Assembly: GCF_002844595.1 (NCBI RefSeq)
Contig: NZ_PJNW01000015.1
Coordinates: 1 to 64,000 of the forward strand
Direction: 5' to 3'
DNA: 64,000 nt
Origin: Pleomorphomonas diazotrophica
Lineage (GTDB): Bacteria; Pseudomonadota; Alphaproteobacteria; Rhizobiales; Pleomorphomonadaceae
Positions within the stretch are counted from its first letter, which is position 1. Each line of letters begins with the position of its first letter. Below the pieces are notes generated by a model. The model was not told the origin of the DNA. It did no database searches and saw only the letters and a list, made by a program, of their open reading frames with translations. Shown here piece by piece: positions 1 through 64,000 of the stretch. Both the position numbers and the translations under genes were made by a program.

Positions 1-50
1 GAGGACCTCAGGACGAGAAGGTGCCGCGGTTGATATCACGCTCCCCTTCC
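1..50. repeat. Right part of a family B composite repeat, cut by the window edge
   Basis: The sequence opens with the reverse-orientation arm of the dispersed family B repeat (GAGGACCTCAGGACGAGAAGG) and its GATATCACGCTCCCC-type end. The same text recurs near 15265, 31200, 31430 and 34075. It ends one base before the stop codon of the next gene. Confidence 0.7.
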
Positions 51-800
51 TCACTTCACCGCCGCATTCCCGCCATCCGCGTAGAGCGCCGATCCCGTGA
101 CGAAGCTTGCGTGCGGGCCGGCGAGGAAGAGGGCGGCGGCGGCGATTTCCTCGGGCTGGGCGATGCGCTTCATGGCGTGGAGGCCGGCGGCCCAGTCCTT
201 CTGGGCCTGATCGCCGGCCATGCCGGTGTCGGTGCCGCCGGGGAGCAGCGCGTTGGCGCGGATTCCTCTCGCGCCGTAGTCGGCGGTGATGCCCTTGACG
301 AGGCCCATCAGCCCGGCTTTCGCGGCGCCATAGGCGGCCATGCCGGGCAGGCCGACGCTGGTGCCGACGAAGCTCGAGGTGAAGACGATGGAGCCGCCGC
401 CGCGGGTGAGCATCGCCGGGATCTGGGCGCGGCTCGCCAGGAAGGCCGAGGTGAGGTTGGTGGTCAGCGTCTCCCGCCATTCGCCCGGCGTCAGCTCGGC
501 CAGCGGCTTGAAGGCGCCGACGGTGCCGGCGTTGTTGAAGGCGATGTCGAGGCCGCCGAAGGCGCTCACCGCCTCCTCGACCAGCGCCTCGTTGCAGGCG
601 GCATCGCCGGCATCGCCGACGACGAGGCTGGCCCTGCCGCCCCGGCTCTTGATCTCGTCGGCCACCGCCTCCAGCGCCTCGGCGCCGCGCGCGTTGAGGA
701 CGACGGCCGCGCCCTCGGATGCGAACAGGAAGGCCGCGGCGCGGCCGATGCCCGAGGATGCGCCGGTGATGATCGCCACCTTGTTGTCGAGAAGTCCCAT
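51..800 (-). CDS. SDR family NAD(P)-dependent oxidoreductase
   Basis: This is a classical short-chain dehydrogenase/reductase of 249 residues, cytoplasmic, with unknown substrate. The N-terminal TGASSGIG cofactor motif lies at residues 12-19, NNAG near residue 89 and the catalytic YGAAK near 155. The C-terminus has the usual FVTGSALYADGG segment. An upstream in-frame extension exists, but ATG at 800 is chosen because GGAGGGAACC lies just before it and MGLLDNKVAIITG is a typical SDR start. A MarR-type gene is transcribed divergently from 962 and may regulate it; that link is inference. The stop codon abuts a repeat that begins the window. Confidence 0.93.
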   Translation of the reverse strand: MGLLDNKVAIITGASSGIGRAAAFLFASEGAAVVLNARGAEALEAVADEIKSRGGRASLVVGDAGDAACNEALVEEAVSAFGGLDIAFNNAGTVGAFKPLAELTPGEWRETLTTNLTSAFLASRAQIPAMLTRGGGSIVFTSSFVGTSVGLPGMAAYGAAKAGLMGLVKGITADYGARGIRANALLPGGTDTGMAGDQAQKDWAAGLHAMKRIAQPEEIAAAALFLAGPHASFVTGSALYADGGNAAVK

Positions 801-865
801 GGTTCCCTCCTTCAGTTGTTGGGAGCACCGGCATAGGAAATTCCGGCTCCAGCCAGACACCCGTT

Positions 866-880
866 TCTCGTGGCGCGAGA
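866..880. promoter_or_regulatory. Possible operator between SDR and MarR genes
   Basis: The short inverted repeat TCTCG-N5-CGAGA lies in the 161-bp gap between the divergent SDR and MarR genes. Placement and symmetry suit a dimeric winged-helix repressor, but five-bp arms are weak evidence in GC-rich DNA. Confidence 0.3.
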
Positions 881-961
881 CGGTGACAGCCGAAAATGGC
901 GAGTGGCCTTTCGGCCGGCCCCGGCGTAAGCAGGGCTGGGACAACGGCGGATGTTGGCGAG

Positions 962-1399
962 ATGGCGGGCACTGACAACGAACCCACGGCGGAGGCGCTG
1001 GCGCTCGGCGAGGAGCTTCGCCGCGTGGTGGGCGGCTTCGTTCGCAGCGTCCGGCGGCAGGCGGATACGCCCAGCAGCGCGCAGTCGGAAACGCTGGCGC
1101 TCCTCGATCGTCAGGGGCCGATGAGCGTCGCCGCCCTCGCGGCCGAGCGCCGGGTGAAGCACCAGAGCATGCGCCTCGTGGTGGCGCAGCTCGAGGAGGG
1201 CGGCCTCGTCACGCGCCTCCCCAACCCCGAGGACGGGCGCAGCCATCTGTTGGCGCTGAGCGACAAGGGCCGGGCGGCACTTGAGCGGTCGCGCGCGGCG
1301 CGGCGGCTGGAGATCGCGGCGCTGATCGGCGCGCGGCTCACGGGCGAGGAACGGCGCCTGCTGCGCGCCGCCATCGGGCTGATCGAGAAGCTGTCTTAG
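962..1399 (+). CDS. MarR family winged-helix transcriptional regulator
   Basis: The 145-residue protein has the MarR layout: helical N-terminus, an HTH (MSVAALAAERRVKHQSMRL), the wing sequence LPNPEDGRSHLLALSDKG and a C-terminal dimerisation helix. MarR proteins bind palindromes as dimers and usually release DNA on binding small phenolic or toxic ligands; the ligand here is unknown. An in-frame ATG at 896 would add 22 residues of low-complexity sequence, so ATG at 962 is preferred although its Shine-Dalgarno is poor. It is divergent from the SDR gene at 51-800, the likeliest target. Its TAG stop is the first part of the family D repeat that follows. Confidence 0.88.
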   Translation: MAGTDNEPTAEALALGEELRRVVGGFVRSVRRQADTPSSAQSETLALLDRQGPMSVAALAAERRVKHQSMRLVVAQLEEGGLVTRLPNPEDGRSHLLALSDKGRAALERSRAARRLEIAALIGARLTGEERRLLRAAIGLIEKLS

Positions 1400-1500
1400 A
1401 GCGCTGTTCGATCTGATTGAATCAGATCGGCGCCCTAAGCTCCTGTTTGTGAAGCGTCATCTTGTCGATCCTCGTTTCACTCCGGTCGGATGATGCTCTA
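1396..1500. repeat. Family D palindromic repeat between convergent genes
   Basis: The element begins near TTAGAGCGCTG and ends GATGATGCTCTAAG. It contains a perfect inverted repeat of ten bases around one central G (CGATCTGATT/AATCAGATCG) and a second imperfect hairpin (CATCTTGTCGAT/GGTCGGATGATG). The stop codons of both convergent neighbours lie in its ends. It probably also works as a two-way transcription terminator. I recall this repeat type as common in Hyphomicrobiales; that is memory, not a search result. Confidence 0.7.
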
Positions 1501-1905
1501 AGCCCTGAGCGAGGCGAGCACCGCCTGCAGCGTGTTGAGGCCCCAGTGCTCGCGATAGCGGCCGCCTTCCACGCGGACGATGTCGATGACGTCGATCGAG
1601 ATGTCCCTGCCGGTGGCCGCAACGCCCAGGAGGTCGCCGGTGTGGCGGCCGCAGATGGTCTTGCGGGTGGTCACCTTGTCGCCCTCGGCGATCTGGTCGT
1701 GGATGGTCACCGTGAGCTCGGAGATGGCCGGCCGCAGCACGGTCTCGAAGGTGGCCCACATGCTCTCGGGGCCGTTGGGGCGGCCCGGCGGCGCGGCGTG
1801 ATTGACGAAATCCGGCGCCATCAGCGCCTGGAAGGCCAGGGCATTGCCGTTCTGGATCACCTCGACGTTGAAGCGGCGGACCACGGATTTGATGTCGTCG
1901 GACAT
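1498..1905 (-). CDS. SnoaL-like / NTF2-like ester cyclase family protein
   Basis: This 135-residue cytoplasmic protein has the cone-shaped NTF2 fold signature of SnoaL-like polyketide cyclases and related stress proteins: an N-terminal helix (VRRFNVEVIQNGN), the APDFVNHAAPPGRP loop, the GDKVTTRKTICGRHTGDLLG strands and a terminal DIVRVEGGRYREHWG strand. The substrate cannot be inferred, since the family includes enzymes and binding proteins. It starts at ATG 1905 next to GAGCGAGAGCCC, a weak ribosome site. A perfect 21-bp palindrome lies 17 bp upstream and probably serves as its operator. The TAG stop falls inside the family D repeat. Confidence 0.85.
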   Translation of the reverse strand: MSDDIKSVVRRFNVEVIQNGNALAFQALMAPDFVNHAAPPGRPNGPESMWATFETVLRPAISELTVTIHDQIAEGDKVTTRKTICGRHTGDLLGVAATGRDISIDVIDIVRVEGGRYREHWGLNTLQAVLASLRA

Positions 1906-1921
1906 GGGCTCTCGCTCCTGG

Positions 1922-1942
1922 ATATACAGTTAAACTGTATAT
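1922..1942. promoter_or_regulatory. Perfect 21-bp palindromic operator upstream of SnoaL-like gene
   Basis: Arms ATATACAGTT and AACTGTATAT flank one central A without mismatch. The site is AT-rich in a GC-rich region and sits where the promoter of the SnoaL-like gene should be. The geometry fits a TetR-type dimer. No TetR gene is adjacent, so the regulator would act from elsewhere. Confidence 0.65.
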
Positions 1943-2036
1943 ATGCGCGGAGCGAGGGGGCGGCAAGAGCTGGAAATTTCCCGCTGGGAATACCGAGATG
2001 GCCGAGGCGCATGCCGAGGTGGCTCCCCTGGCGCTC

Positions 2037-2153
2037 CTGGAGCCTTCGTCGACCAAACTGAAACATTTGGTCGTCCAGCGGAGGTTCAAGGTCATTTGCT
2101 GGAGCAGCCGCTTTTCGATCAGTTTGAGAAAACCTGATCGGCAGGTGCTCCAG
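2037..2153. repeat. Family C palindromic element, copy 1
   Basis: This copy runs from CTGGAGCC to GTGCTCCAG, so its ends are inverted repeats. Inside are CCAAACTGAAACATTTGG, a hairpin around the CCAAA/TTTGG arms, then TTTGCTGGAGCAGCCGC and a second hairpin (GATCAGTTT...AAACCTGATC). A second copy with almost the same order of blocks lies at 26837-26952. No gene is seen between 1943 and 2220 apart from this element. Confidence 0.75.
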
Positions 2154-2220
2154 TGGCCCTTTAAATCCATGGGATAATGAGGTTTTGTCGGGCCACTATC
2201 GAGCAAGACGTGATTCACCG

Positions 2221-3297
2221 ATGGATGCGCCCATGACCATAGAGCCCACCAAACCCCGCATCGCCGTGCTGTTCGGCGGCCGATCCTCCGAGCATGAGGT
2301 GTCCGTGATGTCGGGCACCAACGTGATGGCGGCGCTGTCGCCGGAGAAATACGAGGCCGTGCCGATCTTCATCACGCGTGACGGCCGCTGGCTCGCGAGC
2401 CGCTTCGACGGCAAGACGCTGACCAAGCCGGAGAGCGGCACCGAGCTGGCGCTGGTGCCCGGCGGGCGCGGGCGCATGCTGGCGATCGGGGCGGACGTGG
2501 TTCGCGAGGCGGGCCGGATCGACGCGCTGTTCCCGGTGCTGCACGGCCTCTATGGCGAGGACGGCTCGGTGCAGGGCCTTGCCGAGGTGGCGCGGGTGCC
2601 GCTGGTCGGCTGTGGCATTCTCGGCTCGGCCACGGCGCTTGACAAGGTGATCGCCAAGCGGCTGCTGAGGGCCGCCGGCATTCCCGTCGCCCGCGAGGCG
2701 GTGCTGCATGCCGGCGAGACGGCGGATTTCGCGGCGCTGGAGCGCGAGCTGGGCCTGCCGATCTTCATCAAGCCGGCGCGGCAGGGCTCGTCGGTGGGCG
2801 TGCGCAAGGTGTCGGGCAGCCAGGAGTTCCAGCCGGCGCTTACCGAGGCCTTCGGCTATGACGATAGCCTGTTGGCCGAGGAGTTCATCAAGGGTCGCGA
2901 GATCGAGTTCAGTGTGCTGGAGGATGAGGCGGGCGGCCTCTTCGTCTCCCGTCCCGGCGAGATCGTGCCGGCCGAGAGCCACGGCTTCTACAGCTATGAC
3001 GCCAAGTATGTCGACGAAGCCGGCGCGGCGCTGAAGGTGCCGGCCGATCTGCCGTCCGAGCTTGAGGCGGCCATGCGGGAGACGGCGGCGCGCGCCTTCC
3101 GGGCGCTCGGCTGCGACGGCATGGCGCGCGTCGACTTCTTCCTGATGGCCGATGGGCGCTTCCTGGTCAACGAGCTCAACACCATCCCCGGCTTCACCAA
3201 CATCAGCATGTATCCCAAGGCGATGGGGGCGAGCGGCGTCGGCTATGCCGAGCTGATCGACCGGCTGATCGCCCATGGGCTGGCGCGGGCGGCCTAG
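2221..3297 (+). CDS. ddl: D-alanine--D-alanine ligase
   Basis: This ATP-grasp enzyme joins two D-alanines to give the dipeptide for peptidoglycan precursors. At 358 residues it matches the longer DdlA-type ligases. Visible motifs are AVLFGGRSSEHEVS at the N-terminus, LHGLYGEDGSVQGL, the ATP-binding IFIKPARQGSSVGV loop, and the C-terminal VDFFLM...VNELNTIPGFT metal/ATP motif. The start is uncertain between ATG 2221 (MDAPMTIEPTK) and ATG 2233; neither has a strong Shine-Dalgarno, and a TTG at 2185 also stays open. It is not beside mur or fts genes, so it is probably a stand-alone paralogue. Its TAG stop begins a perfect stem-loop. Confidence 0.95.
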   Translation: MDAPMTIEPTKPRIAVLFGGRSSEHEVSVMSGTNVMAALSPEKYEAVPIFITRDGRWLASRFDGKTLTKPESGTELALVPGGRGRMLAIGADVVREAGRIDALFPVLHGLYGEDGSVQGLAEVARVPLVGCGILGSATALDKVIAKRLLRAAGIPVAREAVLHAGETADFAALERELGLPIFIKPARQGSSVGVRKVSGSQEFQPALTEAFGYDDSLLAEEFIKGREIEFSVLEDEAGGLFVSRPGEIVPAESHGFYSYDAKYVDEAGAALKVPADLPSELEAAMRETAARAFRALGCDGMARVDFFLMADGRFLVNELNTIPGFTNISMYPKAMGASGVGYAELIDRLIAHGLARAA

Positions 3298-3336
3298 AGT
3301 TTTTCCGGTGAAATCAGGTTCGCCGGAAAAACTCTA
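3295..3336. terminator. Perfect 14-bp stem-loop at the ddl stop codon
   Basis: TAGAGTTTTTCCGG pairs exactly with CCGGAAAAACTCTA across a 14-base loop. The ddl stop codon is the first triplet of the stem. The run of T in the left arm and A in the right arm makes it suitable as a terminator for both convergent genes. It resembles the TAGAGC-ended repeats described elsewhere in this window. Confidence 0.65.
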
Positions 3337-3344
3337 TCTCTCTG

Positions 3345-3400
3345 TCAAGACGCAGTTCCGGACGCAAAACCGGTTCCCACTTTTGCTGGAACTGCTCTAA
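3345..3400. repeat. Family A repeat, copy 1
   Basis: The sequence TCAAGACGCAGTTCCGGACG, then CAAAACCGGTTCCCACTTTT, then GCTGGAACTGCTCTAA forms a stem from GCAGTTCC/GGAACTGC around the internal palindrome AACCGGTT. Four other copies lie at 39306, 43797, 44906 and 52202. The last bases provide the TAG stop of the antiporter on the minus strand. Confidence 0.8.
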
Positions 3401-4653
3401 TCCACGGGTCGTCCATGCCGGCGGTCGAGCCAGCGCATGGCCGGCGTCACCGTCAGCCCGTGCAGGAGGATGGAGGCGAGGGCGACCAGCGACAGGATCA
3501 CCCAGAGGCGGTCGCCGTCCTGGAACTCACCGTGGTTGAGGCCGTAGGCGAGATAGTAGAAGGAGCCGACGCCGCGGATGCCGAAGAAGGCGATGGCGAG
3601 CTTCTCCTCGGTGCTGGCGTGGCAGCCGGCGAGCGCCACGTAGCCGGCGAGCGGCCGGATGACGAGGAGGATCAGCGCGGCGGCCAGGATGTCGGCCCAG
3701 CCGATGCCCCGGAAGAGGCCGCTCATGACGGCGCCGCCGAAGGCGAGCAGCAGCGCCATCATGCTGATGCGCTCGATCTGCTCGGTGATGTCGTGCATGT
3801 CACGCTGGAAGTCGTGGTCGCGGTGGGAGTTGCGCAGCGTCAGCGCCGTGACGAAGACGGCGAAGAAGCCGTAGCAATGGGCCATCTCCGACACGCCATA
3901 GGAGACGAAGGTGGCGGCGATGGCGACGAGGCCGTCTCCCGTCTTGGCCAGCGTGTCGCCAGGCATCTTGAAGGTGGCCCAGCCGAAGAGATGGCCCACC
4001 AGCCAGCCGCAGGCGATGCCCCCGGCGATCTCCCAGACCACGTTGAAGGCGAGCCAGCGGGCGAGCCAGGGCTCGCCGGTGGTGGCGGCGAGGCTGAGCG
4101 CGATGGCCAAGTGCACGAAGGGAAAGGCGAGGCCGTCGTTGAGCCCGGCCTCGGAGGTGAGCGCGAAGCGGACGGTGTCCTCCTTGCCTTCCAGGGGGTC
4201 GCCCACCTGCACGTCGGCGGCGAGCACCGGATCGGTGGGGGCAAGGCTCGCCGCGAGCAGCAGGGCGGCCGCGAGGCCGAAGCCCAGCACGCCCATGCCG
4301 GTGAGCATGATCGCCAGGATGGACAAGGGCATGGTGACGAAGAGCAGCCGCCAGGTGGTGAGCCAGCCGCGGAAGGAAAAGCGGCGGTCGATCTTCAGCC
4401 CGGCACCCATCAGCGCCACGAGAACCACGAACTCGGTGAGCCGCTCGGTGAGATAGGGGTGGGCGGCCGGCGAGGGGTTGGGCGCCGGCAGCGGCCCGGC
4501 GTAGATCAGCGCACCGATGATCAGGCAGACGATGGGCAGCGACAGCGGCAGGCGGCGGAGCGCCAGCGGCAGCCAGGCGACCAGCGCGATCAACAGGCCG
4601 GCGGCGGCCATGGCCGCCGGATACGGATCGATCTCCCAGCCGAAAATCTCCAA
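3397..4653 (-). CDS. Cation:proton antiporter (CPA1 / Na+/H+ exchanger-like)
   Basis: The 418-residue inner-membrane protein has 11-12 hydrophobic segments and a CPA-type core, including the acidic ADVQVGDPLEGKEDTVRFALTSEAGLNDG stretch in which the ND pair is the usual ion-binding site, and a late FFGIRGVGSFYYLAYGL segment. CPA antiporters exchange Na+ or K+ for protons. No C-terminal TrkA-N or USP domain is present. The best start is TTG 4653, with GGGAGA eight bases upstream; an ATG lies 15 codons in. The final stop codon is supplied by the family A repeat at 3345-3400. Confidence 0.9.
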   Translation of the reverse strand: MEIFGWEIDPYPAAMAAAGLLIALVAWLPLALRRLPLSLPIVCLIIGALIYAGPLPAPNPSPAAHPYLTERLTEFVVLVALMGAGLKIDRRFSFRGWLTTWRLLFVTMPLSILAIMLTGMGVLGFGLAAALLLAASLAPTDPVLAADVQVGDPLEGKEDTVRFALTSEAGLNDGLAFPFVHLAIALSLAATTGEPWLARWLAFNVVWEIAGGIACGWLVGHLFGWATFKMPGDTLAKTGDGLVAIAATFVSYGVSEMAHCYGFFAVFVTALTLRNSHRDHDFQRDMHDITEQIERISMMALLLAFGGAVMSGLFRGIGWADILAAALILLVIRPLAGYVALAGCHASTEEKLAIAFFGIRGVGSFYYLAYGLNHGEFQDGDRLWVILSLVALASILLHGLTVTPAMRWLDRRHGRPVD

Positions 4654-4744
4654 GATGTCTCCCTCGCGACGACCGGCCGCAAACGCAATGCGCGAGGGGG
4701 CGAGATGGTTCCGTTCAATAGAGCGCCGTTCGGTGGGACGACGC

Positions 4745-6124
4745 TCAATAGGCCGGCCGGTCGCCCTGCCGTCGCTCGCCGCCGGGATGGACGAGGCCGG
4801 CGAGCGCGGAGAGCGCCAACTTGAGCTTGTCGAGCGGCGGGCTGCCGAGGCTGAGGCGGACGCCGCCCTCGGGAGAGGAGGGGTCGACCAGGGGCAGGCG
4901 CGGCGGCATCAGAATGACGCCCTGGGCGGCGGCGCTGCTCACCAGCCGCTCCGCCGCGTCGGTGGGCATGGGCAGCCAGACGTGAAAGCCGCGGGTGCCG
5001 CTGTCGGGTTGGTCGATGGGAAGCAGGCTTTGCAGGAGGGCGTGGCGCCGCTCGGTGTCGAGGCGGATGGAGGCGGCCACCGAGTGGGCGGTGCCGTCGC
5101 CGAGCCACTCCGCCATGATGGCCGAGGAGAGCGTCGAGGCCATGGTGCAACTGGCCTGGAGGCGGGAGAGCGCCCGCTCGAGGAATGGCGGGGGCACCGC
5201 GAGCATGCCGACGCGTAGGCCAGGGCTGACGCTTTTCGACAGGCCGCTGACATAGAGCGTGCGCTCCGGCGCCAGCGCGGCGAGCGGCGGCAGGTCGGGC
5301 GCGGCGAACAGCGAGTAGACGTCGTCCTCGATGATGGTGACGTCATGCCGGCGGCAGAGGCGAACGATGTCCTCGCGGCGCCGGGCGCCCATGGTGGCGG
5401 CCGTGGGGTTGTTGAGCGTCGGCGTGACGTAGAGCACCGGCGCGGCGCCGGCCACGGCCGGCGAGGCGAGGGCCGCCTCCAGCGCGTCGGGCCTCAGGCC
5501 CTCGCGGTCGAGATCGACGCCGATCAGCCGGTGGCCGCTCGCCCGGGCCAGCATCAGCGCGCCGGGAAAGGTGGCGGCCTCGGTCAGCAGCAGGCCGCCG
5601 GGAGGGCAGGCGGTGGCGAGCGCCACCGACAGGGCGTGCTGGGCGCCGTTGCAGAGCAGGACGGTGTCGGGCGAGACCTCCAGCCGTTGGCCGGCCAGCC
5701 AGCTTGCGGCCAGCGCCCGATGATCGGGCCGGCCGGCGGGCGGGATGAAGCCGGCGAAGGTGCCGGCGTCGAGCCGCCTCGCCAGGCCGGCGAGGGTGGC
5801 GGCGAGCAGGCGGTCGTCCAGCATCTGCGGCGGCATGTTGACGCTGAGGTCGATGACGCCGTCCGGCCGGGGCGCCAGCCCCGCCACGAACATGCCGCGC
5901 CCGCGCACGCTCTGCACCAGGCCGCGCCGCTCCAGGAGGGCATAGGCCTTGGTCACGGTGCCGAGCCCGATGCCCAGGCGATAGGCCAGTTCGCGGTGCG
6001 GCGGCAGGCGGTCGCCGCGGGTCAGCGCCCCGTCGGCGATGTCCTCGGCGATGGCCGCGACCAGCCGTTCCGAGGGGCGGCCCTCGGCAGCAAGGCGCGG
6101 CGTCCAGGGGGAGGTGAGACGCAT
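4745..6124 (-). CDS. MocR-type PLP-dependent transcriptional regulator
   Basis: The protein (459 residues from ATG 6124) has an N-terminal GntR winged helix (GDRLPPHRELAYRLGIGLGTVTKAYALLERRG) fused to a fold-type I aminotransferase domain. The PLP lysine lies in LYVSGLSKSVSPGLR, and NNPTAAT and EDDVYSLF are cofactor-contact segments. MocR proteins use PLP or its imine with an amino acid as effector and rarely catalyse transamination. A GTG seven codons upstream is possible, but it would overlap the operator. The divergent LysE-type exporter at 6221 is the probable target, so the pair may sense and export an amino acid. Confidence 0.92.
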   Translation of the reverse strand: MRLTSPWTPRLAAEGRPSERLVAAIAEDIADGALTRGDRLPPHRELAYRLGIGLGTVTKAYALLERRGLVQSVRGRGMFVAGLAPRPDGVIDLSVNMPPQMLDDRLLAATLAGLARRLDAGTFAGFIPPAGRPDHRALAASWLAGQRLEVSPDTVLLCNGAQHALSVALATACPPGGLLLTEAATFPGALMLARASGHRLIGVDLDREGLRPDALEAALASPAVAGAAPVLYVTPTLNNPTAATMGARRREDIVRLCRRHDVTIIEDDVYSLFAAPDLPPLAALAPERTLYVSGLSKSVSPGLRVGMLAVPPPFLERALSRLQASCTMASTLSSAIMAEWLGDGTAHSVAASIRLDTERRHALLQSLLPIDQPDSGTRGFHVWLPMPTDAAERLVSSAAAQGVILMPPRLPLVDPSSPEGGVRLSLGSPPLDKLKLALSALAGLVHPGGERRQGDRPAY

Positions 6125-6138
6125 GGCCGGCCCTAAAA

Positions 6139-6181
6139 GTGTCACATGACGCTATTTCGTTTGTCCCGATAGTGTCACATG
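6139..6181. promoter_or_regulatory. Direct-repeat operator between MocR and LysE genes
   Basis: The 11-mer AGTGTCACATG occurs at 6139-6149 and again at 6171-6181, a 32-bp period of about three helical turns. Direct repeats in a divergent promoter region are the usual arrangement for MocR binding. The site lies 15 bp from the MocR start codon. Confidence 0.65.
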
Positions 6182-6220
6182 TTTAGGTTGGCCGCCACCC
6201 CTTGATGCAACAGGTGGCTC

Positions 6221-6823
6221 ATGACGCTCGACCTCATCCTCGCTTTGACGGCCTATGCCTTCGTCACCTCCATCACTCCCGGCCCGAACAACACCATGCT
6301 CTTGGCATCGGGTGTGAACTTCGGCTTCGGCCCCACCTTTCCGCACATTCTCGGCGTCAATCTCGGCTTCTCGGTGATGGTGCTGGCCGTGGGGCTCGGG
6401 GCCGGCGGTGCCTTCGTCGCCTTTCCGCTCTTGCACGAGCTGCTGCGCTATGGCGGGGCGGCCTATCTTCTCTATCTCGCCTGGCGGATCGCCCGATCGG
6501 GCGGCGTCAACGGCGCAGCCGGCCGGGCCGAGCCGATGACCTTCCTGCAGGCGGCGGCCTTCCAGTGGATCAACCCCAAGACCTGGATCATGGCCATCGG
6601 CGCGATCACCGCCTACACGCCGGAGAGCGGCTACTTCGTCAACATTCTGGTGGTCACGCTGGTGTTCACGCTGATCAACGGCCCCTGCGTCGCCGCCTGG
6701 GCGGGCTTCGGAACGCTGCTCCAGCGCCTCCTCGCCCGCCCGGCATGGCTCAGGGCCTTCAACGTCGCCATGGCGCTGCTGCTGGTGGGCTCGCTCTATC
6801 CGATCCTGATCATGGCGCTGTGA
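6221..6823 (+). CDS. LysE family amino-acid exporter
   Basis: The 200-residue inner-membrane protein has six hydrophobic segments. The family signature SITPGPNNTMLLASGVNFG follows the first helix and AAFQWINPKTWIMAIGAI the fourth. LysE/RhtB proteins export amino acids or derivatives by proton antiport; the substrate here is unknown. It starts at ATG 6221 behind a modest AGGTGG. It is divergent from a MocR regulator with a shared repeat operator, which suggests induction by the exported compound. A second possible reading frame in the same place is a shadow. Confidence 0.93.
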   Translation: MTLDLILALTAYAFVTSITPGPNNTMLLASGVNFGFGPTFPHILGVNLGFSVMVLAVGLGAGGAFVAFPLLHELLRYGGAAYLLYLAWRIARSGGVNGAAGRAEPMTFLQAAAFQWINPKTWIMAIGAITAYTPESGYFVNILVVTLVFTLINGPCVAAWAGFGTLLQRLLARPAWLRAFNVAMALLLVGSLYPILIMAL

Positions 6824-6833
6824 TCGACGCGGC

Positions 6834-7529
6834 TCACGGTGCCGCCGCGCCCCGCAGCGCCGGGTTGAGCGTATAGGTCGCCACCGCCGCGCCCTCGGCC
6901 AGCACGTGGTCCTTGATGGCCGCCTCCAGCGCCGGGCCGTCGAAGGCGCCGGTGAGGCCGAGGGTGGGGGTGTCGAGGGCGTAGACGCTGATGGTGTAGC
7001 GGTGCGGCCGGGCGTCGTTCAGTGGAGGGCAGGGGCCGTCATAGCCGCCATAGGTGCCGGCCATGTCGGCATTGCCGGTGAAGAAGCCCGTGAAGGCGTT
7101 GGCGCCGCGCAGGCCGTGCGGCGTCGGCCCGATCGGCTTGCCGTGGGGCACGACGCCCTCGCTCTCGGCGCCTGCGGGAAGCGTCGTGACAGCGGCGGGG
7201 ATGTCGGCCAGGACCCAATGGTGGATGGTCATGCGCGGCGCGTCCTCGGGGATCACCGTGCCGGGCTTGTTGATGAGGGTGAGGTCCTGGGGCACGTCGG
7301 GGTCGGTCATCACCAGGGCATAGGCGCGCGTGCCCTCGGGGCCGGGGGACCAGGTGACTTCCGGGCTGACGTTCTTGGGGCTGACGTTTTCCGGCGCGCA
7401 GAAGGCGGCCTTGTCGGGGAGGCGACCGTCGTCGAGCCCGCCGATCTCGACCTTGAGCGGTTCGGCGGCGGCAAGCGGCAAGACCCAGAGGGCGAGCGCG
7501 GCGACGGAGACGCAGTAAAGGGCTTTCAT
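6834..7529 (-). CDS. YbhB/YbcL family PEBP-like protein with signal peptide
   Basis: The 231-residue protein begins with a clear Sec signal peptide (MKALYCVSVAALALWVLPLAAA) and is probably periplasmic. The mature part matches the phosphatidylethanolamine-binding / Raf-kinase-inhibitor-like family: ENVSPKNVSPEVTWSPGPEGTRAYALVMTDPD, then IHHWVLADIPA, the GYDGPCPP ligand-site segment and the HRYTISVYALD strand. The bacterial role of this family is poorly defined. The tandem ENVSPKNVSPEV shows a small in-frame repeat. It ends 11 bp from the convergent LysE stop. Confidence 0.9.
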   Translation of the reverse strand: MKALYCVSVAALALWVLPLAAAEPLKVEIGGLDDGRLPDKAAFCAPENVSPKNVSPEVTWSPGPEGTRAYALVMTDPDVPQDLTLINKPGTVIPEDAPRMTIHHWVLADIPAAVTTLPAGAESEGVVPHGKPIGPTPHGLRGANAFTGFFTGNADMAGTYGGYDGPCPPLNDARPHRYTISVYALDTPTLGLTGAFDGPALEAAIKDHVLAEGAAVATYTLNPALRGAAAP

Positions 7530-7622
7530 GGACAGCTATCCTCTTGCTTTGAAACGGCTTGAGGATAGGCGGCGCGTGGGGTGGCGGCGCGCCGCGGCCG
7601 ATCAGTCTTGGTGCCGATCCGA

Positions 7623-8282
7623 TCAGTGGCCGTGGGCCAGCGCCTTGAGCTCGTCGTTTTCGTGGACGTGCCGGCCGGTGCCGGAGCGACCCATCAGCGC
7701 CACGATGGCGTCGGCGACGGTTTCGGCGGTGATCGCGCCATAGCGCGACAGCGGGCCGGCCATCACCGGGGTGAGGGCGGAGAAGACGCGCTGGGCCAGG
7801 GCCTCCATGGGGCGCGGCTCGGCACGGTGGCCGATGAGCATGCCGGGGCGGACGAGGTCCACCCGGTCGAAGCCGAGGTCGGTCACTGCCCGCTCGATGG
7901 CGCCCTTGGTGCGGAGATAGAAGCCGGGACCGCCGGCGCCGACCGAGGTGACGAGTATGAACTGGCGTGCGCCGAGCGCCCGCGCGCCGGTGGCGACGGC
8001 CAGCACATAGTCGTGGTCGACGCGGGCCATGGCCGCCTCCGAGCCGGCCTTGCGGATGGTGGTGCCGAGGCAGGAGATGGCGATGTCGAGCCCTTCCGGG
8101 GCGAGCGGACTGAGGAGGGCGCCCGGCGTGGCGCAGAGCTGCTCGAAATCCACCTGATGGCCCGATGCGGTCGAGCCGCGCCGCACGAGGCTGACGAGGT
8201 CGACGTCGCGGCGGGTGTCGAGGCGGGTGTGCACGAGGCCGCCGATCAGCCCGGTGCCGCCGGCGAGAAGAACGCGGGTCAT
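7623..8282 (-). CDS. NAD(P)H-binding atypical SDR (TIP30/NmrA-like)
   Basis: The protein (219 residues) starts MTRVLLAGGTGLIGG, a GxxGxxG cofactor loop of atypical SDRs, and contains AISCLGTTIRKAG, FILVTSVGAGGPGFYLRTKGAIE (S and YxxxK positions) and LVRPGMLIGHR. These features match the HTATIP2/TIP30-like group, whose bacterial members are of uncertain function. ATG 8282 is preferred over longer forms because GGGGGAAGG lies about nine bases upstream. No operon partner is evident. Confidence 0.85.
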   Translation of the reverse strand: MTRVLLAGGTGLIGGLVHTRLDTRRDVDLVSLVRRGSTASGHQVDFEQLCATPGALLSPLAPEGLDIAISCLGTTIRKAGSEAAMARVDHDYVLAVATGARALGARQFILVTSVGAGGPGFYLRTKGAIERAVTDLGFDRVDLVRPGMLIGHRAEPRPMEALAQRVFSALTPVMAGPLSRYGAITAETVADAIVALMGRSGTGRHVHENDELKALAHGH

Positions 8283-8363
8283 GGGAAGGCCTTCCCCCAA
8301 TGCTCTCAGCGCTAAATGGTATGTCGCCAAGGTTGTGCAAGGCTGGTCTTTAGGCGGGGGCTA

Positions 8364-8474
8364 TACCAAGCGCATTGAAAATGCGGCTTGGTATTCCGCT
8401 TGCCGATTTCTCATGGCCCTGATGCACATGAGAAATCGGCAATGGCTCAATGAGCGGATGCGAAGCATCTTCGC
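8364..8474. repeat. Cluster of three hairpins between convergent-side genes
   Basis: Three stem-loops follow one another: TACCAAG/CTTGGTA at 8364-8393, a perfect 14-bp stem GCCGATTTCTCATG/CATGAGAAATCGGC at 8402-8440, and GCGAA/TTCGC at 8460-8474. Together they look like a repetitive palindromic element placed upstream of one gene and downstream of another. No second copy was found in this window. Confidence 0.55.
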
Positions 8475-8483
8475 GAGTTGGCA

Positions 8484-9461
8484 TTATGGTCGCAGAAGCA
8501 CCTTGCCGATCTTGCCGGGGGCCTGCGAGGCGATGACGGCGTCCTTGATCTGGTCGAGCCCGAAGATCGCCTCCACCGGCAGCTTCAGCTCGCCGGCGGC
8601 GACGAGGCGCATCAGCTCGCCGATCAGCGCGGCGCGCTTCTCCGGCGCCATGTCGGCGCTGACCTTGGAGCCCCAGAAGCCCTTGACCACCGCCTGCTTG
8701 AAGATGGTGGCGCCGGAGGGAATGCGCATGGGCTCGCCGGCCATGCTGCCGAAGGAGACGAGGAGGCCGTTGTCTCCGAGAAGGTGCATCAGGTCGCCGC
8801 TGGCGTCGCCGCCGATGGAATCGACCGCCGCGCGGATGGAGGCGCCGCCGGTGATCTCGGCCACCCGCTCCTTCCAGCCCGGCGAGGCGGTGGAGACGGC
8901 GTTGGCGATGCCGAGGCGCGTGAGTTCGCCGACGCCCTCGTCGCGGCGGACGAGGTTGACGACGTGGACGCCGCGCGAGGCGGCCAGCATGGCCAGCGTC
9001 CTGCCGACGGCGCCGTTGGCGGTGTTCTGGATCACCCAGTCGCCCTTGCCGACGCCGAGGAACTCGAGCAGCGCGATGGCGCTGAAGGGCATGGCGATGA
9101 GCTGCGCCGCCGCCTCGTTGGGGATGACGTCGGGCAGCGGCACCAGCGCCTTAGCGGGCGCCAGGAAATACTCCGCCCATGTCTGGTGGACGCCGGCCGC
9201 CGCCACGCGGGCGCCGGGCACAACGCCTGTCACCCCGGGGCCGACGGCATCGATGATGCCCACCGCCTCGCTGCCGCCGATGGCCGGCAGCTCGGGCTTG
9301 TAGCCATACTGGCCGCGCACCGTCCAGAGATCGTGGTTGTGGATGGGCGAGAGGATCGTCCGGATGCGCACCTCGCCCTCGCCGGGCTCGGGACGGGGGC
9401 TGTCGGCGGACAGGAGAACCTCGGCCGGTTCGCCGAACGTGCGGTGGATGGCGCTCAACAT
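8484..9461 (-). CDS. Zinc-type alcohol dehydrogenase-like / enoyl reductase family (MDR) oxidoreductase
   Basis: The 325-residue medium-chain dehydrogenase has the GroES-like N-terminal domain (ILSPIHNHDLWTVRGQYGYKPELPAIGGSEAVG) and a Rossmann domain with WVIQNTANGAVGRTLAMLAASRG. The overall pattern is closest to the mitochondrial trans-2-enoyl reductase/quinone-reductase branch, which lacks catalytic zinc; the classical zinc cysteines are absent. It is cytoplasmic and NADPH-dependent by family. The gene following on the same strand (9495-9923) is 33 bp away on its upstream side and may be co-transcribed with it. Confidence 0.88.
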   Translation of the reverse strand: MLSAIHRTFGEPAEVLLSADSPRPEPGEGEVRIRTILSPIHNHDLWTVRGQYGYKPELPAIGGSEAVGIIDAVGPGVTGVVPGARVAAAGVHQTWAEYFLAPAKALVPLPDVIPNEAAAQLIAMPFSAIALLEFLGVGKGDWVIQNTANGAVGRTLAMLAASRGVHVVNLVRRDEGVGELTRLGIANAVSTASPGWKERVAEITGGASIRAAVDSIGGDASGDLMHLLGDNGLLVSFGSMAGEPMRIPSGATIFKQAVVKGFWGSKVSADMAPEKRAALIGELMRLVAAGELKLPVEAIFGLDQIKDAVIASQAPGKIGKVLLRP

Positions 9462-9494
9462 CGCTTGTCTCTCAATTTTTGGGTGCCGGCGGCG

Positions 9495-9923
9495 TCAGGC
9501 CTCGACCTGCCACTCGGCCAGCGGGAAGAGCCGATCATAGGCCCAGTTGAAGACGAAGGCGTAGGCCATGTAGAAGGCCGCGAAGGAGATGTCCATCATC
9601 AGCGCCTGCCAGATGGTGATGCCGAGAAAGAGCGCGATGAAGGGCATCAGCACGGCCAAGAGCCCCGCCTCGAACAGCACGGCGTGAAAGACCCGCATCA
9701 CCGCGCCCTTGGCGGTGGTGCCGCGCGCCGCGCGGAGGCCGAGGTCGAACAGGTAGTTGTAGACAAGGCTCCACAGCGTGGCGACCACGGCGACGATGGC
9801 GCTGAGCACGCCGATGTCCATCATCGGCTGGTGAAAGGCCCATGCGCCCAAGGGCGTCACCAGCGCAAGGCCGATGATCTCGAAGCTGATGACGTGGCGG
9901 ATCCGGTCGGGCAGAGAACGCAT
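9495..9923 (-). CDS. PACE family multidrug efflux transporter (tandem BTP domains)
   Basis: The 142-residue inner-membrane protein has four transmembrane segments made of two similar halves. Each half begins with the bacterial transmembrane pair pattern: RHVISFEIIGLALVTPLGAW near residue 8 and RVFHAVLFEAGLLAVLMPF near 75. The glutamates in SFE and FE match the conserved acidic residue of the proteobacterial antimicrobial compound efflux family, whose prototype AceI exports chlorhexidine and polyamines. ATG 9923 has AGGAGG six bases upstream. A longer frame upstream runs through repeat DNA and is not coding. The substrate is unknown. Confidence 0.88.
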   Translation of the reverse strand: MRSLPDRIRHVISFEIIGLALVTPLGAWAFHQPMMDIGVLSAIVAVVATLWSLVYNYLFDLGLRAARGTTAKGAVMRVFHAVLFEAGLLAVLMPFIALFLGITIWQALMMDISFAAFYMAYAFVFNWAYDRLFPLAEWQVEA

Positions 9924-10336
9924 GCAACCTCCTGGTGCCGGCTGACGGGGAGGCCGTCCTTGCGTGAGGGCAAGGATATATACGGATGGGGCGGGGTGCA
10001 ATGCGGTGGGGAGGAGGGTTGGGAGCGAGAGTGCGGGGAGCATGATAGGAGCCGCAGCGCATTCTCGTCCTGAGGTCCTGCGCCTGAAGCGCAGGATGAC
10101 AATTAAATGATATAAAACATATACTTGACGCACATCCAGATCGCCGCTGCCGGACGATCTCCCCTCGCTATCACGCCGTCATCCTGCGCTTCAGGCGCAG
10201 GACCTCAGGCAGAAAAGGGCGCGAGGTCGATATCGGTCTCCCTTCGCTTCAGGAAGGGTACATAGCTGGCGAGATCGTGTTTTGTTAAGTGCTATTATGA
10301 TAGCAACAGAACGGATAATCGCCTATAATAACCATC
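9924..10336. repeat. Gap holding a family B composite repeat (10040-10242)
   Basis: A forward arm (CCTGAGGTCCTGCGCC TGAAGCGCAGGATGAC, 10069-10100) and its inverted partner (near 10188-10210) face each other around an AT-richer spacer with ATGATATAAAACAT. The outer ends are CGATATCGG-like. No coding sequence was seen between the PACE gene and hipB. Confidence 0.7.
10290..10329 (+). promoter_or_regulatory. hipB operator and -10 box
   Basis: TGCTAT-N4-ATAGCA (10290-10305) is a perfect inverted repeat, followed by TATAAT at 10324-10329, only eight bases before the ATG at 10337. HipB proteins repress their own operon at such palindromes. The short distance suggests a leaderless or nearly leaderless transcript. 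Confidence 0.55.
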
Positions 10337-10636
10337 ATGTTCGCACTTAGCCTCACTTCTCCATCGGACATCCTCGCGGGTGTCGCAGCGCGCATGAAGC
10401 GCCGGCGCCTCGATCTCGATCTGACGCAGCGCGAACTGGCGGCGCGGTCGGGCGTGTCCTACGGGTCGCTCCGGCTGTTCGAGGAAACGGGCAAGGCGTC
10501 CTTCGAGGCCGTCGTGAAAATCGCCTTCGCCCTGGAGGCGGAAGCGGAGTTCGAGGCGCTGTTTCCGCCGCGGCCGGTGAAGACGCTTGACGATGTGGTG
10601 GGCCGTCCGGTGAGGCAGAGGGCGCGCCGGAAATGA
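10337..10636 (+). CDS. hipB: HipB-like antitoxin, XRE family HTH
   Basis: The 99-residue protein carries one Cro/C1-type helix-turn-helix (LDLTQRELAARSGVSYGSLRLFEETGKASFEAVVKIAFAL). It should bind its operator as a dimer and neutralise the HipA kinase encoded immediately downstream, with which it overlaps by four bases. The ATG at 10337 lacks a Shine-Dalgarno and lies next to a -10 box; an internal ATG at 10394 would remove 19 residues but keep the HTH. The arrangement and family are typical of HipBA type II modules. Confidence 0.88.
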   Translation: MFALSLTSPSDILAGVAARMKRRRLDLDLTQRELAARSGVSYGSLRLFEETGKASFEAVVKIAFALEAEAEFEALFPPRPVKTLDDVVGRPVRQRARRK

Positions 10637-11883
10637 AATTCGCTCCCATCCGGAAAATGCAGGTCCTGCTCAACCTCTTGGGTGTGCGGCGCGAGCTCGG
10701 AACGCTGGCGTGGAGCGCGGACGAGCGGCAGGCCTATTTCGAGTATGCCCCCGGCTTCGTTGTCGCGCCGCTGCCGGTCTCGCCCTTCCGCCTGCCGGTC
10801 AGGGCCGGGCTCACCGCCGCCCGCTCCGTGCCACGGGAGTTCGAGGGGCTGCATGGCCTGTTCAACGACAGCGTGCCCGATGGCTGGGGGCGATTGCTGC
10901 TCGACCGGCGGCTTGCCAACATCGGCGCGAAACCGGGCGACGTGAGCCCGATCGATCGCCTGTCGGCGGTGGGCGGCAACGGCATGGGCGCGCTGGTCTT
11001 CGTGCCCGAGCTTCCGAACGATCGGGGCGGACAGGACGATCTCGACTGGTTCGTCGAGCAGGTGGATCGCGTGCAGGGCGAGATGGAGATCGCCGATATC
11101 GATGCCTTGCAGGCGGCGCAAGGCGGCTCGGCGGGCGCCAGACCGAAGATCATGATCGGCCTCGACGGAGGAAAGCAATCCTTCCGTCTCGACTATGGCC
11201 TCGGCCTGCCCGAGGGGTTCGAGTCCTGGCTGGTCAAGGGCCGCGCCATCGGCGACAGGGACGATATCGCCGTGGAAGAACATGCCTATGCCCTGATGGC
11301 GCGGGACGCCGGCATTGAGATGGCCCAGACGTCGGTCATCAAGACCGCGCGGGGCAACCGCCTGTTCGCGACCAGGCGCTTCGACCGAACGGCGAGCGGC
11401 CGCCTGCACATGCACACGGCCGGCGGCCTTCTCAACGCCAGCCACCAGGAGGCTTCACTCGATTACGGCGCCCTTCACAAGCTGACCGCCGTGCTGACGC
11501 GCAACAGCCGGGACGTGGCGCGGATGTTCCGCCACATGACGTTCAACGTGCTGGCGCACAACCGCGACGACCACGCCAAGAACCACGCCTTCCTGATGGA
11601 CGGCGGCGGCAAGTGGACGCTCGCTCCGGCCTATGACCTCACCTTTTCCGATGGTCCGGCCGGCGAACACAGCGCGGCCATCGCCGGCGAAGGCCGCCAT
11701 CCGGGCCGCGACCACCTCATCGCCGTGGCAAAGGACGCCTCGATCCCCGAACGCGAGGCCCTAGGGATCATCGACGAGGTACGGGCCGCGATCGCCCGCT
11801 GGCCGCGATGGGCCGACGAAGCCGGCCTTGGAAAGGCGCGGACAGCCGAGCTGGATGGCAAGCTGAACGGCGCGCGGGGGTAG
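10633..11883 (+). CDS. hipA: HipA-like serine/threonine kinase toxin
   Basis: The 416-residue protein has the N-terminal HipA domain and the kinase fold. Seen motifs are FNDSVPDGWGRLLLDRR near residue 77, the phosphate-binding loop GGSAGARPK near 167, the catalytic HNRDDHAKNHAF near 308-318, and the metal-binding AYDLTF near 333. These positions almost equal those of E. coli HipA (D309, N314, D332), so activity is expected. HipA kinases phosphorylate aminoacyl-tRNA synthetases and cause growth arrest. ATGA overlap with hipB indicates translational coupling. Confidence 0.93.
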   Translation: MKFAPIRKMQVLLNLLGVRRELGTLAWSADERQAYFEYAPGFVVAPLPVSPFRLPVRAGLTAARSVPREFEGLHGLFNDSVPDGWGRLLLDRRLANIGAKPGDVSPIDRLSAVGGNGMGALVFVPELPNDRGGQDDLDWFVEQVDRVQGEMEIADIDALQAAQGGSAGARPKIMIGLDGGKQSFRLDYGLGLPEGFESWLVKGRAIGDRDDIAVEEHAYALMARDAGIEMAQTSVIKTARGNRLFATRRFDRTASGRLHMHTAGGLLNASHQEASLDYGALHKLTAVLTRNSRDVARMFRHMTFNVLAHNRDDHAKNHAFLMDGGGKWTLAPAYDLTFSDGPAGEHSAAIAGEGRHPGRDHLIAVAKDASIPEREALGIIDEVRAAIARWPRWADEAGLGKARTAELDGKLNGARG

Positions 11884-11938
11884 GCCCGCTCGCCGATATC
11901 CGCCGCCCGCCGGAAGCTCCAGCGGGCGGCGGTATGGT

Positions 11939-12964
11939 TCAGGCGCCGAGCTCCGCCACGATCTCCTTGAGGCGGGCCATGGTGTCGGCCGGCAGGCGCG
12001 GCTGGCGCACCGCTTCGAGGTTGTCGCGGATCTGCCGTTCCGAGGTGAAGCCGGGGATCGGGATGGTCCGCTCGGAGACGGAGAGGATCCAGGACAGCGC
12101 GCCCTGCGGCAGGCTCCTGCCATCGGCGGTCAGCAGCGGCGCGACCTTCTCGAGGATAGCGAGATAGTCCTCGTTGGCGGCGCCGGCCTTGAAATACTTG
12201 AGCCAGGGCGCCGAACTGGCGCGTATGTCGGTGCCGCCGAGCGTCGCCTGCCGGCCGTATTTGCCGCTCAAGAGGCCCATGGCGAGCGGCATGCGCGCCA
12301 TCGAGTAGAGGCCGCGCGCCTCGATGAGCGCCAGCATCTCCTCGGAGGTGTCGAAGACGTTGAGGTCGTGCTGCACCACCGTGAAGCCCGGATAGTCGGC
12401 GACGGCCGCGACGAGGCGGGGGTAATCCGAACTCCAGCCGTAGCTGCCGATCAGCCCCTCGCCGCGCATCGCCTCCAGCGTGTCGAACACCGGCCGCGCG
12501 ATGTCGAGCTCGAGCTCGTTGTGGTGCAAGAGCACCATGTCGACGAAGGGCCGGCCGAGCCGCCTGAGCGATCCCTCGACGCCCCGGCGGATGCCGGCCG
12601 GGCTGAGATCGTTGGGCTCGATGACGCGGGTGACGGGGTCGCCGATATAGCCGCACTTGGTGACGATGACGACGTCGTCCTTGTCCTTCAGCGCCTCGCC
12701 CAGCAGGAGCTCGGCGTTGCCGGCGCCATAGGCGGCCGCCGTGTCGAAAAGGCGCACGCCCAGGTCATAGCCGAGGCGGATGCCGGAAATGGCGTCCTCG
12801 GGCGATATCGACCCGTAGCTCGACGGCCCGGTCGGCCAGATCATCATCCCCCCGGCCGCCCAGGTGCCGAGGCCGATGCGCGGCACCGTCACGCCGTTCC
12901 AGAGGGTGATGTTGTCGACGGAGGTAGATTGGCTGAGTGATTGCGTGTCTCTCTCGGAAGGCAT
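11939..12964 (-). CDS. Aldo/keto reductase family oxidoreductase
   Basis: The 341-residue cytoplasmic protein is a NADPH-dependent (beta/alpha)8 barrel. The catalytic tetrad is readable: D74 and Y79 in FDTAAAYG, K103 in IVTKCGY and H in VLLHHNE near 148. IPIPGFTSERQIRDNL near the C-terminus is the cofactor-binding region. It resembles L-fucose/D-threo-aldose dehydrogenase-type AKRs, but the substrate is not certain. ATG 12964 is chosen for GGAGAG shortly upstream; the open frame extends 53 codons further without coding character. No operon partner. Confidence 0.9.
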   Translation of the reverse strand: MPSERDTQSLSQSTSVDNITLWNGVTVPRIGLGTWAAGGMMIWPTGPSSYGSISPEDAISGIRLGYDLGVRLFDTAAAYGAGNAELLLGEALKDKDDVVIVTKCGYIGDPVTRVIEPNDLSPAGIRRGVEGSLRRLGRPFVDMVLLHHNELELDIARPVFDTLEAMRGEGLIGSYGWSSDYPRLVAAVADYPGFTVVQHDLNVFDTSEEMLALIEARGLYSMARMPLAMGLLSGKYGRQATLGGTDIRASSAPWLKYFKAGAANEDYLAILEKVAPLLTADGRSLPQGALSWILSVSERTIPIPGFTSERQIRDNLEAVRQPRLPADTMARLKEIVAELGA

Positions 12965-13170
12965 GGCATCTCTCCCTGTTTGCCCGGACGAGATAGACGC
13001 AAACTTGAAGCGTTTTAAGCGTGCAGATTTGAAAGACGGGGTGCAGGGATGAAGGATGGACATGTGCTGGACCGAAGCCAAGGTCAGGATGACGCGCTGC
13101 CCCTCTTGAACCTTCGCATTCACGGTGCGAAAAGGCCGCCGCTTTTCTCATGACATTCTCCCCGCAGCAT

Positions 13171-13184
13171 CGTAACATGTTACG
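13171..13184. promoter_or_regulatory. 14-bp palindrome upstream of mazEF-like genes
   Basis: CGTAACATGTTACG is a perfect palindrome, 15 bp before the antitoxin start codon. MazE/MazF complexes repress their own operons at such sites. The position makes it the likely operator. Confidence 0.6.
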
Positions 13185-13199
13185 AAACAGAGGCGGATC

Positions 13200-13430
13200 A
13201 TGCCACGAACCACAAACGAACCAGTCCCGGCGCCAAAGCGCATGGCGAACTATCGCCAGCGGATGCGGGCCGCTGGGCTGCGCCCTGTTCAGATCTGGGT
13301 GCCTGATACGCGCTCGCCGGACTTTGCCGAGATTTGCCGGCGGCAGGCGCGCGCCGTTGCTGCGAGCGATCCGGCGGGCGATGATGTGATGCGCTTCATT
13401 GAAGACGTGTATGAATGGCCGGAGACGTGA
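13200..13430 (+). CDS. MazE family antitoxin (DUF3018-like)
   Basis: The 76-residue protein begins with basic residues (APKRMANYRQRMRAAGLRPVQIWVPDTRSPDF), the signature of the antitoxin MazE family formerly called DUF3018. It ends with an acidic tail (DDVMRFIEDVYEWPET) expected to wrap the toxin. GAGGCGGA serves as ribosome site for ATG 13200. The TGA stop overlaps the toxin ATG by one base, a coupling typical of type II modules. Confidence 0.85.
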   Translation: MPRTTNEPVPAPKRMANYRQRMRAAGLRPVQIWVPDTRSPDFAEICRRQARAVAASDPAGDDVMRFIEDVYEWPET

Positions 13431-13759
13431 TGCAGCGCGGCCAGTTCGTTCTGATTGCCGTGCAGGGCGATTATGGGAAACCGCGCCCTGCCTTGGTCGT
13501 CCAGAGCGACCTTTTTGCCGAGTTGCCGTCGGTTGTCGTGTGCCCCCTCACGACAACCCTTCGCACGGATGCCGACCAGTTTCGGATCGATGTGCAGCCC
13601 TCGCCGTCGAACGGGCTGCGCCAGCCATCGCAAATCACCATCGACAAGATTGTCGCCGTTCCCGTTGCCAAGGTTGGCGCGGTCGTCGGTCAGGCGGACG
13701 ACGCCCTCATGCTCCGCGTCAACAGGGCCCTAGCGGTGTTCCTGGGCATTGTCGGGTGA
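13430..13759 (+). CDS. PemK/MazF family endoribonuclease toxin
   Basis: The 109-residue protein has the small beta-barrel of MazF toxins: QRGQFVLIAVQGDYGKPRPALVVQSD, VVVCPLTTTL, and the SQITIDKIVAVPVAKVG strand. MazF toxins cut mRNA at short motifs; the motif here is unknown. Two starts are possible; ATG 13430 gives the one-base overlap with the antitoxin stop and fits family length, while ATG 13415 lies within the antitoxin gene. The 3' end overlaps the convergent EAL gene by 30 bp. Confidence 0.9.
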   Translation: MQRGQFVLIAVQGDYGKPRPALVVQSDLFAELPSVVVCPLTTTLRTDADQFRIDVQPSPSNGLRQPSQITIDKIVAVPVAKVGAVVGQADDALMLRVNRALAVFLGIVG

Positions 13760-14497
13760 ACTATCCCACGCCCCCAACCCCTCGAACACCGGCTTGCCGA
13801 AGTAGTACCCCTGGAACAGATGCGCGCCGAGGTCCTGGAGCGTGGTGAACTCCGCCTCCGTTTCCACCCCCTCGCAGAGGGCGGTGATGCCGAGGTCGCG
13901 GAGCATGCGGAGGGTGTTGTCGACGATGGCGCGGCGGGCCGGGTCGGCGTCGATGTCGCGGATGAGGTCCATGTCGAGCTTGACGATGTCGGGCTGGAAG
14001 CGGGCGAGCAGGCTGAGGCCGGCGTAGCCGGCGCCGAAGTCGTCGATGGCCGTCTTGAAGCCGATCGCCTTGTAGGTGGTCAGGATCTTCAGGAGGTGGT
14101 CGGTGTCGAGCGGTTCGTTCTCGGTGAACTCGAAGATGATGGACTCGCGCGGGAAGCCGACGCGCTCGGCGGTTTCCAGCGTGCGGCGGATGCAGGCGCG
14201 CGGCTCGTAGACGGCGTTGGGCAGGAAGTTGATGGAGAGAAGCGTGCCTCCGCCGGCCGGGAAGAGGCGCGCCGCCAGCTCGATGGCCTTGACGCGGCAT
14301 TGCTGGTCGAACCAGTAGCGGTTGTCGGCGTCCACCTTGGAGAGGACGCTACCGGCGCCTTCGCCACCCGCCCCGCGCACCAGCGCCTCATGGCCGTGGA
14401 TGCGGCGGCCCCGGGCGTCGACGATCGGCTGGAAGGCCATGGAGAAGGGCATGGGGAAGCCATCCTCGCGCTCGCACCCCTGACATCCTCGCTGCAT
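13730..14497 (-). CDS. EAL domain protein, probable c-di-GMP phosphodiesterase
   Basis: The 255-residue protein is a single EAL domain without GGDEF or sensor. The catalytic set appears intact: EALVRG (variant of the EAL motif), NFLPN, EFTENE, the IDDFGAGYAGL metal loop, DIVKLDMDLIR and EGVETEAEF, with a late QGYYFGKP. Such proteins hydrolyse cyclic di-GMP to pGpG. ATG 14497 is backed by GGAGGAGATCGG. The N-terminus MQRGCQGCERED holds a close cysteine pair that could bind metal or sense redox; this is speculation. It is convergent with the MazF toxin and overlaps its end. Confidence 0.9.
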   Translation of the reverse strand: MQRGCQGCEREDGFPMPFSMAFQPIVDARGRRIHGHEALVRGAGGEGAGSVLSKVDADNRYWFDQQCRVKAIELAARLFPAGGGTLLSINFLPNAVYEPRACIRRTLETAERVGFPRESIIFEFTENEPLDTDHLLKILTTYKAIGFKTAIDDFGAGYAGLSLLARFQPDIVKLDMDLIRDIDADPARRAIVDNTLRMLRDLGITALCEGVETEAEFTTLQDLGAHLFQGYYFGKPVFEGLGAWDSSPDNAQEHR

Positions 14498-14677
14498 GGC
14501 CGATCTCCTCCGCCTTTTCTTAGCCGGGGCGGGGTTACGGCGGCGTAAAGCGGGCAAATCTGGCGGACAAAAACCGGGGGTATCGGCGAGCGGGTGAACC
14601 ATATGCAGGCTTCATGCGTATCTCCCCGCAAGGCGGCGGCAGCCGTCGGCACGGCCTCTTGCGAGAGGAGAAGACCC

Positions 14678-15067
14678 ATGACCTCACGCCTGTTGCTCGC
14701 GTTCGCCATGTTCACCTGTCTCGCCGCGGCGCCGGCCGCCGCCTCGTCCGACCCCTCGCTGTTCGGCCTCTGGGCGCGCGGCGACGGCAAGGCCAAGGTG
14801 AAGGTGGTGCGCTGCGGCCCGCAGATCTGCGCCATCAACACCTGGGTGCGCGAGGGCGCCAGGGGCGAGAAGGCCGGCGACAAGCTGGTGATGTCCGTCC
14901 GGCCGGAGGAGGACGGCACCTGGAAAGGCACCGCCTTCGACCCGCAGCGCGACCGCACCTATCGCCTGACCATCGAGGTGGACGAGCGCTCGATGATGAC
15001 CCACGGCTGCGTGCTGGCGGGCATCGTCTGCAAGGAGATGGGCTGGACGCGGATCGCTGGGCAGTGA
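14678..15067 (+). CDS. DUF2147 family secreted protein
   Basis: The 129-residue protein has a signal peptide (MTSRLLLAFAMFTCLAAAPAAA) and a mature part typical of DUF2147: SLFGLWARGDGKAKVKVVRCGPQICAINTWVREG, a central RPEEDGTWKGTAFDPQRDRTYRLTIEV and a closing GCVLAGIVCKEMGWTR with a cysteine pair. These periplasmic proteins have no agreed function. ATG 14678 is supported by GAGAGGAGAAG; the upstream extension is unlikely. It stands alone before a repeat cluster. Confidence 0.85.
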   Translation: MTSRLLLAFAMFTCLAAAPAAASSDPSLFGLWARGDGKAKVKVVRCGPQICAINTWVREGARGEKAGDKLVMSVRPEEDGTWKGTAFDPQRDRTYRLTIEVDERSMMTHGCVLAGIVCKEMGWTRIAGQ

Positions 15068-15077
15068 GGGGGGAGGG

Positions 15078-15385
15078 TGCGTGATATCGGCGTTGCGCTT
15101 CGTTCTGCCTGAGGTCCACCTTGAATTCGCGCGCGAATTCAAGCGGCCTTCGCGGGGATGACAATTCATGATATAAAACAGTGTGTTAGCGTAGGGCTCC
15201 ACGAGTGCCGAGCTATCTCCCATTCCTATCAGGCCGTCATCCTTGCGAAAGCGAGGACCTCGGGACGAGAAGGTGGGAGGGATGTATCGGGCGCTCTTGT
15301 GGAGGGAGCGTGATATCGGCGTTGCGCTCTACTTTCCTGAGGTCCCCGCCTTCGCGGGGATGACAATTCATTGATATGACACAGC
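15078..15385. repeat. Family B composite repeat plus a second single arm
   Basis: The first unit (15078-15298) has a forward arm whose tip is replaced by the perfect 24-bp palindrome at 15120-15143 (CTTGAATTCGCG and its reverse complement), a spacer with ATGATATAAAACAG, and a reverse arm with GTCATCCTTGCGAAAGCG. A further forward arm (15305-15385) follows at once. No coding sequence was seen between 15068 and 15430. Confidence 0.8.
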
Positions 15386-15430
15386 GGTATAGCGCGGAGC
15401 CTTTCGGCTCGCCGGCCCTTCCCTCCGCTC

Positions 15431-16174
15431 TCACACGGCCACGAAGCCGCCGTCGACGAGGAGTTCTTCGCCGCCGATGAAGCTGCTTTCGGTGGAGGCG
15501 AGGAAGAGGACGGCCTTGGCGATTTCGTCGGTGTGGGCGAGGCGGCCGAAGGGGATGGCCTGGTGCATCCAGTCCTCGGCGCCGGCGTTGTCGCGGAGAT
15601 AGGTCTGCATGGCCGGGGTCAGCACCATGCCGGGGGAGACGACGTTGACGCGGATGCCCCGGCTCTTGAGGTCGGTGGTCCAGGTTCGGGCGAAGGAGCG
15701 GATCGCGGCCTTGGTGGCGCTGTAGACGGAGAGGGCGGCAAAGCCCTTGCTGCCGGCGCCCGAGCCGGTCAGCACCACGGAGCCGCCCGAGGACATCAGC
15801 GGCAGCGCCTTCTGCACGGTGAAGACCATGCCCTTCACGTTGATGCCGAAGACGCGGTCGAAATGGTCTTCCTCGATGGCGCCGATCGGGGCGGACTCGG
15901 AGACGCCGGCGTTGGCGAACACCACATCGACGCGGCCGTGGTCGCGCTCGATGCCGGCATAGAGCCGGTCGAGATCCTGGAGGTTGCTGACGTCGCCCCG
16001 AACGCCGACGGCGCCGTGGCCGATCTCCTTGAGCGCCTCGTCGAGCCGGTCCTGCCGGCGTCCGGTGACATAGACAAACGCCCCTTCCGCCGCGAAGGCC
16101 TTGGCCGTCGTGAGGCCGATGCCGTCGGTGCCGCCCGTGATCACCACCACCTTGCCGTCAAATCGCCTGGTCAT
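15431..16174 (-). CDS. SDR family oxidoreductase
   Basis: This 247-residue classical SDR has VVVITGGTDGIGLTTAKAF at the N-terminus, FANAGVSE in place of NNAG, VVLTGSGAGSKGF, YSATKAAIRSFARTW as the catalytic YxxxK, and GGEELLVDGG at the end. It starts at ATG 16174. Its promoter faces that of a TetR gene across about 90 bp containing two matching operators, so repression by that regulator is likely. The substrate is unknown. Confidence 0.92.
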   Translation of the reverse strand: MTRRFDGKVVVITGGTDGIGLTTAKAFAAEGAFVYVTGRRQDRLDEALKEIGHGAVGVRGDVSNLQDLDRLYAGIERDHGRVDVVFANAGVSESAPIGAIEEDHFDRVFGINVKGMVFTVQKALPLMSSGGSVVLTGSGAGSKGFAALSVYSATKAAIRSFARTWTTDLKSRGIRVNVVSPGMVLTPAMQTYLRDNAGAEDWMHQAIPFGRLAHTDEIAKAVLFLASTESSFIGGEELLVDGGFVAV

Positions 16175-16195
16175 GTCATCGCTCGCTATCTTGAT

Positions 16196-16237
16196 AAGTG
16201 GAGAATTGCTCCACTTACTATATGGAGATATCCTCCA
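16196..16237. promoter_or_regulatory. Two TetR-type operators in a divergent promoter
   Basis: AAGTGGAG-N5-CTCCACTT (16196-16216) is a perfect inverted repeat. A second site with the same half (TGGAG-N5-CTCCA, 16223-16237, followed by CTT) lies about 24 bp on. They lie between the SDR and tetR start codons and share the spacing expected of one regulator. Confidence 0.7.
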
Positions 16238-16262
16238 CTTGCAAGTCAGATGAGGCAGGTTC

Positions 16263-16811
16263 TTGGGCGAAGACACCCCATTGCGCGCCGATGCGCAGCT
16301 CAACAAGGAGCGGATCCTGGCCGCGGCCGAGGACGTGTTCCGGGAGCGCGGCGCCGGCGTTTCGCTGGACGAGGTGGCCAAGCGCGCCGGGGTGGGCATC
16401 GGCACGCTCTATCGCCGCTTCCCGACGCGGGAAGACCTGTTGGCCGCCACCTATAGCGCCCGCTTCCTGGCCTTCGCCGAGGCGAGCCGCGCCCGGGACC
16501 TCGATCCGCTTGAGGCCTTGCGCGCCTATCTCCAGGAGCTGGTCAGATATTCCAATCTTTACAGGGGCTTCGCGGCGTCGCTCGGCACCGTGCTGGAGAT
16601 CGGCACGCCCGGATGCCGCGCGACCCTCGAGGAAGGGGAGCGGCTGCTGCGGCGCGGCCAGGAGGCGGGCGTCATTCGGCCCGATGTCGGCTTCGACGAC
16701 CTCGTGTGCGTGGCGACGGCGATCTCGCTGGCGACCGAGAAAGACGGCTCGCCCGAGGCGCGCATCGCGCATCTCGTGGGCATCTTCCTGAACGGGATCA
16801 TCGAGCGCTGA
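16263..16811 (+). CDS. TetR family transcriptional regulator
   Basis: The 182-residue protein has the TetR N-terminal HTH (NKERILAAAEDVFRERGAGVSLDEVAKRAGVGIGTLYRRFPTREDLL) and an all-helical ligand domain of the SbtR-like kind (TPGCRATLEEGERLLRRGQEAGVIRPDV). It starts with TTG 16263, since no ATG or GTG lies in frame at the right place; AGGCAGG is five bases upstream. The divergent SDR gene at 15431-16174 and the paired operators between them indicate autoregulation and control of the SDR. The ligand is unknown. Confidence 0.9.
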   Translation: MGEDTPLRADAQLNKERILAAAEDVFRERGAGVSLDEVAKRAGVGIGTLYRRFPTREDLLAATYSARFLAFAEASRARDLDPLEALRAYLQELVRYSNLYRGFAASLGTVLEIGTPGCRATLEEGERLLRRGQEAGVIRPDVGFDDLVCVATAISLATEKDGSPEARIAHLVGIFLNGIIER

Positions 16812-16818
16812 AGCGCCG

Positions 16819-17880
16819 TCACTGGCGGATGCGGAGGCCGGTTTCGGCGTCGAAGAGCTGCGTTTTCTCGGTGGGCAGCGCAAGGCGGAGCGCGGCGTCG
16901 GCGCGGGTGCCCCAGCGCTCTTGGAGTTCGGCGGCGATGGGCGTGCCGGCGCAGTCCGCGTGGACGAAGGTGGAGTTGCCGAGCTGTTCCACCGTTTTCA
17001 CCGTGGCCGCGAGCGGGCCGTCGCCGATCTCGACATGCTCCGGCCGGCAGCCGATCACCACGCGGCGGCCGGGCCGGAGGCCGGCAATGGGAGACGGCAG
17101 GTCCACATCCAGCCCGAGCGGGCGAAGCTGGCCGTCGGGCTGCACCTCGGCGGTGAGGAAGTTCATGCGCGGCGAGCCGAGGAAGCCGGCGACGAACAGG
17201 TTGTCGGGGTCGTCGTAGAGGTGAAGCGGGGCGCCGACCTGCTCGACGCGGCCGGCGCGCAGCACGACGATGCGGTCGGCCAGGGTCATGGCCTCCACCT
17301 GGTCGTGCGTCACGTAGATCATGGTGGCGCCGAGGCGGGCGTGCAGGGCGGCGAGCTCGGCGCGCATCTGCACGCGCAGCTCGGCGTCGAGGTTGGAAAG
17401 CGGCTCGTCGAACAGGAAAACCTGGGGGTCGCGGACGATGGCCCGGCCGATGGCGACGCGCTGGCGCTGGCCGCCGGAGAGCTGGGCCGGCTTGCGGTCG
17501 AGCAGTTCGGTGAGCTGGAGCAGGGCGGCGGCCTTCTGGAGGCGCTCGGCGGCCTCCGCCTTGGGCACGCGGTTGACGCGCATGCCGAAGCCCATGTTCT
17601 GGCGCACCGTCATGTGCGGGAACAGCGCGTAGGACTGGAACACCATGGCGACGCCGCGCCTGGCCGGATCGACGCGGGTGACGTCGCGGCCGCCGATCAG
17701 GATCTCGCCGGCGCTGACGCTTTCGAGGCCGGCGATGAGGCGCAACAGCGTCGACTTGCCGCAGCCGGACGGGCCGACGAAGACGATGAGCTCGCCATCG
17801 GCGATCTCCAGATCGACGCCGGAGATGATCTCGGTGGGGCCGAAGGCCTTGCGCAGGGCCTTAAGATTGAGACCGCTCAT
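16819..17880 (-). CDS. CUT1-type ABC transporter ATP-binding protein (UgpC/MalK family)
   Basis: The 353-residue ATPase has Walker [13 protein letters not shown]-loop [12 protein letters not shown], signature [14 protein letters not shown], Walker [13 protein letters not shown] and H-loop [10 protein letters not shown], then a C-terminal TOBE/OB regulatory domain ([11 protein letters not shown]). It energises uptake through the two permeases encoded just upstream in the same operon. Its start codon lies four bases after the preceding permease stop region, so the genes are tightly coupled. It is the last gene of the operon, eight bp from the convergent TetR gene. Confidence 0.95.
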
Positions 17881-17884
17881 GGCG

Positions 17885-18712
17885 TCATCCCTTGATGCCG
17901 GAGCCGGCGAGGCCCTGGACGTAATAGCGTTGCAGCGGAATGAGCAGCAGCATGGGGATCAGCGCCGTGATGACGGCCGCCCCGAACAGCTGGTTCCACG
18001 CCGTGGTGTACTGATCCTGGAAGGCGGCCATGCCCACCTGGATCACCTTGAACTGCTGGGCCGGCATGGCAAGCAGCGGCCACAGGAAGGCTTCCCACTG
18101 GAAGATGAACAGCATCAGCCCCGCCGAAATGCAGGTGGGCAGCGACAGCGGCACGTAGACCGACCAGAGGATGCGCAGCCAGCCGGCGCCTTCCAGGCGC
18201 GCCGCCTCGTAATAGTCCTTCGGCACCTCACGGAAGAACTGGTAGAACAGGAAAACGGCAAGGCCGTTGGCGACCGAGGGCACCACCAGGGCGGCCACGT
18301 GGTCGATCCAGCCGAGCTGGCTGACCACCGAATAGAGCGGCATGGCGATGGCCTCGAAGGGCAGCATGAAGCTGACGACGACCACGCCGAGCACGGCGGA
18401 TTTTCCCGGAAACTCGAAGAGAGCGAAGGCGTAGCCGGCCAGCGCGTTGACCACGAGGCCGAGCGCCGTGGTGAGGCCGGCGACCAGCAGCGTGTTGGCG
18501 ATGATCGAGCCGAAGCCGCGCTGGAATATCGCCACGTAGGCGTCGAGCGAGAAGGGCTCGGGCAAAAGCGCATTGGGCGTGAAGGGGAAGAGGTCGCGGA
18601 AGATGGCGTCGTTGGGCCGGAAGGACGACAGGATCGCCCACCAGAGAGGAGCCACGAAGAGGAAGGCGACGACGACCATCGCCATGTAGATCAGGGCCTT
18701 GCGGAGAGACAT
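17885..18712 (-). CDS. Carbohydrate-type ABC transporter permease (MalG-like)
   Basis: The 275-residue protein has six membrane segments, with the cytoplasmic EAA loop read as [24 protein letters not shown]. The first helix is in [25 protein letters not shown]. This is the second permease of the CUT1 transporter. Its ATG overlaps the stop of the first permease by one base (TGATG), which implies translational coupling and equal amounts of both subunits. Confidence 0.94.
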
Positions 18713-19581
18713 CAGCGGGCCTCCTTGGGCGGCGCCGACGACAAGAGGCGGAACTGGATGGCGACGATGACCAGCAGCATCGCCACCAGACAGACGACGA
18801 TCGCCATGGCGCGGCCCATGTCGCCGAACACGAAACCGGACTTGTAGGCCTCGTACATGAGGACGTTGGTGGAGCCGCGCGGGCCGCCGCCGGTGAGCAT
18901 GAACACCGGCGCGAACAGCAGGAAGTTGATGGTGATGTCGGCCACCAGCACGAACAAGAGCGTCGGCCGGAGGAGCGGCAGGGTGACGAGCCACAGGCGC
19001 TGCCAGGCCGAGGCGCCCTCGAGCCGCGCCGCCTCGTTGATCTCCGGGGGTATGTTCTGCAAGCCGCCGACCAGGAAGATCATCCAGTAGCTGATGCCCT
19101 TCCAGGTGGCGATGCCGATGATGGAATAGAGCGCGAAGTCGGGGCTGGTCAGGAACCGGTAGGGGCCGAGGCCGACGAGCCCGAGCGCGCCGTTGAGGAA
19201 GCCTTCCGGCAAGAGCACGATGCGCCAGATGATGACGGCGACCGGCAGCGAAATGCCGATGGGAATGAGGAAGAGCAGGCGGAAGACGGCCATGCCCGGC
19301 AGCTTCTGGACGAACATCAACGCCAGCGCCAGGGCGAGCGCCACCTGCAACGGGTTGATGATCAGGTTGAACCACAGCGTGACGCGGAGCGACTTCCAGA
19401 AGCCGGCGTCGGTGAGGAGGTCGACGTAGTTCTCGATGCCGACGAAGGTCCGCTCGCCGGCGATGGTGGTGTAGAGGCTTTCGTAGAGGGCGAGGCCGAT
19501 TGGGTAGGCGCGGAAGATCGCCAGCCCCAGCAAGGCCGGCGCGAGCGTCAGGACCAGGAGGGCTATGGGCGAGCGGTTCAC
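18712..19581 (-). CDS. Carbohydrate-type ABC transporter permease (MalF-like)
   Basis: The protein has six membrane segments and the EAA loop [24 protein letters not shown]. Two starts compete: GTG 19581 (VNRSPIALLVL), with TCGGAG eight bases upstream, and ATG 19623, which would add 14 residues but has no ribosome site and would place a strong stem-loop (19602-19619) inside the coding region. GTG 19581 (289 residues) is preferred. It is the first permease of the operon and pairs with the one downstream. Confidence 0.9.
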   Translation of the reverse strand: MNRSPIALLVLTLAPALLGLAIFRAYPIGLALYESLYTTIAGERTFVGIENYVDLLTDAGFWKSLRVTLWFNLIINPLQVALALALALMFVQKLPGMAVFRLLFLIPIGISLPVAVIIWRIVLLPEGFLNGALGLVGLGPYRFLTSPDFALYSIIGIATWKGISYWMIFLVGGLQNIPPEINEAARLEGASAWQRLWLVTLPLLRPTLLFVLVADITINFLLFAPVFMLTGGGPRGSTNVLMYEAYKSGFVFGDMGRAMAIVVCLVAMLLVIVAIQFRLLSSAPPKEAR

Positions 19582-19601
19582 GGCTTGAACTCCGAAAGCG
19601 A

Positions 19602-19619
19602 CCGCGCCCGAAGGCGCGG
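19602..19619 (-). promoter_or_regulatory. Intercistronic stem-loop between binding protein and permease genes
   Basis: On the transcribed strand, CCGCGCC-TTCG-GGCGCGG forms a seven-bp GC stem closed by a UUCG tetraloop. It lies 18 bp after the binding-protein stop. Such hairpins in binding-protein operons stabilise the upstream mRNA and lower permease expression. Confidence 0.6.
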
Positions 19620-19636
19620 CCATTTGTTTCGTGAGC

Positions 19637-20956
19637 TTACTTGCGGTTCAGGCGCGCGGCGGCCTGATCGTAGGCGTCGACGGCGGTGCCCAAAGCTTCG
19701 TCCACAGGCACGCCGTTGGCAATGTCGGTGAAGGCGGTGCGGAAGGCATCCTGCAACTGGCTGAAGGCGACGGTGACCGGACGGGCCGCGGCGGTGTTGC
19801 GCGACTCCCAGGCCGACAGGCGCATGACCGAGGCGGGAAAGGCGTCGTAGGCCGGATCGCTGTTGATCTGGTCGAGCAGGCGGTTGGTGACCGGCAGCTG
19901 GTTGAGCGTCTTGAACCAGACGTCGGTGCCCTCGTCGCTCAGCGCGGCGAACTTGGCGAAGTCGGCGGCGGCGGCCGCATCGGGGCTGGCCTTGGTGACC
20001 GACAGGTACCAGCTGCCGGTGGGCGTCGAGGCCTTGCCCTCGGCGAACTTCGGGTGCGGGGCGATGCCGAAGTTGATCGAGGAGCCGGCGACGGCCGGCA
20101 CATTCCAGGTGCCGCCGACGAACATGGCCAGCTGGCCGTTGGTGAACATCTGCGCCGCCTCGCCGAAGCCGAGCGAGCGGGGGCTGACGTTGTCCTTGTT
20201 GAAGAGGTCCGACCACCAGCTGGCGGCCTTGGTCCAGGCGTCGCCGTTGAGGTAGCCGTCGGCCGTCTTGGCGTCGGCCGAGATCAGCTCGCCGCCGAGC
20301 GAGCCGCCCAGCGGCTGGAGCTGGTAGAGCTCGCCGAACTGCTCGAAGGCGAAGCCCCAGGGCTTGGCCTTGCCGCCCTCATCGCCCGACACGGCCTTGG
20401 CCGCCTCGGCCACCTGCTCGAACGTCCAGCGCTCCTCGCCGGCGAGCTTGACGATGGCGTCGGGCTTGGTGGCGCTGTCCTTGGTCAGGCCGCTCGGCGG
20501 GGTGATGCCGGCGGCCTTCAGGAGGTCGACGTTGTAGTAGAGCACCTGCGCCGACGAGTTCATCGGCAGCGAGTAGAGCTTGCCGTCATAGGTGCCGGTG
20601 GCGACCGAGGGGCCGACCAGCTTCGCCTTGGCCTCGTCGGCCACGGCGGCGTCGAAGGGCAGGATGTAGCCGTTGGCGGCATAGGAGGCGACCACCGGCG
20701 CGTCGGTGTAGATCAGGTCGACGGCGGCGTCGGCCGACTTCAGCCGCATCTCCGACACCTGGAAGAACTGGTTCCACGGCAGGCTCTGGATCTCGACCTT
20801 CACTTCCCTCTGCTTGGCCATGTAGGCGGCGGCCACCGCCTCCATCGAGCCCTTGTCGAGGCCCTCGATCATCAGGACGGTCAGCGTGGTCTCGGCGTGG
20901 GCGGTGGCGGTGAGCCCAATCGCCAGAGCAGTGGTCAACAACGGCAGCCGGATCAT
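19637..20956 (-). CDS. ABC transporter extracellular solute-binding protein (family 1)
   Basis: The 439-residue periplasmic protein has a signal peptide (MIRLPLLTTALAIGLTATAHA), then TTLTVLMIEGLDKGSMEAVAAAYM and a two-lobed family 1 body. It contains DLIYTDAPVVASYAANGYILPF and the FTNGQLAMFVGGTWNVPA hinge segment. ATG 20956 has AGGAGAAG upstream, whereas the longer frame runs through non-coding DNA. The transporter type normally imports sugars or polyols, but the nucleoside hydrolase gene just upstream points to a nucleoside or ribosyl compound. That substrate is inference. Confidence 0.93.
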   Translation of the reverse strand: MIRLPLLTTALAIGLTATAHAETTLTVLMIEGLDKGSMEAVAAAYMAKQREVKVEIQSLPWNQFFQVSEMRLKSADAAVDLIYTDAPVVASYAANGYILPFDAAVADEAKAKLVGPSVATGTYDGKLYSLPMNSSAQVLYYNVDLLKAAGITPPSGLTKDSATKPDAIVKLAGEERWTFEQVAEAAKAVSGDEGGKAKPWGFAFEQFGELYQLQPLGGSLGGELISADAKTADGYLNGDAWTKAASWWSDLFNKDNVSPRSLGFGEAAQMFTNGQLAMFVGGTWNVPAVAGSSINFGIAPHPKFAEGKASTPTGSWYLSVTKASPDAAAAADFAKFAALSDEGTDVWFKTLNQLPVTNRLLDQINSDPAYDAFPASVMRLSAWESRNTAAARPVTVAFSQLQDAFRTAFTDIANGVPVDEALGTAVDAYDQAAARLNRK

Positions 20957-20985
20957 GGTCTTCTCCTCTGGTCTTTTTGTTCTTT

Positions 20986-21038
20986 GCGGTACTAGCGGTC
21001 CAACGTCTTCTCTTTCAGCGGTACCAGCAGTCCAAACG
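20986..21038. promoter_or_regulatory. Tandem direct repeats between nucleoside hydrolase and binding-protein genes
   Basis: GCGGTACTAGCGGTCCAACG (20986-21005) and a near copy beginning GCGGTACCAGCAGTCCAA (21018-21038) occur 32 bp apart, about three helical turns, in the only sizeable gap of the operon. They could bind a regulator acting on an internal promoter. Confidence 0.4.
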
Positions 21039-21056
21039 CTTGTTCTTGCTTGCTTG

Positions 21057-22037
21057 TCATGTCCTGGTGGCGATGCGGCGGGCGGCTTCCACCAGCGCAT
21101 CGGTCACGTGTCTTGCAACGGCGGGGCGGTCGAGATCGAGTGCCACGCCGATGCGCGGGCCGCCCTCCGGCGCCCAGGGGCGGCGGTCGGCATCCGTCGC
21201 GCCATAGTGCGGGCCGGGCTGGGTGGCCACCGTCACGTTAAGGCTCTCGATGGTGAACAGGGCGGGGTCGATCAGCCATGCCAGCGGGCAGGTGTCGTGC
21301 AGCGCCGGTCCCGGCACGCGACCGGCCGCCACGTCGCCGGAGCGGTCGGTATAGAACTGGATGATGTCGGCCACCGGGTTGGCGCCCGGCACGGCGGCGC
21401 GAATGCGGGCGAGATCGTCCTTGTCGAGCCAGGCGCGGTTGGTGACGTCGAGCCCGAACATGGTGGCCTTGATGCCCGAGCGCAGCATGATGGCGGCGGC
21501 CTCGGGATCGGCCCAGAGGTTGAACTCGGCGCGCGGGGTGACGTTGCCGCCGATGAGGCCGCCCCCCATGAACACCAGCTCCTTCACCTTGCCGGCCATC
21601 TCCGGATCGAGCGCCAGCGCCAGGGCGACGTTGGTCATCGGGCCGAGGACCACCAGCGTGATCTCGCCGGGCGCGGCGTTGACGCGGGCAAGGATCTCCA
21701 GCGCCGCGTGGCCGGGCATGAGCGCGCGGCGCGGTGGCGGCAGCGTGGCGCCGGTGGAATCGAGCCCGGTGACGCCGTGGAAGGCGGCGGGAAACTCATA
21801 GCGATGGAGAAGCGGCGCCACGGCGCCCGCGTAGACGGGAATGCTCGTGCCGAGCGCATCGGCGATGGCGAGCGCGTTGAACGAGGTCCGATGAAGCGGC
21901 GCATTGCCGCAAACGGCGGTGATCGCCTCGATCTCGAACACGCCCGACGTCACCGCCAGCGCAATGGCCGCGAAATCGTCGTGGCCGGGATCGCAGTCGA
22001 TGATGAGGCGGCGGGGGGGCAGTGGGGATGTGTTCAT
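21057..22037 (-). CDS. Nucleoside hydrolase (inosine-uridine preferring type)
   Basis: The 326-residue protein begins MNTSPLPPRRLIIDCDPGHDDFAAIALA; the DCDPGHDD metal site (residues 14-21) is diagnostic. VCGNAPLHRT, VVLGPMTNVALAL and the ENGGxxxGG-like FMGGGLIGGNVTPRAEFNLWADPEAA are also present. Family members hydrolyse the N-glycosidic bond of ribonucleosides to base plus ribose, with Ca2+. It is the first gene of an operon with a CUT1 transporter and has no signal peptide, so it should act on imported nucleosides in the cytoplasm. Confidence 0.94.
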   Translation of the reverse strand: MNTSPLPPRRLIIDCDPGHDDFAAIALAVTSGVFEIEAITAVCGNAPLHRTSFNALAIADALGTSIPVYAGAVAPLLHRYEFPAAFHGVTGLDSTGATLPPPRRALMPGHAALEILARVNAAPGEITLVVLGPMTNVALALALDPEMAGKVKELVFMGGGLIGGNVTPRAEFNLWADPEAAAIMLRSGIKATMFGLDVTNRAWLDKDDLARIRAAVPGANPVADIIQFYTDRSGDVAAGRVPGPALHDTCPLAWLIDPALFTIESLNVTVATQPGPHYGATDADRRPWAPEGGPRIGVALDLDRPAVARHVTDALVEAARRIATRT

Positions 22038-22193
22038 GCCGGGCAGAATGCGGCGTTTTAGGCGGCCGAAAAATCGACGGTTTGTGCGTTCGGTTGAGTT
22101 TGGCTCAAGTGTGGGACGGAGGCGAGGAGGCGGCTGACGTTGCCCCAGGATTTATCCAGTTCTGATTTCGTTTCCGGCGTCGGTTTTGTCCTG

Positions 22194-22451
22194 ATGGACG
22201 GCAGTGTCGGGCATCGGCGCGGAGCCTTTCATTTGGCGGAGCGCCAGCAATACCGAGTTTCTCGCGTGGAAATGGAAGCCGTTAGGCGGACGCAGGAGGA
22301 ACTCATCGCGTGGATCTGGCGAACTCTGTGCCGCAGTTCGACAAGATGGCCCCCCGGTATGCGTGAGACGGCGGACAAGATGGTCGCCTTGGACGTCGAT
22401 TTTAGGGAAAGATGGCGGCAACTGGCTTTGGAGCTTCGGCGAGAAAATTAG
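22194..22451 (+). CDS. Hypothetical small protein, possibly frameshifted
   Basis: No family was recognised. The frame from ATG 22194 gives 85 residues ending in an amphipathic helix (ETADKMVALDVDFRERWRQLALELRREN) that looks like real protein, whereas the middle (CRSSTRWPPGMR) does not. Reading that stretch one base over gives QFDKMAPRYA, which would join smoothly to ETADKM, so a compensated double frameshift or sequencing error is possible. No clear ribosome site is present, and an overlapping frame (22204-22554) is equally open. Treat as tentative. Confidence 0.3.
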   Translation: MDGSVGHRRGAFHLAERQQYRVSRVEMEAVRRTQEELIAWIWRTLCRSSTRWPPGMRETADKMVALDVDFRERWRQLALELRREN

Positions 22452-23207
22452 GCCAGCCCCTGTGGATGACAAGTTAAATTCTGTCGGTTCCAACCTACCC
22501 AATCGGTGTCAATGCCTTGGCAAGCCTGTGTCAACAGAATTGAAGCCGGAGTAGCGGTTATCCGCGAAGGCTGTTGAATTCTTCCGAAGTTTGGGGAAAA
22601 CGCATTAACACATAACTTACAAAGCGTCCCTATTCTGCGCAGATAGGGAAGCATTCATTAACTTCTATGGCGAAAGGTGAATGCAGAAGGTCCGGCAAAC
22701 TTTCCCGAGCCAGCCGGACCCCCTGAGTGCAACGCCCTCGCGGGCTTTGATGCCAGACGACCATTAGGCGGAAGACATCGTCTGTCAATAGAGGCCGTGA
22801 GGGGAACTGTGAGGGCAAGCAAACGCGAACCGAACCTCCTCCCATCACGATCTCTATCTCCATCAACGCACCCGGCAGCAATCTGACGGTTGCTGGTTGT
22901 CACGGTGACGTTCTGGTAGGCCAGAAGTCGTTGGCTGCGCCAAACTCGAAGCCTGATGGCTTCTTGCGTTGGTGTGGGCGCATGTTGAAGCCCGTCGCCG
23001 AGAACGTCGTTTCCAAGGCGATCCTTGGCTTCGTCATGAAACTCTGGACCTGACAGGCGCGGCGATAATCGGTTGGTGGGGCGTCACCCCACCAACACCT
23101 TGAAATGCCTAATTCGTTGGGATGAAATCGCACTATTCCGCTTGATTGTCACCACAACCCTGATACGAGTTTATTGATAATTATGCGCAGGGGCGTAGAG
23201 GGCAGTC
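22452..23207. other. AT-richer gap with a hairpin and a start-less open frame
   Basis: No convincing gene starts here. The stretch is visibly less GC-rich than its surroundings (22560-22680 and 23100-23180 especially). It contains a seven-bp hairpin, TCCCTAT/ATAGGGA, at 22627-22649 and a long open frame without a standard start (listed separately). Confidence 0.5.
22751..23053 (+). pseudogene. Open frame lacking a start codon, possible gene remnant
   Basis: Between stops at 22748 and 23051 one plus-strand frame stays open for 100 codons with a protein-like sequence. It includes ITISISINAPGSNLTVAG, then VLVGQKSLAAPNSKPDGF and MLKPVAENVVSKAILGF. Third positions are mostly G or C. No ATG or GTG lies in frame before the conserved-looking part, and the best upstream ribosome site (AAAGGTGA before ATG 22681) leads into another frame that stops after 28 codons. 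A frameshifted or decayed gene is the simplest reading; no family was recognised. Confidence 0.35.
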
Positions 23208-23468
23208 ATGAACCCGTTGACCATTCTCATCGCTATTGCTGGCGGCGTGATCGGCGCGCTTGTCGGTGTCGTTACGCGACCCACGTTCATGGGGATGCAG
23301 GTTCCGTTCAGTGTGCTCACGAGCACCGCTCCGATGGACGAGCCTTTCAAGAACGAGCTCCAGAGCCACCTTCTTGCCACAACAGGTATTGGCCTCGTCG
23401 TCGGCATTGTCCTAGCAGCCATCATCTACGCGCTGACGAACCGATCCACGCCGGGCCAGAACGGCTGA
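23208..23468 (+). CDS. Small membrane protein of unknown function
   Basis: The 86-residue protein has two hydrophobic segments: LTILIAIAGGVIGALVGVV at the N-terminus and ATTGIGLVVGIVLAAIIYAL near residue 58, joined by a polar linker with TSTAPMDEPFKNELQSH. The first helix has a GxxxG-type glycine pattern suited to helix packing. ATG 23208 follows GTAGAGGGCA. No family was recognised. The secreted protein gene 88 bp downstream lies on the same strand and may be linked. Confidence 0.65.
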   Translation: MNPLTILIAIAGGVIGALVGVVTRPTFMGMQVPFSVLTSTAPMDEPFKNELQSHLLATTGIGLVVGIVLAAIIYALTNRSTPGQNG

Positions 23469-23556
23469 TTGCGTGTGAGACAAGGCATCGGTCCGGGTGA
23501 AATCGCATTCACTTGGCCTGTAGCCATGTCCGCTAAAGACTGGGAGGGGAGCCAAT

Positions 23557-24285
23557 ATGGGAGTGCTGAAATCGTGCTCGCTGGCCGTGCTGGGTGTCGT
23601 CGCTGGTGTCTGGACTGCAGGAGTGTCGATCGCCGAGGAGAGGCACTTCGGGACGCCGGAGGAAGCCATCACGGCATACATCGAAGGCGTGAAAGCCAAC
23701 GATTTCGACGCAGTTCTAGCAACAACGGCGGTTGACCGTATGAGCAAGGGCTTTGACTTCGTTGCTTTTGCAAAGCGCCTGAATGCAATCACGTACTCCA
23801 CAGCAATGCCAACAACCGATCCATTTTTCATAGCAATCAACAAACAAATCTACACGATCAATGTTGCGAGACATCTTCAGTATCTAACTTACAGTCTGAT
23901 GACAAATAGCGATGTCCTGAAAGGTGTAACGGTCAGTTTAGCCAACAACCCTACGGCGGCAGATGATATATATACAGTCGTCCAAGCTAAGCGTCTGGCG
24001 GGCCTATCTATCGCTAAGATTGGAATTCCGTATCCTGAGGATTTCAAAAGCGATCGCCTACAAGTGAATTTTACGAAGCAGGCCAAGATTTATGGCGCGG
24101 ACATCAGAACTGAACGCGTTGTGCTGCTGTCATTCGACGGCCTGAACTACATGATTGGCTTCAGTCTGTTCAGATATGGCGACGACTGGCTCATCGACGA
24201 CCAGATTTCATCACTAGCGGGAACAGACACACTCGGGACGGCTACACGAATGACGCCAGATGATTTCGAGGCGCTGACGCATTGA
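23557..24285 (+). CDS. Secreted protein of unknown function
   Basis: The 242-residue protein has a signal peptide (MGVLKSCSLAVLGVVAGVWTAGVSIA) and a mature part beginning FGTPEEAITAYIEGVKANDFDAVLATTA, which recalls the first helices of NTF2-like/DUF4878-type lipoprotein folds. A late YMIGFSLFRYGDDWLIDDQISS strand would complete that fold; this is a weak resemblance. ATG 23557 is preceded by GGGAGGGGAGCC. Codon use is clearly less GC-rich than in neighbouring genes, suggesting acquisition by transfer. It converges with the AlbA_2-type gene 12 bp away. Confidence 0.7.
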   Translation: MGVLKSCSLAVLGVVAGVWTAGVSIAEERHFGTPEEAITAYIEGVKANDFDAVLATTAVDRMSKGFDFVAFAKRLNAITYSTAMPTTDPFFIAINKQIYTINVARHLQYLTYSLMTNSDVLKGVTVSLANNPTAADDIYTVVQAKRLAGLSIAKIGIPYPEDFKSDRLQVNFTKQAKIYGADIRTERVVLLSFDGLNYMIGFSLFRYGDDWLIDDQISSLAGTDTLGTATRMTPDDFEALTH

Positions 24286-24296
24286 TGGGTTCTGGT

Positions 24297-25226
24297 TTAC
24301 CGGTTGACGGCGTTGACAGTTACGATCTTGAGCGCGTCCATGAGAATTGCTTGAAGATCCTCCTTTGTCAGCTCTTCTGCGGCCTTACCCTCCACGCCGA
24401 TCTTGACGGCGGCGGTGCCCTTCGCGAGGGTATCCAGAAGTTTTCTATCGTTTAGAAGTTGATCGACCAACTCGCCGCGAAGCTTGTTTCGCTCGCGCTC
24501 CGTGACAGGATCATCTCGCTTATCCTGACGGAACATCGTTCGAAGTCTCGAGGCGATATCATTGGTCTCTGAGTTGATGCGGGTGACGTAAACTTGGATG
24601 GTGGCTAGGGCGCTTTCTGTGTCTCCAAGCTTGCTGTCAGCCCAGCCGAGTTGATCGGCCATGTTCTGGATACTGGATTCTAGAGATTCCTCTAATTCAC
24701 CGAGTTCATTTGTAATGCGACCTGCTGCGGCCTCAAATCGCTCAGCGAATGCGCGCGCTTCGCTTTCGAGAAAGATCTTCAGAAGCTCGGTTGGATGCAG
24801 CGCGCGATTACGTCGCCCAGCGCGCGTGCAATAGACACCCTTGGGAGTGCAGTGAGGCTTCGTTGCGCTGCTCGGAACATTGATCCGTAGAAACGACTTG
24901 TCGTCGTCATTTTCTATACTGACATCGATGGCGATCGGCGGGATGCAACCTAGAGCTTTGTTGGCGATTTGAAGTATCGTTCCATCGCCAACATCACATC
25001 CCACCACGACGCCGACCTGTGCACCTCCATCATCGGCGCGTTCGTCGACGCCGGCAAGGATAGCTCCGCCACCCGCGTTGGCGAACGCGACCAAGTCCTC
25101 AGCAGACACTCCGTCAGGACCGCGCTTAAAGTCCACGCGATCACCTTCCCCTGCCTGCAGGAGCTTGGCGGTATCCGCGGTTACTGTCTTGCTGATCTTC
25201 TTTGAGGGCATGTCCAACAATAGCAT
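24297..25226 (-). CDS. AlbA_2 (Schlafen-type) domain protein with coiled-coil C-terminus
   Basis: The 309-residue protein opens with the AlbA_2 pattern: GEGDRVDFKRGPDGVSAEDLVAFANAGGGAILAGVDE, a later FLRINVPSS strand and the YCTRAGRRNRALHPTEL segment that recalls the YxRxG...A motif. The second half (about 150-260) is helical and heptad-like (ELGELEESLESSIQNMADQL), likely a coiled coil. AlbA_2 domains occur in putative regulators and some defence proteins; the function here is unknown. ATG 25226 or ATG 25211 could be the start. Its base composition suggests transfer. Confidence 0.75.
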   Translation of the reverse strand: MLLLDMPSKKISKTVTADTAKLLQAGEGDRVDFKRGPDGVSAEDLVAFANAGGGAILAGVDERADDGGAQVGVVVGCDVGDGTILQIANKALGCIPPIAIDVSIENDDDKSFLRINVPSSATKPHCTPKGVYCTRAGRRNRALHPTELLKIFLESEARAFAERFEAAAGRITNELGELEESLESSIQNMADQLGWADSKLGDTESALATIQVYVTRINSETNDIASRLRTMFRQDKRDDPVTERERNKLRGELVDQLLNDRKLLDTLAKGTAAVKIGVEGKAAEELTKEDLQAILMDALKIVTVNAVNR

Positions 25227-25272
25227 ATCCCGGTCTTTGGAACACGAGAACAGAGTGCCCCATGGCGAAGGT

Positions 25273-25460
25273 ATGGCGCCGATCTCGCCGCACCTGCTCT
25301 ATTGGTTCTTGGCCACCTCCTCTTTGGCGGGCAACATCACGCCGACCCTACCGAAGGTCCAACTTCAGCACAGGAGCAGCGGATATCAGACTCGATTGGG
25401 CGTCTCGCAGCTGTCGAGTCGGCAGTGTCACGAGAATGGAGGATTGGGCGGGTGTCGATC
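25273..25460 (+). pseudogene. Possible frameshifted remnant of a small membrane protein
   Basis: ATG 25273 gives MAPISPHLLYWFLATSSLAG, which looks like the start of a short membrane protein. A neighbouring frame continues plausibly with LFGGQHHADPTEGPTSAQEQ and RISDSIGRLAAVESAVSREW. A single frameshift near 25320 would join them. No family was recognised; evidence is limited to protein-like character. Confidence 0.3.
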
Positions 25461-25830
25461 CGCCGGTCGTCCGGCGTGTCTCGCGCGGCGGTGCCGTCGC
25501 AGCTTCCTTTCCTTGCGGCTCCTCAGGGAGCTGGGCTCAGGGCGTTCTTTCGTGTTCGAACTCAAGCCGGATGGCTTTGCGGCCATCGCACCGCTTTTTG
25601 CCGACCTTTCTCTTTGACACAGCGGCGTCAGGGCCGTTCTCCGCGATCCATCTCTCGGCGAGATCTGGGTCGATGATCTAGGGTCGCCTCGTCAGGCCAT
25701 TCTGCGGGAACCGGAGGAACTGTATCTCGCCGGCGATCCCGTCACGAACTCGGCGACCTCGCCGGCGCGATGGCCGACTGAGAGTATGTGCATCCCGATG
25801 CCCCCTGGCTTCCGGCGTGCCTGCTGGTGC
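25459..25830 (+). pseudogene. Decayed partial duplicate of the GNAT gene at 26978
   Basis: From 25459 the sequence closely follows 26771 onward: first the region upstream of the intact GNAT gene, then its first ~90 codons. The start is GTG 25552 (FELKPDGFAAIAPLFADLSL matches FKLEPDGFAAIAPLFDNLSL). A CGC-to-TGA change stops it after about 20 codons, a base is lost near 25740, and similarity fades after about 25830. The intact copy carries a family C repeat upstream that this copy lacks. DNA from 25831 to 26072 holds no recognised gene, though it should contain the ferritin promoter. Confidence 0.8.
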
Positions 25831-26072
25831 GTAACTCGTGATTTTTACCCCAAAATCCTGGTGTGGGCGGCGCCTTTCGGATTGGGGAAGGTCTCTTCCG
25901 TAGCGGGGGGCGCGGCCAACACGGCGGCGCCAACAATCACCGCCCCGCGTTTCCTCAGCACTAGCGCGTATTGGGAAAAGTGGAGACGCTCTTCAGGAAA
26001 AAAGCGCGATAAAACAAAAAGGCTAGGAGCGGTGATGCATCGTCGGCGCGGGCGACAAGAGGAGAAGTGAAG

Positions 26073-26561
26073 ATGTTGAGTGATGCCCTTCAGAACGGCT
26101 TCAACGAGCAGATCCAGAAAGAGTTCTATTCCTCGTATCTGTATCTCGCGATGGCCGCCCATTTCGAAGCCGCGAACCTGCCGGGCTTCGCATCGTGGAT
26201 GAAGAAGCAGTCGGACGAGGAACGCGGCCACGGCATGAAGCTGTGGGACTATGTGTACGATCGCGGCGGCAAGGTCGAACTTGCGGCGATCGAGCAGCCG
26301 CCCGTGGCGTTCGGCAAGCCGCTGGAGGTGTTCGAGCTGGTGCTGGCGCACGAACAGAAGGTCACCCAGTCGATCAACGCGCTCTATGCGCTGGCGGCCA
26401 AGAACGACGACGTGGCGGCCGAGATTTTCCTGCAATGGTTCGTCACCGAGCAGGTCGAGGAAGAGAAGAGCGTCACCGACGTGATCGCACAGCTCAAGAT
26501 GTCGGGCGACAACGGCTTCGCCGCCCTGTTCGTGGACAAACACATCCTGGGCCAGAGGTAA
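26073..26561 (+). CDS. Ferritin (FtnA-like iron storage protein)
   Basis: The 162-residue four-helix bundle protein is a haem-free ferritin. Di-iron ligands are visible in QIQKEFYSSYLYLAMAAHFE (first E) and KQSDEERGHGMKLWDY (E and H), with a later QWFVTEQVEEEKS. It stores iron as mineral in a 24-mer shell, in the cytoplasm. ATG 26073 lies eight bases after AGGAGAAG; the GTG two codons upstream is too close to that site. The AT-rich stretch before it (GATAAAACAAAAAGGC) should hold the promoter. A terminator-like hairpin follows. Confidence 0.93.
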   Translation: MLSDALQNGFNEQIQKEFYSSYLYLAMAAHFEAANLPGFASWMKKQSDEERGHGMKLWDYVYDRGGKVELAAIEQPPVAFGKPLEVFELVLAHEQKVTQSINALYALAAKNDDVAAEIFLQWFVTEQVEEEKSVTDVIAQLKMSGDNGFAALFVDKHILGQR

Positions 26562-26589
26562 CGGCTGGCACCCAACCGCTTTCGGTGAA

Positions 26590-26624
26590 GTCCCGAATCT
26601 CCCCCAGAGGCGGAGGTTCGGGAC
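26590..26624 (+). terminator. Terminator-like hairpin after ferritin gene
   Basis: GTCCCGAA and TTCGGGAC form an eight-bp perfect stem around a 19-base loop, 29 bp after the ferritin stop. There is no long T run, so termination strength is uncertain. A second stem, CACCGTC/GACGGTG, lies at 26679-26698. Confidence 0.45.
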
Positions 26625-26751
26625 GCTGCGCCTAGGCCACGGTGCGGGTGTTCTTTCGGATGGATCGAGCCCGCCTTGCACCGTCCTCGTTGACGGTGGG
26701 AGCGGCGCGCGGCTAGGCTTGCCGCGAAGTCTGAGTGGAAAGGAGGCACGC

Positions 26752-26859
26752 ATGCGGAAGAGCATTGCAATCCGCCGGTCGTCCGGCGTGTCTCGCGCGG
26801 CGGTGTCGTCGCAGCTTCCTTTCATTGCGGCTCCTCAGAGCATTCGCCGACCAAATTGA
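26752..26859 (+). CDS. Possible 35-residue small ORF with strong ribosome site
   Basis: ATG 26752 follows a near-ideal AGGAGG by five bases. The product would be a basic peptide starting MRKSIAIRRSSGVSRAAV, whose last few residues and stop are supplied by the inserted family C element. The corresponding frame is also open in the decayed copy at 25459. No function can be proposed; it may be only a relic. Confidence 0.3.
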   Translation: MRKSIAIRRSSGVSRAAVSSQLPFIAAPQSIRRPN

Positions 26860-26952
26860 AACATTTGGTCGTCCAGCGAATGCTCCAGATTCATTTGCTG
26901 GAGCAGCCGCTTTTCGATCAGGTTGATTCAACCTGATCGGCGGGTGCTCTAG
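26837..26952. repeat. Family C palindromic element, copy 2, inserted upstream of GNAT gene
   Basis: The element runs from AGAGCATTCGCC to GGCGGGTGCTCT, which are inverted repeats with ten of twelve positions matching. It contains CCAAATTGAAACATTTGG and the GATCAGGTTG/CAACCTGATC hairpin. The duplicate locus at 25459 reads straight from CTCCTCAG to the flanking sequence without it, so the insertion boundaries are visible, with a possible two-base AG duplication at 26837-26838 and 26951-26952. Confidence 0.8.
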
Positions 26953-26977
26953 GAAGCCGAGCTCAGGACTTTCTTTC

Positions 26978-27928
26978 ATGTTCAAACTCGAACCGGATGG
27001 CTTTGCCGCCATCGCACCGCTTTTTGACAACCTTTCTCTTCGCCACGGCAGCGTCAGGGCCGTTCTCCGCGACCCGTCTCTCGGCGATATCTGGGTCGAC
27101 GATCTGGCGTCGCCGCGTCAGGCCATTCTGCGTGGGCCGGAGGGGCTGTATCTCGCCGGCGATCCCCGTTCCGACCTCGGCGGCCTTGCCGGCGAGATTG
27201 AAGATTGGGAATACGTGTATCCCGATGAACCCTGGCTGCCCGCCATCGGCGAGGTTCTGCCCAACCGGTTCATGATCGCGCACGACCGGGTGCGGCTTGC
27301 CCTGGACGCAGGCCGCGCGCGGTCCTTTGCCGTGCCCGACGGCTTCGAGCTTGTCGCGGACAGCCAGTCCGTGGAGGTATCCATCATCCATGCGGGCGAG
27401 GTCGTCTCGCGCTGTTCGGTGGACATGGTCGTCGACGGCTATGCCGAGTTCGGCGTCTGGACGCACCCGGCCTATCGCGGGCGGGGCCTCGCGAAAGCGG
27501 CAGCCGCCGCCAGTCTTCACCGGGCCGGCGAGCAGGGCGTCACCGCCTTTGGCTGGCACTGCTACGCGTCCAACACCCGGTCCCAGACGGTCGCCAAGGC
27601 TCTGGGGTTCGAGGTGACCGATCGCTACCTGGGCTTCGCCGCCCGTGTGCCGGCCGAAAACGACGGTGACCTCGATACCGCCTATTGCCGCGAACTGGCG
27701 GCGACATTCGAGGCCGGCGCCTCTGAGATCGTCTGGCTCGACTTTCACGCGGCGGTGGCCTGGGTGTTGGCCGGCGAGCCCGGCAAGGCCGTGACCACAG
27801 TGGAGCGGCTGGTGGAGCGCGGATGGTGGGGCAAGACGGAGTGGCTCGAACAGCACTGGGCGTTGGAAAGGCTGAAGGCCGATCCCCGCTTCCAGGGCGC
27901 GCTCAACGCGCACCGCGCCACCCGCTAG
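26978..27928 (+). CDS. GNAT family N-acetyltransferase with C-terminal TPR-like region
   Basis: The 316-residue protein has a variable N-terminal half and a GNAT core: VVDGYAEFGVWTHPAYRGRGLAKAAAAASLHRA gives the acetyl-CoA pyrophosphate loop (RGRGLA), followed by GWHCYASNTRSQTVAKALGFEV. This matches the GNAT_acetyltran group that includes ZmaR-like proteins. The last 80 residues (WVLAGEPGKAVTTVERLVERGWW...LKADPRFQ) look like one or two TPR-type helices. The acceptor is unknown. A truncated duplicate lies at 25552, and a repeat element sits just upstream of its start codon. Confidence 0.88.
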   Translation: MFKLEPDGFAAIAPLFDNLSLRHGSVRAVLRDPSLGDIWVDDLASPRQAILRGPEGLYLAGDPRSDLGGLAGEIEDWEYVYPDEPWLPAIGEVLPNRFMIAHDRVRLALDAGRARSFAVPDGFELVADSQSVEVSIIHAGEVVSRCSVDMVVDGYAEFGVWTHPAYRGRGLAKAAAAASLHRAGEQGVTAFGWHCYASNTRSQTVAKALGFEVTDRYLGFAARVPAENDGDLDTAYCRELAATFEAGASEIVWLDFHAAVAWVLAGEPGKAVTTVERLVERGWWGKTEWLEQHWALERLKADPRFQGALNAHRATR

Positions 27929-28290
27929 AGCCGCAAGGGCGAAGGCTTGATATCGGGTCCGCCTTTCCCGCGTCGCTATCGTTGCGCAATGCGTGCATGG
28001 GCGCTCTATATCAGCGTTGCACTCCGTTCTGCCCGAGGTCCTCGCCTGCGCAAGGATGACAATTTATAGATATGGAACAAAGGGATAGAGCGTATCGCCT
28101 CGCCTCTGAGGTTTCCCCCTCCGTGTAAGGCAGCACGATGCGCTCCTCATGGTGGATTGCGGACTATCCAACTGATTCCTCTATATAAATTGTCATCCTT
28201 GCGCAGGCGAGGACCTCGGGCAGAACTGAGCGAGCCGCCGATATCGTGCTCCCCCAAACCGAGCCGCCTGACGCGCCTACCTTGCCGGAG
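27929..28290. repeat. Gap holding a family B composite repeat (28001-28254)
   Basis: A forward arm (GAGGTCCTCGCCTGCGCAAG near 28036) and a reverse arm (GTCATCCTTGCGCAGGCGAG near 28193) face each other around a 130-bp spacer with TATAGATATGGAACA and CTCTATATAAATT. The outer ends are GCGCTCTATATCAGC and GCCGATATCGTGCTCC. A short fragment of the same family (CTTGATATCGGGTCC) lies at 27946. No gene is seen. Confidence 0.75.
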
Positions 28291-29304
28291 CTAGCCGCCC
28301 CACCCCTCAATCAACCTTGCGCCCAACCCGGCCTTCGCCTCTTCCGGCAGGAAGGCGTGTCTCACGGCTTCGAGGTTGTGGGCGAGGAACTCGCCGGTTT
28401 GCCAGCCGAAGGCGGCGGAGAGGCGGCGGTATTCCAGCGACAGGGTGAGCGGAGCGACGGTGCGGGCGTCGGTGTTGATGGAGAGCGACAGGCCGCGCCG
28501 CGACATCCGGTCCACGGGGTGGCTGGCATAGTCGCCGAAGACGCCGACCTGGATGTTGGACGACGGGCAGACCTCGAGGTGAAGGTTGCGCGCCTTGATC
28601 TCGGCCAGGAGGTCGTCGCTTTCGATGGCGCGGACGCCGTGGCCGATGCGGGCGGGGGCGATGAGCGCCATCACCTCGCGGAGGCTGTCCGGCCCGGCCG
28701 CCTCGCCGGCGTGGGCGGTGACGGGGAGGCTGAGCTCATGGGCGCGGTCGAACACCCGCCGGTTGGCGGCGGCCGGGTGGCCGGCCTCGTCGCCGGCAAG
28801 GTCGACGCCGACGACGCCGCGATCGCGCCAGCGGTGGGCGAGCTCGATCACCTTGAGGTTCTCGTCGGGCGGATAGTCGCGCAGCGCGCAGAGGAGGAGC
28901 CCGGCCTTGATGCCGGTGGCCGCCTCGCCCTCGGCAAGGCCCTCGGTGACTGCCGCCATCACCTGATCGAGACCGAGGCCGCCGCGCTGGTGGGTGTGCG
29001 GCGCGAAGCGGATCTCGGCGTAGATGACGCCGTCGTCGGCCAGCGCCCGCAGCAGCTCGTCCATGGCGATGGCGAGCGCCGGCGCCGTTTGCAGCGCCTC
29101 GCAGGAGGGGCCGATGGCGCGGAGGTAGTCCATCAGGCTGTCGCAGCGCTCGGGCGCGGTGAAGACGCGGCGAAACTCGGCCTCGCCGATCGGGTTGCCG
29201 AGGCGATGAAGCGCGCGCCGCGTCAGCGAGCAGTCGAGGTGGACATGCAGCTCCACCTTGGGCCTTGCGGTGAAATCGGGCGTGCCGGTCACATCCACGA
29301 GCAT
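28291..29304 (-). CDS. add: Adenosine deaminase
   Basis: The 337-residue metal-dependent hydrolase converts adenosine to inosine (or adenine to hypoxanthine; the subfamilies are close). Motifs are KVELHVHLDCSL with the HVH zinc ligands at residues 20-22, VTAHAGEAAGPDSL, RIGHGVRAIE, CPSSNIQVG and the catalytic SINTDAR. One feature is unusual: the usual HLDG is HLDC here. ATG 29304 is chosen because the protein then begins just before the first strand; the longer form adds an arginine-rich extension. It lies alone, next to a LysR regulator on the same strand. Confidence 0.92.
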   Translation of the reverse strand: MLVDVTGTPDFTARPKVELHVHLDCSLTRRALHRLGNPIGEAEFRRVFTAPERCDSLMDYLRAIGPSCEALQTAPALAIAMDELLRALADDGVIYAEIRFAPHTHQRGGLGLDQVMAAVTEGLAEGEAATGIKAGLLLCALRDYPPDENLKVIELAHRWRDRGVVGVDLAGDEAGHPAAANRRVFDRAHELSLPVTAHAGEAAGPDSLREVMALIAPARIGHGVRAIESDDLLAEIKARNLHLEVCPSSNIQVGVFGDYASHPVDRMSRRGLSLSINTDARTVAPLTLSLEYRRLSAAFGWQTGEFLAHNLEAVRHAFLPEEAKAGLGARLIEGWGG

Positions 29305-29386
29305 GGTCGGTCTCCGTCTTCGGGAGACTGTCGCCGCATGGGGCCCGAGCGGCAACCGATTTCCGGGCTTCTCAGTTGAGGCGCGC

Positions 29387-30286
29387 TCAACTCATCCCGA
29401 AGGCGGCGGCCTCGGAGGCGGCGAATTCGGCCTGGAACCAGCGGAGCGTGGACATGTGCAGCGCCGAGGTTTGGTCGGAGCGCCAGAGCAGCGCCCAGTT
29501 GCCGTCGCGCCTGTAGAGGCCGAGCGGCGCCACCAGGTCCCCGGCGGCGATGGCGTCCCACACGGCGGGGCCGGGCGCCAGCACGGCGCCGACGCCGGCT
29601 TCCGCCGCCTTGATGGCGAAGAGCAGCCGCTCGAAGCGCAGCATGGGCGTCTCCGGCAGCGCCACGCCGCTTTCCATCGACCAGTTGGACCACATGGCTG
29701 TGGGCCAGACGGTGGTGAGCCGCTGCACGCCGAGGATCGCCTCGGGCGGCCCGCCCTCGGCAAGCAGCGCCGGCGTCGCCACCGGGCCGAAGGTTTCCGG
29801 GCCGATCGTGTGGCGGATCATGCCCGGTATGGCCGTCTCGCCGCCCACCACCACGTGGATGTCGATGGAGCGGTCGGTGGCAACGGGGTCCTTGTTCCAG
29901 GCGACGACGTCGATCTCCGTTCCCTTGAGCCGGCGCAGCAGCCTGGGCAGGCGCGGCAGGAACCAGCGGACCAGGAAGGTGGCGGGCGCGGCGACCACCA
30001 GCCGGCCGCGCTGGCCCGAGCGTTCGGCCCGCTCCACCGAGCGCACGATGCTCTCGAAGGCGGCGGCCAGCGACTGGGCCAGCCGCTCGGCCGTCTCGGT
30101 GAGGATCAGCTTGCGATGGCCGCGAATGAACAGCTCGGTCTTGAGCGACGCCTCCAGCGCCCGGATCTGCTTGGACACCGCCCCATCGGTGACCCCCAGC
30201 TCCATGGCCGCGAGCCGCACGCTGCCAAGCCGCGCCACCGCCTCGAAGACGCGCAGGGCCGAGAGGTGGTCGAGGGGGTCGAGCAT
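29387..30286 (-). CDS. LysR family regulator (GcvA-like)
   Basis: The 299-residue protein has the GcvA-type N-terminus LDHLSALRVFEAVARLGSVRLAAMELGVTDGAVSKQIRALE, with the winged HTH in the first 60 residues and a periplasmic-binding-like effector domain from about 90. It starts at ATG 30286. A small hypothetical gene is divergent from 30437, and the adenosine deaminase gene follows on the same strand; either may be a target. A 110-bp fragment resembling codons 1-40 of this gene reappears at 34780-34895. Confidence 0.92.
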   Translation of the reverse strand: MLDPLDHLSALRVFEAVARLGSVRLAAMELGVTDGAVSKQIRALEASLKTELFIRGHRKLILTETAERLAQSLAAAFESIVRSVERAERSGQRGRLVVAAPATFLVRWFLPRLPRLLRRLKGTEIDVVAWNKDPVATDRSIDIHVVVGGETAIPGMIRHTIGPETFGPVATPALLAEGGPPEAILGVQRLTTVWPTAMWSNWSMESGVALPETPMLRFERLLFAIKAAEAGVGAVLAPGPAVWDAIAAGDLVAPLGLYRRDGNWALLWRSDQTSALHMSTLRWFQAEFAASEAAAFGMS

Positions 30287-30436
30287 GGGCGAGGGTGGTT
30301 CCGGGCGGGGAGGGCGGGAGGGGAGTTTAGGGCTGGGGGCGGGGGATGGGAAGGGGCGATACGGGTGGCTGGTTGCGCGGGGCGGGCTTGTCGCCTTAGT
30401 GTTGAAGACAATACCGGCAGCGGCAGGAAGGCTTCC

Positions 30437-30751
30437 ATGGCCGAGATGTTCTCACTGTCCCATGTGACGCGCGACCCCGAGGGCCTCGCGCTGGTCGTCG
30501 AGGTGACGCTGCCGCAGATCTCAAGCTGGCTGATGCACCGCTTCGAGGACCTGCCGGAACACCTGATGCAGCACATCCGCGACCTCGACCTTTTGAGGGA
30601 GGCGCTGGCGCCGCTCTATGGCGAGATGCGGGAGGGCGACAGCCTGTGGCTCTGCCGCAGCAGGGAGATCGGGCACTCGCACGGGCACGAGGGCATCGCG
30701 CTGGTGCGGGATGGGCGGCCGGTGGTTTACGTGCGGGCGGTGCAGTATTGA
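30437..30751 (+). CDS. Hypothetical protein, 104 residues
   Basis: No family was recognised. The sequence starts MAEMFSLSHVTRDPEGLALV, has VEVTLPQISSWLMHRFEDLP, and ends with HSHGHEGIALVRDGRPVVYVRAVQY, a histidine-rich turn followed by a strand. It has no signal peptide or membrane segment. ATG 30437 is preceded by GGAAGGC. The divergent LysR gene lies 150 bp away. A degraded copy of its C-terminal codons is found near 33793, so the gene family has been duplicated locally. Confidence 0.65.
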   Translation: MAEMFSLSHVTRDPEGLALVVEVTLPQISSWLMHRFEDLPEHLMQHIRDLDLLREALAPLYGEMREGDSLWLCRSREIGHSHGHEGIALVRDGRPVVYVRAVQY

Positions 30752-31535
30752 GGGGGTAAATGGCTTCCCTTTCCTATCGGGCTCGGGAGCACGATATCGG
30801 CCGATCGCTCCATCCTGCCCGAGGTCCACCTTGAATTCGCTCGCGAATTCAAGCGGCCTGCGCGAGGATGACAGGAAATTGATATAAAACAGATGGTTAG
30901 TGTTGGGCTCTTCGCTCGCCGGCCTGTCTCTCACCATCACGCTGTCAGGTTGGGCTCCCGTTCCTATGGGCTGTCCTCCTCTGCGCAGGCAGAGGATCTC
31001 GGGACGAGAAGGTGACGAGGGTCGTATCGGGTTCCCGACGCAAGGAGCCCTATATCGGCCGATCGCCCCTTTCTGCCTGAGGTCCTGGCCTTCGCCAGGA
31101 TGACAGGAAATTGATATAAAGCAGGTGGTTAGCGTATAGCTCTTTGCCTGCCGACCTGTCTCCCGTTCCTATCAGGCTGTCATCCTCGCGCAGGCGAGGA
31201 CCTCGGGACGAGAAGGTGAAGAGGGTCCTATCAGGCTCCCGGTGCAAGAAGCGCTATCGAACGATCATGCTCGGGAGCGCTATGTCGGTCGATCGCCCCT
31301 TTCTGCCTGAGGTCCTCGCCTGCGCGAGGATGACAGCCTGATAGGAACGGGAGACAGGCCGGCGAGCGAAGAGCCCAACACTAACCATCTGTTTTATATC
31401 AATTTCCTGTCATCCTCGCGCAGGCGAGGACCTCGGGACGAGAAGGTGGTGAGGGTCGTATCAGGCTCCGATGCAAGGCGCACGATATCGGCCGATCGTT
31501 CCATCCTTCCCGAGGACCAAGACGTTCGTTACCTG
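30752..31535. repeat. Array of three family B composite repeats and a partial fourth
   Basis: Units lie at about 30785-31040, 31042-31252 and 31270-31475, with a partial arm at 31479-31516. The first has a nested 24-bp palindrome at 30830-30853. The second has a 70-bp spacer at 31107-31176; in the third the equally long spacer at 31337-31406 is the reverse complement. Outer ends are of the type CTATATCGGCCGATCG and GTATCAGGCTCCCG. No coding sequence was seen. Confidence 0.85.
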
Positions 31536-32453
31536 TCATCTCACCGTTGCCGAACTCGAGGCCGCAGCAAACTCGCGTGCCGCCTGGATGAAGGCCGTGA
31601 AAGCGGCGGGCGGGTTCTTTCGGCCGGGGTAGTACAGCGACAATGGGGGCAAGGAGGGTGTCCAGTCTTCGAGGACGCGCACCAGCCGCCCTGCCTCGAT
31701 GTCGGCGCGGACATCCGCCTCCATGACGTAACCGAGACCAAGGCCATTCCGCGCCGCTATGCTGACAAGGCTTGACTCGTCGAGCGTGATCGAACCCTGC
31801 ACGTCGATCTGAACGGCCTCCCCATCCTTCTCGAACTTCCAGCGAAACAAGGCGTTGTTGGGAAGCCGCGCACGGATGCAGCGAAACCGGTAAAGGTCGG
31901 CCGGAACAAGGGGACTGCCGTAGGTGCGCTGGAACTCGGGCGATGCGACGACGGCATTGCTGCGCGGTCGGCCGAGCGGCACCGCGATCATGTCGTTCGG
32001 CACCAGATTAAGCGGCCTCAAGCCCAGGTCGAAGCCGGCCGCGACGATGTCGACAATCCGTCCCTCGGTGACCAGATCGATGTGGACCTGAGGATAGCGC
32101 TGAAGGAACGGCAGGATGAACGGCTCCATGATCTCCCGCGCCGCCGTCGCGAATGCGTTGATCCGCAATGTGCCGGTTGGCGTCTCCTGAAGCGACTGGA
32201 CGGCGTGCATCGCGTCGTGGATGTCGGTCATCGCCGGCCCGACCCGCTCGACGAAGGTCCTTCCCGCGTCGGTGAGCGAGACGCTGCGCGTCGTGCGGTT
32301 GAACAGGCGAATGCCCAGGCGCTGCTCGAGCTTTGCAACGGCATTGCTGAGCGCCGTCGTGGACATGCCGAGTTCCAGCGCGGCGGCCCGAAACGAGCCG
32401 AGGCGCGCAATGCTCAAGACGGCATCGAGATCGACGAGGACTGATCGGGCCAT
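31536..32453 (-). CDS. LysR family transcriptional regulator
   Basis: The 305-residue protein has the LysR HTH ([53 protein letters not shown]) and an effector domain with [26 protein letters not shown]. It is of the CrgA/DsdC-like type common in proteobacteria. ATG 32453 faces a divergent two-gene operon (SnoaL-like protein and SDR) across 136 bp. Regulation of that operon is the natural inference. Its 3' end borders the family B repeat array. Confidence 0.92.
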
Positions 32454-32589
32454 TGTCCCTCTTTTCGCAATTCCTCATCCTTCTTTGTCCCGATTATCGT
32501 GTCAACTGCCGTGCCCTAGATTGTCGCTGTCGCCCCCCGAAAGGGGCGAGGCCCCGCCGCCACCGGACCGGGAAAAGAGGGAGACCAGC

Positions 32590-32919
32590 ATGACGATCAA
32601 GCTACCGAAGGGCATCGAGGCCTATTTCGAGGCCGACCGGAGCGGAAGCCCCGAGGCGATTGCCGCCACGTTCACCGAGACCGGGATCGTGAAGGACAAA
32701 GGCAAGATCCACAGGGGGCGGGACGCCATCCGCGCGTGGATGGCCGAGGCGCTCCAGGAGTACAGCTACACGGTGGAGCCTTTCCTCATCGCCACCGAAA
32801 ACGGCAAGATCCAGGTGACGGGCCACGTCGCCGGCACCTTCCCAGGCAGCCCTGTCGATCTGCGGTTCGTCTTCGTTCTCGCGGACGACAAGGTCGCCGA
32901 ACTGGAGATTACGGTATGA
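32590..32919 (+). CDS. SnoaL-like / NTF2-like protein
   Basis: The 109-residue protein has the NTF2 fold pattern: [44 protein letters not shown], typical of SnoaL-like proteins, and closing strands [24 protein letters not shown] 32590 follows GAGGGAGACC. It overlaps the downstream SDR gene by four bases (ATGA), so the two are translated together, and both are probably controlled by the divergent LysR protein. The substrate is not known. Confidence 0.88.
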
Positions 32920-33695
32920 CCCCCTTTCTCACTCTGGAGGGTCGCCGCGCCCTGATCACCGGCGGCACCTCGGGCGCCGGCGCCGCGACCGTGGCGCTGT
33001 TCAAGGCGCTCGGCGCCCGCGTGCTGACCACCGCCCGCACCAGGCCGGCGGACTTCTCGGGCGCCGCATTCGTCGAAGCCGACCTGACCACCAAAGCGGG
33101 GGTTCAAACCGTCGTCGATGCGGTCAATCGGGAGCTCGGCGGGCTTGATATCCTGGTGAACGTCCTGGGCGGCTCCTCGGCCCCGTCAGGCGGCTTTTCC
33201 GTTCTCACCGACGAGGAATGGGACAAGGAATTCAACCTCAACTTCTTTCCGGCGGTCAGGCTCGATCGCGCTCTCCTCCCGGCGATGATCGCCCAGGGAA
33301 GCGGCGTCGTCATCCACGTCACCTCGATCCAGAGAAACCTGCCGCTGCCGGAGGCGACGACCGGCTACGCCTCGGCAAAGGCGGCGCTCAACACCTACAG
33401 CAAGAGCCTCTCCAAGGAGGTTTCGCCCAAGGGGGTACGAGTGGTGCGGGTCTCTCCCGGCTGGATCGCCGATCGGGGCTCCAACGGCCTTGCGCTGCGC
33501 ATCGCCGAGCAAGCCGGCATCAGTTATGACGACGCGGTGCAGGTGATCATGCGCTCCCTCGGCGGCATACCGCTCGGACGGCCGGCCGCGCCGCAAGAGG
33601 TCGCCGACCTCATCGCCTTCCTCGCCTCGGACCGGGCCTCATCGATCACCGGGTCGGAGCACGTGATCGACGGAGGCACCGTTCCGACCAGTTGA
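32916..33695 (+). CDS. SDR family oxidoreductase
   Basis: The 259-residue SDR has [18 protein letters not shown] as cofactor loop, VNVLGGSS in the NNAG position, [30 protein letters not shown] with catalytic S, Y and K, and [12 protein letters not shown] at the end. The VLGG variant and DGG end are typical of one SDR subgroup often paired with SnoaL-like proteins. It overlaps the upstream gene by four bases. The reaction is unknown. Confidence 0.92.
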
Positions 33696-33784
33696 GGCCG
33701 GGGTGCGTTCGGCCCCGCATGACCTGTCTGGGAGGGGGCTGGTGTGAGGCTCCCGTGGACCTGAATGCCCCGCCGCCTTCAGCC

Positions 33785-33860
33785 GCTTTGCGGCCACGAG
33801 GGCATCGCGCTCCTCCGAGAAGAGCGGCCGATCGTCTCCATTTGCAGGGTGTACCAGGGA
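33785..33860 (+). pseudogene. Fragment resembling the end of the 30437 gene
   Basis: One frame reads GHEGIALLREERPIVSICRV, matching GHEGIALVRDGRPVVYVRAV at the end of the protein encoded at 30437-30751. Nothing upstream in this gap resembles the rest of that gene. It appears to be a relic of a partial duplication, now followed by repeat DNA. Confidence 0.6.
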
Positions 33861-34130
33861 GGGGCGGATGAGGATCGTATCAGGCTCCCGAGGCACGGAA
33901 CGCTAGGCCGACCGATCATGCTCGGGAGCGCTATATCGGCCGATCGCTCCATCCTGCCTGAGGTCCTCGCCTGCGCGAGGATGACAGGAAACTGATATAA
34001 ATATAGTTAGCGTGTAGCTCTTCGCTCCCCGACCTATCTCCCCTTACTATCAGGCTGTCATCCTCGCGCAGGCGAGGACCTCAGGACGAGAGGGCGACGC
34101 GGGTTATATCAGGCTCCCGATGCAGGGAGA
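33860..34130. repeat. Family B repeat: right-end fragment plus a complete unit
   Basis: A right-end fragment (GATCGTATCAGGCTCCCG) at about 33871-33890 is followed by a full unit at 33921-34124 with arms GAGGTCCTCGCCTGCGCGAG and its inverse at 34056, and a spacer with CTGATATAAATATAG. The gap between the SDR and kinase-like genes (33696-34207) contains only this and the fragment described separately. Confidence 0.75.
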
Positions 34131-34207
34131 GCAATCGGGTAGCCGATATCCGCAAGTTGACGCCTACGCCAGAAGCGACAGATCGGAAGCTGGTTCTGGG
34201 GCTATGC

Positions 34208-34750
34208 TCATCTTTTGGACGCGGTATTTAAGGGCAGAGGTTCCCAGCCACAGTCGGCAATGATCTGTATCGTGGTATCCGCAAGAGACTGATCGGGACC
34301 GATAAGTGTTTCGTCAACACCCCTCAGCCCATCATCTTCTCGCCACCACTGCCGCATCTCGCTCTCACCGAAGTCGCCAGCATTCGGCTTTGTGTTGTGC
34401 CTTTTCAGTGTCTCCTGGAATGGAATTTTGTAACGATAGCACCGTGTAATACCTTGATGATCGGAAATCAGTCTCCTCAGCATGTCGCCGTAGATGTCGT
34501 TCTGCAGGATGCCCTCAACGATCACACTGAGCCTGCGATCGAGAGCGAAATGGGCTGAGATTTCCATATAGTCCGCCGCCATCGATGGCTTCGTGTCGGG
34601 AACATGCAGGATGTTCCGCCGGAGCACATCCTGTCCGATGATGGCTACACCACGAGGAAGACTGCTGCGAATTGCCGCTGCCAGCGCAGATTTCCCGCTT
34701 CCCGAGTTCCCCCGGATGACAATAAGCCGAGTTTGACTGTTGCCCATCAT
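34208..34750 (-). CDS. P-loop kinase-like protein
   Basis: The 180-residue protein has a Walker A (IVIRGNSGSGKSALAAAIRSSL), a DVLRR segment after the second strand as in polynucleotide and zeta-toxin-like kinases, VIVEGILQNDIYGDML (Walker B region), and a lid-like RYKIPFQETLKRHNTKP. It should phosphorylate a small molecule or nucleic acid, but which one is unclear. ATG 34750 or 34747 is the start, after GGAGGG; the longer frame upstream runs into a LysR gene fragment and is not coding. Codon use is less GC-rich than its neighbours, suggesting transfer. Confidence 0.8.
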   Translation of the reverse strand: MMGNSQTRLIVIRGNSGSGKSALAAAIRSSLPRGVAIIGQDVLRRNILHVPDTKPSMAADYMEISAHFALDRRLSVIVEGILQNDIYGDMLRRLISDHQGITRCYRYKIPFQETLKRHNTKPNAGDFGESEMRQWWREDDGLRGVDETLIGPDQSLADTTIQIIADCGWEPLPLNTASKR

Positions 34751-34779
34751 TTCGCGGTTGCCCTCCCGCGCCCCAGATC

Positions 34780-34895
34780 TACTTGGGCACGGCGCCATCG
34801 GTAACCCCCCAAGCTCCATGGCCGCCAGCCGCTCGCTGCCAAGCCGCGCCACCGTCTCAAAAAAGCGCAGGGCCGGGAGGCGATCGGGGGGGCGC
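34780..34895 (-). pseudogene. Fragment of a LysR regulator gene (HTH end)
   Basis: The minus strand matches the first 40 codons of the LysR gene at 29387-30286 (compare CTCCATGGCCGCCAGCCGC here with CTCCATGGCCGCGAGCCGC there). It retains ARLGSERLAAMELG, then loses frame. There is no effector domain. The fragment lies directly upstream of the kinase-like gene on the same strand. Confidence 0.7.
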
Positions 34896-34938
34896 CATCT
34901 GCCCTACTTGGGTTTCTAAAGGGCGTTCAAATGGTGGA

Positions 34939-35556
34939 CTAAAACGCATCTCCTGCCAAAGTGTATGTGAAAATTACCTGAAAGAACGTCATGACAGTTG
35001 GTACTATAATAATAGTTTTTCCTAAATAGTATGAAAGCAGAGCGGGTAGCCTGAACTTCAAATCCGATACATTAAGTACCCGGTAGAGCTCTCCCATTGG
35101 ATCTGCCAAGCTATTCGGATCGACCTCGCTCCTCCCATTATACGAAAACATGGGTGCGTCTTTAGCGAGCGGTTCGGTTTCGGTTCCTCGCTCGATTAGT
35201 TTTTGCAAGTATTCGAAATTTCGAGGCTGGCAGAAATAGGCCTTCTCAGCTTCAAAGAAGCCGGCCGCAGAATCATACTTCTTGATCAGTGTCGGACACC
35301 TCAGTCCATACAGAGCCGCACCTATGGCGATCGAGCAGCAGCCCAAATACAGTAAAAGGAGACGCAGCGACGGGCCACAACTCCGTGGTCGGCAAAAATC
35401 GGTATGTAGGCTAAGGAATTGAACGATTTCCCTGTTGAATAGCAGAAGATAGCCGACCAATGGCACCGCGATGGTCGCCTTGGCGATTGGTGAATTTCCC
35501 AATCCCCGCAATACGCTCCATCTTGAGCGATGTTCAAGCCATGCAACTATCCTCAT
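34939..35556 (-). CDS. Membrane protein of unknown function
   Basis: The protein (205 residues from ATG 35556) has three likely membrane segments: IAKATIAVPLVGYLLLFNREIVQFL, LRLLLLYLGCCSIAIGAALYGL and a C-terminal TIIIVPTVMTFFQVIFTYTLA. Between the second and third lies a cytoplasmic or periplasmic domain with YDSAAGFFEAEKAYFCQPRNFEYLQKLIERGTE. No family was recognised. The gene is AT-richer than average and sits between repeat-rich gaps, which suggests a transferred patch with the kinase-like gene. The start is uncertain, since no good ribosome site is visible. Confidence 0.65.
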   Translation of the reverse strand: MRIVAWLEHRSRWSVLRGLGNSPIAKATIAVPLVGYLLLFNREIVQFLSLHTDFCRPRSCGPSLRLLLLYLGCCSIAIGAALYGLRCPTLIKKYDSAAGFFEAEKAYFCQPRNFEYLQKLIERGTETEPLAKDAPMFSYNGRSEVDPNSLADPMGELYRVLNVSDLKFRLPALLSYYLGKTIIIVPTVMTFFQVIFTYTLAGDAF

Positions 35557-36230
35557 TCCGCGACACGTCCTTCGGATTGCTCTCGGTTCCCCAACTCGAT
35601 ATCGCCGCTCAGGCACCAGAGTCGAGGCCGATTAGACGAAGGTCTATGGAGCATAGGCTATGTCGGCCGCTTCGCCTTCTCGTCTTGAGGTCCACCTGAG
35701 TTCACGCGTGAACTCAAGAGGCCTTTACGAGGGTGACAATTCATTGATATGTAACAATGAGATAGGTCGTTTCGCTTGGTGTGGTGTGGTTGCGGGCGCT
35801 AGTGGGGCGTCTGCTTTGTCGGATGGGTATGCTCTCGGGTTATCCGATTGAAACGTATGTATAAATTGTCATCCTTGCGCAGGCGAGGACCTCGGGCAGG
35901 ACGAAGCGCTAGGTTGCTATCGGGCGCCCTTGTTTCTTAGTGCTCTATATGGGCCGGTGCGCCCCTTTCTGCCTGAGGTCCTCGCCTGCGTGAGGATGAC
36001 AGGAAGTTGATATAAAACGGGTGGTTAGCGTGGTGTTCTTCGCTCACCGGCCTGTTTCCTCGTTCCCATCACGCTGCCATTCTGGCGAAGGCGGCTTGAA
36101 CTCACGAGTGAGTTCAAGGTGGATCTCGGGACGGGAAGGTGAAGGAGGGCGTATCAGGCTCTTGAGGCAAAGAGCGCGGTATCCGTCGATCGCTCCATCC
36201 TGCTCGAGGTCCCCGCCTTTATCACCGGCC
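35557..36230. repeat. Gap with two family B units and a partial third
   Basis: Units at about 35648-35932 and 35940-36168, plus an arm at 36172-36222. The first has the nested palindrome TGAGTTCACGCGTGAACTCA at 35697-35716 in its forward arm; the second has one at 36095-36118 in its reverse arm. The 130-bp spacer of the first unit is unlike the usual 70-bp spacer. No gene is seen. Confidence 0.8.
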
Positions 36231-36605
36231 TCACGTGTCCGCCCGGAGCTTGAAGGCGTAGGCCAGGGTGGCGATCACGCCGGCCGCCACCGCCGCGGTG
36301 CCCAGGGCGATGGCGGTGTCGATCTCGGCGAAGGCCCAGAGCCCGGCATAGGTGAGGCCGCTCAGCACCATGGACCAGCCGGCGAAGCGGTTCATCCGCT
36401 GGGCGCAGGCGCTGGGCGCCACCGCCTTGGGCGCACGATTTCCGAAATAGGCGATCATCAGGCCGTTGACGCCGATGACCAGACGCAGCGTGGTGTCCTG
36501 GTCGATGTGACCCTGCTGCCGCGCGAAGCTGGCGCCCAGCGCCAAGAGGATGATGGCGCCGGCCCAGGCGAGGCCGGGACGAAGGTCGTGGATGAGGTCT
36601 TTCAT
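36231..36605 (-). CDS. Four-helix membrane protein of unknown function, in operon with SdpR-like regulator
   Basis: The 124-residue protein has four hydrophobic segments: LAWAGAIILLALGASFA, TTLRLVIGVNGLMIAYFG, WSMVLSGLTYAGLWAFA and IALGTAAVAAGVIATLAYAF. It begins four bases before the end of the SdpR-like gene (ATGA overlap). In Bacillus, SdpR is paired with SdpI, a membrane immunity and signal protein; this protein could play a comparable signalling role, but no sequence match to SdpI was seen. I recall similar proteins being labelled as ammonium transporters, which the length does not support. Confidence 0.7.
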   Translation of the reverse strand: MKDLIHDLRPGLAWAGAIILLALGASFARQQGHIDQDTTLRLVIGVNGLMIAYFGNRAPKAVAPSACAQRMNRFAGWSMVLSGLTYAGLWAFAEIDTAIALGTAAVAAGVIATLAYAFKLRADT

Positions 36606-36898
36606 CGCTGCGGCTCCATCTTGCCGGGCGCCTGCTCGACGCCGAGGCCAAAGGACTGCGCGAAGCCCAGCAGCGCCTCTTCCAGCACCGAGAGCTTCAA
36701 ATGATAGATGACGGACTTGCCCGCCTTCTCGGCGTGGACGAGGTCGGCCTCCCTCAGCACGGCGAAATGGGCGGACATGGTGGGCTTCGACACGTCGAAA
36801 TGGTCCGACAGCTCGCCGGCGCTCATCGGCCCGTTGCGCAGGAGCTGCAGCACGCGGCGGCGAGTCGGATCCGAAAGGGCCTTGAACACCTGGCTCAT
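36602..36898 (-). CDS. ArsR/SdpR family autorepressor
   Basis: The 98-residue winged-helix protein begins MSQVFKALSDPTRRRVLQLLRNGPMSAGELSDHF and has the DVSKPTMSAHFAVLREADLVHAEKAGKSVIYHL recognition helix and wing, the pattern of SdpR-type regulators. No metal-binding cysteines are present, so it is not a metal sensor. ATG 36898 lies ten bases from an AT-rich palindrome that is its likely operator. It is translationally coupled to the downstream membrane protein, which may sequester it, as in SdpRI. Confidence 0.9.
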   Translation of the reverse strand: MSQVFKALSDPTRRRVLQLLRNGPMSAGELSDHFDVSKPTMSAHFAVLREADLVHAEKAGKSVIYHLKLSVLEEALLGFAQSFGLGVEQAPGKMEPQR

Positions 36899-36905
36899 GG
36901 TTTTA

Positions 36906-36919
36906 TAATTAGCTAAATA
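36906..36919. promoter_or_regulatory. AT-rich palindrome upstream of SdpR-like gene
   Basis: The perfect core TTAGCTAA (36909-36916) is embedded in TATAATTAGCTAAATAT just upstream of the start codon. AT content contrasts with surroundings, and the position suits both an operator and a -10 region. Confidence 0.5.
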
Positions 36920-36969
36920 TCGAAATGAGTCAAGACTGGTCGGCTGGGCACATTCCATCCCTCATTCCC

Positions 36970-37872
36970 TCACCCCATCATCCCCGGCAACCCCGCCGCC
37001 AGCGCATCCACCGCGACCCGCACCTTGAGCGGCAGGTGGGGCGTGCGGAGCCAGAGGGCATGGGCGGGGTAGAGGTGGGGTGGCTGGTCGGGGAGGAGGG
37101 GGATGAGCTTGCTCTGGCGGACGCGCTCGGCGATCAGCCAGGAGGGGAGCCAGGCGAGGCCCATGCCTGCGGCTGCGGCCTCGGCGATGGCGTCGAGGTC
37201 GTCGAGCTTCATCCGGCTCTGCGGCAGGATCTCCAGCGGCGGCTCGCCCTCGCGCGGGAACAGCCAGGGCTGGAGGCGGAAGCCGGCGCGGCGGTAGAGG
37301 ATGGCGCGATGGGCGCCGAGATCGTCGATCCCTGACGGATGCCCATGGTCGCGGAGATAGGCCGGCGACGCACAGACGACCATGCGCTGAAAGGCCAGGC
37401 GACGCCCCACTACGCCCGAGTGGTCGGCGAGGTCGCCGGTGCGGATGGCGAGGTCGTAGCCGTCCTCGGCCAGGTCGGCGAAGCGGTCGCCGAACGACAG
37501 TTCCAGCTCCAGCGCCGGGTGCTGGCGCTGGAGTTCCGTCAGGATGGGCAGCACGCAGTATCGGCCGAAATGGGTGGGCATGGTCACGCGCAGCCGGCCG
37601 CGCGGCTCGGATGCATGGTCGGCGGCCAGCGCGTCGGCGGCCTCCGCCTCGGCGAGAACGACGCGGCAGCGCTCGTAATAGGCGCGCCCGAGGTCGGTGA
37701 GGCTCTGGCGCCGCGTGGTGCGGTTGAGTAGACGGGCGCCGAGCCGCTCCTCCAGCTGCCGGACGTGCTTGCCCACCATGGGGGCAGAGAGGTCGAGCGC
37801 GCTGGCGGCGGCGGCGAAGGAGCCGAGATCGACCGCCTTGACGAAGACGGCCATGCTGGCGAGGCGGTCCAA
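36970..37872 (-). CDS. LysR family transcriptional regulator
   Basis: The 300-residue protein has the LysR HTH (MAVFVKAVDLGSFAAAASALDLSAPMVGKHVRQLEERLGARLLNRTTRR) and an effector domain with RGRLRVTMPTHFGRYCVLPILTEL. It starts with TTG 37872, which has AGGAG eight bases upstream; the next in-frame ATG is six codons in. It is divergent from the quinone oxidoreductase gene at 37975, a common pairing in which the regulator represses the reductase until an inducer is present. Confidence 0.92.
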   Translation of the reverse strand: MDRLASMAVFVKAVDLGSFAAAASALDLSAPMVGKHVRQLEERLGARLLNRTTRRQSLTDLGRAYYERCRVVLAEAEAADALAADHASEPRGRLRVTMPTHFGRYCVLPILTELQRQHPALELELSFGDRFADLAEDGYDLAIRTGDLADHSGVVGRRLAFQRMVVCASPAYLRDHGHPSGIDDLGAHRAILYRRAGFRLQPWLFPREGEPPLEILPQSRMKLDDLDAIAEAAAAGMGLAWLPSWLIAERVRQSKLIPLLPDQPPHLYPAHALWLRTPHLPLKVRVAVDALAAGLPGMMG

Positions 37873-37974
37873 ATTCGGAACTCCTGGTTTCGAGAGTCGC
37901 GATTGTCAGCCAATTTATCGCGGTTTCCGCCGTGGGCATACTCCATTCGGTCTCAGGTCTTTGGAGTGTTCCAG

Positions 37975-38964
37975 ATGGCGCGCATCATCCGCTTTCACGA
38001 TTTCGGCGGCCCCGAGGTCTTGCGCATCGAGGAGATCGACCCTCCGAGGCCCGGCCCGGGCGAGGTGCAGATCGCCGTCAAGGCGCTGGGCCTCAATCGG
38101 GCGGAGGCGTTGATGCGCGCCGGCCGCTACATCGAGAGGCCCGCCCTGCCGTCCGGCCTCGGGCTGGAGGCGGCGGGCATCGTCACGCGGGTCGGCGACG
38201 GCGTCAGCGGGCTGGCGCCGGGCGACGCCGTCAGTGTGGTGCCGCCCATCTCCCAGGCGCGATATCCCGCCTATGGCGAGGCCGCCACCTTCCCGGCGGC
38301 GCATGTGGTCAGGCACCCGGCCTTTCTCGACTGGACGACGGCGGCGGCCGTCTGGATGGCCTATCTCACCGCCTATGGCGCGCTGATCGACATCGCCCGG
38401 CTCGGCCCCGGCGAGGCGGTGGCCATCACCGCGGCCTCAAGCAGCGTGGGCCTCGCGGCGATCCAGACCGCCAACCGGGTGGGCGCGACGCCCATCGCCG
38501 TCACCAGGACCTCGGCCAAGCGGCAGGCCCTGCTGGACGCCGGCGCCGCGCATGTCGTCTCCATCGCCGAGGGCGGCTTGGACACGCGGCTCGCCGCCCT
38601 CAGCGGGGCGGACGGGTTGCGCCTTGCCTTCGACGCGGTCGGCGGCCCGATGGTTGAGCCGCTGGCGGCGGCCCTGGCGCCCGGCGGCATCCTCATCGAG
38701 TATGGCGGGCTGAGCCCGGAGCCGACGCCCTTCCCACTGTTCACGGTGCTGAGCAAGACGCTGACGCTGCGCGGCTACCTGGTGCACGAGATCATCCGCG
38801 ACGCCGCGCGCCTTGAGGCGGCCAAGGCCTTCGTTCTCGACGGCCTTGCTGCCGGCGCGCTCAGGCCGGTGATCGCCAGGGTGTTCGCCTTCGACGAGAT
38901 CGTCGAGGCGCATCGCTACCTGGAGGCCGGCGATCAGCTGGGAAAGATCGTGGTGACGGTGTAG
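37975..38964 (+). CDS. Zinc-type alcohol dehydrogenase-like quinone oxidoreductase
   Basis: The 329-residue MDR protein starts MARIIRFHDFGGPEVLRIEE, then the GroES-like domain with LGLNRAEALMRAGRY and LGLEAAGIVTRVGDGV, and a Rossmann domain with VAITAASSSVGLAAIQTANRVG. It lacks the catalytic zinc cysteines, as expected for the quinone reductase (QOR) class, which transfers electrons from NADPH. ATG 37975 follows TTGGAGTG. An inverted pair ACTCCA/TGGAGT lies in the promoter it shares with the divergent LysR gene. Confidence 0.9.
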   Translation: MARIIRFHDFGGPEVLRIEEIDPPRPGPGEVQIAVKALGLNRAEALMRAGRYIERPALPSGLGLEAAGIVTRVGDGVSGLAPGDAVSVVPPISQARYPAYGEAATFPAAHVVRHPAFLDWTTAAAVWMAYLTAYGALIDIARLGPGEAVAITAASSSVGLAAIQTANRVGATPIAVTRTSAKRQALLDAGAAHVVSIAEGGLDTRLAALSGADGLRLAFDAVGGPMVEPLAAALAPGGILIEYGGLSPEPTPFPLFTVLSKTLTLRGYLVHEIIRDAARLEAAKAFVLDGLAAGALRPVIARVFAFDEIVEAHRYLEAGDQLGKIVVTV

Positions 38965-38992
38965 CCCGGCCGCGTCACGCCGCCTTCCCCGG

Positions 38993-39268
38993 TCAGGAGT
39001 AGGGGCTGGGGGCGCATGGTCCGCAGCTCGGCGGCGAGCAGCTCGGCGAGCAGTAGGGTTCGCAGGCGGGATCGCAGGGACCACAGGGCGCGCATGCCGG
39101 CTGGCACATGGGATCGCACGAACTCGGCTCGCACACCGGATCGCAGACGCTGTCCGGGCCGCAGGGGTCGCACGGGTTGCAGGTCGGGTCGCATTTGTCC
39201 GGTTCGCAGCCGGCGATGAGCATGGGACGCGCTGGATCGGTCAAGAGTTCAAACTTGTAACTCGGCAT
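38993..39268 (-). CDS. Cys-X-Pro-repeat protein, candidate radical SAM-modified RiPP precursor
   Basis: The 91-residue protein has a 20-residue cysteine-free N-terminus (MPSYKFELLTDPARPMLIAG) followed by a region with 17 cysteines, every one followed by X-Pro (CEP, CDP, CNP, CGP, CQP, CAP, CSP). Cysteines are three to six residues apart. There is no signal peptide. A strong AAGGAG precedes ATG 39268, and the gene lies 37 bp after a radical SAM/SPASM enzyme with an N-terminal peptide-binding-like region. Leader plus repetitive core plus maturase is the layout of ribosomal peptides with thioether or similar crosslinks. An unmodified metal-binding protein is the main alternative. No known family was recognised. 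Confidence 0.75.
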   Translation of the reverse strand: MPSYKFELLTDPARPMLIAGCEPDKCDPTCNPCDPCGPDSVCDPVCEPSSCDPMCQPACAPCGPCDPACEPYCSPSCSPPSCGPCAPSPYS

Positions 39269-39305
39269 GATCCGTCTCCTTCCGGTGTTGGTCTTCCTCT
39301 TCCTC

Positions 39306-39361
39306 TCAAGACGCAGCTCCAGCCGGAAAACCGGCTCCCAGCTTGGCTGGAGTTGCTTTCA
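39306..39361. repeat. Family A repeat, copy 2, forming the end of the radical SAM gene
   Basis: The variant TCAAGACGCAGCTCCAGCCG, then GAAAACCGGCTCCCAGCTTG and GCTGGAGTTGC keeps the family A stem (GCAGCTCCAGCC/GGCTGGAGTTGC) with compensating changes in both arms. The minus strand through it encodes the final residues ATPAKLGAGFPAGAAS and stop of the maturase. Confidence 0.75.
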
Positions 39362-40556
39362 GTGTGGCAATGAATGCGTCTGGTGCGGTCCATGTGCCGG
39401 TTTCCGGCGCGTAGGTGCAGTACCAGGGCTTGGCAAACCTGCCGGCGCCGCAGGCGTCGGGGCGGCAGTCGAAGCAGAAATAGCGGTATTCGCAGGCGGC
39501 GCAGCTTTCGACGCGGTCCTTGGTCAGGTGCCGGATGCCGGGATCGAGGATGTCGGCAAGCGCTGATGACCTGAGGTTGCCGTGGCTGAAGCGCCGTTCC
39601 ATGACGCAGGGAAAGACCTCCAGGTGGCAATCGATGTAGATGCTGCGGGCAAAGCAGTTGTGCCCCTTCGACTTCGCGCGAACATCGGTGAGGGACTGGG
39701 TGCGGCGGAAGTTGTCCTGGGTGATGAGCTTGCGTCTCAGCATGGCGTCGTCATAGAGCGTGAGGTCCGCCCGCCCGGTCAGCCGCACCAGATCGCGCTT
39801 GTCGACCGCATAGGCATCGCTCCGGCCCGCGTCGATCCCGGCGATTTCCACGCCGCAGGTCCGGTATTTCACGCCGTGGGCGCGAAGCAGCTCGATGGCG
39901 CGGGTGGTGCGCCTGAATGACCCGCGGGTGCGGGTCATCCGGTCATGCTGGGCCTCGTCACCCGAATGGAGCGACAGCGCGACGCTGACGCCCAAGGCCT
40001 TGAACTCCCTGACGAGGGGCTCCTTCAGCAAGGTCGCGTTGGTGAACACCTCGACGGCATCGAGGCGATCGCGGTACTCACGGATCCAGGCCGTCAGCCT
40101 CGACCCGAGCAGCAGGGGTTCGCCGCCGATGAACTGGACGTTGCGGATGCCGTAATCGCCGAGGCGGCGCATGGCGAGGCGGAGGTCCTCCTCGGCCATG
40201 TCGTCGCCGCTGGTTGGGCAGGAGCCCTCGTAACAATGCAGGCAGCGCATGTTGCAGCGCTGGGTGACTTCGATCCATGCGAAGTCCACGCGCCGATCGC
40301 CCAAGGGCGAGGTCTCAAGACTATCGAGAGAACAGGGCTCGTCGACGGCCCGAAGAAGGCCGGCCACTCCCAGTTGTTCGATCAGGCCGGTCTCGTCGGC
40401 CGCGAGCCCGTCGTCGCCTTGGCCCGCGAGCCGCTGGAGAAGGCGGAGCGTGTCGTTGTTGATGTGGTAGACCGCGCCGCTGCCGCCGTGGAAAAGGCAA
40501 TGGCTCACCGCGCCCAGAATGAGGTGAACCTGTTGATCGAGCCGATAGAAGCTCAT
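39306..40556 (-). CDS. Radical SAM/SPASM domain peptide maturase
   Basis: The 416-residue enzyme has the radical SAM motif C101-NMR-C105-LH-C108 for the first 4Fe-4S cluster, GGEP at 144-147 for SAM binding, and a C-terminal SPASM region (C301, C310, C317, then C352, C355, C361, C364, C369, C380) for auxiliary clusters. Residues 1-75 form a compact helix/strand region (HCLFHGGSGAVYHINNDTLRLL) resembling a PqqD-like RiPP recognition element. It probably modifies the cysteine-rich protein encoded next. The last ~17 residues and the stop come from a family A repeat. A weak ribosome site precedes ATG 40556. Confidence 0.92.
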   Translation of the reverse strand: MSFYRLDQQVHLILGAVSHCLFHGGSGAVYHINNDTLRLLQRLAGQGDDGLAADETGLIEQLGVAGLLRAVDEPCSLDSLETSPLGDRRVDFAWIEVTQRCNMRCLHCYEGSCPTSGDDMAEEDLRLAMRRLGDYGIRNVQFIGGEPLLLGSRLTAWIREYRDRLDAVEVFTNATLLKEPLVREFKALGVSVALSLHSGDEAQHDRMTRTRGSFRRTTRAIELLRAHGVKYRTCGVEIAGIDAGRSDAYAVDKRDLVRLTGRADLTLYDDAMLRRKLITQDNFRRTQSLTDVRAKSKGHNCFARSIYIDCHLEVFPCVMERRFSHGNLRSSALADILDPGIRHLTKDRVESCAACEYRYFCFDCRPDACGAGRFAKPWYCTYAPETGTWTAPDAFIATLKATPAKLGAGFPAGAAS

Positions 40557-40732
40557 GGCGCGTCATCCAGCGGACAACCGTTTTCGCCAAGACGTGGAGC
40601 CGTCCCGAGAGGCTCCCTTGCGCGAGATCGGCAATCATACGCCGCCACACGCACGGGCTGAATTTCCAAATACTACTGATGAACTTAGGGATGTAGCACG
40701 AAGACAGAGATATCGTGCCTGCCGTCCTCCAC

Positions 40733-41341
40733 TTACTCCGCCGCCACCACCTCGCCCGCCAATATCCGGTCGACGATGGTGGCGAGCTTCTCGTCGATGA
40801 TGTGGAGATATTCCGTCCAGTCGCTGAACTTGGTCAGCTCGGCCTTGCCGTCGGAGATGCCGCGGAGGCCGAGGAGGGGGACGGCGAATTTCTGTGAGGC
40901 GCGCCAGAGGGCGAAGGTTTCCATGTCGACCATGTCGGCATCGACAAGGTCGTAGGCGGCGCCGGAGACGACGTTGCCGCCGGTGGAGAGGCTGGCTTCC
41001 GGCACGCCGGGGACGCGGAGCGGCAAGGGTATGACGGCGGGCAGGTCGAGGAGCGGCGTGGTGCCCTTCGGAAAGCCGAGGGGCGAGGCGTCGATGTCGC
41101 GATAGGCGATGGACGTCGCCTGATAGACCTCGGCGTGGCGGAGGCGGCGCGAGCCGGCCGAGCCGAGGCTCACCACCAGCTTCGGCAACTCGCCGCGATG
41201 GGCGCGGGCGCTGAGCTCGGCGGTGAGGTTGACGGCCGCCTCCACCGGGCCGACGCCGATCATCACCGGCTTGATGCGCGCCTTGAGCGCCGGGCCGTAT
41301 TCCTGCTCGGCGGCCATGGCAAACAGCGTCGTCTCGCGCAT
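40733..41341 (-). CDS. 5'-methylthioadenosine/S-adenosylhomocysteine nucleosidase-like protein
   Basis: The 202-residue protein belongs to the purine nucleoside phosphorylase fold: LFAMAAEQEYG at the N-terminus, VMIGVGPVEAAVNLTAEL, LVVSLGSAGSRRLRHAEVY and DMVDMETFALWRASQKFAVPLLGLRGISDGKAE, in which MVDMETFA and the SDG motif carry substrate contacts. It is shorter than typical MTAN. The family cleaves MTA, SAH and 5'-deoxyadenosine. GAGGAG lies close upstream of ATG 41341. It is 176 bp upstream of the radical SAM gene on the same strand, so it could clear 5'-deoxyadenosine made by that enzyme; this link is inference. Confidence 0.85.
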   Translation of the reverse strand: MRETTLFAMAAEQEYGPALKARIKPVMIGVGPVEAAVNLTAELSARAHRGELPKLVVSLGSAGSRRLRHAEVYQATSIAYRDIDASPLGFPKGTTPLLDLPAVIPLPLRVPGVPEASLSTGGNVVSGAAYDLVDADMVDMETFALWRASQKFAVPLLGLRGISDGKAELTKFSDWTEYLHIIDEKLATIVDRILAGEVVAAE

Positions 41342-41475
41342 GAGCGCTCCTCTCGAATCCCTGGTCGACGCTGCGACGCTAGCGGAACTTGGCCGGTGCC
41401 GCGAGGCAGGAGTGCGCTTTATTGCCTTGCCGCGATGCTCTAGGCTCTTCCGTAGCATCTGCCTCCGGAGGAGCC

Positions 41476-41952
41476 ATGAAAGCCGTTGCCCTTGCCCTCG
41501 CGGGTCTCGCCGCCCTTGCCACCGCTGCCCGCGCCGAGGACGACCGCATCTGGCTGGGGCTCGACTATGGGGACGGTGCCACGCTGGTCTACGGCATGCC
41601 CGAAAGCGACGACGCGCCGATCGCCTTCGTCTGCGAGCTGCCGGGGCGCGAGCTGATCCTCGACGTGTCGCTCGGCGAGGCCTTCGAGCCGCGCGCGGGC
41701 GAGGTGGCGGTGACGATCACCGCGCCGCCGGTGAAGGGCAGCGTCTCGATGGCCGGCAGCGTCGAGGTCTCCGAGGAGACCGGCGACGTCATCCTGGAGG
41801 CGAAGGGGCGCCTGACGCCGGCGCTGTCGAGCATGCTCTCCAAGGGCAGGGAGCTCACCATCGCCCTGGGCAAGGAGAAGCGGACCTTCCCGCTCACCGG
41901 CGCCAAGGACGGAATGCGGCCGTTTGCGAGCGCCTGCGGCGAGCCGAGCTAG
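41476..41952 (+). CDS. Secreted protein of unknown function
   Basis: The 158-residue protein has a signal peptide (MKAVALALAGLAALATAARA) and a mature beta-rich part: DRIWLGLDYGDGATLVYGMPESDDAPIAFVCELPGRELILDVSL, ending FPLTGAKDGMRPFASACGEPS. Two cysteines (in FVCEL and SACGE) could form a disulfide. It resembles other short periplasmic alphaproteobacterial proteins of unknown role. ATG 41476 is preceded by CCGGAGGAGCC. It is divergent from the nucleosidase-like gene. Confidence 0.75.
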   Translation: MKAVALALAGLAALATAARAEDDRIWLGLDYGDGATLVYGMPESDDAPIAFVCELPGRELILDVSLGEAFEPRAGEVAVTITAPPVKGSVSMAGSVEVSEETGDVILEAKGRLTPALSSMLSKGRELTIALGKEKRTFPLTGAKDGMRPFASACGEPS

Positions 41953-41997
41953 TTTGGCCTGCTTCATGAGCCCAAGCTGCCCAGAAGATCGAGGCGC

Positions 41998-42747
41998 TTA
42001 TCCCGCCTCTGCCATCAAGGCTTCCGCATCGCGCCCGGCCGCGAGACGAAATGGCGATGCCGGATCGGTGGCGCATCGCCAGATCGCCGCCGCCACGTCG
42101 GAGGCGCGGGTCGTCGGTCCCGAGCGATCGCGCATGTGGGCTACGATGCGCTCGATCATCGGTGCATAGTCGGCGTTGTCGCTGCCCCTGAGATGAGGCA
42201 ATCCATTGGCGCCGAACCGCGTTTCAGGTGCGCTTCCCGGTATGACCAGATGGGTGCGCACGCCGAACGGCTTCACTTCCAGGGCCAGCGTCTCAGTCAG
42301 GGAGTTCACCGCGGCCTTGGTGGCGCGATAGACGCCGACCATGGGCAACGACTTCAGCGTGGTCGACGAGGAGACGTTGATGATGACGCCCGATCGTCGC
42401 TGGCGAAACGATGGCAGCAGTGCCTGGATGATCGCAAGCGTGCCCAGCGTGTTGGTTTCAAACATGGCGCGCGCCACGCCGAATTCGGTCAGTTCGACGG
42501 GGGACGGCACACCGAAACCGGCGTTGTTGACCAGAACGTTGATCGGACCAGCCTCGGCTACCGCGTGAGCGGCGCTAGCCGCATCGGTCACGTCGAGCCG
42601 CAGGAGGCGGAGCCTCTCGGATGCCGGAAACAGCTCGGCATTGAGCGTCCGCATGGTCGCGACCACGTCCCAGCCGCGCTGGAGGAACAGCCGCGCTGTC
42701 TCCAGCCCGAAGCCGGATGAGCAGCCGGTAATGAAGATTGCAGGCAT
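41998..42747 (-). CDS. SDR family oxidoreductase, paralogue of 52273 gene
   Basis: The 249-residue SDR starts MPAIFITGCSSGFGLETARLFL, with VNNAGFGVPSPVEL, VINVSSSTTLKSLPMVGVYRATKAAVNSL (S, Y, K) and a C-terminal region typical of the SDR group with TGCSSGFG. The sequence is clearly related along its length to the SDR at 52273-53043, and both are divergent from related AraC genes. It is probably controlled by the AraC protein starting at 42843. The substrate is unknown. Confidence 0.92.
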   Translation of the reverse strand: MPAIFITGCSSGFGLETARLFLQRGWDVVATMRTLNAELFPASERLRLLRLDVTDAASAAHAVAEAGPINVLVNNAGFGVPSPVELTEFGVARAMFETNTLGTLAIIQALLPSFRQRRSGVIINVSSSTTLKSLPMVGVYRATKAAVNSLTETLALEVKPFGVRTHLVIPGSAPETRFGANGLPHLRGSDNADYAPMIERIVAHMRDRSGPTTRASDVAAAIWRCATDPASPFRLAAGRDAEALMAEAG

Positions 42748-42770
42748 AGGTTTCTCCGCCTCTTGATGCT

Positions 42771-42825
42771 GAAATCAATCTAGCGGCGTTGACCAGGACG
42801 AACTATGGTTGAGAGTATTGATTTC
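42771..42825. promoter_or_regulatory. Inverted repeats in AraC/SDR divergent promoter
   Basis: GAAATCAAT (42771-42779) and ATTGATTTC (42817-42825) are perfect nine-bp inverted arms with a 37-bp gap, centred in the SDR/AraC intergenic region. Each arm could bind one AraC-family monomer. Confidence 0.5.
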
Positions 42826-42842
42826 TTTTGAAATGGTCCTGC

Positions 42843-43787
42843 ATGAAGATCGACCCGCTTGCCGAAGTCGTCACACTGCTCCAGCCGAGGGCCCGCTTTT
42901 CCAAGCTGATAGAGTGCGGCGGCTCTTGGAGGTTCCGGCGAAAGGGAACGGGCGATCCCTTCTACTGCGCGGTGCTGGAGGGGCAGTGCCGTGTGACGGT
43001 CGACGGGCAACCGCCCCTGATCTTGCGCGCGGGGGATTTCCTGCTGGTCCCGGCCATGCGCGACCTGATCAAGGAAAGCCTGGACTTGCCGCAGGGCGAG
43101 ACACCGGAAGAACCGATCGAGATCGGCGAGGGGCGCTTTCGTGTCGGCCGGGAAGACGAGCCGCCAAACCTCTGCATCCAGATCGGGCATTGTTCGTTCG
43201 GATCGCCCGATGTGGCACTGCTCGTGCCGCTGCTTCCGCGTCTTGTCCTGGCGCGCGGGGAGCCGCGGCTCGCGACGCTGACGCAATTGGTCGGCGAAGA
43301 GACCCGCGCACATCGGCCCGCGCGCGAGCTTGTGCTCGAACGGCTGCTGGAGGTGCTGCTGATCGAGGCTTTGCGATGCGGCTGCGAGACAGAAAATGCA
43401 CCGCCGGGTCTGGCTCGCGGTCTTGCCGACGATCGCGTTGCGGCAGCGCTGCGCGTCCTCCATGCCCGCCCGGAACGTCCTTGGACGGTCGCTGGGCTCG
43501 CTTCCGAAGCGTCTTTGTCGCGGTCGGCTTTCTTCGCTCGCTTCAGCCGGACGGTGGGCATGCCACCGATGGAATATCTTCTGGCATGGCGAATGGCGTT
43601 GGCCGGACGGCTTCTCCGCGGGCAGGAGCTCAGCTTGGATCAAGTCGCCGAGCGCGTCGGCTACAGTTCATCCAGTTCCTTCAGCGTCGCCTTTGCCCGA
43701 TACGCGGGTTTGTCACCGGCTCGCTATGGCCGGATGTATCTGAATGGCCAGACTGGAGAGCCGGCGCAGCCGCCGTCAACTATCTAG
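42843..43787 (+). CDS. AraC family transcriptional regulator (cupin-type sensor)
   Basis: The 314-residue protein has an N-terminal AraC_binding_2-like cupin (MKIDPLAEVVTLLQPRARFSKL, FYCAVLEGQCRVTVDGQPPLILRAGDFLLVPA) and two C-terminal HTHs (WTVAGLASEASLSRSAFFARFSRTVG; LDQVAERVGYSSSSSFSVAFARYAGLSPARY). ATG 42843 is chosen over an upstream TTG. It is divergent from an SDR gene. A second AraC/SDR pair at 51213-53043 is paralogous in both genes. Confidence 0.92.
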   Translation: MKIDPLAEVVTLLQPRARFSKLIECGGSWRFRRKGTGDPFYCAVLEGQCRVTVDGQPPLILRAGDFLLVPAMRDLIKESLDLPQGETPEEPIEIGEGRFRVGREDEPPNLCIQIGHCSFGSPDVALLVPLLPRLVLARGEPRLATLTQLVGEETRAHRPARELVLERLLEVLLIEALRCGCETENAPPGLARGLADDRVAAALRVLHARPERPWTVAGLASEASLSRSAFFARFSRTVGMPPMEYLLAWRMALAGRLLRGQELSLDQVAERVGYSSSSSFSVAFARYAGLSPARYGRMYLNGQTGEPAQPPSTI

Positions 43788-43796
43788 AACTCTGTT

Positions 43797-43851
43797 TAGG
43801 CGCAGTTCCGGACGCAAAACCGGTTTCCACTTTTGCTGGAACTGCTCTAGC
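43797..43851. repeat. Family A repeat, copy 3
   Basis: TAGGCGCAGTTCCGGACGC, AAAACCGGTTTCCACTTTTG and CTGGAACTGCTCTAG repeat the family A pattern ten bases after the AraC stop. The remaining gap to 44092 holds no gene. Confidence 0.8.
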
Positions 43852-43868
43852 GGCCGTCCCCGTCGCCT

Positions 43869-43881
43869 ACTGGTTACCAGT
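43869..43881. promoter_or_regulatory. 13-bp palindrome of unknown role
   Basis: ACTGGT-T-ACCAGT is a perfect inverted repeat 18 bp after a family A repeat and over 200 bp before the next start codon. It may be part of a terminator or a binding site. Confidence 0.25.
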
Positions 43882-44092
43882 CCCGGCCCTAAGTGCCGGA
43901 TGCTGTTGCCGTCTTGGCGTTTTGCTCTTTTGCAGAAAAAGACGATCCCCTCGCGAAAACGACATCCGCATTTAGGCTGATATACTATTGAGCCACTCCC
44001 CATTTCTGGAACAGGGATCATACTTCCTAAGTTAATTCATTGTCCGATTAGAACGTATTCAGTCGCGGGCGCTTCAGCCAGAGCGAGACATC

Positions 44093-44893
44093 ATGCCAAC
44101 CTTTACCCAACACCAACTGGAAGCCATTGCCGGCGCACTCGGCGATACACCCGGCGGTCTGACCGACGGCGAGATTTCCATTCTGCTCGAGACGGCCAGC
44201 ATTCCCGATGCCGACGCGGGCCTCGAGACGCGGCAGCGCCTCCTCAACGCCTTCGCCGAGGTGCAGACGAGCCGCAACGACCGCACGCATATCCTCGCCT
44301 TCATCTGCAAGGTGATGCGGCGGGAACGTTTTGCCGAGGAGCCCGAGCGCTTCGAGGCGATGCGCCTCAACGTCAACCAGGCCCTGGCGCTGGCCGGCCT
44401 TGCCATCAGCGAGGATGGCAAGCTCACGGTGATGCGGGCGGAGAACAAGCTCAGCGAGGCGGCGCGGCGGGCGCGGGAACTGCGCGCCGATCTCACCTAT
44501 CGCGGCGCCCATCCGGAGGTGATGCGCTACTGCCAGCAGGAACTCCTGGTCGACAACTACATCCACGCCGTGCAGGACGCGGTGAAGGGCGTTGCCGACA
44601 AGATCCGCCGCCGCACCGGCCTCAACGACGACGGCGCCGACCTGGTCGATCAGGCCTTTGCGGGCGCGCCGCCGCTTCTGGCGATCAACGCGCTGGTGAG
44701 CGAGGGCCATCTGGCCGAGCAGAAGGGCTTTGCCAGCCTGCTGAAGGGCTTGCTCGGCCTGTTCCACGACGGGGCCGACGGCGAGCCGAGGCCGCACTGG
44801 CACATGACCAAGGACGACGCCGAGGATCTGCTCAGCCTCGTCTCACTCCTCCACCGGCGCATCGACGCGGCCAGCACGCCGCAGCTGATGTAG
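44093..44893 (+). CDS. TIGR02391-like (Ymh) family protein
   Basis: The 266-residue cytoplasmic protein ends with the TIGR02391-type domain: NKLSEAARRARELRADLTYRGAHPEVMRYCQQELLVDNYIHAVQDAVKGVADKIRRRTGL, then FAGAPPLLAINALVSEGHLAEQKGFASLLKGLLGLFHD. The N-terminal part (LEAIAGALGDTPGGLTDGEISILLE) is helical. Relatives occur in mobile and defence-associated DNA, but no biochemical role is established. ATG 44093 follows AGCGAGACATC. It has no obvious operon partner. Confidence 0.78.
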   Translation: MPTFTQHQLEAIAGALGDTPGGLTDGEISILLETASIPDADAGLETRQRLLNAFAEVQTSRNDRTHILAFICKVMRRERFAEEPERFEAMRLNVNQALALAGLAISEDGKLTVMRAENKLSEAARRARELRADLTYRGAHPEVMRYCQQELLVDNYIHAVQDAVKGVADKIRRRTGLNDDGADLVDQAFAGAPPLLAINALVSEGHLAEQKGFASLLKGLLGLFHDGADGEPRPHWHMTKDDAEDLLSLVSLLHRRIDAASTPQLM

Positions 44894-44905
44894 GGGGTGG
44901 AGCTT

Positions 44906-44961
44906 TCAAGACGCAACTCCGGACGCAAAACCGGTTCCCACCTTTGCTGGAGTTGCTCTAG
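44906..44961. repeat. Family A repeat, copy 4, between convergent genes
   Basis: TCAAGACGCAACTCCGGACG, CAAAACCGGTTCCCACCTTT and GCTGGAGTTGCTCTAG lies between the TIGR02391-like and Rrf2 genes. Its arms (GCAACTCC/GGAGTTGC) differ from those of copy 1 by compensated changes. Its end supplies the TAG stop of the Rrf2 gene at 44958-44960. Confidence 0.8.
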
Positions 44962-45389
44962 GCTTGTCCCTTGGCCGTCTCCATGGCGGCGCGGGCGATT
45001 TCGGAGAGCGTGGTGGCGCCGTAGATCTCGACGAGCCGCGCCTCGGCCTCGGCATGGGCGGCGACGAGCACGGCGTTCGACGCCCGCTCCACCGGGCAGG
45101 AGGGGTGATCGCTTGAGGTGGCGGCCGGCAGGATCGGCCCGCCGTCGAGCGCCCGCTGCACGGCGAGCACGGTGATCTCGTCGAGGCTCTTCGCCATCCG
45201 CCAGCCGCCGCCGCGCCCGCCCTCGGAGGCGACGATGCCATGGTCGCGCAGCGCGCCGAGGGTGCGGCGCACCACCACCGGGTTGGTGTTCAGCATCTCG
45301 GCGATGCGCTCGGACGTCTCCCGGCCGCCCAAGAGCGCCATGTGGACGAGCACGTGCAGCATGCGCGCCAGCCGGCCGTCGCTTCGCAT
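44958..45389 (-). CDS. Rrf2 family transcriptional regulator
   Basis: The 143-residue protein has the Rrf2 winged helix: MRSDGRLARMLHVLVHMALLGGRETSERIAEMLNTNPVVVRRTLGALRDHGIVASEGGRGGGWRMAKSLDEITV. There is a single cysteine (HPSCPVE) rather than the three that bind Fe-S clusters in IscR or NsrR, so it is more like YwnA-type members. GAAAGGTGAGGAC precedes ATG 45389. It is divergent from an epoxide hydrolase-like gene with an operator between them. Its stop codon comes from the family A repeat. Confidence 0.9.
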   Translation of the reverse strand: MRSDGRLARMLHVLVHMALLGGRETSERIAEMLNTNPVVVRRTLGALRDHGIVASEGGRGGGWRMAKSLDEITVLAVQRALDGGPILPAATSSDHPSCPVERASNAVLVAAHAEAEARLVEIYGATTLSEIARAAMETAKGQA

Positions 45390-45445
45390 GTCCTCACCTT
45401 TCCGCAACAATTGAAGTTACGCTATATTGACTCCAGGCTCATTCT

Positions 45446-45462
45446 GTAACACCACTTGTTAC
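45446..45462. promoter_or_regulatory. Operator between Rrf2 and hydrolase genes
   Basis: GTAACA-N5-TGTTAC is a perfect inverted repeat 20 bp before the hydrolase start codon. A related half (GTTACG) lies near 45415 next to the Rrf2 gene. Location and symmetry suit Rrf2 repression of the hydrolase. Confidence 0.6.
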
Positions 45463-45482
45463 GCAATGAAAGGAGCCACGCC

Positions 45483-46460
45483 ATGCGCGAGACGCTGATC
45501 GACACGCGGACCATCTCCATGAGCCTCATCGAGGCCGGCGAGGGGCCGCTGGTGCTGCTCTGCCACGGCTTTCCCGAGGGCAAGCGCGCGTGGCGCCATC
45601 AGGTGGCGGCGCTGGCCGCCGCCGGCTACCGGGCGGTGGCGCCCGACATGCGCGGCTATGGCGGCAGCGGCGCCCCCGCCGAGGCCGACCGGTATACCGT
45701 GGTGCATGCGGTGGGCGACATGGTGGCGCTCATGGATGCGCTGGGCGAGGAACGGGCGGTGATCGTCGGCCATGACTGGGGCGCCACCGTCGCCTGGCAG
45801 GCGGCGTTGATGCGGCCCGATCGCTTCCGCGCCGTGGCGGCCTTGGGCGTGCCGATGATGGGCCTGCCGCCGCTGCCGCCCTCCAGGATCTTTCCACAAA
45901 GCGAGGAGGCGCTGTTCTACACGCTCTATTTCAGCGAGCCGGGGCTGGCCGACGCCGAGTTCGCCCTTAACCCGCGCCTGACGCTCCTCAAGATCCTCAA
46001 CGCGGCGAGCGGCGAGGCCGGCCCGCGCCTTCAGGGCGACGGCACGCCCAACCCCTTCGGCATGGTGCGGCGGGGAGTGGGCCTTCTCGCCGACCTGCCC
46101 GAGCCGGCGGCGCTGCCGGCCTGGCTGCCCGAGGAAGAGCTCGACCTCCTGGCCGGGGCCTTCTCCGCCACCGGCTTCACCGGCGCGCTCAACTACTATC
46201 GCAACCTCGACCGCAACTACGAACTCCAGCAGGCGATGGCCGGCGCCAAAGTGGAGGTGCCGGCGCTGTTCCTGATCGGCGAGCGCGACACCGGCCTTTC
46301 CATCCCCGGCATGGCCGACATCATCGCCGCCATGCCCGCCCTGGTGCCCGACCTCCGCGGCTCGCAAGTGATCCCCGACGCCGGCCACTGGCTGCAACAG
46401 GAGCGGCCGGAGGAGGTGACGGACGCGCTGCTCACGTTCATCGAGGGGGTTGAGGGGTAG
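45483..46460 (+). CDS. Alpha/beta hydrolase, epoxide hydrolase-like
   Basis: The 325-residue protein has the epoxide hydrolase signatures: LLCHGFPEGKRAWRHQ (HGFPE oxyanion motif), AVIVGHDWGATVAW with the nucleophile aspartate, a cap with YYRNLDRNYEL, and the C-terminal GERDTGLS and DAGHWLQQE acid/histidine pair. It would hydrolyse epoxides or similar electrophiles in the cytoplasm. GAAAGGAGCCACGCC places the start at ATG 45483. The divergent Rrf2 regulator with the intervening palindrome suggests induction by reactive compounds. Confidence 0.93.
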   Translation: MRETLIDTRTISMSLIEAGEGPLVLLCHGFPEGKRAWRHQVAALAAAGYRAVAPDMRGYGGSGAPAEADRYTVVHAVGDMVALMDALGEERAVIVGHDWGATVAWQAALMRPDRFRAVAALGVPMMGLPPLPPSRIFPQSEEALFYTLYFSEPGLADAEFALNPRLTLLKILNAASGEAGPRLQGDGTPNPFGMVRRGVGLLADLPEPAALPAWLPEEELDLLAGAFSATGFTGALNYYRNLDRNYELQQAMAGAKVEVPALFLIGERDTGLSIPGMADIIAAMPALVPDLRGSQVIPDAGHWLQQERPEEVTDALLTFIEGVEG

Positions 46461-46495
46461 GGGAGGTGGAGGGAGCATGATATTAGCCGCTCGCT

Positions 46496-47608
46496 TCACC
46501 GCCTCAGCATCAGCTTATCGAAGTCGGGGTTGGGATCGCTCGTGCAAGCTTTTTGCTTGGCCGTGTTGGCCGCCTTGCCCTCTTCGATCTGTCGGCGAGT
46601 GCCTTGATCGTAGGGCTGCATGGAGAGGGCTTCGGCTTTGTACGTTACCGTATACCCGGAGAGTTCCAGACCGGTGATCTTCCGCAGGTCGTCGGCAATC
46701 GCGTTCAGGTCTCCCTGCCCCTCGCAATGAAACAATCCCTGGACGCAGCTACAATCTGGCGTGGGTGTGTAAGTTCCCTCCCATTCTTTCAGATGGATAA
46801 GGTTGTTGACCTTGGTCCCACTGACGGTCGACCCGGGAGCGTGGGAGCTCAGCACAACGGCCAGCACGTTGTCTTCCGAGGCGATTCTCCAGTCGACTGC
46901 CGCATAGGAGGACAGCCAGAGGATCACCGGCTTGCCTTCCTGTGGCGGTGATAGCTTGAGCGACATGCCTTTGGCGCCGCTTTCATAGATGCCGGCATAA
47001 TAGACGTGGGCTGACCTGTCTCCGTTTGTCCTGAAAAACTCCGCAACTTCGGCTTTTGTCCAGGACTTGGCATTGTCCTCTATCGTTACCTTGTACTCGG
47101 TCGTATGCCAGTTGTTGATATATTCGACTTCGATGACGTGCTCGCCTGGAGTGAAGTTGTGCACGAAGCTGGTTTCGTCCGCGTCATCGAACACCATCTC
47201 ACCATCGATGAAGATTCGAGACTTGGCCCAGCCTTGGCTGACGCTGATCTTCTTTGTGGTGGGAGCCGAGTAGTTCAGCCGTCCGACCCAGTAGGCCGCG
47301 AAGTTCGGCGACTCGATGTTATGGAAATCGTTCCAGGCGTAGTTGATCGCAATGCTGTCCACGTTCTCCTGGAAGACGATGGTGCGGGGGTTGCGGCGGT
47401 CAATATAGATCGCCTTGAATCCATTGGCTGGAACCTGATGAGATGGATTGAGTGCCTTGCCCCAGGTGCTCCTGATCCGGTCGGGCCCGACCACATTGCC
47501 GGCATCACCCACCGTTTGCGCCTGTGCCGAAAGAGCCGAGAACGGGCACGAAGCCCCAAAGGCCAGCGAGAGCAGCAGGGCCAGGGAAAACAGATGACGG
47601 GCACGCAT
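46496..47608 (-). CDS. Secreted protein with PA14-like domain
   Basis: The 370-residue protein has a signal peptide (about residues 1-30, ending SALSAQAQ) and a beta-rich region at about 60-170: FAAYWVGRLNYSAPTTKKISVSQGWAKSRIFIDGEMVFDD...HNFTPGEHVIEVEYINNWHTTEY, the PA14/GLEYA pattern of carbohydrate-binding domains. The remainder (VILWLSSYAAVDWRIAS; DCSCVQGLFHCEG) is unrecognised; a cysteine triplet may be disulfide-bonded. It is moderately less GC-rich than flanking genes. No partners are evident. Confidence 0.75.
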   Translation of the reverse strand: MRARHLFSLALLLSLAFGASCPFSALSAQAQTVGDAGNVVGPDRIRSTWGKALNPSHQVPANGFKAIYIDRRNPRTIVFQENVDSIAINYAWNDFHNIESPNFAAYWVGRLNYSAPTTKKISVSQGWAKSRIFIDGEMVFDDADETSFVHNFTPGEHVIEVEYINNWHTTEYKVTIEDNAKSWTKAEVAEFFRTNGDRSAHVYYAGIYESGAKGMSLKLSPPQEGKPVILWLSSYAAVDWRIASEDNVLAVVLSSHAPGSTVSGTKVNNLIHLKEWEGTYTPTPDCSCVQGLFHCEGQGDLNAIADDLRKITGLELSGYTVTYKAEALSMQPYDQGTRRQIEEGKAANTAKQKACTSDPNPDFDKLMLRR

Positions 47609-47793
47609 CGGATGGCGTCACTTTCACAATGTCGGATGTTACACGTTTAACGCGCAATGCGTTTAGGATTCCTTTTGGTTGCGCGAGTGTGTGTTGCAAT
47701 TCCTGGAGGCTGGATCTATCGCTCGACAAGCATCAATCGGTGCGGTGATGACCATCGTTTTCGGTCGTGCAGGGTGCGTATGGGGTGGCGGAA

Positions 47794-48354
47794 ATGACCT
47801 CCACGACAATCCCGGTTCTCGTGACGCCGACGCTGGACGCCCTTGGCGGCTATGAGGATGCGCTCGCAAGGGGCTGGTCGCCCGACCCGCGGCGCGTGGG
47901 CGACGCCGCCTATGTCGAGGCCGAACTCGCCGCGCTCAGGAGCGATCGGGCCGGCTATCTTGAGAAGATCCTAAGTGATCCCGCCCCGGCGCGAAGCCCC
48001 TCGCGGGCGGCGCTCGTCAACCACGCCTTCTGGATCTTCGACGGCGAGTTCGCCGGCAAGGCCGACCTCCGCTACATCCCCGCCACCGGCGCCGTGCCCG
48101 ACGACATTCCCGGCCACGTGGGCTTTTCCGTCGTGCCCTGGAAACAGGGGAAAGGATACGCCACGGCGGCGCTCCGGGCGCTGATGAAACTCGCGAGATC
48201 CAAAGGCCTCAAGACGCTGCATATCCTCTGCAACATCGAAAACATGGGCTCAAGGATCGTCATCGAGCGGGTGGGCGGCAAGCCATACCACGTGGGGCAG
48301 CACCCGTCGGATCTTCCGGAGCAGTGGAAGGCGTATTATCGGGTGAGGTTGTGA
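47794..48354 (+). CDS. GNAT family N-acetyltransferase
   Basis: The 186-residue protein has a GNAT core in its second half: GHVGFSVVPWKQGKGYATAALRALMKLARSKGL gives the acetyl-CoA loop (QGKGYA), followed by ILCNIENMGSRIVIERVGGK. It resembles acetyltransferases annotated as acting on small molecules or ribosomal proteins; the acceptor is unknown. ATG 47794 after GGCGGAA is preferred over a GTG nine codons upstream. Confidence 0.9.
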   Translation: MTSTTIPVLVTPTLDALGGYEDALARGWSPDPRRVGDAAYVEAELAALRSDRAGYLEKILSDPAPARSPSRAALVNHAFWIFDGEFAGKADLRYIPATGAVPDDIPGHVGFSVVPWKQGKGYATAALRALMKLARSKGLKTLHILCNIENMGSRIVIERVGGKPYHVGQHPSDLPEQWKAYYRVRL

Positions 48355-48411
48355 GGGGCAAGCTGACCCCTCTTGATGCGCGACGGGTCGATGGGTCGAG
48401 GGATTGATCGT

Positions 48412-49167
48412 TCAGAGGTTGTATGCGGCGCGAAGCCGCTTAGCGACATCCTGTCGCGTCATGCTCACGTTGAACTGCCGAGGGTCATAATCGGCTTCTG
48501 CCGTGGCCAGCTCGACAAACGCCAGCAAGTCCTTCGCAACCGTTTCAGGCAGATCATAGCTGGCTTCCAAGCTCAAGAGTTGCAGCAGGCGCGCCACATC
48601 GTTGCGATGTTTTTTGATGTTCCTTTCGTCGACCTGGCTACCCGCATCGCGCTTCCGGCGAAGATCGAGCCACGCCAGCGCCTTGAACGGGATGATTGCG
48701 GCCGCGTTGAGTACGGGAATCCCAGCCGCTGCGCTTACCATCGATTTCAGGAAATTGTAGTAATCCTCGTCGAGCAGGATGGCCGACAGGCTTGCGGCCG
48801 TGTCGTCGATGGGGAGGGGTGTAAGATGCGAGCCATCGGCAAGTATCAACCCCTCCGGCGACCGCGAGAACAACTTGAGCATCGCCGGGAAACCTTGGGC
48901 TTTCGGCTTTTGAAAGCGGTATAGGATTTTTCCGCCCTCGCTTTTCTCCTTGATCTCGTATTCTCCCTCCTCGATAAAGCTCCAGAAGCATTCAGCGAAG
49001 GCAGGGTCCAGCGCTTCGACGATCAGTACGATGTCAAGGTCCTTGGTGGCGCGGAAGTCGAGGCCGATCTCGCCCATGATAAGTTCGCAGGCAGCCCCAC
49101 CGATCAGCACATATTGATGTTCATGACCCGCAAAATGGGTGCGGAAACGGTCGATCCCGGTCACCAT
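48412..49167 (-). CDS. AbiEii-like nucleotidyltransferase, putative toxin
   Basis: The 251-residue protein has a nucleotidyltransferase core: YVLIGGAACELIMGEIGLDFRATKDLDIVLIVE, with the GG and DLDIV aspartates of the active site, and later ALAWLDLRRKRDAGSQVDERNIKKHRNDVARLL, a typical AbiEii-type C-terminal segment. Such proteins are toxins of type IV modules that add nucleotides to RNA. It overlaps the end of the HTH gene upstream (49161-49167), which would be the antitoxin. Toxicity is inference. Confidence 0.8.
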   Translation of the reverse strand: MVTGIDRFRTHFAGHEHQYVLIGGAACELIMGEIGLDFRATKDLDIVLIVEALDPAFAECFWSFIEEGEYEIKEKSEGGKILYRFQKPKAQGFPAMLKLFSRSPEGLILADGSHLTPLPIDDTAASLSAILLDEDYYNFLKSMVSAAAGIPVLNAAAIIPFKALAWLDLRRKRDAGSQVDERNIKKHRNDVARLLQLLSLEASYDLPETVAKDLLAFVELATAEADYDPRQFNVSMTRQDVAKRLRAAYNL

Positions 49168-50177
49168 TCAAGTGTCTCCAGCAACTCTTCGGCAGCCTGC
49201 GCCACGCGTTCGTCCGGACTCGCCCGGACACTGAGATACAGCGAGAACCTATCGATGACACCGTCCCGCGCGAGGATGAGCGGGTCGTAGGCCCAGCTCT
49301 GGATCTCGGTGCGGTCGTCGTCGAATCCTCCCGTGGGGATGAGTGCGAGACTCTCGCTGAGATTTTTCCAGTTCAGCGCCAGCACGGCACGCGTCTCGAC
49401 CCGAGGCGCAGCCAGCATGGTGTAGTGGGCAAGAGCGCTCTCACCGGCGAGTGGTGCGACAGAGCTTCCGATCCTGCCATTGACGACGCGAACTTTGCGG
49501 ACTGGGGATTGCAATCGCTCGCGAACGGCCTCCCACAACTCATGACTGCCCAAGAGCATGTGCAGACGGCGTTGTCGGCCAACTTGGCGGCGCTTTGCAA
49601 GCTGAAGGGCCTCAAGCTCACTCAGCGTTCGACTCATGCTCATGATCGACACGCCGAACCGCTTGGCGAGGTCGGTAAGATGTTCGTCCTCGGGGGCGAC
49701 ACCTTGCAGGATCGCAAGCAGCAGCAATTGCGCTGTAGGACTGACCCGGTCGGCGGGGGGGATTGCAATCTTCGGCGCGCGTTCGCGAAGATCGAGCAAT
49801 GCTTCCGGAACGTAAAGCTGTGCGCCCGGAGCAATGAACCCAACCTGCCGCTCCACCATCTGACGCCGGACGGCGCTCGGCACATTGTCAAGCAACAGCA
49901 AGACGAGATCGACGCCGAGTTGACGATGGATAAGGTCACGGTGCTTGAGATAATCTGCTGACATGCCTCGTCGAGGTTCGCGTATGGCCATGATAACGAG
50001 GGGACGGCTGCCCAATTGCCCCTGCCACAGCTTATAGCGATCATGCACGAAATGTGGAACGTTCGCAGGGGCAATCGGTGTCAGTTCCAGCCGCCGCCCG
50101 AAGGCGTGCAGGACATAGGCCTCCGCCGCCTCGGCAAGCGTATCCAATTGCGCGGCTGGGATTTCTTCTAACATCAT
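49161..50177 (-). CDS. HTH protein, putative AbiE-type antitoxin/regulator
   Basis: The 338-residue protein has a central winged HTH (ILQGVAPEDEHLTDLAKRFGVSIMSMSRTLSELEALQLAKRRQVGRQRRLHML, about residues 150-205) and an N-terminal domain with VIMAIREPRRGMSADYLKHRDLIHRQLGVDLVLLLLDN. The C-terminal half (LALNWKNLSESLALIPTGGFDDDRTEIQSWAYDPLILARDGVIDRFSLYLSV) recalls AbiEi-like C-terminal domains. It is the first gene of the pair and has repeated half-sites at its start, pointing to autoregulation. Two ATGs (50177 and 50174) are possible; no Shine-Dalgarno is visible. Confidence 0.75.
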   Translation of the reverse strand: MMLEEIPAAQLDTLAEAAEAYVLHAFGRRLELTPIAPANVPHFVHDRYKLWQGQLGSRPLVIMAIREPRRGMSADYLKHRDLIHRQLGVDLVLLLLDNVPSAVRRQMVERQVGFIAPGAQLYVPEALLDLRERAPKIAIPPADRVSPTAQLLLLAILQGVAPEDEHLTDLAKRFGVSIMSMSRTLSELEALQLAKRRQVGRQRRLHMLLGSHELWEAVRERLQSPVRKVRVVNGRIGSSVAPLAGESALAHYTMLAAPRVETRAVLALNWKNLSESLALIPTGGFDDDRTEIQSWAYDPLILARDGVIDRFSLYLSVRASPDERVAQAAEELLETLEW

Positions 50178-50187
50178 GCGATCAGTC

Positions 50188-50222
50188 TAACAGTGGTGCT
50201 GTTAAAAGTAAATCTGCTGTTA
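50188..50222. promoter_or_regulatory. Operator half-sites upstream of AbiE-like operon
   Basis: TAACAG-N5-CTGTTA is a perfect inverted repeat at 50188-50204, and a further CTGTTA lies at 50217-50222. Three copies of one half-site within 35 bp, beginning 11 bp from the start codon, suggest cooperative autoregulation by the HTH protein. Confidence 0.6.
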
Positions 50223-50315
50223 GATACAGGCATGTGTGCCGGCTCCCAGAGCTGGTGACGAGTGTTCCCTTGCTCGTTTTCGATGCGGTTGACTTGTGCT
50301 GCCGCCACCCCAGCC

Positions 50316-50717
50316 CTACCTCCCCGCCTTCCCCACATTCCACCCCACCGCCTCCCGCACCAACTCCCTGAACGCCTCCCCATCCACCATCTCCCCCTCG
50401 CGAATATCAATCGCGCGCCTCGTCCCTCCGCCTAACCCTGCATTGAACAAGCCCTTGGGATCGTTGAGGGCGGCGCCGTGGGGGAAGGTTAGTTTGACGT
50501 AGGTCTTGTAGACTTCGCCGGTGCAGAGGATGCCGGCGTGTTCCCAGGTGGGAACGCCTTGGGGGTTGGTGGGTTTGGCCCATTTGAGGGCTTCGACGAC
50601 GTCGGGGTCGGCCTCGTGGATCAGGGCGCGGATGCGCTTCAGGGTTTCGCCGCGCCAGTCGCCCAGCTTTTCGAGCTTCAGATCGATCAGGGCGGATGGC
50701 GATAGTTGGTCGGTCAT
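50316..50717 (-). CDS. DUF1801 (YdhG-like) domain protein
   Basis: The 133-residue protein has the DUF1801 pattern: LGDWRGETLKRIRALIHEADPDVVEALKWAKPTNPQGVPTWEHAGILCTGEVYKTYVKLTFPHGAAL, with a conserved W followed by P and a K-rich strand. The family is small, cytoplasmic and without established function. GGAGGAG before ATG 50717 sets the start. The next gene upstream on this strand (50746-51198) ends 29 bp away. Confidence 0.88.
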   Translation of the reverse strand: MTDQLSPSALIDLKLEKLGDWRGETLKRIRALIHEADPDVVEALKWAKPTNPQGVPTWEHAGILCTGEVYKTYVKLTFPHGAALNDPKGLFNAGLGGGTRRAIDIREGEMVDGEAFRELVREAVGWNVGKAGR

Positions 50718-50745
50718 CAATGCTCCTCCATGTGAGAGCGTCAGC

Positions 50746-51198
50746 TCAAAGCGCCAGCTTCATGCCCTCGTGGCTCGCCTCGAATCCCAGCGACGCGTAG
50801 AAGGCGTGGGCGCGGGAGCGGGTCTTGTCGGTGGTGAGCTGGACGAGGCCGCAGTGGCGGGCGCGGCATTCGGCGATCGCCCGCTCGATCAGCGCCCGGC
50901 CGATGCCGGCGCCGCGCCGCGTCCGGGCGACGCGCACGCCCTCGATCTGGCCGCGCCACATACCCCGGCGCGTCAGGCCGGGGATGAAGGTGAGCTGAAG
51001 GCAGCCCACCACCGCGCCGCCGTCGTCGGCCACCAGCAGCATCTGGTTGGGATCGGCCGCGATGGCGTCATAGGCGGCGAGATAGCCGGCGTCGAGCGGC
51101 AGGCGCGCGTCCTCCCGCCCCCGTCCCAAGTCGTCGTCGGTGAGAAGGGCGACGATGGCGGGGAGGTCGTCGGCCGTCGCGGGTCTGATGTCCACCAT
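50746..51198 (-). CDS. GNAT family N-acetyltransferase
   Basis: The 150-residue protein is a standard single-domain GNAT enzyme: IRPATADDLPAIVALL at the start, MLLVADDGGAVVGCLQLTFIPGL, RTRRGAGIGRALIERAIAECRARH (acetyl-CoA loop RRGAGIG) and AHAFYASLGFEASHEGMKL. The acceptor is unknown. ATG 51198 follows GAGGAAACC. It lies just after the AraC gene on the same strand and may share its transcript. Confidence 0.93.
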   Translation of the reverse strand: MVDIRPATADDLPAIVALLTDDDLGRGREDARLPLDAGYLAAYDAIAADPNQMLLVADDGGAVVGCLQLTFIPGLTRRGMWRGQIEGVRVARTRRGAGIGRALIERAIAECRARHCGLVQLTTDKTRSRAHAFYASLGFEASHEGMKLAL

Positions 51199-51212
51199 GG
51201 GTTTCCTCGCTG

Positions 51213-52112
51213 TCACGCCGCCGCGCCGCGCGCGTATCTCGCCGGCGGCTCGCCGACGTGGCGGGAGAAGGCGATGGTGAAGGTGCTGGCGGAGGCGTAG
51301 CCGGTGCGTTCGGCCACCTCGGCGACGCCGGCCGCGCCCCGGCGCAGCATGTCTTTTGCCAGCGCCATGCGCCAGGCCAGGAGATATTCCATGGGCGCGA
51401 GGCCGACGACGCGGCGGAAGCGCTCGAAGAAGACGGAGCGGGAGAGGCCGGCTTCCCTCGCGAGCTCCGGCACCGTCCAGGGGCGCGTCGGGTTCTCGTG
51501 CAGGCGACGGAGGGCGGCGGCGAGCCGCTCGTCGGCCAGGCCGCGGATGAGGCCGGGCGAGGCGGTGGCGCCGGGCAGGGCGCGGAAGGCCTCGATCAGC
51601 ATCACCTCCAGGAGATGGGCGAGCACCACGTCGCGGGCCGGGCGGGCGGCGCGCGCCTCCTCGTCCACCAGCTCCACCAGCGTCGAAAGGCGCGGCGCGC
51701 CGCGCACGTGGATGAGGCGCGGCAAGAGCGACAGGAGGAGCGCGGTGTCGGCCGAGCCGAAGGCGCAATAGCCGACCACGAGGCGCGTGTCGGCCGGCCC
51801 GTCCGCCCGGCCCATGCGATAGTGGCGCGGCCCCACCTCCACCGGCTGGGTGACGACGCCCTCGGGCGGCGGCGCGAGGCTGGTGGTGGTGAAGTCGTTG
51901 GCCGAGGGGATCAGCACGAAGTCGCCCTTCTCGGCGATCAGCGGCGGGTGGTCGTCCACCGCGAGGCGGCAAGCGCCGTCGAGCACGGCGGCATAGAAGG
52001 GGCGGCCGGCCTCGACGCGGGTGACGCGCCAGGCGCCGGCGGCCGAGACCAGCTTGGAATAGCGGGCGCTCGGCTGGAGGAGGGTGACGACCTCGGCGAG
52101 CGGATCGGTCAT
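51213..52112 (-). CDS. AraC family transcriptional regulator, paralogue of 42843 gene
   Basis: The 299-residue protein parallels the AraC protein at 42843 (MTDPLAEVVTLLQPSARYSKL against MKIDPLAEVVTLLQPRARFSKL) with cupin sensor and two C-terminal HTHs (WTVPELAREAGLSRSVFFERFRRVVGLAPMEYLLAW; EVAERTGYASASTFTIAFSRHVG). ATG 52112 is preferred, with CCGGA upstream; a longer form starts at 52148. It is divergent from the SDR gene at 52273, with a repeat and a palindrome between them. Confidence 0.92.
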   Translation of the reverse strand: MTDPLAEVVTLLQPSARYSKLVSAAGAWRVTRVEAGRPFYAAVLDGACRLAVDDHPPLIAEKGDFVLIPSANDFTTTSLAPPPEGVVTQPVEVGPRHYRMGRADGPADTRLVVGYCAFGSADTALLLSLLPRLIHVRGAPRLSTLVELVDEEARAARPARDVVLAHLLEVMLIEAFRALPGATASPGLIRGLADERLAAALRRLHENPTRPWTVPELAREAGLSRSVFFERFRRVVGLAPMEYLLAWRMALAKDMLRRGAAGVAEVAERTGYASASTFTIAFSRHVGEPPARYARGAAA

Positions 52113-52139
52113 TTCCGGACTTTCGTAAAAGAATATCGG

Positions 52140-52151
52140 ACGATGCATCGT
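52140..52151. promoter_or_regulatory. 12-bp palindrome upstream of AraC gene
   Basis: ACGATGCATCGT is a perfect palindrome 28 bp before the AraC start codon, in the gap shared with the divergent SDR gene. It does not match the inverted arms of the paralogous locus at 42771. Confidence 0.35.
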
Positions 52152-52201
52152 AGCACGTCCCGGATGTCCAATCTATCTTCAAGCCCTCAACAGCTTCTTC
52201 G

Positions 52202-52251
52202 GACGCAGTTCCGGACGCAAAACCGGTTCCCACTTTTGCTGGAACTGCTCA
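52202..52251. repeat. Family A repeat, copy 5, in a divergent promoter region
   Basis: GACGCAGTTCCGGACGCAAA, ACCGGTTCCCACTTTTGCTG and GAACTGCTCAGG lies 21 bp before the SDR start codon. Unlike the other copies, it sits upstream of a gene rather than at gene ends. Confidence 0.75.
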
Positions 52252-52272
52252 GGTATTTTGAAAGGACATCCC

Positions 52273-53043
52273 ATGACGACGGTCTTGATCACCGGCTGTT
52301 CCTCGGGCTTCGGGCTTGAAACGGCCAAGTATTTCCTGGAGCGCGGCTGGAACGTGGTCGCCACCATGCGCAAGCCGCGCGAGGATCTCCTGCCGGCGTC
52401 GGAGCGGCTCAGGGTGTTGCCGCTCGACGTGACGGATGCCAAGAGCATCGCTGAGTGCGTCGCGGCGGCCGGGCCGATCGACGTCTTGGTCAACAATGCC
52501 GGCGTCGGCTTCTTCAATCCGCTGGAGGGCACGTCGGCCGAAAACGCGCGGTTGATCTTCAAGACCAACACGCTCGGCACCATGGCCATGACGCAGGCGG
52601 TGCTGCCGCAGTTCCGCGAGCGGCGCGCGGGGGTGATCGTCAACGTGTCCTCCAGCGTCACGGTGGCGCCGCTGCACCTACTCTCGGTCTACACGGCCAG
52701 CAAGGCGGCGGTGAACGCCTTTTCGGAAAGCGTGGCGCTGGAGCTCGAGCCCTTCGGCATCCGCGTGCGCATCGTGCTGCCCGGCCGGGCGCCGGAAACC
52801 GACTTCGGCCAGAACGCCCGCGCGCTGATGGCCGGCGGCATCCCCGAGCCCTATGGCGACATCGCCGAGGCGGTGTTCGCCAAGTGGGCCCAGCAGCCGG
52901 TGGACGAGGTGACGCACGCCATCGACGTGGCCGAGGCGGTGTGGCGGGCGGCGACCGATCCGAATTGCCCCATGCGGCTGCCGGCGGGCGCGGACGCCGT
53001 GGCGCTGGCGGCGAGGGTGGGAAGAGAGTCCGTCATGGCGTGA
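52273..53043 (+). CDS. SDR family oxidoreductase, paralogue of 41998 gene
   Basis: The 256-residue SDR begins MTTVLITGCSSGFGLETAKYFLERGWNVVATMRKPRE, then VNNAGVGFFNPLEG and VNVSSSVTVAPLHLLSVYTASKAAVNAF with catalytic residues. It shares the TGCSSGFG cofactor loop and most of its sequence with the SDR at 41998-42747. ATG 52273 follows AAAGGACATCCC, a modest site. It is probably controlled by the divergent AraC protein. Confidence 0.92.
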   Translation: MTTVLITGCSSGFGLETAKYFLERGWNVVATMRKPREDLLPASERLRVLPLDVTDAKSIAECVAAAGPIDVLVNNAGVGFFNPLEGTSAENARLIFKTNTLGTMAMTQAVLPQFRERRAGVIVNVSSSVTVAPLHLLSVYTASKAAVNAFSESVALELEPFGIRVRIVLPGRAPETDFGQNARALMAGGIPEPYGDIAEAVFAKWAQQPVDEVTHAIDVAEAVWRAATDPNCPMRLPAGADAVALAARVGRESVMA

Positions 53044-53434
53044 AGGGAAGGAGAGGAGCGCGATATCGGCGTCGCGCTTCGTCCTGCCTGAGGTACACCT
53101 TGAATTCGCGAGCGAATTCAAGCGGCCTGCGCGGGGATGACAGATTTATATATACGGAACAAGTTGATAGCTGGTGATAGCCCTCTGTTGGCCGAACTAT
53201 CGACTGCTGCCATCATGCTGTCATCCCCGCGAAGGCCACTTGAATTCACGTGTGTGAATTCAAGGAGGACCTCGGGCAGGAAAGGGCAAGGGGCGGGCAT
53301 AGGGCGGCGCTGAAAAAGGAAGCGCGATATCGGCGTCGTGCTCCATCTCCCTGTACTTGCGCATTTTCGGGTTGTCGTCGCCGGCATCGCGTGTAACGCC
53401 TTGTCTTCCCCAAGATGGGATACAGGGAGCTGAG
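53044..53434. repeat. Gap with a family B unit carrying nested palindromes in both arms
   Basis: The unit spans about 53055-53305. Its forward arm has the nested palindrome at 53099-53122 and its reverse arm a similar one at 53239-53264 (CTTGAATTCAC...GTGAATTCAAG). A left-end fragment (GCGCGATATCGGCGTCGTGC) follows at 53322. The last 80 bp should contain the cupin promoter. No gene is seen. Confidence 0.8.
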
Positions 53435-53791
53435 ATGAAGACGGTCAATCTCAAGGACAAGCTGAGCCGGTTTTCGAGCCACTGGGACCCGCATGTGGTG
53501 GCCGACTACAACGACAACGACGTGATGGTCGTGAAGTTCATGGGCGAATACCCCTTCCACAAGCACGATACGACCGACGACTTCTTCTACGTGCTGGAAG
53601 GCGAGATGGAGATGGACATCGAGGGCGAGCCGCCGCGCACCGTCAGGGCCGGCGAGCTCTTCGTGGTGCCGAAGGGCGTGGTGCATCGCCCGCGCGCCAA
53701 GAGCGAGGTCAAGGTTCTGCTGATCGAGCCCAAGGGAGAGCCGAACTCCGGCGATTCAGGCCGCGAGCCGGCTCCGAAGAGGCGTATCTGA
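53435..53791 (+). CDS. Cupin domain protein
   Basis: The 118-residue protein is a single cupin: VADYNDNDVMVVKFMGEYPFHKHDTTDDFFYVLEGEMEMDIEGEPPRTVRAGELFVVPKGVVHRPRAKSEVKVLLIEP, with the metal-binding HKH...E first motif and the later H of VVHRP. Such proteins are small sensors or enzymes binding a metal and a small organic molecule. GGGAGCTGAG places the start at ATG 53435. No partner genes are nearby. Confidence 0.9.
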   Translation: MKTVNLKDKLSRFSSHWDPHVVADYNDNDVMVVKFMGEYPFHKHDTTDDFFYVLEGEMEMDIEGEPPRTVRAGELFVVPKGVVHRPRAKSEVKVLLIEPKGEPNSGDSGREPAPKRRI

Positions 53792-54041
53792 GGGCGTGGG
53801 GTAGATGGTCGGGTATTGGAGCGCGATATCGGCGTCGCGCTTCGTTCTGCCTGAGGTCCTCGCTTTCGCAAGGATGACAGTTTATTGATATGAAACAGTT
53901 ACTTGCGTGTTCTCAGCTCGCCGCTGCCGAACGATTTCCCGCCTCCATCAAGCTGTCATCCTGGCGAAGGCCGCTTGAATGCGCGTGCGAACTCAAGGTG
54001 AACCTCAGGCAGAAGAGAGCGAGAACGGAGACGGCCGTAGG
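53792..54041. repeat. Family B composite repeat (53818-54022)
   Basis: Forward arm GAGGTCCTCGCTTTCGCAAG near 53855, spacer with TTGATATGAAACAG, and a reverse arm with the nested near-palindrome at 53974-53997. The end of the EF-hand gene abuts the right side. Confidence 0.75.
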
Positions 54042-55487
54042 CTATCGGCAGCCCGGCGGAAGCGGTTTGCCTGGTTCTTCCGAATCCCTACAGGACTGCC
54101 CCGCTGACCCTTCCGGTCCCGCGACTGTGAGGTTCAAGCCGAACTTGCCAGACCGAGTGCCCGTGGAGCCCGCCGGGAGAGAGGGGAGCGGCCCGCCGAT
54201 GCCAAGCGTGATTGGCAACACCTTGTATTTAGCCGCCGGCGCGAAGGCTGCCACCTTGCCGGGGTCGATGCTCACGAGACCGGCAGGTGCAAGTTCTGCG
54301 GCGGCACGCCAGTCTTCAAGATCAAACCCCGGCGGTGCCGATGGCCGGCTTACGGGCGTGTCCTCGAAGTCCATTGCCGTTACCAACAGCTTGGCAACCG
54401 AATAGGTTGCCGCTATCCGGCCGGGCCTCCGGCCGATCGCCGCGGCGACTCTGTCCCCGATCAACCTTCCTTCCCCCGGGGAAACGTCGTGGAACGACGG
54501 CACGCAGACGTCCCGCTCGTCGCCGTCCGCCAGCGCCAGCTTGTCCGCCGATATGCCGACGGCTCCGCTGTGCGCCCGCATGAAACCGCTTAGGACAACC
54601 CTTTCAACGCGATCGGTCGCGCCCGTGAAGCGCCAGATCATCGGTTCGTCAGTGGAGAGAATGATGTAGAGCGGTTCGCTGCCGGCCTTGATGGCGATCT
54701 CGGCCGTGGTGGTTTGCTTCTCGGGCGAGCCGATGTAGACGTCGGAGACGGCGGCGCCGTCATGGACGCCAACGAGGACGATTTCCGCCCCTGACGATGG
54801 GCGGGGCATCGCACAATCGAGACTGCCGGGCGGCAGCGTCATATCGGAGGCGTCCCGCAAAAGGTTGATAAGCAGCCTGGTTACGGTGTCGCGCGTCAGT
54901 GACGGCTCGTTGGCATCCGCTCCGACATCGCCGAAGACTGATCGATATTCTGAAGCGGAAATCTCCAGGTCACCATTGGCATCGACCTCCCTGAAGGCAC
55001 GGGTGGCGCGGTCCAGAACCTCCTGAAGGTGGATCTCGTCGCCGTCGACCATCCTGAGATAGGCATGCGCCGCCACAACACGCGGTTCGGTGACGGTATT
55101 GAACTCGTGCCGGCTCACGGCTGCATGCTCATTCTTGCCGAACAGGCGGAACAGCTCATCGATCTTGCGGGCTTCTACGCCTGCCTGACCGAGTTCGGAT
55201 CTATCCAACCGGTCATTGCCATCGATGTCCGCGCGCATGGCCGCGTTGACGGCCCTAACCCACCGGCGCTCCGCCGCGCGCTCGTAAAGGGCGATCTCCG
55301 ATGCCGGCACGGCCGTGCTCCCCTCGGGAATCCCTCGCTGGAAATAGCGCAGCGGCGACAAGACGTGCCCCACATAGGCTTCAAAAACCACGTTTGGGCG
55401 CATGGCATAGACGAAAACGCTGTTGTCCGTCGCGGCTTGGGACGCGGACGCGGCGGTCGCGAGGAGCAAGGCGAGCAGGAGACGCAT
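54042..55487 (-). CDS. Secreted EF-hand calcium-binding protein
   Basis: The 481-residue protein (from ATG 55487) has a signal peptide, MRLLLALLLATAASASQA, and two EF-hand loops: DIDGNDRLDRSEL near residue 85 and DANGDLEISASEY near 170, which have the D-x-D/N-x-D/N spacing for Ca2+. The rest is unrecognised (AEIVLVGVHDGAAVSDVYIGSPEKQTTTAEIAIKAGSEPLYIILSTDEPMIWRF). It is probably periplasmic or surface-exposed. The start could be at an upstream in-frame ATG (55628), but only the chosen one gives a signal peptide. The long C-terminal part is proline- and glycine-rich. Confidence 0.78.
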   Translation of the reverse strand: MRLLLALLLATAASASQAATDNSVFVYAMRPNVVFEAYVGHVLSPLRYFQRGIPEGSTAVPASEIALYERAAERRWVRAVNAAMRADIDGNDRLDRSELGQAGVEARKIDELFRLFGKNEHAAVSRHEFNTVTEPRVVAAHAYLRMVDGDEIHLQEVLDRATRAFREVDANGDLEISASEYRSVFGDVGADANEPSLTRDTVTRLLINLLRDASDMTLPPGSLDCAMPRPSSGAEIVLVGVHDGAAVSDVYIGSPEKQTTTAEIAIKAGSEPLYIILSTDEPMIWRFTGATDRVERVVLSGFMRAHSGAVGISADKLALADGDERDVCVPSFHDVSPGEGRLIGDRVAAAIGRRPGRIAATYSVAKLLVTAMDFEDTPVSRPSAPPGFDLEDWRAAAELAPAGLVSIDPGKVAAFAPAAKYKVLPITLGIGGPLPSLPAGSTGTRSGKFGLNLTVAGPEGSAGQSCRDSEEPGKPLPPGCR

Positions 55488-55945
55488 GGCGAACGGCCAA
55501 CTCCTCTTGGATTGACGAAAGCGAGCGGCTTCTCGGCCCAGAGGTTGCAGAATACCGCAGTCTCTATCGGGCGTCGATGGCAAGGCGGCAGAAGGCCACC
55601 CGAGAAGATGAAGGAAAGAGGCGGACACGAAGCGCGATATCGGCCGATGCGCTCCACCGTCCTGAGGTCCTCCTTGAAATCACGCGTGAATTCAAGCGGC
55701 CTTCGCGCAGGATGACAGTTTATTGATATGAAACAGTAGCTTAAGTGTAAGCGCCTCGCCCTGTCGAAGGACCTCCCGCCACCATCATTCCCGAGCAGGC
55801 CGCTTGAATTCGCACGCGAACTCAAGGTGTACCTCAGGCAGGAAAGGGCGAGGGGGGAGATAGGCGCCTTATGGCATCGCCCCTCGTCCCTGAAAGAGGC
55901 GAGGGGCAAGCATGGTGGCGCCCCTCGCTCCCGTCGCGCTGCCCG
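55488..55945. repeat. Gap with a family B unit (55630-55862)
   Basis: Both arms carry nested palindromes, at 55673-55696 and 55803-55826, and the spacer has TTGATATGAAACAG. From 55488 to 55629 no gene is seen; this should hold the EF-hand gene promoter. Confidence 0.75.
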
Positions 55946-56379
55946 TCAGCCGGTCTGGGTGTGCGTTCCGCCGGGGCGGGAGATGTCGGTCAGGGCTTCG
56001 CCGGCCATGCCGTCGCGGGTGGCGATCGCCAGGTCGCCGAGCGACAGGATGCCCACCAGTTGCTTTTCGCGGTTGACCACCGGCAGGCGGCGCACCTGGT
56101 TGTCGCCCATGTTGCGGCTGACGTCCTCAAGCTGCTGGTCCTCGAAGCAGTATTTGACGTCGTCGGTCATGACGTCGCGCACCGGCGTGTCAGGCCCCTT
56201 GCCGCGGGCCACGGCGCGGATGGCGATGTCGCGGTCGGTGATCATGCCGACGAGGCGGCTGTTCTCGCTGACCGGCAGGGCGCCGGCGTCCAGCCCGGCC
56301 ATCAGCTGGGCGGCCTGTTCGATGGTTTCTTCGGCGTGGGCGACGCGCACGTCGCGCGTCATCGCTTCGCTCACCTGCA
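55946..56379 (-). CDS. CBS domain protein
   Basis: The 144-residue protein is a Bateman module of two CBS domains: VSEAMTRDVRVAHAEETIEQAAQLMAGLDAGALPVSENSRLVGMITDRDIAIRAVARG and PVRDVMTDDVKYCFEDQQLEDVSRNMGDNQVRRLPVVNREKQLVGILSLGDLAIAT. Each ends with the nucleotide-binding strand. Such proteins sense adenine nucleotides; what this one regulates is unknown. AGGAGG lies six bases before ATG 56379. Confidence 0.93.
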
Positions 56380-56669
56380 TGGCGGCCTCCTGTTGTTGCG
56401 GACCCGGCGCCGCGCAAGGGGGTGTCCATGGCGACGCCGGTTCGGGGAAACCGCTGGGGTGGGGGATTGTTCCTGCGAGGGGGATGGTGGTGTGGGGAGC
56501 GTGATATCGGCGGCGCGCTCTACCGTCCTGAGGTCCTGCGCCTTCGCGCAGGATGACAGGTAATTTATATAACAAAAACAATTATATAGCGTGTCATCTT
56601 GCACGAAGGCGCAGGACCTCGGCCAAGAAAGTGGCGAGGGGCATATATCGCCGCCCCTCGCTCTCCTCA
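56380..56669. repeat. Gap with a compact family B unit (56498-56666)
   Basis: This is the shortest complete unit, 170 bp: forward arm CCTGAGGTCCTGCGCCTTCG, spacer of about 40 bp (TTTATATAACAAAAACAATTATATAGC), reverse arm, and a matching CATATATCGCCGCC end. The whole folds as one long imperfect inverted repeat. Confidence 0.75.
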
Positions 56670-57548
56670 TCACCCGAAGCGCGCGGCGATGATGGCGGCG
56701 GTGTCGGCGATCACCTTGTTGCGGCCGGGCATGTCGAGGTCGGAGCCGGTGAAGTAGATCGAGGCCAGGATGGGCGCCTTTTCGGGCCGGTAGATGATGC
56801 CGACGTCGTTGCGCGTGCCGTGGCCGCCGCTGCCCGACTTGTCGGCCACCTGCCAGGTTTTCGGCACGCCGGCCCTGATCAGCGGGCCGGTGACGATGCC
56901 GGTCAGCATCCACTCCTCCAGCTTCTTGCGCGAGGTCTCTGACAGCGCGTTGCCGACCATCAGCGCGTCGAGGGTGCCCATCATGGCCTCGGGGGTGGTG
57001 GTGTCGCGTTCGTCGCCCTCGTCGGCGGTGTTGAGCGAGGGCTCGGTGCGGTCGAGGCGGGAGGTGGCGTCGCCCAGCGCGCGGACGTAGGCGGTCCAGC
57101 CGGCCGGGCCGCCGATCTCCTTGAGGATCAGGTTGGCGGCGGTGTTGTCGCTCATCTCGACGGCGGCGCGGCAGAGCACTTCCAGGCTCAGGGAGCCCTC
57201 GGCGACGTGCTCCTTGGCGACGGGGGCGTAGTCCTGGAGGTCGGCCTTGCCGTAGGAGATGGACTTGTCGAGCCTGAGCTTGCCCTGGTCGACGGCGGCG
57301 AGCACGGCGGCGGCGGCCACGAACTTGAAGGTCGAGCACATGGCGAAGCGCTCGTCCGCCCGGTGGACGAGGCGGGCACCGGTGGCCTTGTCGAGCGCGG
57401 CGACGCCGAGCCGGCCGCCGCTGCGCTTTTCCAGCGCGGCGAGTTCGTCGTCGGCGGCGAGCGCCCTGCCGGCGAGCATCAGGCCGAGACCGGCGGTGGC
57501 GGCCGTGCCGAGCAGCGAGCGGCGGGTCGGGAAAAGAAGATCGTGCAT
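56670..57548 (-). CDS. Class A beta-lactamase
   Basis: The 292-residue enzyme has a twin-arginine-type signal (PTRRSLLGTAATAGLGLMLAGRALA) and all class A motifs: S72-TFK75 in MCSTFK, SDN at 133-135, the general base E169 in EPSLN and KSG in VADKSGSGG. It is periplasmic and hydrolyses beta-lactams; spectrum cannot be judged. A cysteine precedes the active serine as in some carbapenemases, but the partner cysteine (KTGTC-type) is absent, so no disulfide is expected. No AmpR/BlaI-type regulator is adjacent. ATG 57548 is the start. Confidence 0.95.
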   Translation of the reverse strand: MHDLLFPTRRSLLGTAATAGLGLMLAGRALAADDELAALEKRSGGRLGVAALDKATGARLVHRADERFAMCSTFKFVAAAAVLAAVDQGKLRLDKSISYGKADLQDYAPVAKEHVAEGSLSLEVLCRAAVEMSDNTAANLILKEIGGPAGWTAYVRALGDATSRLDRTEPSLNTADEGDERDTTTPEAMMGTLDALMVGNALSETSRKKLEEWMLTGIVTGPLIRAGVPKTWQVADKSGSGGHGTRNDVGIIYRPEKAPILASIYFTGSDLDMPGRNKVIADTAAIIAARFG

Positions 57549-57949
57549 CAATGCCTCGCGCAATGTCGTGGTAGCCCCCGGCGGCGATCCTGACCCTCCA
57601 TGTGGCGGTTGTGGGGCGAGGGGGTGGAAAGGGAGCCTGATATCGGCGGCTCGCTCCACCGTCCTGAGGTCCTCTGCCTACGCAGAGGATGACAGAATTA
57701 TATATATGGAACAAATGGATGCCTCCTGTTCGCCTGCGGGTTTTCGAGCTGTCTCCCGCTCCCATCAAGCTGTCATTCTCTGCGAAGGCAGAGAACCTCA
57801 GGCAGAAAAGGGCGGCCGCGAAATATCGGGCTCCGGCAGCCTGCGCCTTACCTCTCCTACGAGCTTTCGCGCATCCGCTTCGCCGAAAAGTCTGCAACTT
57901 TTCGGGCGGATGCTTTAGGATTCCCCCATCCGTTTGCGAGGAGGCGCCG
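57549..57949. repeat. Gap with a family B unit (57634-57836)
   Basis: Forward arm GAGGTCCTCTGCCTACGCAGAGG and reverse arm TCTCTGCGAAGGCAGAGAACC show compensated changes in both strands, with a spacer ATTATATATATGGAACAA. The DNA from 57837 to 57949 contains GAAAAGTCTGCAACTTTTCG, a perfect stem GAAAAGT/ACTTTTC, before the next gene. Confidence 0.75.
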
Positions 57950-58519
57950 ATGACGACAATCGTTTGCTGGCGTGAGTGGGAGGGCGAGGGGCTGGAGCAT
58001 TGCGCCGCCCGGTTCGCCGATGACGGCCTGACGCTGGAGGGCGTGGTGGCCGGCACGCAGGAAGGGCTCTATGGCGCGCATTACAAGCTGCGCACCGACG
58101 CCGCTTTCCGCACCCGCGAGGTGCGCGTCGCCTTCGTCGGCGGCCCCGTGCTGCATCTCGAAGCCGATGGCGAGGGCCACTGGCACGACGCGGCCGAGGG
58201 GCGGCAGTTGCCCGAGCTCGATGGCGCGGTCGATATCGACATCCGCGTGACGCCCGCCACCAACACGCTGCCCATCCGGCGGCTGGGCTTCGGCATCGGC
58301 GACAGCCATGAGATCGCCGTCGCCTATGTGCCGCTGCCCGATGCGGCGGGCGGTGGGCTCCGGCCGAGGCGCGTCGCCCAGCGCTACACGCGCCTTCCCG
58401 GCGAGGGCGTCTACCGCTACGAGGGGCTCGACAGCGGCTTTTCCGCGGACATCGAGGTGGACGCGGCCGGCCTGGTCGTGGATTATCCCGGGGTGTTCCG
58501 ACGCTTGAGGCGCCCATGA
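57950..58519 (+). CDS. Putative glycolipid-binding domain protein
   Basis: The 189-residue protein matches the family called putative glycolipid-binding: MTTIVCWREWEGEGLEHCAARFADDGLTLEGVVAG, HYKLRTDAAFRTREVRV, ATNTLPIRRLGFGIGDSHEIAVAYVPLP and FSADIEVDAAGLVVDYPGVFRRL. The fold is a beta barrel; ligand and role are unsettled. ATG 57950 follows GCGAGGAGGCG. It overlaps the agmatinase-like gene by four bases (ATGA), so the two are co-expressed, a link that is unusual and unexplained. Confidence 0.9.
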   Translation: MTTIVCWREWEGEGLEHCAARFADDGLTLEGVVAGTQEGLYGAHYKLRTDAAFRTREVRVAFVGGPVLHLEADGEGHWHDAAEGRQLPELDGAVDIDIRVTPATNTLPIRRLGFGIGDSHEIAVAYVPLPDAAGGGLRPRRVAQRYTRLPGEGVYRYEGLDSGFSADIEVDAAGLVVDYPGVFRRLRRP

Positions 58520-59442
58520 CCCGTTCTCCGCTGCTTCTCGGCCCGCCCACCTTTCTCGGCCTGCCGGACCGCCTCGCCGAAGGGGCGCCGCGGGCGATGA
58601 TCTTCGGCGCCGGCCATGGCAGCGCCTATCGCGGCCGCGACAGCCGCTCGGCCAATGCGGCCGGGGCCATCCGGGCGGCGAGCCAGGAGGACGCGCCGCT
58701 GTTGGGTCATTGGGATTTCGATCTGGGCGGGCCGCTGTTCGCCGGCGGGCCGATCTCCGCTGTCGACATCGGCGACGTGGAGACCGCTGCCGACGACAGC
58801 GCCGGCAACCGCGCCCGCATCGCCGAGAAGACGGCCGAGGTGCTGGCGGCCGATGCCGTGCCGATCCTGCTCGGCGGCGACGATTCCGTGGTGATCCCCT
58901 TCCTCGCCGGCTTCGCCGGGCATGGTCCGGTGTGGGTGCTGCAGATCGACGCCCACATCGACTGGCGCGACGAGCGCTATGGCGAGCGCCACGGCTTTTC
59001 CAGCCCGATGCGCCGGGCGAGCGAGATGGGCCACGTTCACGGCATGGTGCAGGTGGGCATGCGCGGCGTCGGCAGCGCGCGGCTCGAGGAGATCGAGGCG
59101 GCGCGGCATTACGGCAGCCATCTGGTGACGGCGCGCGAGATCCACGCCGAGGGCGCGGCGGCGGCGCTCCGGCGCATCCCCGAGGGGGCGCGGGTGGTGA
59201 TCACGCTCGATTGCGACGGGCTCGACCCCGGCATCATGCCCGGCGTGGCGGCGCCCAGCCCCGGCGGCCTCAGCTACACCGAGACGATCGACCTGATCGC
59301 CGGCGTCGGCCGGCGGGCCAAGATCGCCGGCTTCGACCTCGTCGAACTCGCCCCCGCCGCCGACCCCACCGGCCTCTCCGCCCTCACCGCCGCCCGCCTG
59401 GTGGTCAACGCCATCGGCGCGGTGGTGCGGCAGGGCGGGTGA
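58516..59442 (+). CDS. Agmatinase/arginase family ureohydrolase
   Basis: The 308-residue protein belongs to the ureohydrolase family: GGDDS at residues 120-124, DAHID at 145-149 and LDCDGLDPG with D232 and D234, which bind the Mn2+ pair. The first motif is normally GGDHS; here the histidine ligand is Asp123. Some ureohydrolase-like enzymes with altered ligands use other substrates, so agmatine or guanidino-acid specificity is uncertain. It is translated together with the glycolipid-binding-domain gene upstream (ATGA overlap). Confidence 0.9.
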   Translation: MTRSPLLLGPPTFLGLPDRLAEGAPRAMIFGAGHGSAYRGRDSRSANAAGAIRAASQEDAPLLGHWDFDLGGPLFAGGPISAVDIGDVETAADDSAGNRARIAEKTAEVLAADAVPILLGGDDSVVIPFLAGFAGHGPVWVLQIDAHIDWRDERYGERHGFSSPMRRASEMGHVHGMVQVGMRGVGSARLEEIEAARHYGSHLVTAREIHAEGAAAALRRIPEGARVVITLDCDGLDPGIMPGVAAPSPGGLSYTETIDLIAGVGRRAKIAGFDLVELAPAADPTGLSALTAARLVVNAIGAVVRQGG

Positions 59443-59687
59443 GGGGAGGCGATACCGGCCGGGAGCTCGACCGTCTGGAGGTCCTGCGCCGATATCATGC
59501 TCCCCACCCGAGGGCGCCTGATACCTCCCTCACCACCTTTTCGTCCTGAGGTCCCCGCTTTCGCAGAGATGACAGATTTATATATATATAACAAGCGGAT
59601 AGCGTGTGCTATGTCCTGCGCCAGCTGAGTTATCTTCCGCTGTCATGATGCTGTCCTTCCGGCCCAGGCAGATATCGGGCGCCCCGC
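59443..59687. repeat. Broken family B units (59446-59688)
   Basis: A left end and half arm (GAGGTCCTGCGCC, 59478) are interrupted by GATATCATGCTCCCCACC, followed by another arm GAGGTCCCCGCTTTCGCAG at about 59550 and a spacer with TTATATATATATAACAAG. A right end with GATATCGGGCGCCCCGC closes it. This looks like two overlapping or recombined copies. Confidence 0.65.
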
Positions 59688-61511
59688 TCACCCCTCGCCG
59701 GTCAGGTCCCGTCGCGCCTTGTCGAGCTCCTCGGCGTAGCGGCGGAGGAGGTATTGTTCGGTGAGGAGGCCGACGACCTTGCGGGTGTGGAGGCTTTCGA
59801 CCACGGCGAGCTCTTCGGCTTTCGCCGTCTCGAACAGCTTGGCCGCCTCGGCCACCGTCATCGAGGGCAGCAGCATGGCCTCGCGGTGGCGGAGAAGCGG
59901 GGCGATGTCGGTGCGGCCCTCGGTGCTCTCCGGCGCGTAGGCGTCGGCCACCACCACGACGCCGGCATAGCCGCCGTTGCCGTCGACGGCGATGGCCCGC
60001 TGCGTCGAGCCCAGCGGGAACATGGCGCGGAAGCTCGTGAGGCCGAGGCCCGAGGAGACGGTGCGCACGTCGGAGCGCATCATCCTGGAGACGGTCAGCG
60101 AGCGCATGCGGCCTATGTCATGGGCGCTGCGGATGGTCTCGCCGCGCAGGTGCAGGCGCCAGGTGGAGAAGGAGTAGCCGAAGGTTTCGCGCACCACCAC
60201 GGCCGCGACGATGGAGGCCGTGAGCACGGCGCTGGTGATGGCGAGGTCGCCGGTGGTTTCCAGCACCAGGAAGGCCATGGTCATCGGGCCGCCGACGATG
60301 CCCACCGCCATCGCCGCCATGCCGATGACCGAGGCGATGAGCGGCGACATGTCGGGCGTGAGGCCGGTGGCGATCAGGATCAGCGCATAGGCCTTGCCCA
60401 TCAGCGCACCGAGGTAGAGCGAGGCGAAGAACAGGCCGCCGCGAAAGCCCGAGCCGAGCGACAGCGCCGAGGCCAGCGCCTTCAGGACGAACAGGGCGAT
60501 GAGCATCTGCCAGCTTGTCGAGGCGACGAGATCGACATGCAGCGCGCCGTGGCCGGAGGCGAGCACATGCGGGGTGAGGAGCGCGAGGCCGCCGACCAGC
60601 GCGCCGCCGATGGCCGGCCGCGCCCAGGCGGGCACCTTCACCAGGCGGAAGGCGCGCTCGACGCCGGTGACGAGCTGCATGACGGCGACGGCGAGGAGGC
60701 CGCCGATGAGGCCCAGCAGCATGAAGGGCGCGAGGTCCGACGCCGTCAGCAAGGGCACGTGGCCGATCTCGATGGTGGTCTGGTAGGCGCCGAGCCAGCC
60801 GGCCGTCAGGCTGGCGGCGAGCGAGGCGGCCAGCACCGGCGCGACGAGCGCCACCGAATAGGTGCCGATGATCAGCTCGAAGCCGTAGAAGGCGCCGGTG
60901 ACCGGCGCGTCGAAGGCAGCGGAGATGGCGCCGGCGGCGGCGCAGCCGACGAGGGTGCGGATGTCGCGGCGGCGCAGGCGCAGGGCGTCGGCGATGCGCG
61001 AGGCGAAGCTGGCGCTCGCCTGGGTGTAGCCGGCCTCGAGACCCACCGAGGCGCCGAAGCCGGAGGAAATCATGGTCTGCGCCGCCACCAAGAGGCTTTC
61101 GCCCACGGACATACGGCCGCCATGCAGGGCGTTCGCCTCGATGGGGTCGACGGGAGGGCGGGAAAAGCGGCGGCGCGTCAGCAGGGCGAGCAGGGCAAGG
61201 AGAATGCCGCCGGCCACCGGGATCAGGGCCAGCGCCGGATGGCCGAGGCTCTCCTGCTCGCTGAGCCGCTCACCCGACGGCAGCATGTAGAGCCACTGGT
61301 GGGCGGTGTTGGTGACCCAGCTCATGGTGGCGACGACGATGCCGGCCATGCAACCCACCACTGTCGCAAGCGCCAGGAGGCCGATTTCGCGATAGCGGCG
61401 CAGCCGGAGCAGCAGGCGGAAACCGGAAACGGCAAGGGCGGAGAGGCTGGGCATCGGGCGTCGCAAGGGGGTGAGCGGGTCGGCGGGCCGGACCGGCCCA
61501 TTGACGGACAA
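59688..61511 (-). CDS. ClC family chloride channel/transporter with C-terminal CBS pair
   Basis: The 607-residue membrane protein has about 11-12 helices. SSGFGASVGLEAGYTQASASFASRIA contains the gating glutamate region (GREGP equivalent), and LGSGFRGGLFFASLYLGALMG the later selectivity loop. Residues about 455-600 form two CBS domains (SRMMRSDVRTVSSGLGLTSFRAMFPLGSTQRAIAVDGNG; MLLPSMTVAEAAKLFETAKAEELAVVESLHTRKVVGLLTE). It would move chloride, as a channel or Cl-/H+ antiporter. TTG 61511 is the upstream start with CGGACG nearby; ATG 61454 is an alternative. Confidence 0.93.
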   Translation of the reverse strand: MSVNGPVRPADPLTPLRRPMPSLSALAVSGFRLLLRLRRYREIGLLALATVVGCMAGIVVATMSWVTNTAHQWLYMLPSGERLSEQESLGHPALALIPVAGGILLALLALLTRRRFSRPPVDPIEANALHGGRMSVGESLLVAAQTMISSGFGASVGLEAGYTQASASFASRIADALRLRRRDIRTLVGCAAAGAISAAFDAPVTGAFYGFELIIGTYSVALVAPVLAASLAASLTAGWLGAYQTTIEIGHVPLLTASDLAPFMLLGLIGGLLAVAVMQLVTGVERAFRLVKVPAWARPAIGGALVGGLALLTPHVLASGHGALHVDLVASTSWQMLIALFVLKALASALSLGSGFRGGLFFASLYLGALMGKAYALILIATGLTPDMSPLIASVIGMAAMAVGIVGGPMTMAFLVLETTGDLAITSAVLTASIVAAVVVRETFGYSFSTWRLHLRGETIRSAHDIGRMRSLTVSRMMRSDVRTVSSGLGLTSFRAMFPLGSTQRAIAVDGNGGYAGVVVVADAYAPESTEGRTDIAPLLRHREAMLLPSMTVAEAAKLFETAKAEELAVVESLHTRKVVGLLTEQYLLRRYAEELDKARRDLTGEG

Positions 61512-62091
61512 CGCTTATCGTCCGTTTCGGCTGCACTGGGAAGGGAGGCGACGATGGGGCGCGGGGTGGTGATCCGTCTCCCCGTCCCATCAAGCTGTCC
61601 TCCTCCGCGAAGGCGGAGGATCTCGGGCAGGAAGGGGCGGTGCGGGGGATACCGGGCGCCCTTGGTTCATGGCCCCTGATAGTGGCCGCTGCGCGATCTC
61701 GTCCTGAGGTCCACCTTGAATTCGCGCGCGAATTCAAGCGGCTTTCGCGAGGATGACAATTAACTGATATATAACAAGTAGATAGGTGTCGTGATTGGGA
61801 CTTGGAGGTTGCGCCCTCCGCTGGAGGCATGTGATGTGGGGGATGAGCACGCGTGCGGCTTATCCATCTGTTTCCTCTATATAAATCTGTCATCCTTGCG
61901 AAAGCGAGGACCTCATGCAGGGAGGGGCGAGCGGTTGATATAGGGCTCCCTTGGTTCATGGAGCCTGATAGTGGCCGCTGCGCGATCTCGGCCCGAGGTC
62001 CTCGCCTGCGCAAGGATGACAGATTTATATATAGGACTCAGTGGGATAACCCGATTGCGACCCACCGCAGCCGGTCTCCCGCGCGTCCCCG
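61512..62091. repeat. Family B cluster between ClC and MerR genes (61585-62055)
   Basis: A reverse arm at 61593-61640, a forward arm with the nested palindrome at 61715-61738, a reverse arm near 61888-61920 and a forward arm near 61995-62030 follow one another. The junction text TTGGTTCATGG...CCTGATAGTGGCCGCTGCGCGATCTCG occurs twice, at 61663 and 61951, showing a duplicated unit. No gene is seen. Confidence 0.75.
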
Positions 62092-62526
62092 TCATCGCCG
62101 GGGCGGCGGGGGATACTCCGGCGCGGCGGGGCAGGGGGACATGTCGAGGAAGCGGGGTTCAAGGCCGGGTTTGCCGCGCGCCACCCAGTCGCGCTTCTGA
62201 CGCAGGTAGTCGGTGAGCTCGGCGAGCTCGGCCGCCTTCTGGGCGAGCCGTTCGAGCTGTTCGTCCATCAGCTCGATCTCGCGGGCCGGCGACAGGCCCT
62301 GGCGCTGGAGTTCGGCGGCGATCTGGCCGATCTCCCGGAGCGGCATGCCGAGCGACTGCGCGAAGCGGATCATGCGGGCGGTGGAGGCGTCGCGTTCGGA
62401 GAAGATCTGGTAGGGGTTGCGGCCGCCCTTCGTTCCGAGTTCCGGCGCGAGAAGGCCCTTGCGGACGTAGAAGCGGATGGTGTCCTGGCTGAGCCCGGTC
62501 CGCGCCGCGAATTCGCCGATCAGCAT
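62092..62526 (-). CDS. MerR family transcriptional regulator
   Basis: The 144-residue protein has the MerR N-terminal HTH and wing (MLIGEFAARTGLSQDTIRFYVRKGLLAPELGTKGGRNPYQIFSERD) and a long coiled-coil dimerisation helix (IELMDEQLERLAQKAAELAELTDYLRQK). There are no metal-binding cysteines, apart from one in the proline-rich tail, so it probably senses an organic ligand or redox change. Its promoter overlaps a 19-bp-spacer promoter for the divergent reductase gene, the usual MerR target. Confidence 0.92.
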   Translation of the reverse strand: MLIGEFAARTGLSQDTIRFYVRKGLLAPELGTKGGRNPYQIFSERDASTARMIRFAQSLGMPLREIGQIAAELQRQGLSPAREIELMDEQLERLAQKAAELAELTDYLRQKRDWVARGKPGLEPRFLDMSPCPAAPEYPPPPRR

Positions 62527-62537
62527 GGATACACCCC

Positions 62538-62568
62538 TTGACCATGGACCTTGGTCCAGCCTTATGAA
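62538..62568 (+). promoter_or_regulatory. MerR-type promoter with 19-bp spacer
   Basis: A -35 box TTGACC (62538-62543) and -10 box TATGAA (62563-62568) are separated by 19 bp containing the palindrome TGGACCTTGGTCCA (62545-62558). This is the classical arrangement in which a MerR protein twists DNA to bring the boxes into line. It drives the gene at 62598. Confidence 0.8.
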
Positions 62569-62597
62569 GGATACTCCATTACATCTGGAGCCCCTTC

Positions 62598-63644
62598 ATG
62601 TCGAGCGATCCTCTATCCATTCCGCCGCGTTCCCTGGCCTTCGTCACCGGGGCGACCGGCCTTCTCGGCAACAATCTGGTGCGCGAGCTGCTCACCGACG
62701 GCTGGCGTGTCAGGGCGCTGGTCCGATCGCCCGAGAAGGCGGCGCGGCAGTTCGCCGGGCTCGACGTGGAGATCGTCAAGGGCGACATGCTCAGCGTGCC
62801 GGGCTTTGCCGACGCGCTCTCAGGGGTGGATGTCGTGTTCCACACGGCCGCCTATTTCCGCGATTCCTACAAGGGCGGCAGTCATTGGCCGGAGCTGAAG
62901 GCGGCCAATGTGGACGGCACGCGGGCGCTGCTCGAGCAGGCCTTCGGCGCCGGGGTGCGGCGCTTCGTTCATGTGAGCTCGGTCGCCGTGCTCTACGGCG
63001 CGCCGGGCGCGGTGATCGACGAGACCATGCTGCGAAACGAGCGCGACGCCGACGACTATTATCGCAGCAAGATCCTCTCCGACCGCGAGGTGCTGGGCTT
63101 TCTGGACGCCCACCCCGACTTCTGGGCGGCCATGGTGCTGCCCGGCTGGATGCACGGGCCGGGCGACATCGGACCGACCTCGGCCGGGCAGACGGTGCTG
63201 GACGTGGCGGCGGGGCGCCTGCCCGGCCTGCCGCCGGGCTCCTTCTCGGTGGTCGACGCGCGCGACGTGGCGCGGGCGATGATCCTCGCCAACGCCAAGG
63301 GACGGCGCGGCGAGCGCTATCTCGCCGCCGGACGGCACATGACCATGGCCGACCTGGTGCCGCTGATCGGCGCGGCCACGGGCGTGAAGACGCCGACCCG
63401 TCGCATCCCCCAAGGCTTGCTCTATCTGATCGCCGCCGGCTACGAGGCCTACGCCCGGCTGACCGGCCGGCCCGTGCTGCTGAGCTGGGCCATGGCGCGC
63501 GCCGTGGCGCGGGAGGCCGACCGCTCGCATTACGACCCCGGCAAGAGCGAGCGGGAACTCGGCCTCGCCTTCCGCCCCGTGGCCGAGACGCTGCGGGACG
63601 AGGTGGCGTGGTTCCGGGCGAATGGGGTGCTCGCGGCGGGGTAG
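62598..63644 (+). CDS. NAD-dependent epimerase/dehydratase family reductase
   Basis: The 348-residue extended SDR has FVTGATGLLGNNLVRELL as cofactor loop, VVFHTAAYFRDSYKGG, VHVSSVAVLYGAPGAV and YYRSKILSDREV with the catalytic YxxxK, as in dihydroflavonol-4-reductase-like and NmrA-like enzymes. The C-terminal half with VLPGWMHGPGDIGPT matches that group. The substrate is unknown, probably an aldehyde or ketone. TGGAG lies nine bases before ATG 62598. Control by the divergent MerR protein is well supported by the promoter layout. Confidence 0.92.
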   Translation: MSSDPLSIPPRSLAFVTGATGLLGNNLVRELLTDGWRVRALVRSPEKAARQFAGLDVEIVKGDMLSVPGFADALSGVDVVFHTAAYFRDSYKGGSHWPELKAANVDGTRALLEQAFGAGVRRFVHVSSVAVLYGAPGAVIDETMLRNERDADDYYRSKILSDREVLGFLDAHPDFWAAMVLPGWMHGPGDIGPTSAGQTVLDVAAGRLPGLPPGSFSVVDARDVARAMILANAKGRRGERYLAAGRHMTMADLVPLIGAATGVKTPTRRIPQGLLYLIAAGYEAYARLTGRPVLLSWAMARAVAREADRSHYDPGKSERELGLAFRPVAETLRDEVAWFRANGVLAAG

Positions 63645-63711
63645 CGGCAAAAGCTGCCGGCAACCCTTTCCGGCAGGCATGAACTGCCGCCTCAGCGTGT
63701 GCCCGGCGCCG

Positions 63712-64000
63712 CTACGCCTCTATGTTGACCGCGGCGCGCTGGGCGAGCCAGGGCATGTATGTGTCCACCGAGTAGGTGCCGGCGCTGCCGTTGCGGGCAT
63801 GGATGACGGAGGCCGAGGTGTCCTGCGTCTTCACCATGTCGCTGACCTGCCGGTAGACGGCGGCAGCGGTCTCGCGGGTGAGCGAGGCGACATTGGGGAA
63901 AAAGATGTGGTTCTGTCCGGGTTTGCCCACCGGATCGGTCCAGTTCGGATCGGCGCCGACGACCGGTTCGGTCTGCGTTGGCGTGTGTGAAGCGGGAGTA
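63712..64000 (-). CDS. Partial gene of unknown function, running off the right edge
   Basis: The minus strand stays open from the window edge to the stop at 63712, giving at least 95 residues of the C-terminus. It includes GADPNWTDPVGKPGQNHIFF and PNVASLTRETAAAVYRQVSD, then ARNGSAGTYSVDTYMPWL. An internal GTG is not needed as a start because the frame continues upstream. No family was recognised from this part. It converges with the reductase gene across 67 bp. Confidence 0.65.
   Translation of the reverse strand, partial: TPASHTPTQTEPVVGADPNWTDPVGKPGQNHIFFPNVASLTRETAAAVYRQVSDMVKTQDTSASVIHARNGSAGTYSVDTYMPWLAQRAAVNIEA

Follow-up and report, generated by a model that had tools for sequence, protein, structure and literature searches.

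In the window, that is, the whole stretch of 64,000 nucleotides of Pleomorphomonas diazotrophica DNA analysed here, a gene for a radical SAM/SPASM enzyme and a gene for a small peptide filled with C-x-P motifs form an island of their own. We read this pair as a minimal RiPP-type cassette, with the enzyme as putative maturase and the peptide as its putative precursor, and assign this explanation as a whole a probability of about 0.55. The finding speaks for a so far undescribed class of modified peptides. What is new in it is the target motif C-x-P, together with a layout seen in relatives, where the substrate is fused to the enzyme; radical SAM peptide maturation itself is known. The pairing of maturase and precursor, proposed in the original prediction, is strongly supported by the two-gene island, by co-occurrence of the genes, by recurrence of the pair in another phylum and by fusion of the same motif to relatives of the enzyme. 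Features of the locus are collected in Table 1.

Table 1. Features of the C-x-P locus in the window
Feature	Position	Strand	Evidence or remark
Radical SAM/SPASM enzyme gene, putative maturase, 416 aa, ATG start	39306..40556	-	ORF and domain searches
C-x-P array peptide gene, putative precursor, 91 aa, ATG start, 17 Cys in 17 C-x-P	38993..39268	-	ORF, shuffling, orthologues
Leader-like peptide residues 1-20, Cys-free	39209..39268	-	FELLTDPA conserved in both orthologues
C-x-P array, putative modified core	38996..39208	-	Shuffles reach at most 12 units
Ribosome-binding site of the peptide gene, AGGAGA	39275..39280	-	AAGGAG conserved in two orthologues
N-terminal domain of the enzyme (residues 1-75); predicted fold RRE-like, with strands ahead of helices	40332..40556	-	Structure prediction
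Radical SAM core, residues 95-238, CX3CX2C and GGEP	39843..40274	-	Pfam
SPASM-type cysteine region, residues 301-380	39417..39656	-	Pfam, Cys positions, Lentisphaeria comparison
DNA missing from the empty site of congener G019; two genes only	38985..40740	.	Ends good to a few bases
63-base insertion with intergenic repeat, which rewrote the enzyme 3' end; absent from two orthologues	39289..39351	.	

Both open reading frames were confirmed on the minus strand, the gene for the 416-aa enzyme being followed by that for the 91-aa peptide, and AGGAG was found upstream of the ATG of the latter, in line with the ribosome site originally predicted. All 17 cysteines of the peptide lie, as had been stated, in C-x-P motifs spaced by 3-6 residues and starting from residue 21, and they make up 24% (17/71) of residues 21-91. 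Shuffling of these residues (100,000 shuffles) gave on average 4.5 C-x-P and at most 12, versus 17 observed. Among 1051 stop-to-stop segments of the window (at least 30 aa), the peptide is alone in containing at least four C-x-P in 50 aa. Its orthologues in Pleomorphomonas oryzae and in the metagenome-assembled genome CTSoil_106 are 84-85% identical to it, and again every cysteine sits in C-x-P (17/17 in the window, 15/15 in P. oryzae, 16/16 in CTSoil_106); the cysteine differences among the three peptides, at positions 65 and 85, leave no Cys outside the motif. With pN/pS of 0.15 and 0.20 versus the two orthologues, the peptide is the product of a real gene under purifying selection. No Pfam model scored above its cut-off on the peptide, and no NCBIfam family was matched at E up to 1, in a search whose HMMER filters can mask weak matches to a short biased sequence.

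The 37-bp gap noted originally between the genes is present in the window copy, but it has arisen secondarily: the genes overlap in both close orthologues, where the enzyme reading frame covers the peptide ribosome site together with 20 bases of the peptide gene. The last residues of the window enzyme are supplied by the 63-base insertion, whose repeat recurs elsewhere in the window at four sites, giving five matches versus 0.33 expected. As the change is limited to the very end, function of the window enzyme has probably been kept. Its pN/pS is 0.27 versus P. oryzae. Positions 38500-41500 contain no Rfam match above gathering scores, a promoter scan found none, and the single terminator-like stem, located within the repeat insertion, is no more than chance would give.

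The enzyme displays the cluster motif C101-x3-C105-x2-C108, GGEP at residues 144-147 and a score of 79.2 bits to Pfam Radical_SAM (PF04055; cut-off 29.5), which places it in the superfamily. The SPASM part of the original assignment stands less firmly, since PF13186 reaches 19.2 bits, just below its cut-off of 21.5; nine cysteines are nevertheless found in this region (301, 310, 317, 352, 355, 361, 364, 369 and 380), and all of them except 310 and 369 are shared with a distant Lentisphaeria enzyme described below. Identity with viperin, and with it a role in defence, was considered and rejected: the NCBIfam viperin model gives 52.6 of 180 bits and the PADLOC model pVip 55.8 bits, the latter over residues 96-218 only, so that viperin-like scores stem from the radical SAM core alone.

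The N-terminal region, originally described as PqqD-like, did not match Pfam PqqD, and its hhalign comparison with PqqD gave a probability of 0.5% (E 0.11). A PqqD-like RiPP recognition element has three strands followed by three helices and binds the leader. The predicted elements of the N-terminal region are strands at residues 3-6, 10-14, 19-23 and 29-32, helices at 34-45 and 53-64 and a further strand at 68-71. Confidence (pLDDT) is 57-64 at residues 11-30 and 78-90 across the rest of residues 1-80, and the model is poor beyond approximately residue 240; the domain folded alone gave a useless model (pLDDT 49). Top fold matches were RiPP maturases, namely SkfB (the best), TigE, SuiB, ChlB and 5why, with E from 5e-9 to 3e-7 and a TM-score of only about 0.3. 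Among these, 5why is a sactipeptide enzyme, which we take to be CteB, and several of the five carry a recognition domain. Considering the negative sequence tests for PqqD, we grade recognition of the leader by the predicted N-terminal domain as likely and not higher.

Next, we examined genomic context and distribution of the pair. The window pair is flanked by genes for an alcohol dehydrogenase and a phosphorylase. In the congener G019 these two genes adjoin each other, forming an empty site; the window contains approximately 1.75 kb extra between them. Methyltransferase, exporter, protease and HprK-related kinase genes are all missing from the island. Matching DNA in P. oryzae comprises the pair and its upstream region (window positions 38993-40707, in two pieces) and lies beside an adenosine deaminase gene, and in CTSoil_106, where one side is visible on a 3.9-kb contig, the upstream reading frame is different again. 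Immediate neighbours of the pair thus differ in all three copies, and the pair is a patchy and probably mobile unit. The phosphorylase gene of P. oryzae is located just about 2.8 kb from the enzyme gene, which makes a single old insertion with later rearrangement, or else loss from congeners, possible too. The phosphorylase flanking the window pair and the adenosine deaminase flanking that of P. oryzae were also considered as partners of the cassette in 5'-deoxyadenosine salvage; both are present in cassette-free congeners and are therefore not parts of it.

Of the 20 family genomes searched, 14 belong to the genus; three have the enzyme, and the same three give significant matches to the peptide; two weak peptide matches (E 0.07) were obtained in G002 and G013. 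In the order, four of 397 genomes contain a match at E up to 1e-20. Peptide homologues without the enzyme, which the original prediction regarded as evidence against the pairing, were seen neither in the 20 genomes nor in plasmids and viral contigs. Viral contigs contained no relative, and plasmids searched with the island DNA and the peptide gave none, with the reservation that low-complexity filtering may have hidden some of the peptide sequence.

A similar arrangement recurs in another phylum. A Lentisphaeria genome assembled from sheep rumen encodes an enzyme 38% identical to that of the window (residues 9-399) and, 56 bp upstream of it and behind a good ribosome site, a 55-aa peptide with six of its nine cysteines in C-x-P; its 17-residue start contains one Cys outside the motif. 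Of 197 genomes searched around it, that genome alone has a match. The original prediction named a quinohemoprotein subunit elsewhere as a possible other partner of the enzyme. The model of QhpD, which acts in quinohemoprotein amine dehydrogenase maturation (TIGR03906), is not among the best 25 of the 73 NCBIfam families matched by the window enzyme and gives 51.3 of 453 bits with the Lentisphaeria one. On a Photobacterium plasmid, a 33-residue reading frame with two C-x-P precedes a distant relative of the enzyme (22% identical) by 63 bp.

In a second group of relatives, which are actinobacterial and in some cases proteobacterial, the C-x-P stretch forms the C-terminal tail of the enzyme itself. 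Such proteins are encoded by plasmids of Streptomyces, Amycolatopsis, Embleya, Rhizobium and Paraburkholderia. We analysed 23 of them, i.e. 22 from 28 plasmid records and one mycobacterial prophage protein (L022); two of the six plasmid records left out are further S. clavuligerus records. The tails contain 2 to 8 units, at least three in 20 of the 23 proteins and at least two in 21, versus none or one in the enzyme bodies. C-x-P accounts for 87 of the 93 cysteines in the tails, and without L025 and L026 for 78 of 78 (19 of the 21 Cys-bearing tails). Exceptions are L130, which matches only in part and shows no tail under the rule applied, L022, where an in-frame stop is located ahead of the C-x-P stretch, and L025, with three of seven tail cysteines in the motif and a shuffle P of 0.07. 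The fused layout also occurs in one genome of the window's order (G271; five of six tail cysteines in C-x-P). Substrate motif and enzyme are therefore joined in one chain in these relatives and not in the window. Ten fused enzymes were aligned, the prophage protein among them; all are devoid of the N-terminal domain, and of the SPASM cysteines they lack the second half. A methyltransferase gene comes directly after that of the fused enzyme in 13 of 16 annotated actinobacterial records. Two of these methyltransferases resemble TIGR04188 (253 and 237 bits, with 380 needed); the gene that follows in L027 has no family match. Some relatives are carried by plasmids or a prophage, or have recombinase genes nearby.

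A third layout came from a search of the phylum, where 39 of 398 genomes, among them that of the window, matched at E up to 1e-35. The search returned 29 other loci, nine matched genomes without a locus being left out. In this branch, C-x-P motifs reside in a separate gene and not in an enzyme tail. Member proteins contributed their C-x-P tails to the search model (about position 270 onwards in a consensus of 304), and as most matches end at 257-279, these tail columns can have added little. Upstream of the enzyme, 25 of the 29 loci encode a precursor with an RR-x-LL...PP signal, which by its motif appears Tat-like, and at least two C-x-P, usually within S-C-x-P-[ST]-A-C-x-P-C, C-A-P-C-F-C-A-P-C or C-C-P-C-[VIL]-P. 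Two loci (L046, L057) end too near for a precursor to be called, L054 revealed no C-x-P precursor and L058 only a 73-aa reading frame with one unit. In those loci inspected in detail that extend far enough, a PqqD-like gene and a kinase-like gene follow; two of the former match Pfam at E 1e-14 and 2e-10, and the kinase of one locus gives 68.7 of 200 bits with HprK-related kinase A (TIGR04352). Since Tat-type precursors also contain cysteines outside C-x-P, we regard this branch as weaker evidence.

Relatives were collected by enzyme similarity, and the frequency of C-x-P was compared with that in 30 SPASM loci of the window's order, chosen by Pfam family only. Under a common rule (three C-x-P within 30 residues in any reading frame of the locus), all four array loci pass, as do 22 of 24 fused and six of 29 Tat-type loci, and none of the 30 controls. 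With two units required, the numbers passing in these groups are 4, 22, 26 and 8, respectively. The three-unit count hence separates arrays and tails from controls, whereas the occurrence of two units in eight of the 30 controls means that the Tat-type branch is argued from the conserved position of the pair and not from the count. The other match of the class search (L036) has one reading frame with two units and none with three. Two loci from human-gut phage contigs (L021, L023) encode other radical SAM proteins; no reading frame there exceeds one C-x-P in 30 aa, and both loci served as outgroups.

In a tree of 54 rows, the C-x-P enzymes together with the Photobacterium enzyme split from 24 other radical SAM proteins with support of 96/92, and the same split (93/89) was obtained in our first tree with other outgroups. 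The first tree groups array enzymes at 97/94, fused enzymes at 96/92 and Tat-type enzymes at 98/98, with L058 standing apart. It is without L034, the second Photobacterium enzyme and the outgroup locus L018, which the motif rule missed; the second tree omits seven of the rows that served as outgroups in the first, including L036 and L021. Fourteen of the 29 Proteobacteria loci were placed in the trees, and eight of the 30 control loci, with no core by the rule, were kept in the C-x-P count and out of the tree. Because the trees are rooted at midpoint and have several long branches, we claim the grouping and no order of events.

How, then, would the pair work? In the cassette reading, the precursor would comprise a leader of some 20 residues that lacks Cys, followed by a 17-unit C-x-P array. 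The N-terminal domain of the enzyme would bind the leader, the 5'-deoxyadenosyl radical would work along the array unit by unit, and the sulfur of each Cys would be coupled to a carbon within its own C-x-P unit, yielding a thioether and a loss of 2 Da per unit. Judged from the sequences compared, it is very probable that the enzyme acts on the array. If it does, we would somewhat favour the thioether as the modification. The residue X is variable while Cys and Pro are constant, which suggests that the enzyme reads the proline or the backbone shaped by it, and that the bond or its geometry involves both residues; proline as the bonded residue itself we consider unlikely. Branches with a separate precursor have either extra N-terminal sequence or a separate PqqD and the aligned fused enzymes have none, a distribution that fits a domain bringing the substrate to the enzyme. 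Quite doubtful is the most far-reaching version, namely a cross-phylum C-x-P class with a bond from sulfur to the proline ring (alpha or delta carbon) and a large branch modifying its own tail in cis.

Several other readings deserve consideration. The pair might be an ordinary sactipeptide or ranthipeptide system whose precursor is Pro-rich by chance, C-x-P marking no class; in chemistry this overlaps with the cassette reading and it differs in denying the class. At E up to 1, the enzyme matches 73 NCBIfam families, the top one being the sactipeptide maturase StsB, and several sactipeptide or thioether maturases are among its top fold matches, just as such an ordinary system would predict. The best 25 of the 73 family matches are, however, all below their own cut-offs, and StsB (84 of 625 bits), AlbA (56 of 850) and PapB (46.4 of 340) are far below; moreover, the precursor has no NCBIfam match and C-x-P recurs in three layouts. 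We therefore hold an ordinary system to be a possible but rather unlikely explanation.

It may also be that the enzyme modifies C-x-P by other means than a thioether, i.e. by epimerisation, desaturation, hydroxylation or C-methylation at Cys, X or Pro, with thiols left free for metal or redox functions. Acceptors in sactipeptides and ranthipeptides are usually residues other than proline, so the conserved proline speaks for such chemistry, and the methyltransferases next to actinobacterial fused enzymes indicate that more tailoring may occur in relatives. SPASM enzymes often turn Cys-rich substrates into thioethers, though, Cys is here as invariant as Pro, and the window island is without a methyltransferase; we thus see modification of this kind as unlikely. 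Improbable, finally, is a role of C-x-P as a metal or iron-sulfur scaffold and no substrate, with cluster ligands in fused enzymes and a metallothionein-like protein in the window: the high Cys content of the array and loss of the second half of the SPASM cysteines in the ten aligned fused enzymes would agree with it, but tail units vary in number, unlike fixed cluster ligands, window and Lentisphaeria enzymes keep their SPASM cysteines and have a separate array nonetheless, and cluster binding leaves the proline at +2 in nearly every unit unexplained.

Returning to the cassette reading, we compared the pair with known systems. Sactipeptides are marked by a thioether from Cys to an alpha carbon in the product. 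With their maturases StsB, AlbA and SkfB the pair shares the combination of a radical SAM/SPASM enzyme and an adjacent small peptide rich in Cys, and it differs from them in the enzyme scoring far below cut-offs, in the C-x-P array of the precursor and in an island lacking exporter and protease. CXXX-repeat systems combine a short repeated Cys motif with a radical SAM enzyme; these and the ACGX type (ACGX being a listed NCBIfam model) resemble our pair in that respect, whereas the window peptide matches no NCBIfam model and its constant element is Pro at +2. Borosins, in which a methyltransferase is fused to its own core peptide, are comparable to the fused-tail relatives in having enzyme and substrate in one chain, but belong to another enzyme superfamily, and in the window enzyme and substrate are separate genes. 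Cassettes of HprK-related kinase A and PqqD (TIGR04352) are approached by Tat-type relatives, which encode precursor, radical SAM enzyme, PqqD and kinase; the relative's kinase stays well below the cut-off of that model, and the window island has no such kinase. SPASM enzymes acting on repeated Cys motifs include the ranthipeptide enzyme PapB and SCIFF/CteB. According to PMC9413430, PapB joins Cys to Asp or Glu. The window peptide, in contrast, has no acidic residue at a constant place, its motif is C-x-P, and its enzyme scores low against PapB, as given above. Among 22 new radical SAM pathways reported in PMC9062424, Cluster 59 (a recombinase, a radical SAM enzyme and an Asp-Cys repeat peptide) is likewise a minimal cluster with a repeated Cys motif, which is Asp-Cys there and C-x-P here. 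Section 4 of PMC9062424 contains no C-x-P pathway, most of the 22 being presented only in figures and supplements. In the open-licence literature searched, we recognised no class defined by C-x-P, although mention within a large list of pathways is possible.

The motif C-x-P is common to three layouts, i.e. a separate array, an enzyme tail and a Tat-type precursor. Being read from sequences, it makes the substrate of a whole enzyme clade predictable and the prediction testable, and the cassette, with two genes about the smallest possible, should be easy to reconstitute. If the cassette reading is true, the mature product would carry up to 17 repeated cross-links, which would be unusual. Enzymes bearing their own substrate would be, as far as the open-licence literature searched shows, new to radical SAM peptide chemistry. 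The presence of relatives on plasmids, in a prophage and near recombinases suggests a role in competition or in fitness of the elements that carry them.

Five copies of a short repeat were found in the window, against 0.33 expected. One of them sits in the extra bases inserted where the radical SAM/SPASM enzyme gene has its 3' end. The window also holds two copies, about 56% identical, of a gene pair encoding a short-chain dehydrogenase and an AraC/cupin regulator.

Positions of the repeats, gene pairs and relatives' loci discussed in the text
Feature	Sequence	Position
Repeat copy within the insertion	window	39324-39340
Other repeat copies	window	3363; 43813; 44924; 52216
Dehydrogenase and regulator pair, first copy	window	41998-43787
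Dehydrogenase and regulator pair, second copy	window	51243-52980
Fused enzyme of G271 with its neighbours	L010	3590-14662
Fused enzyme region with haaN	L128	1-2040
Fused enzyme region, Streptomyces plasmid	L034	2495-5753
Prophage radical SAM gene	L022	2071-2955
Small ORF and two radical SAM genes, Photobacterium plasmid	L024	3836-6069

Among relatives gathered by enzyme similarity, the Tat-type branch (L037-L065) belongs to Proteobacteria whose genomes are small; its operon encodes a Tat-like Cys-rich precursor, a radical SAM enzyme, PqqD and an HprK-related kinase. The two precursors of this branch that were tested matched no NCBIfam family. Downstream of the radical SAM gene on a human-gut contig filed as phage (L023) lie two short, mutually similar reading frames, rich in spaced cysteines and devoid of C-x-P pairs, which look like another RiPP precursor pair. 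On the Photobacterium plasmid, a 33-residue ORF with two C-x-P units is followed by two radical SAM genes.

The radical SAM gene of the mycobacterial prophage, annotated as an oxidoreductase, is located close to the integrase, and a C-x-P stretch lies in frame directly past its stop codon.

Enzymes bearing the C-x-P tail at their own C-terminus occur in several genomic contexts. In L128, such a fused enzyme lies near haaN, annotated as the N-acetyltransferase of a cyclophane RiPP. On a Streptomyces plasmid (L034), the fused enzyme is followed by a methyltransferase and a hypothetical protein, after which comes another radical SAM gene. In G271, a genome of the same order as the window, translations read by eye show neighbours resembling ParB-like, ArdC-like and large helicase proteins; judged from sequence, these surroundings look like mobile elements.
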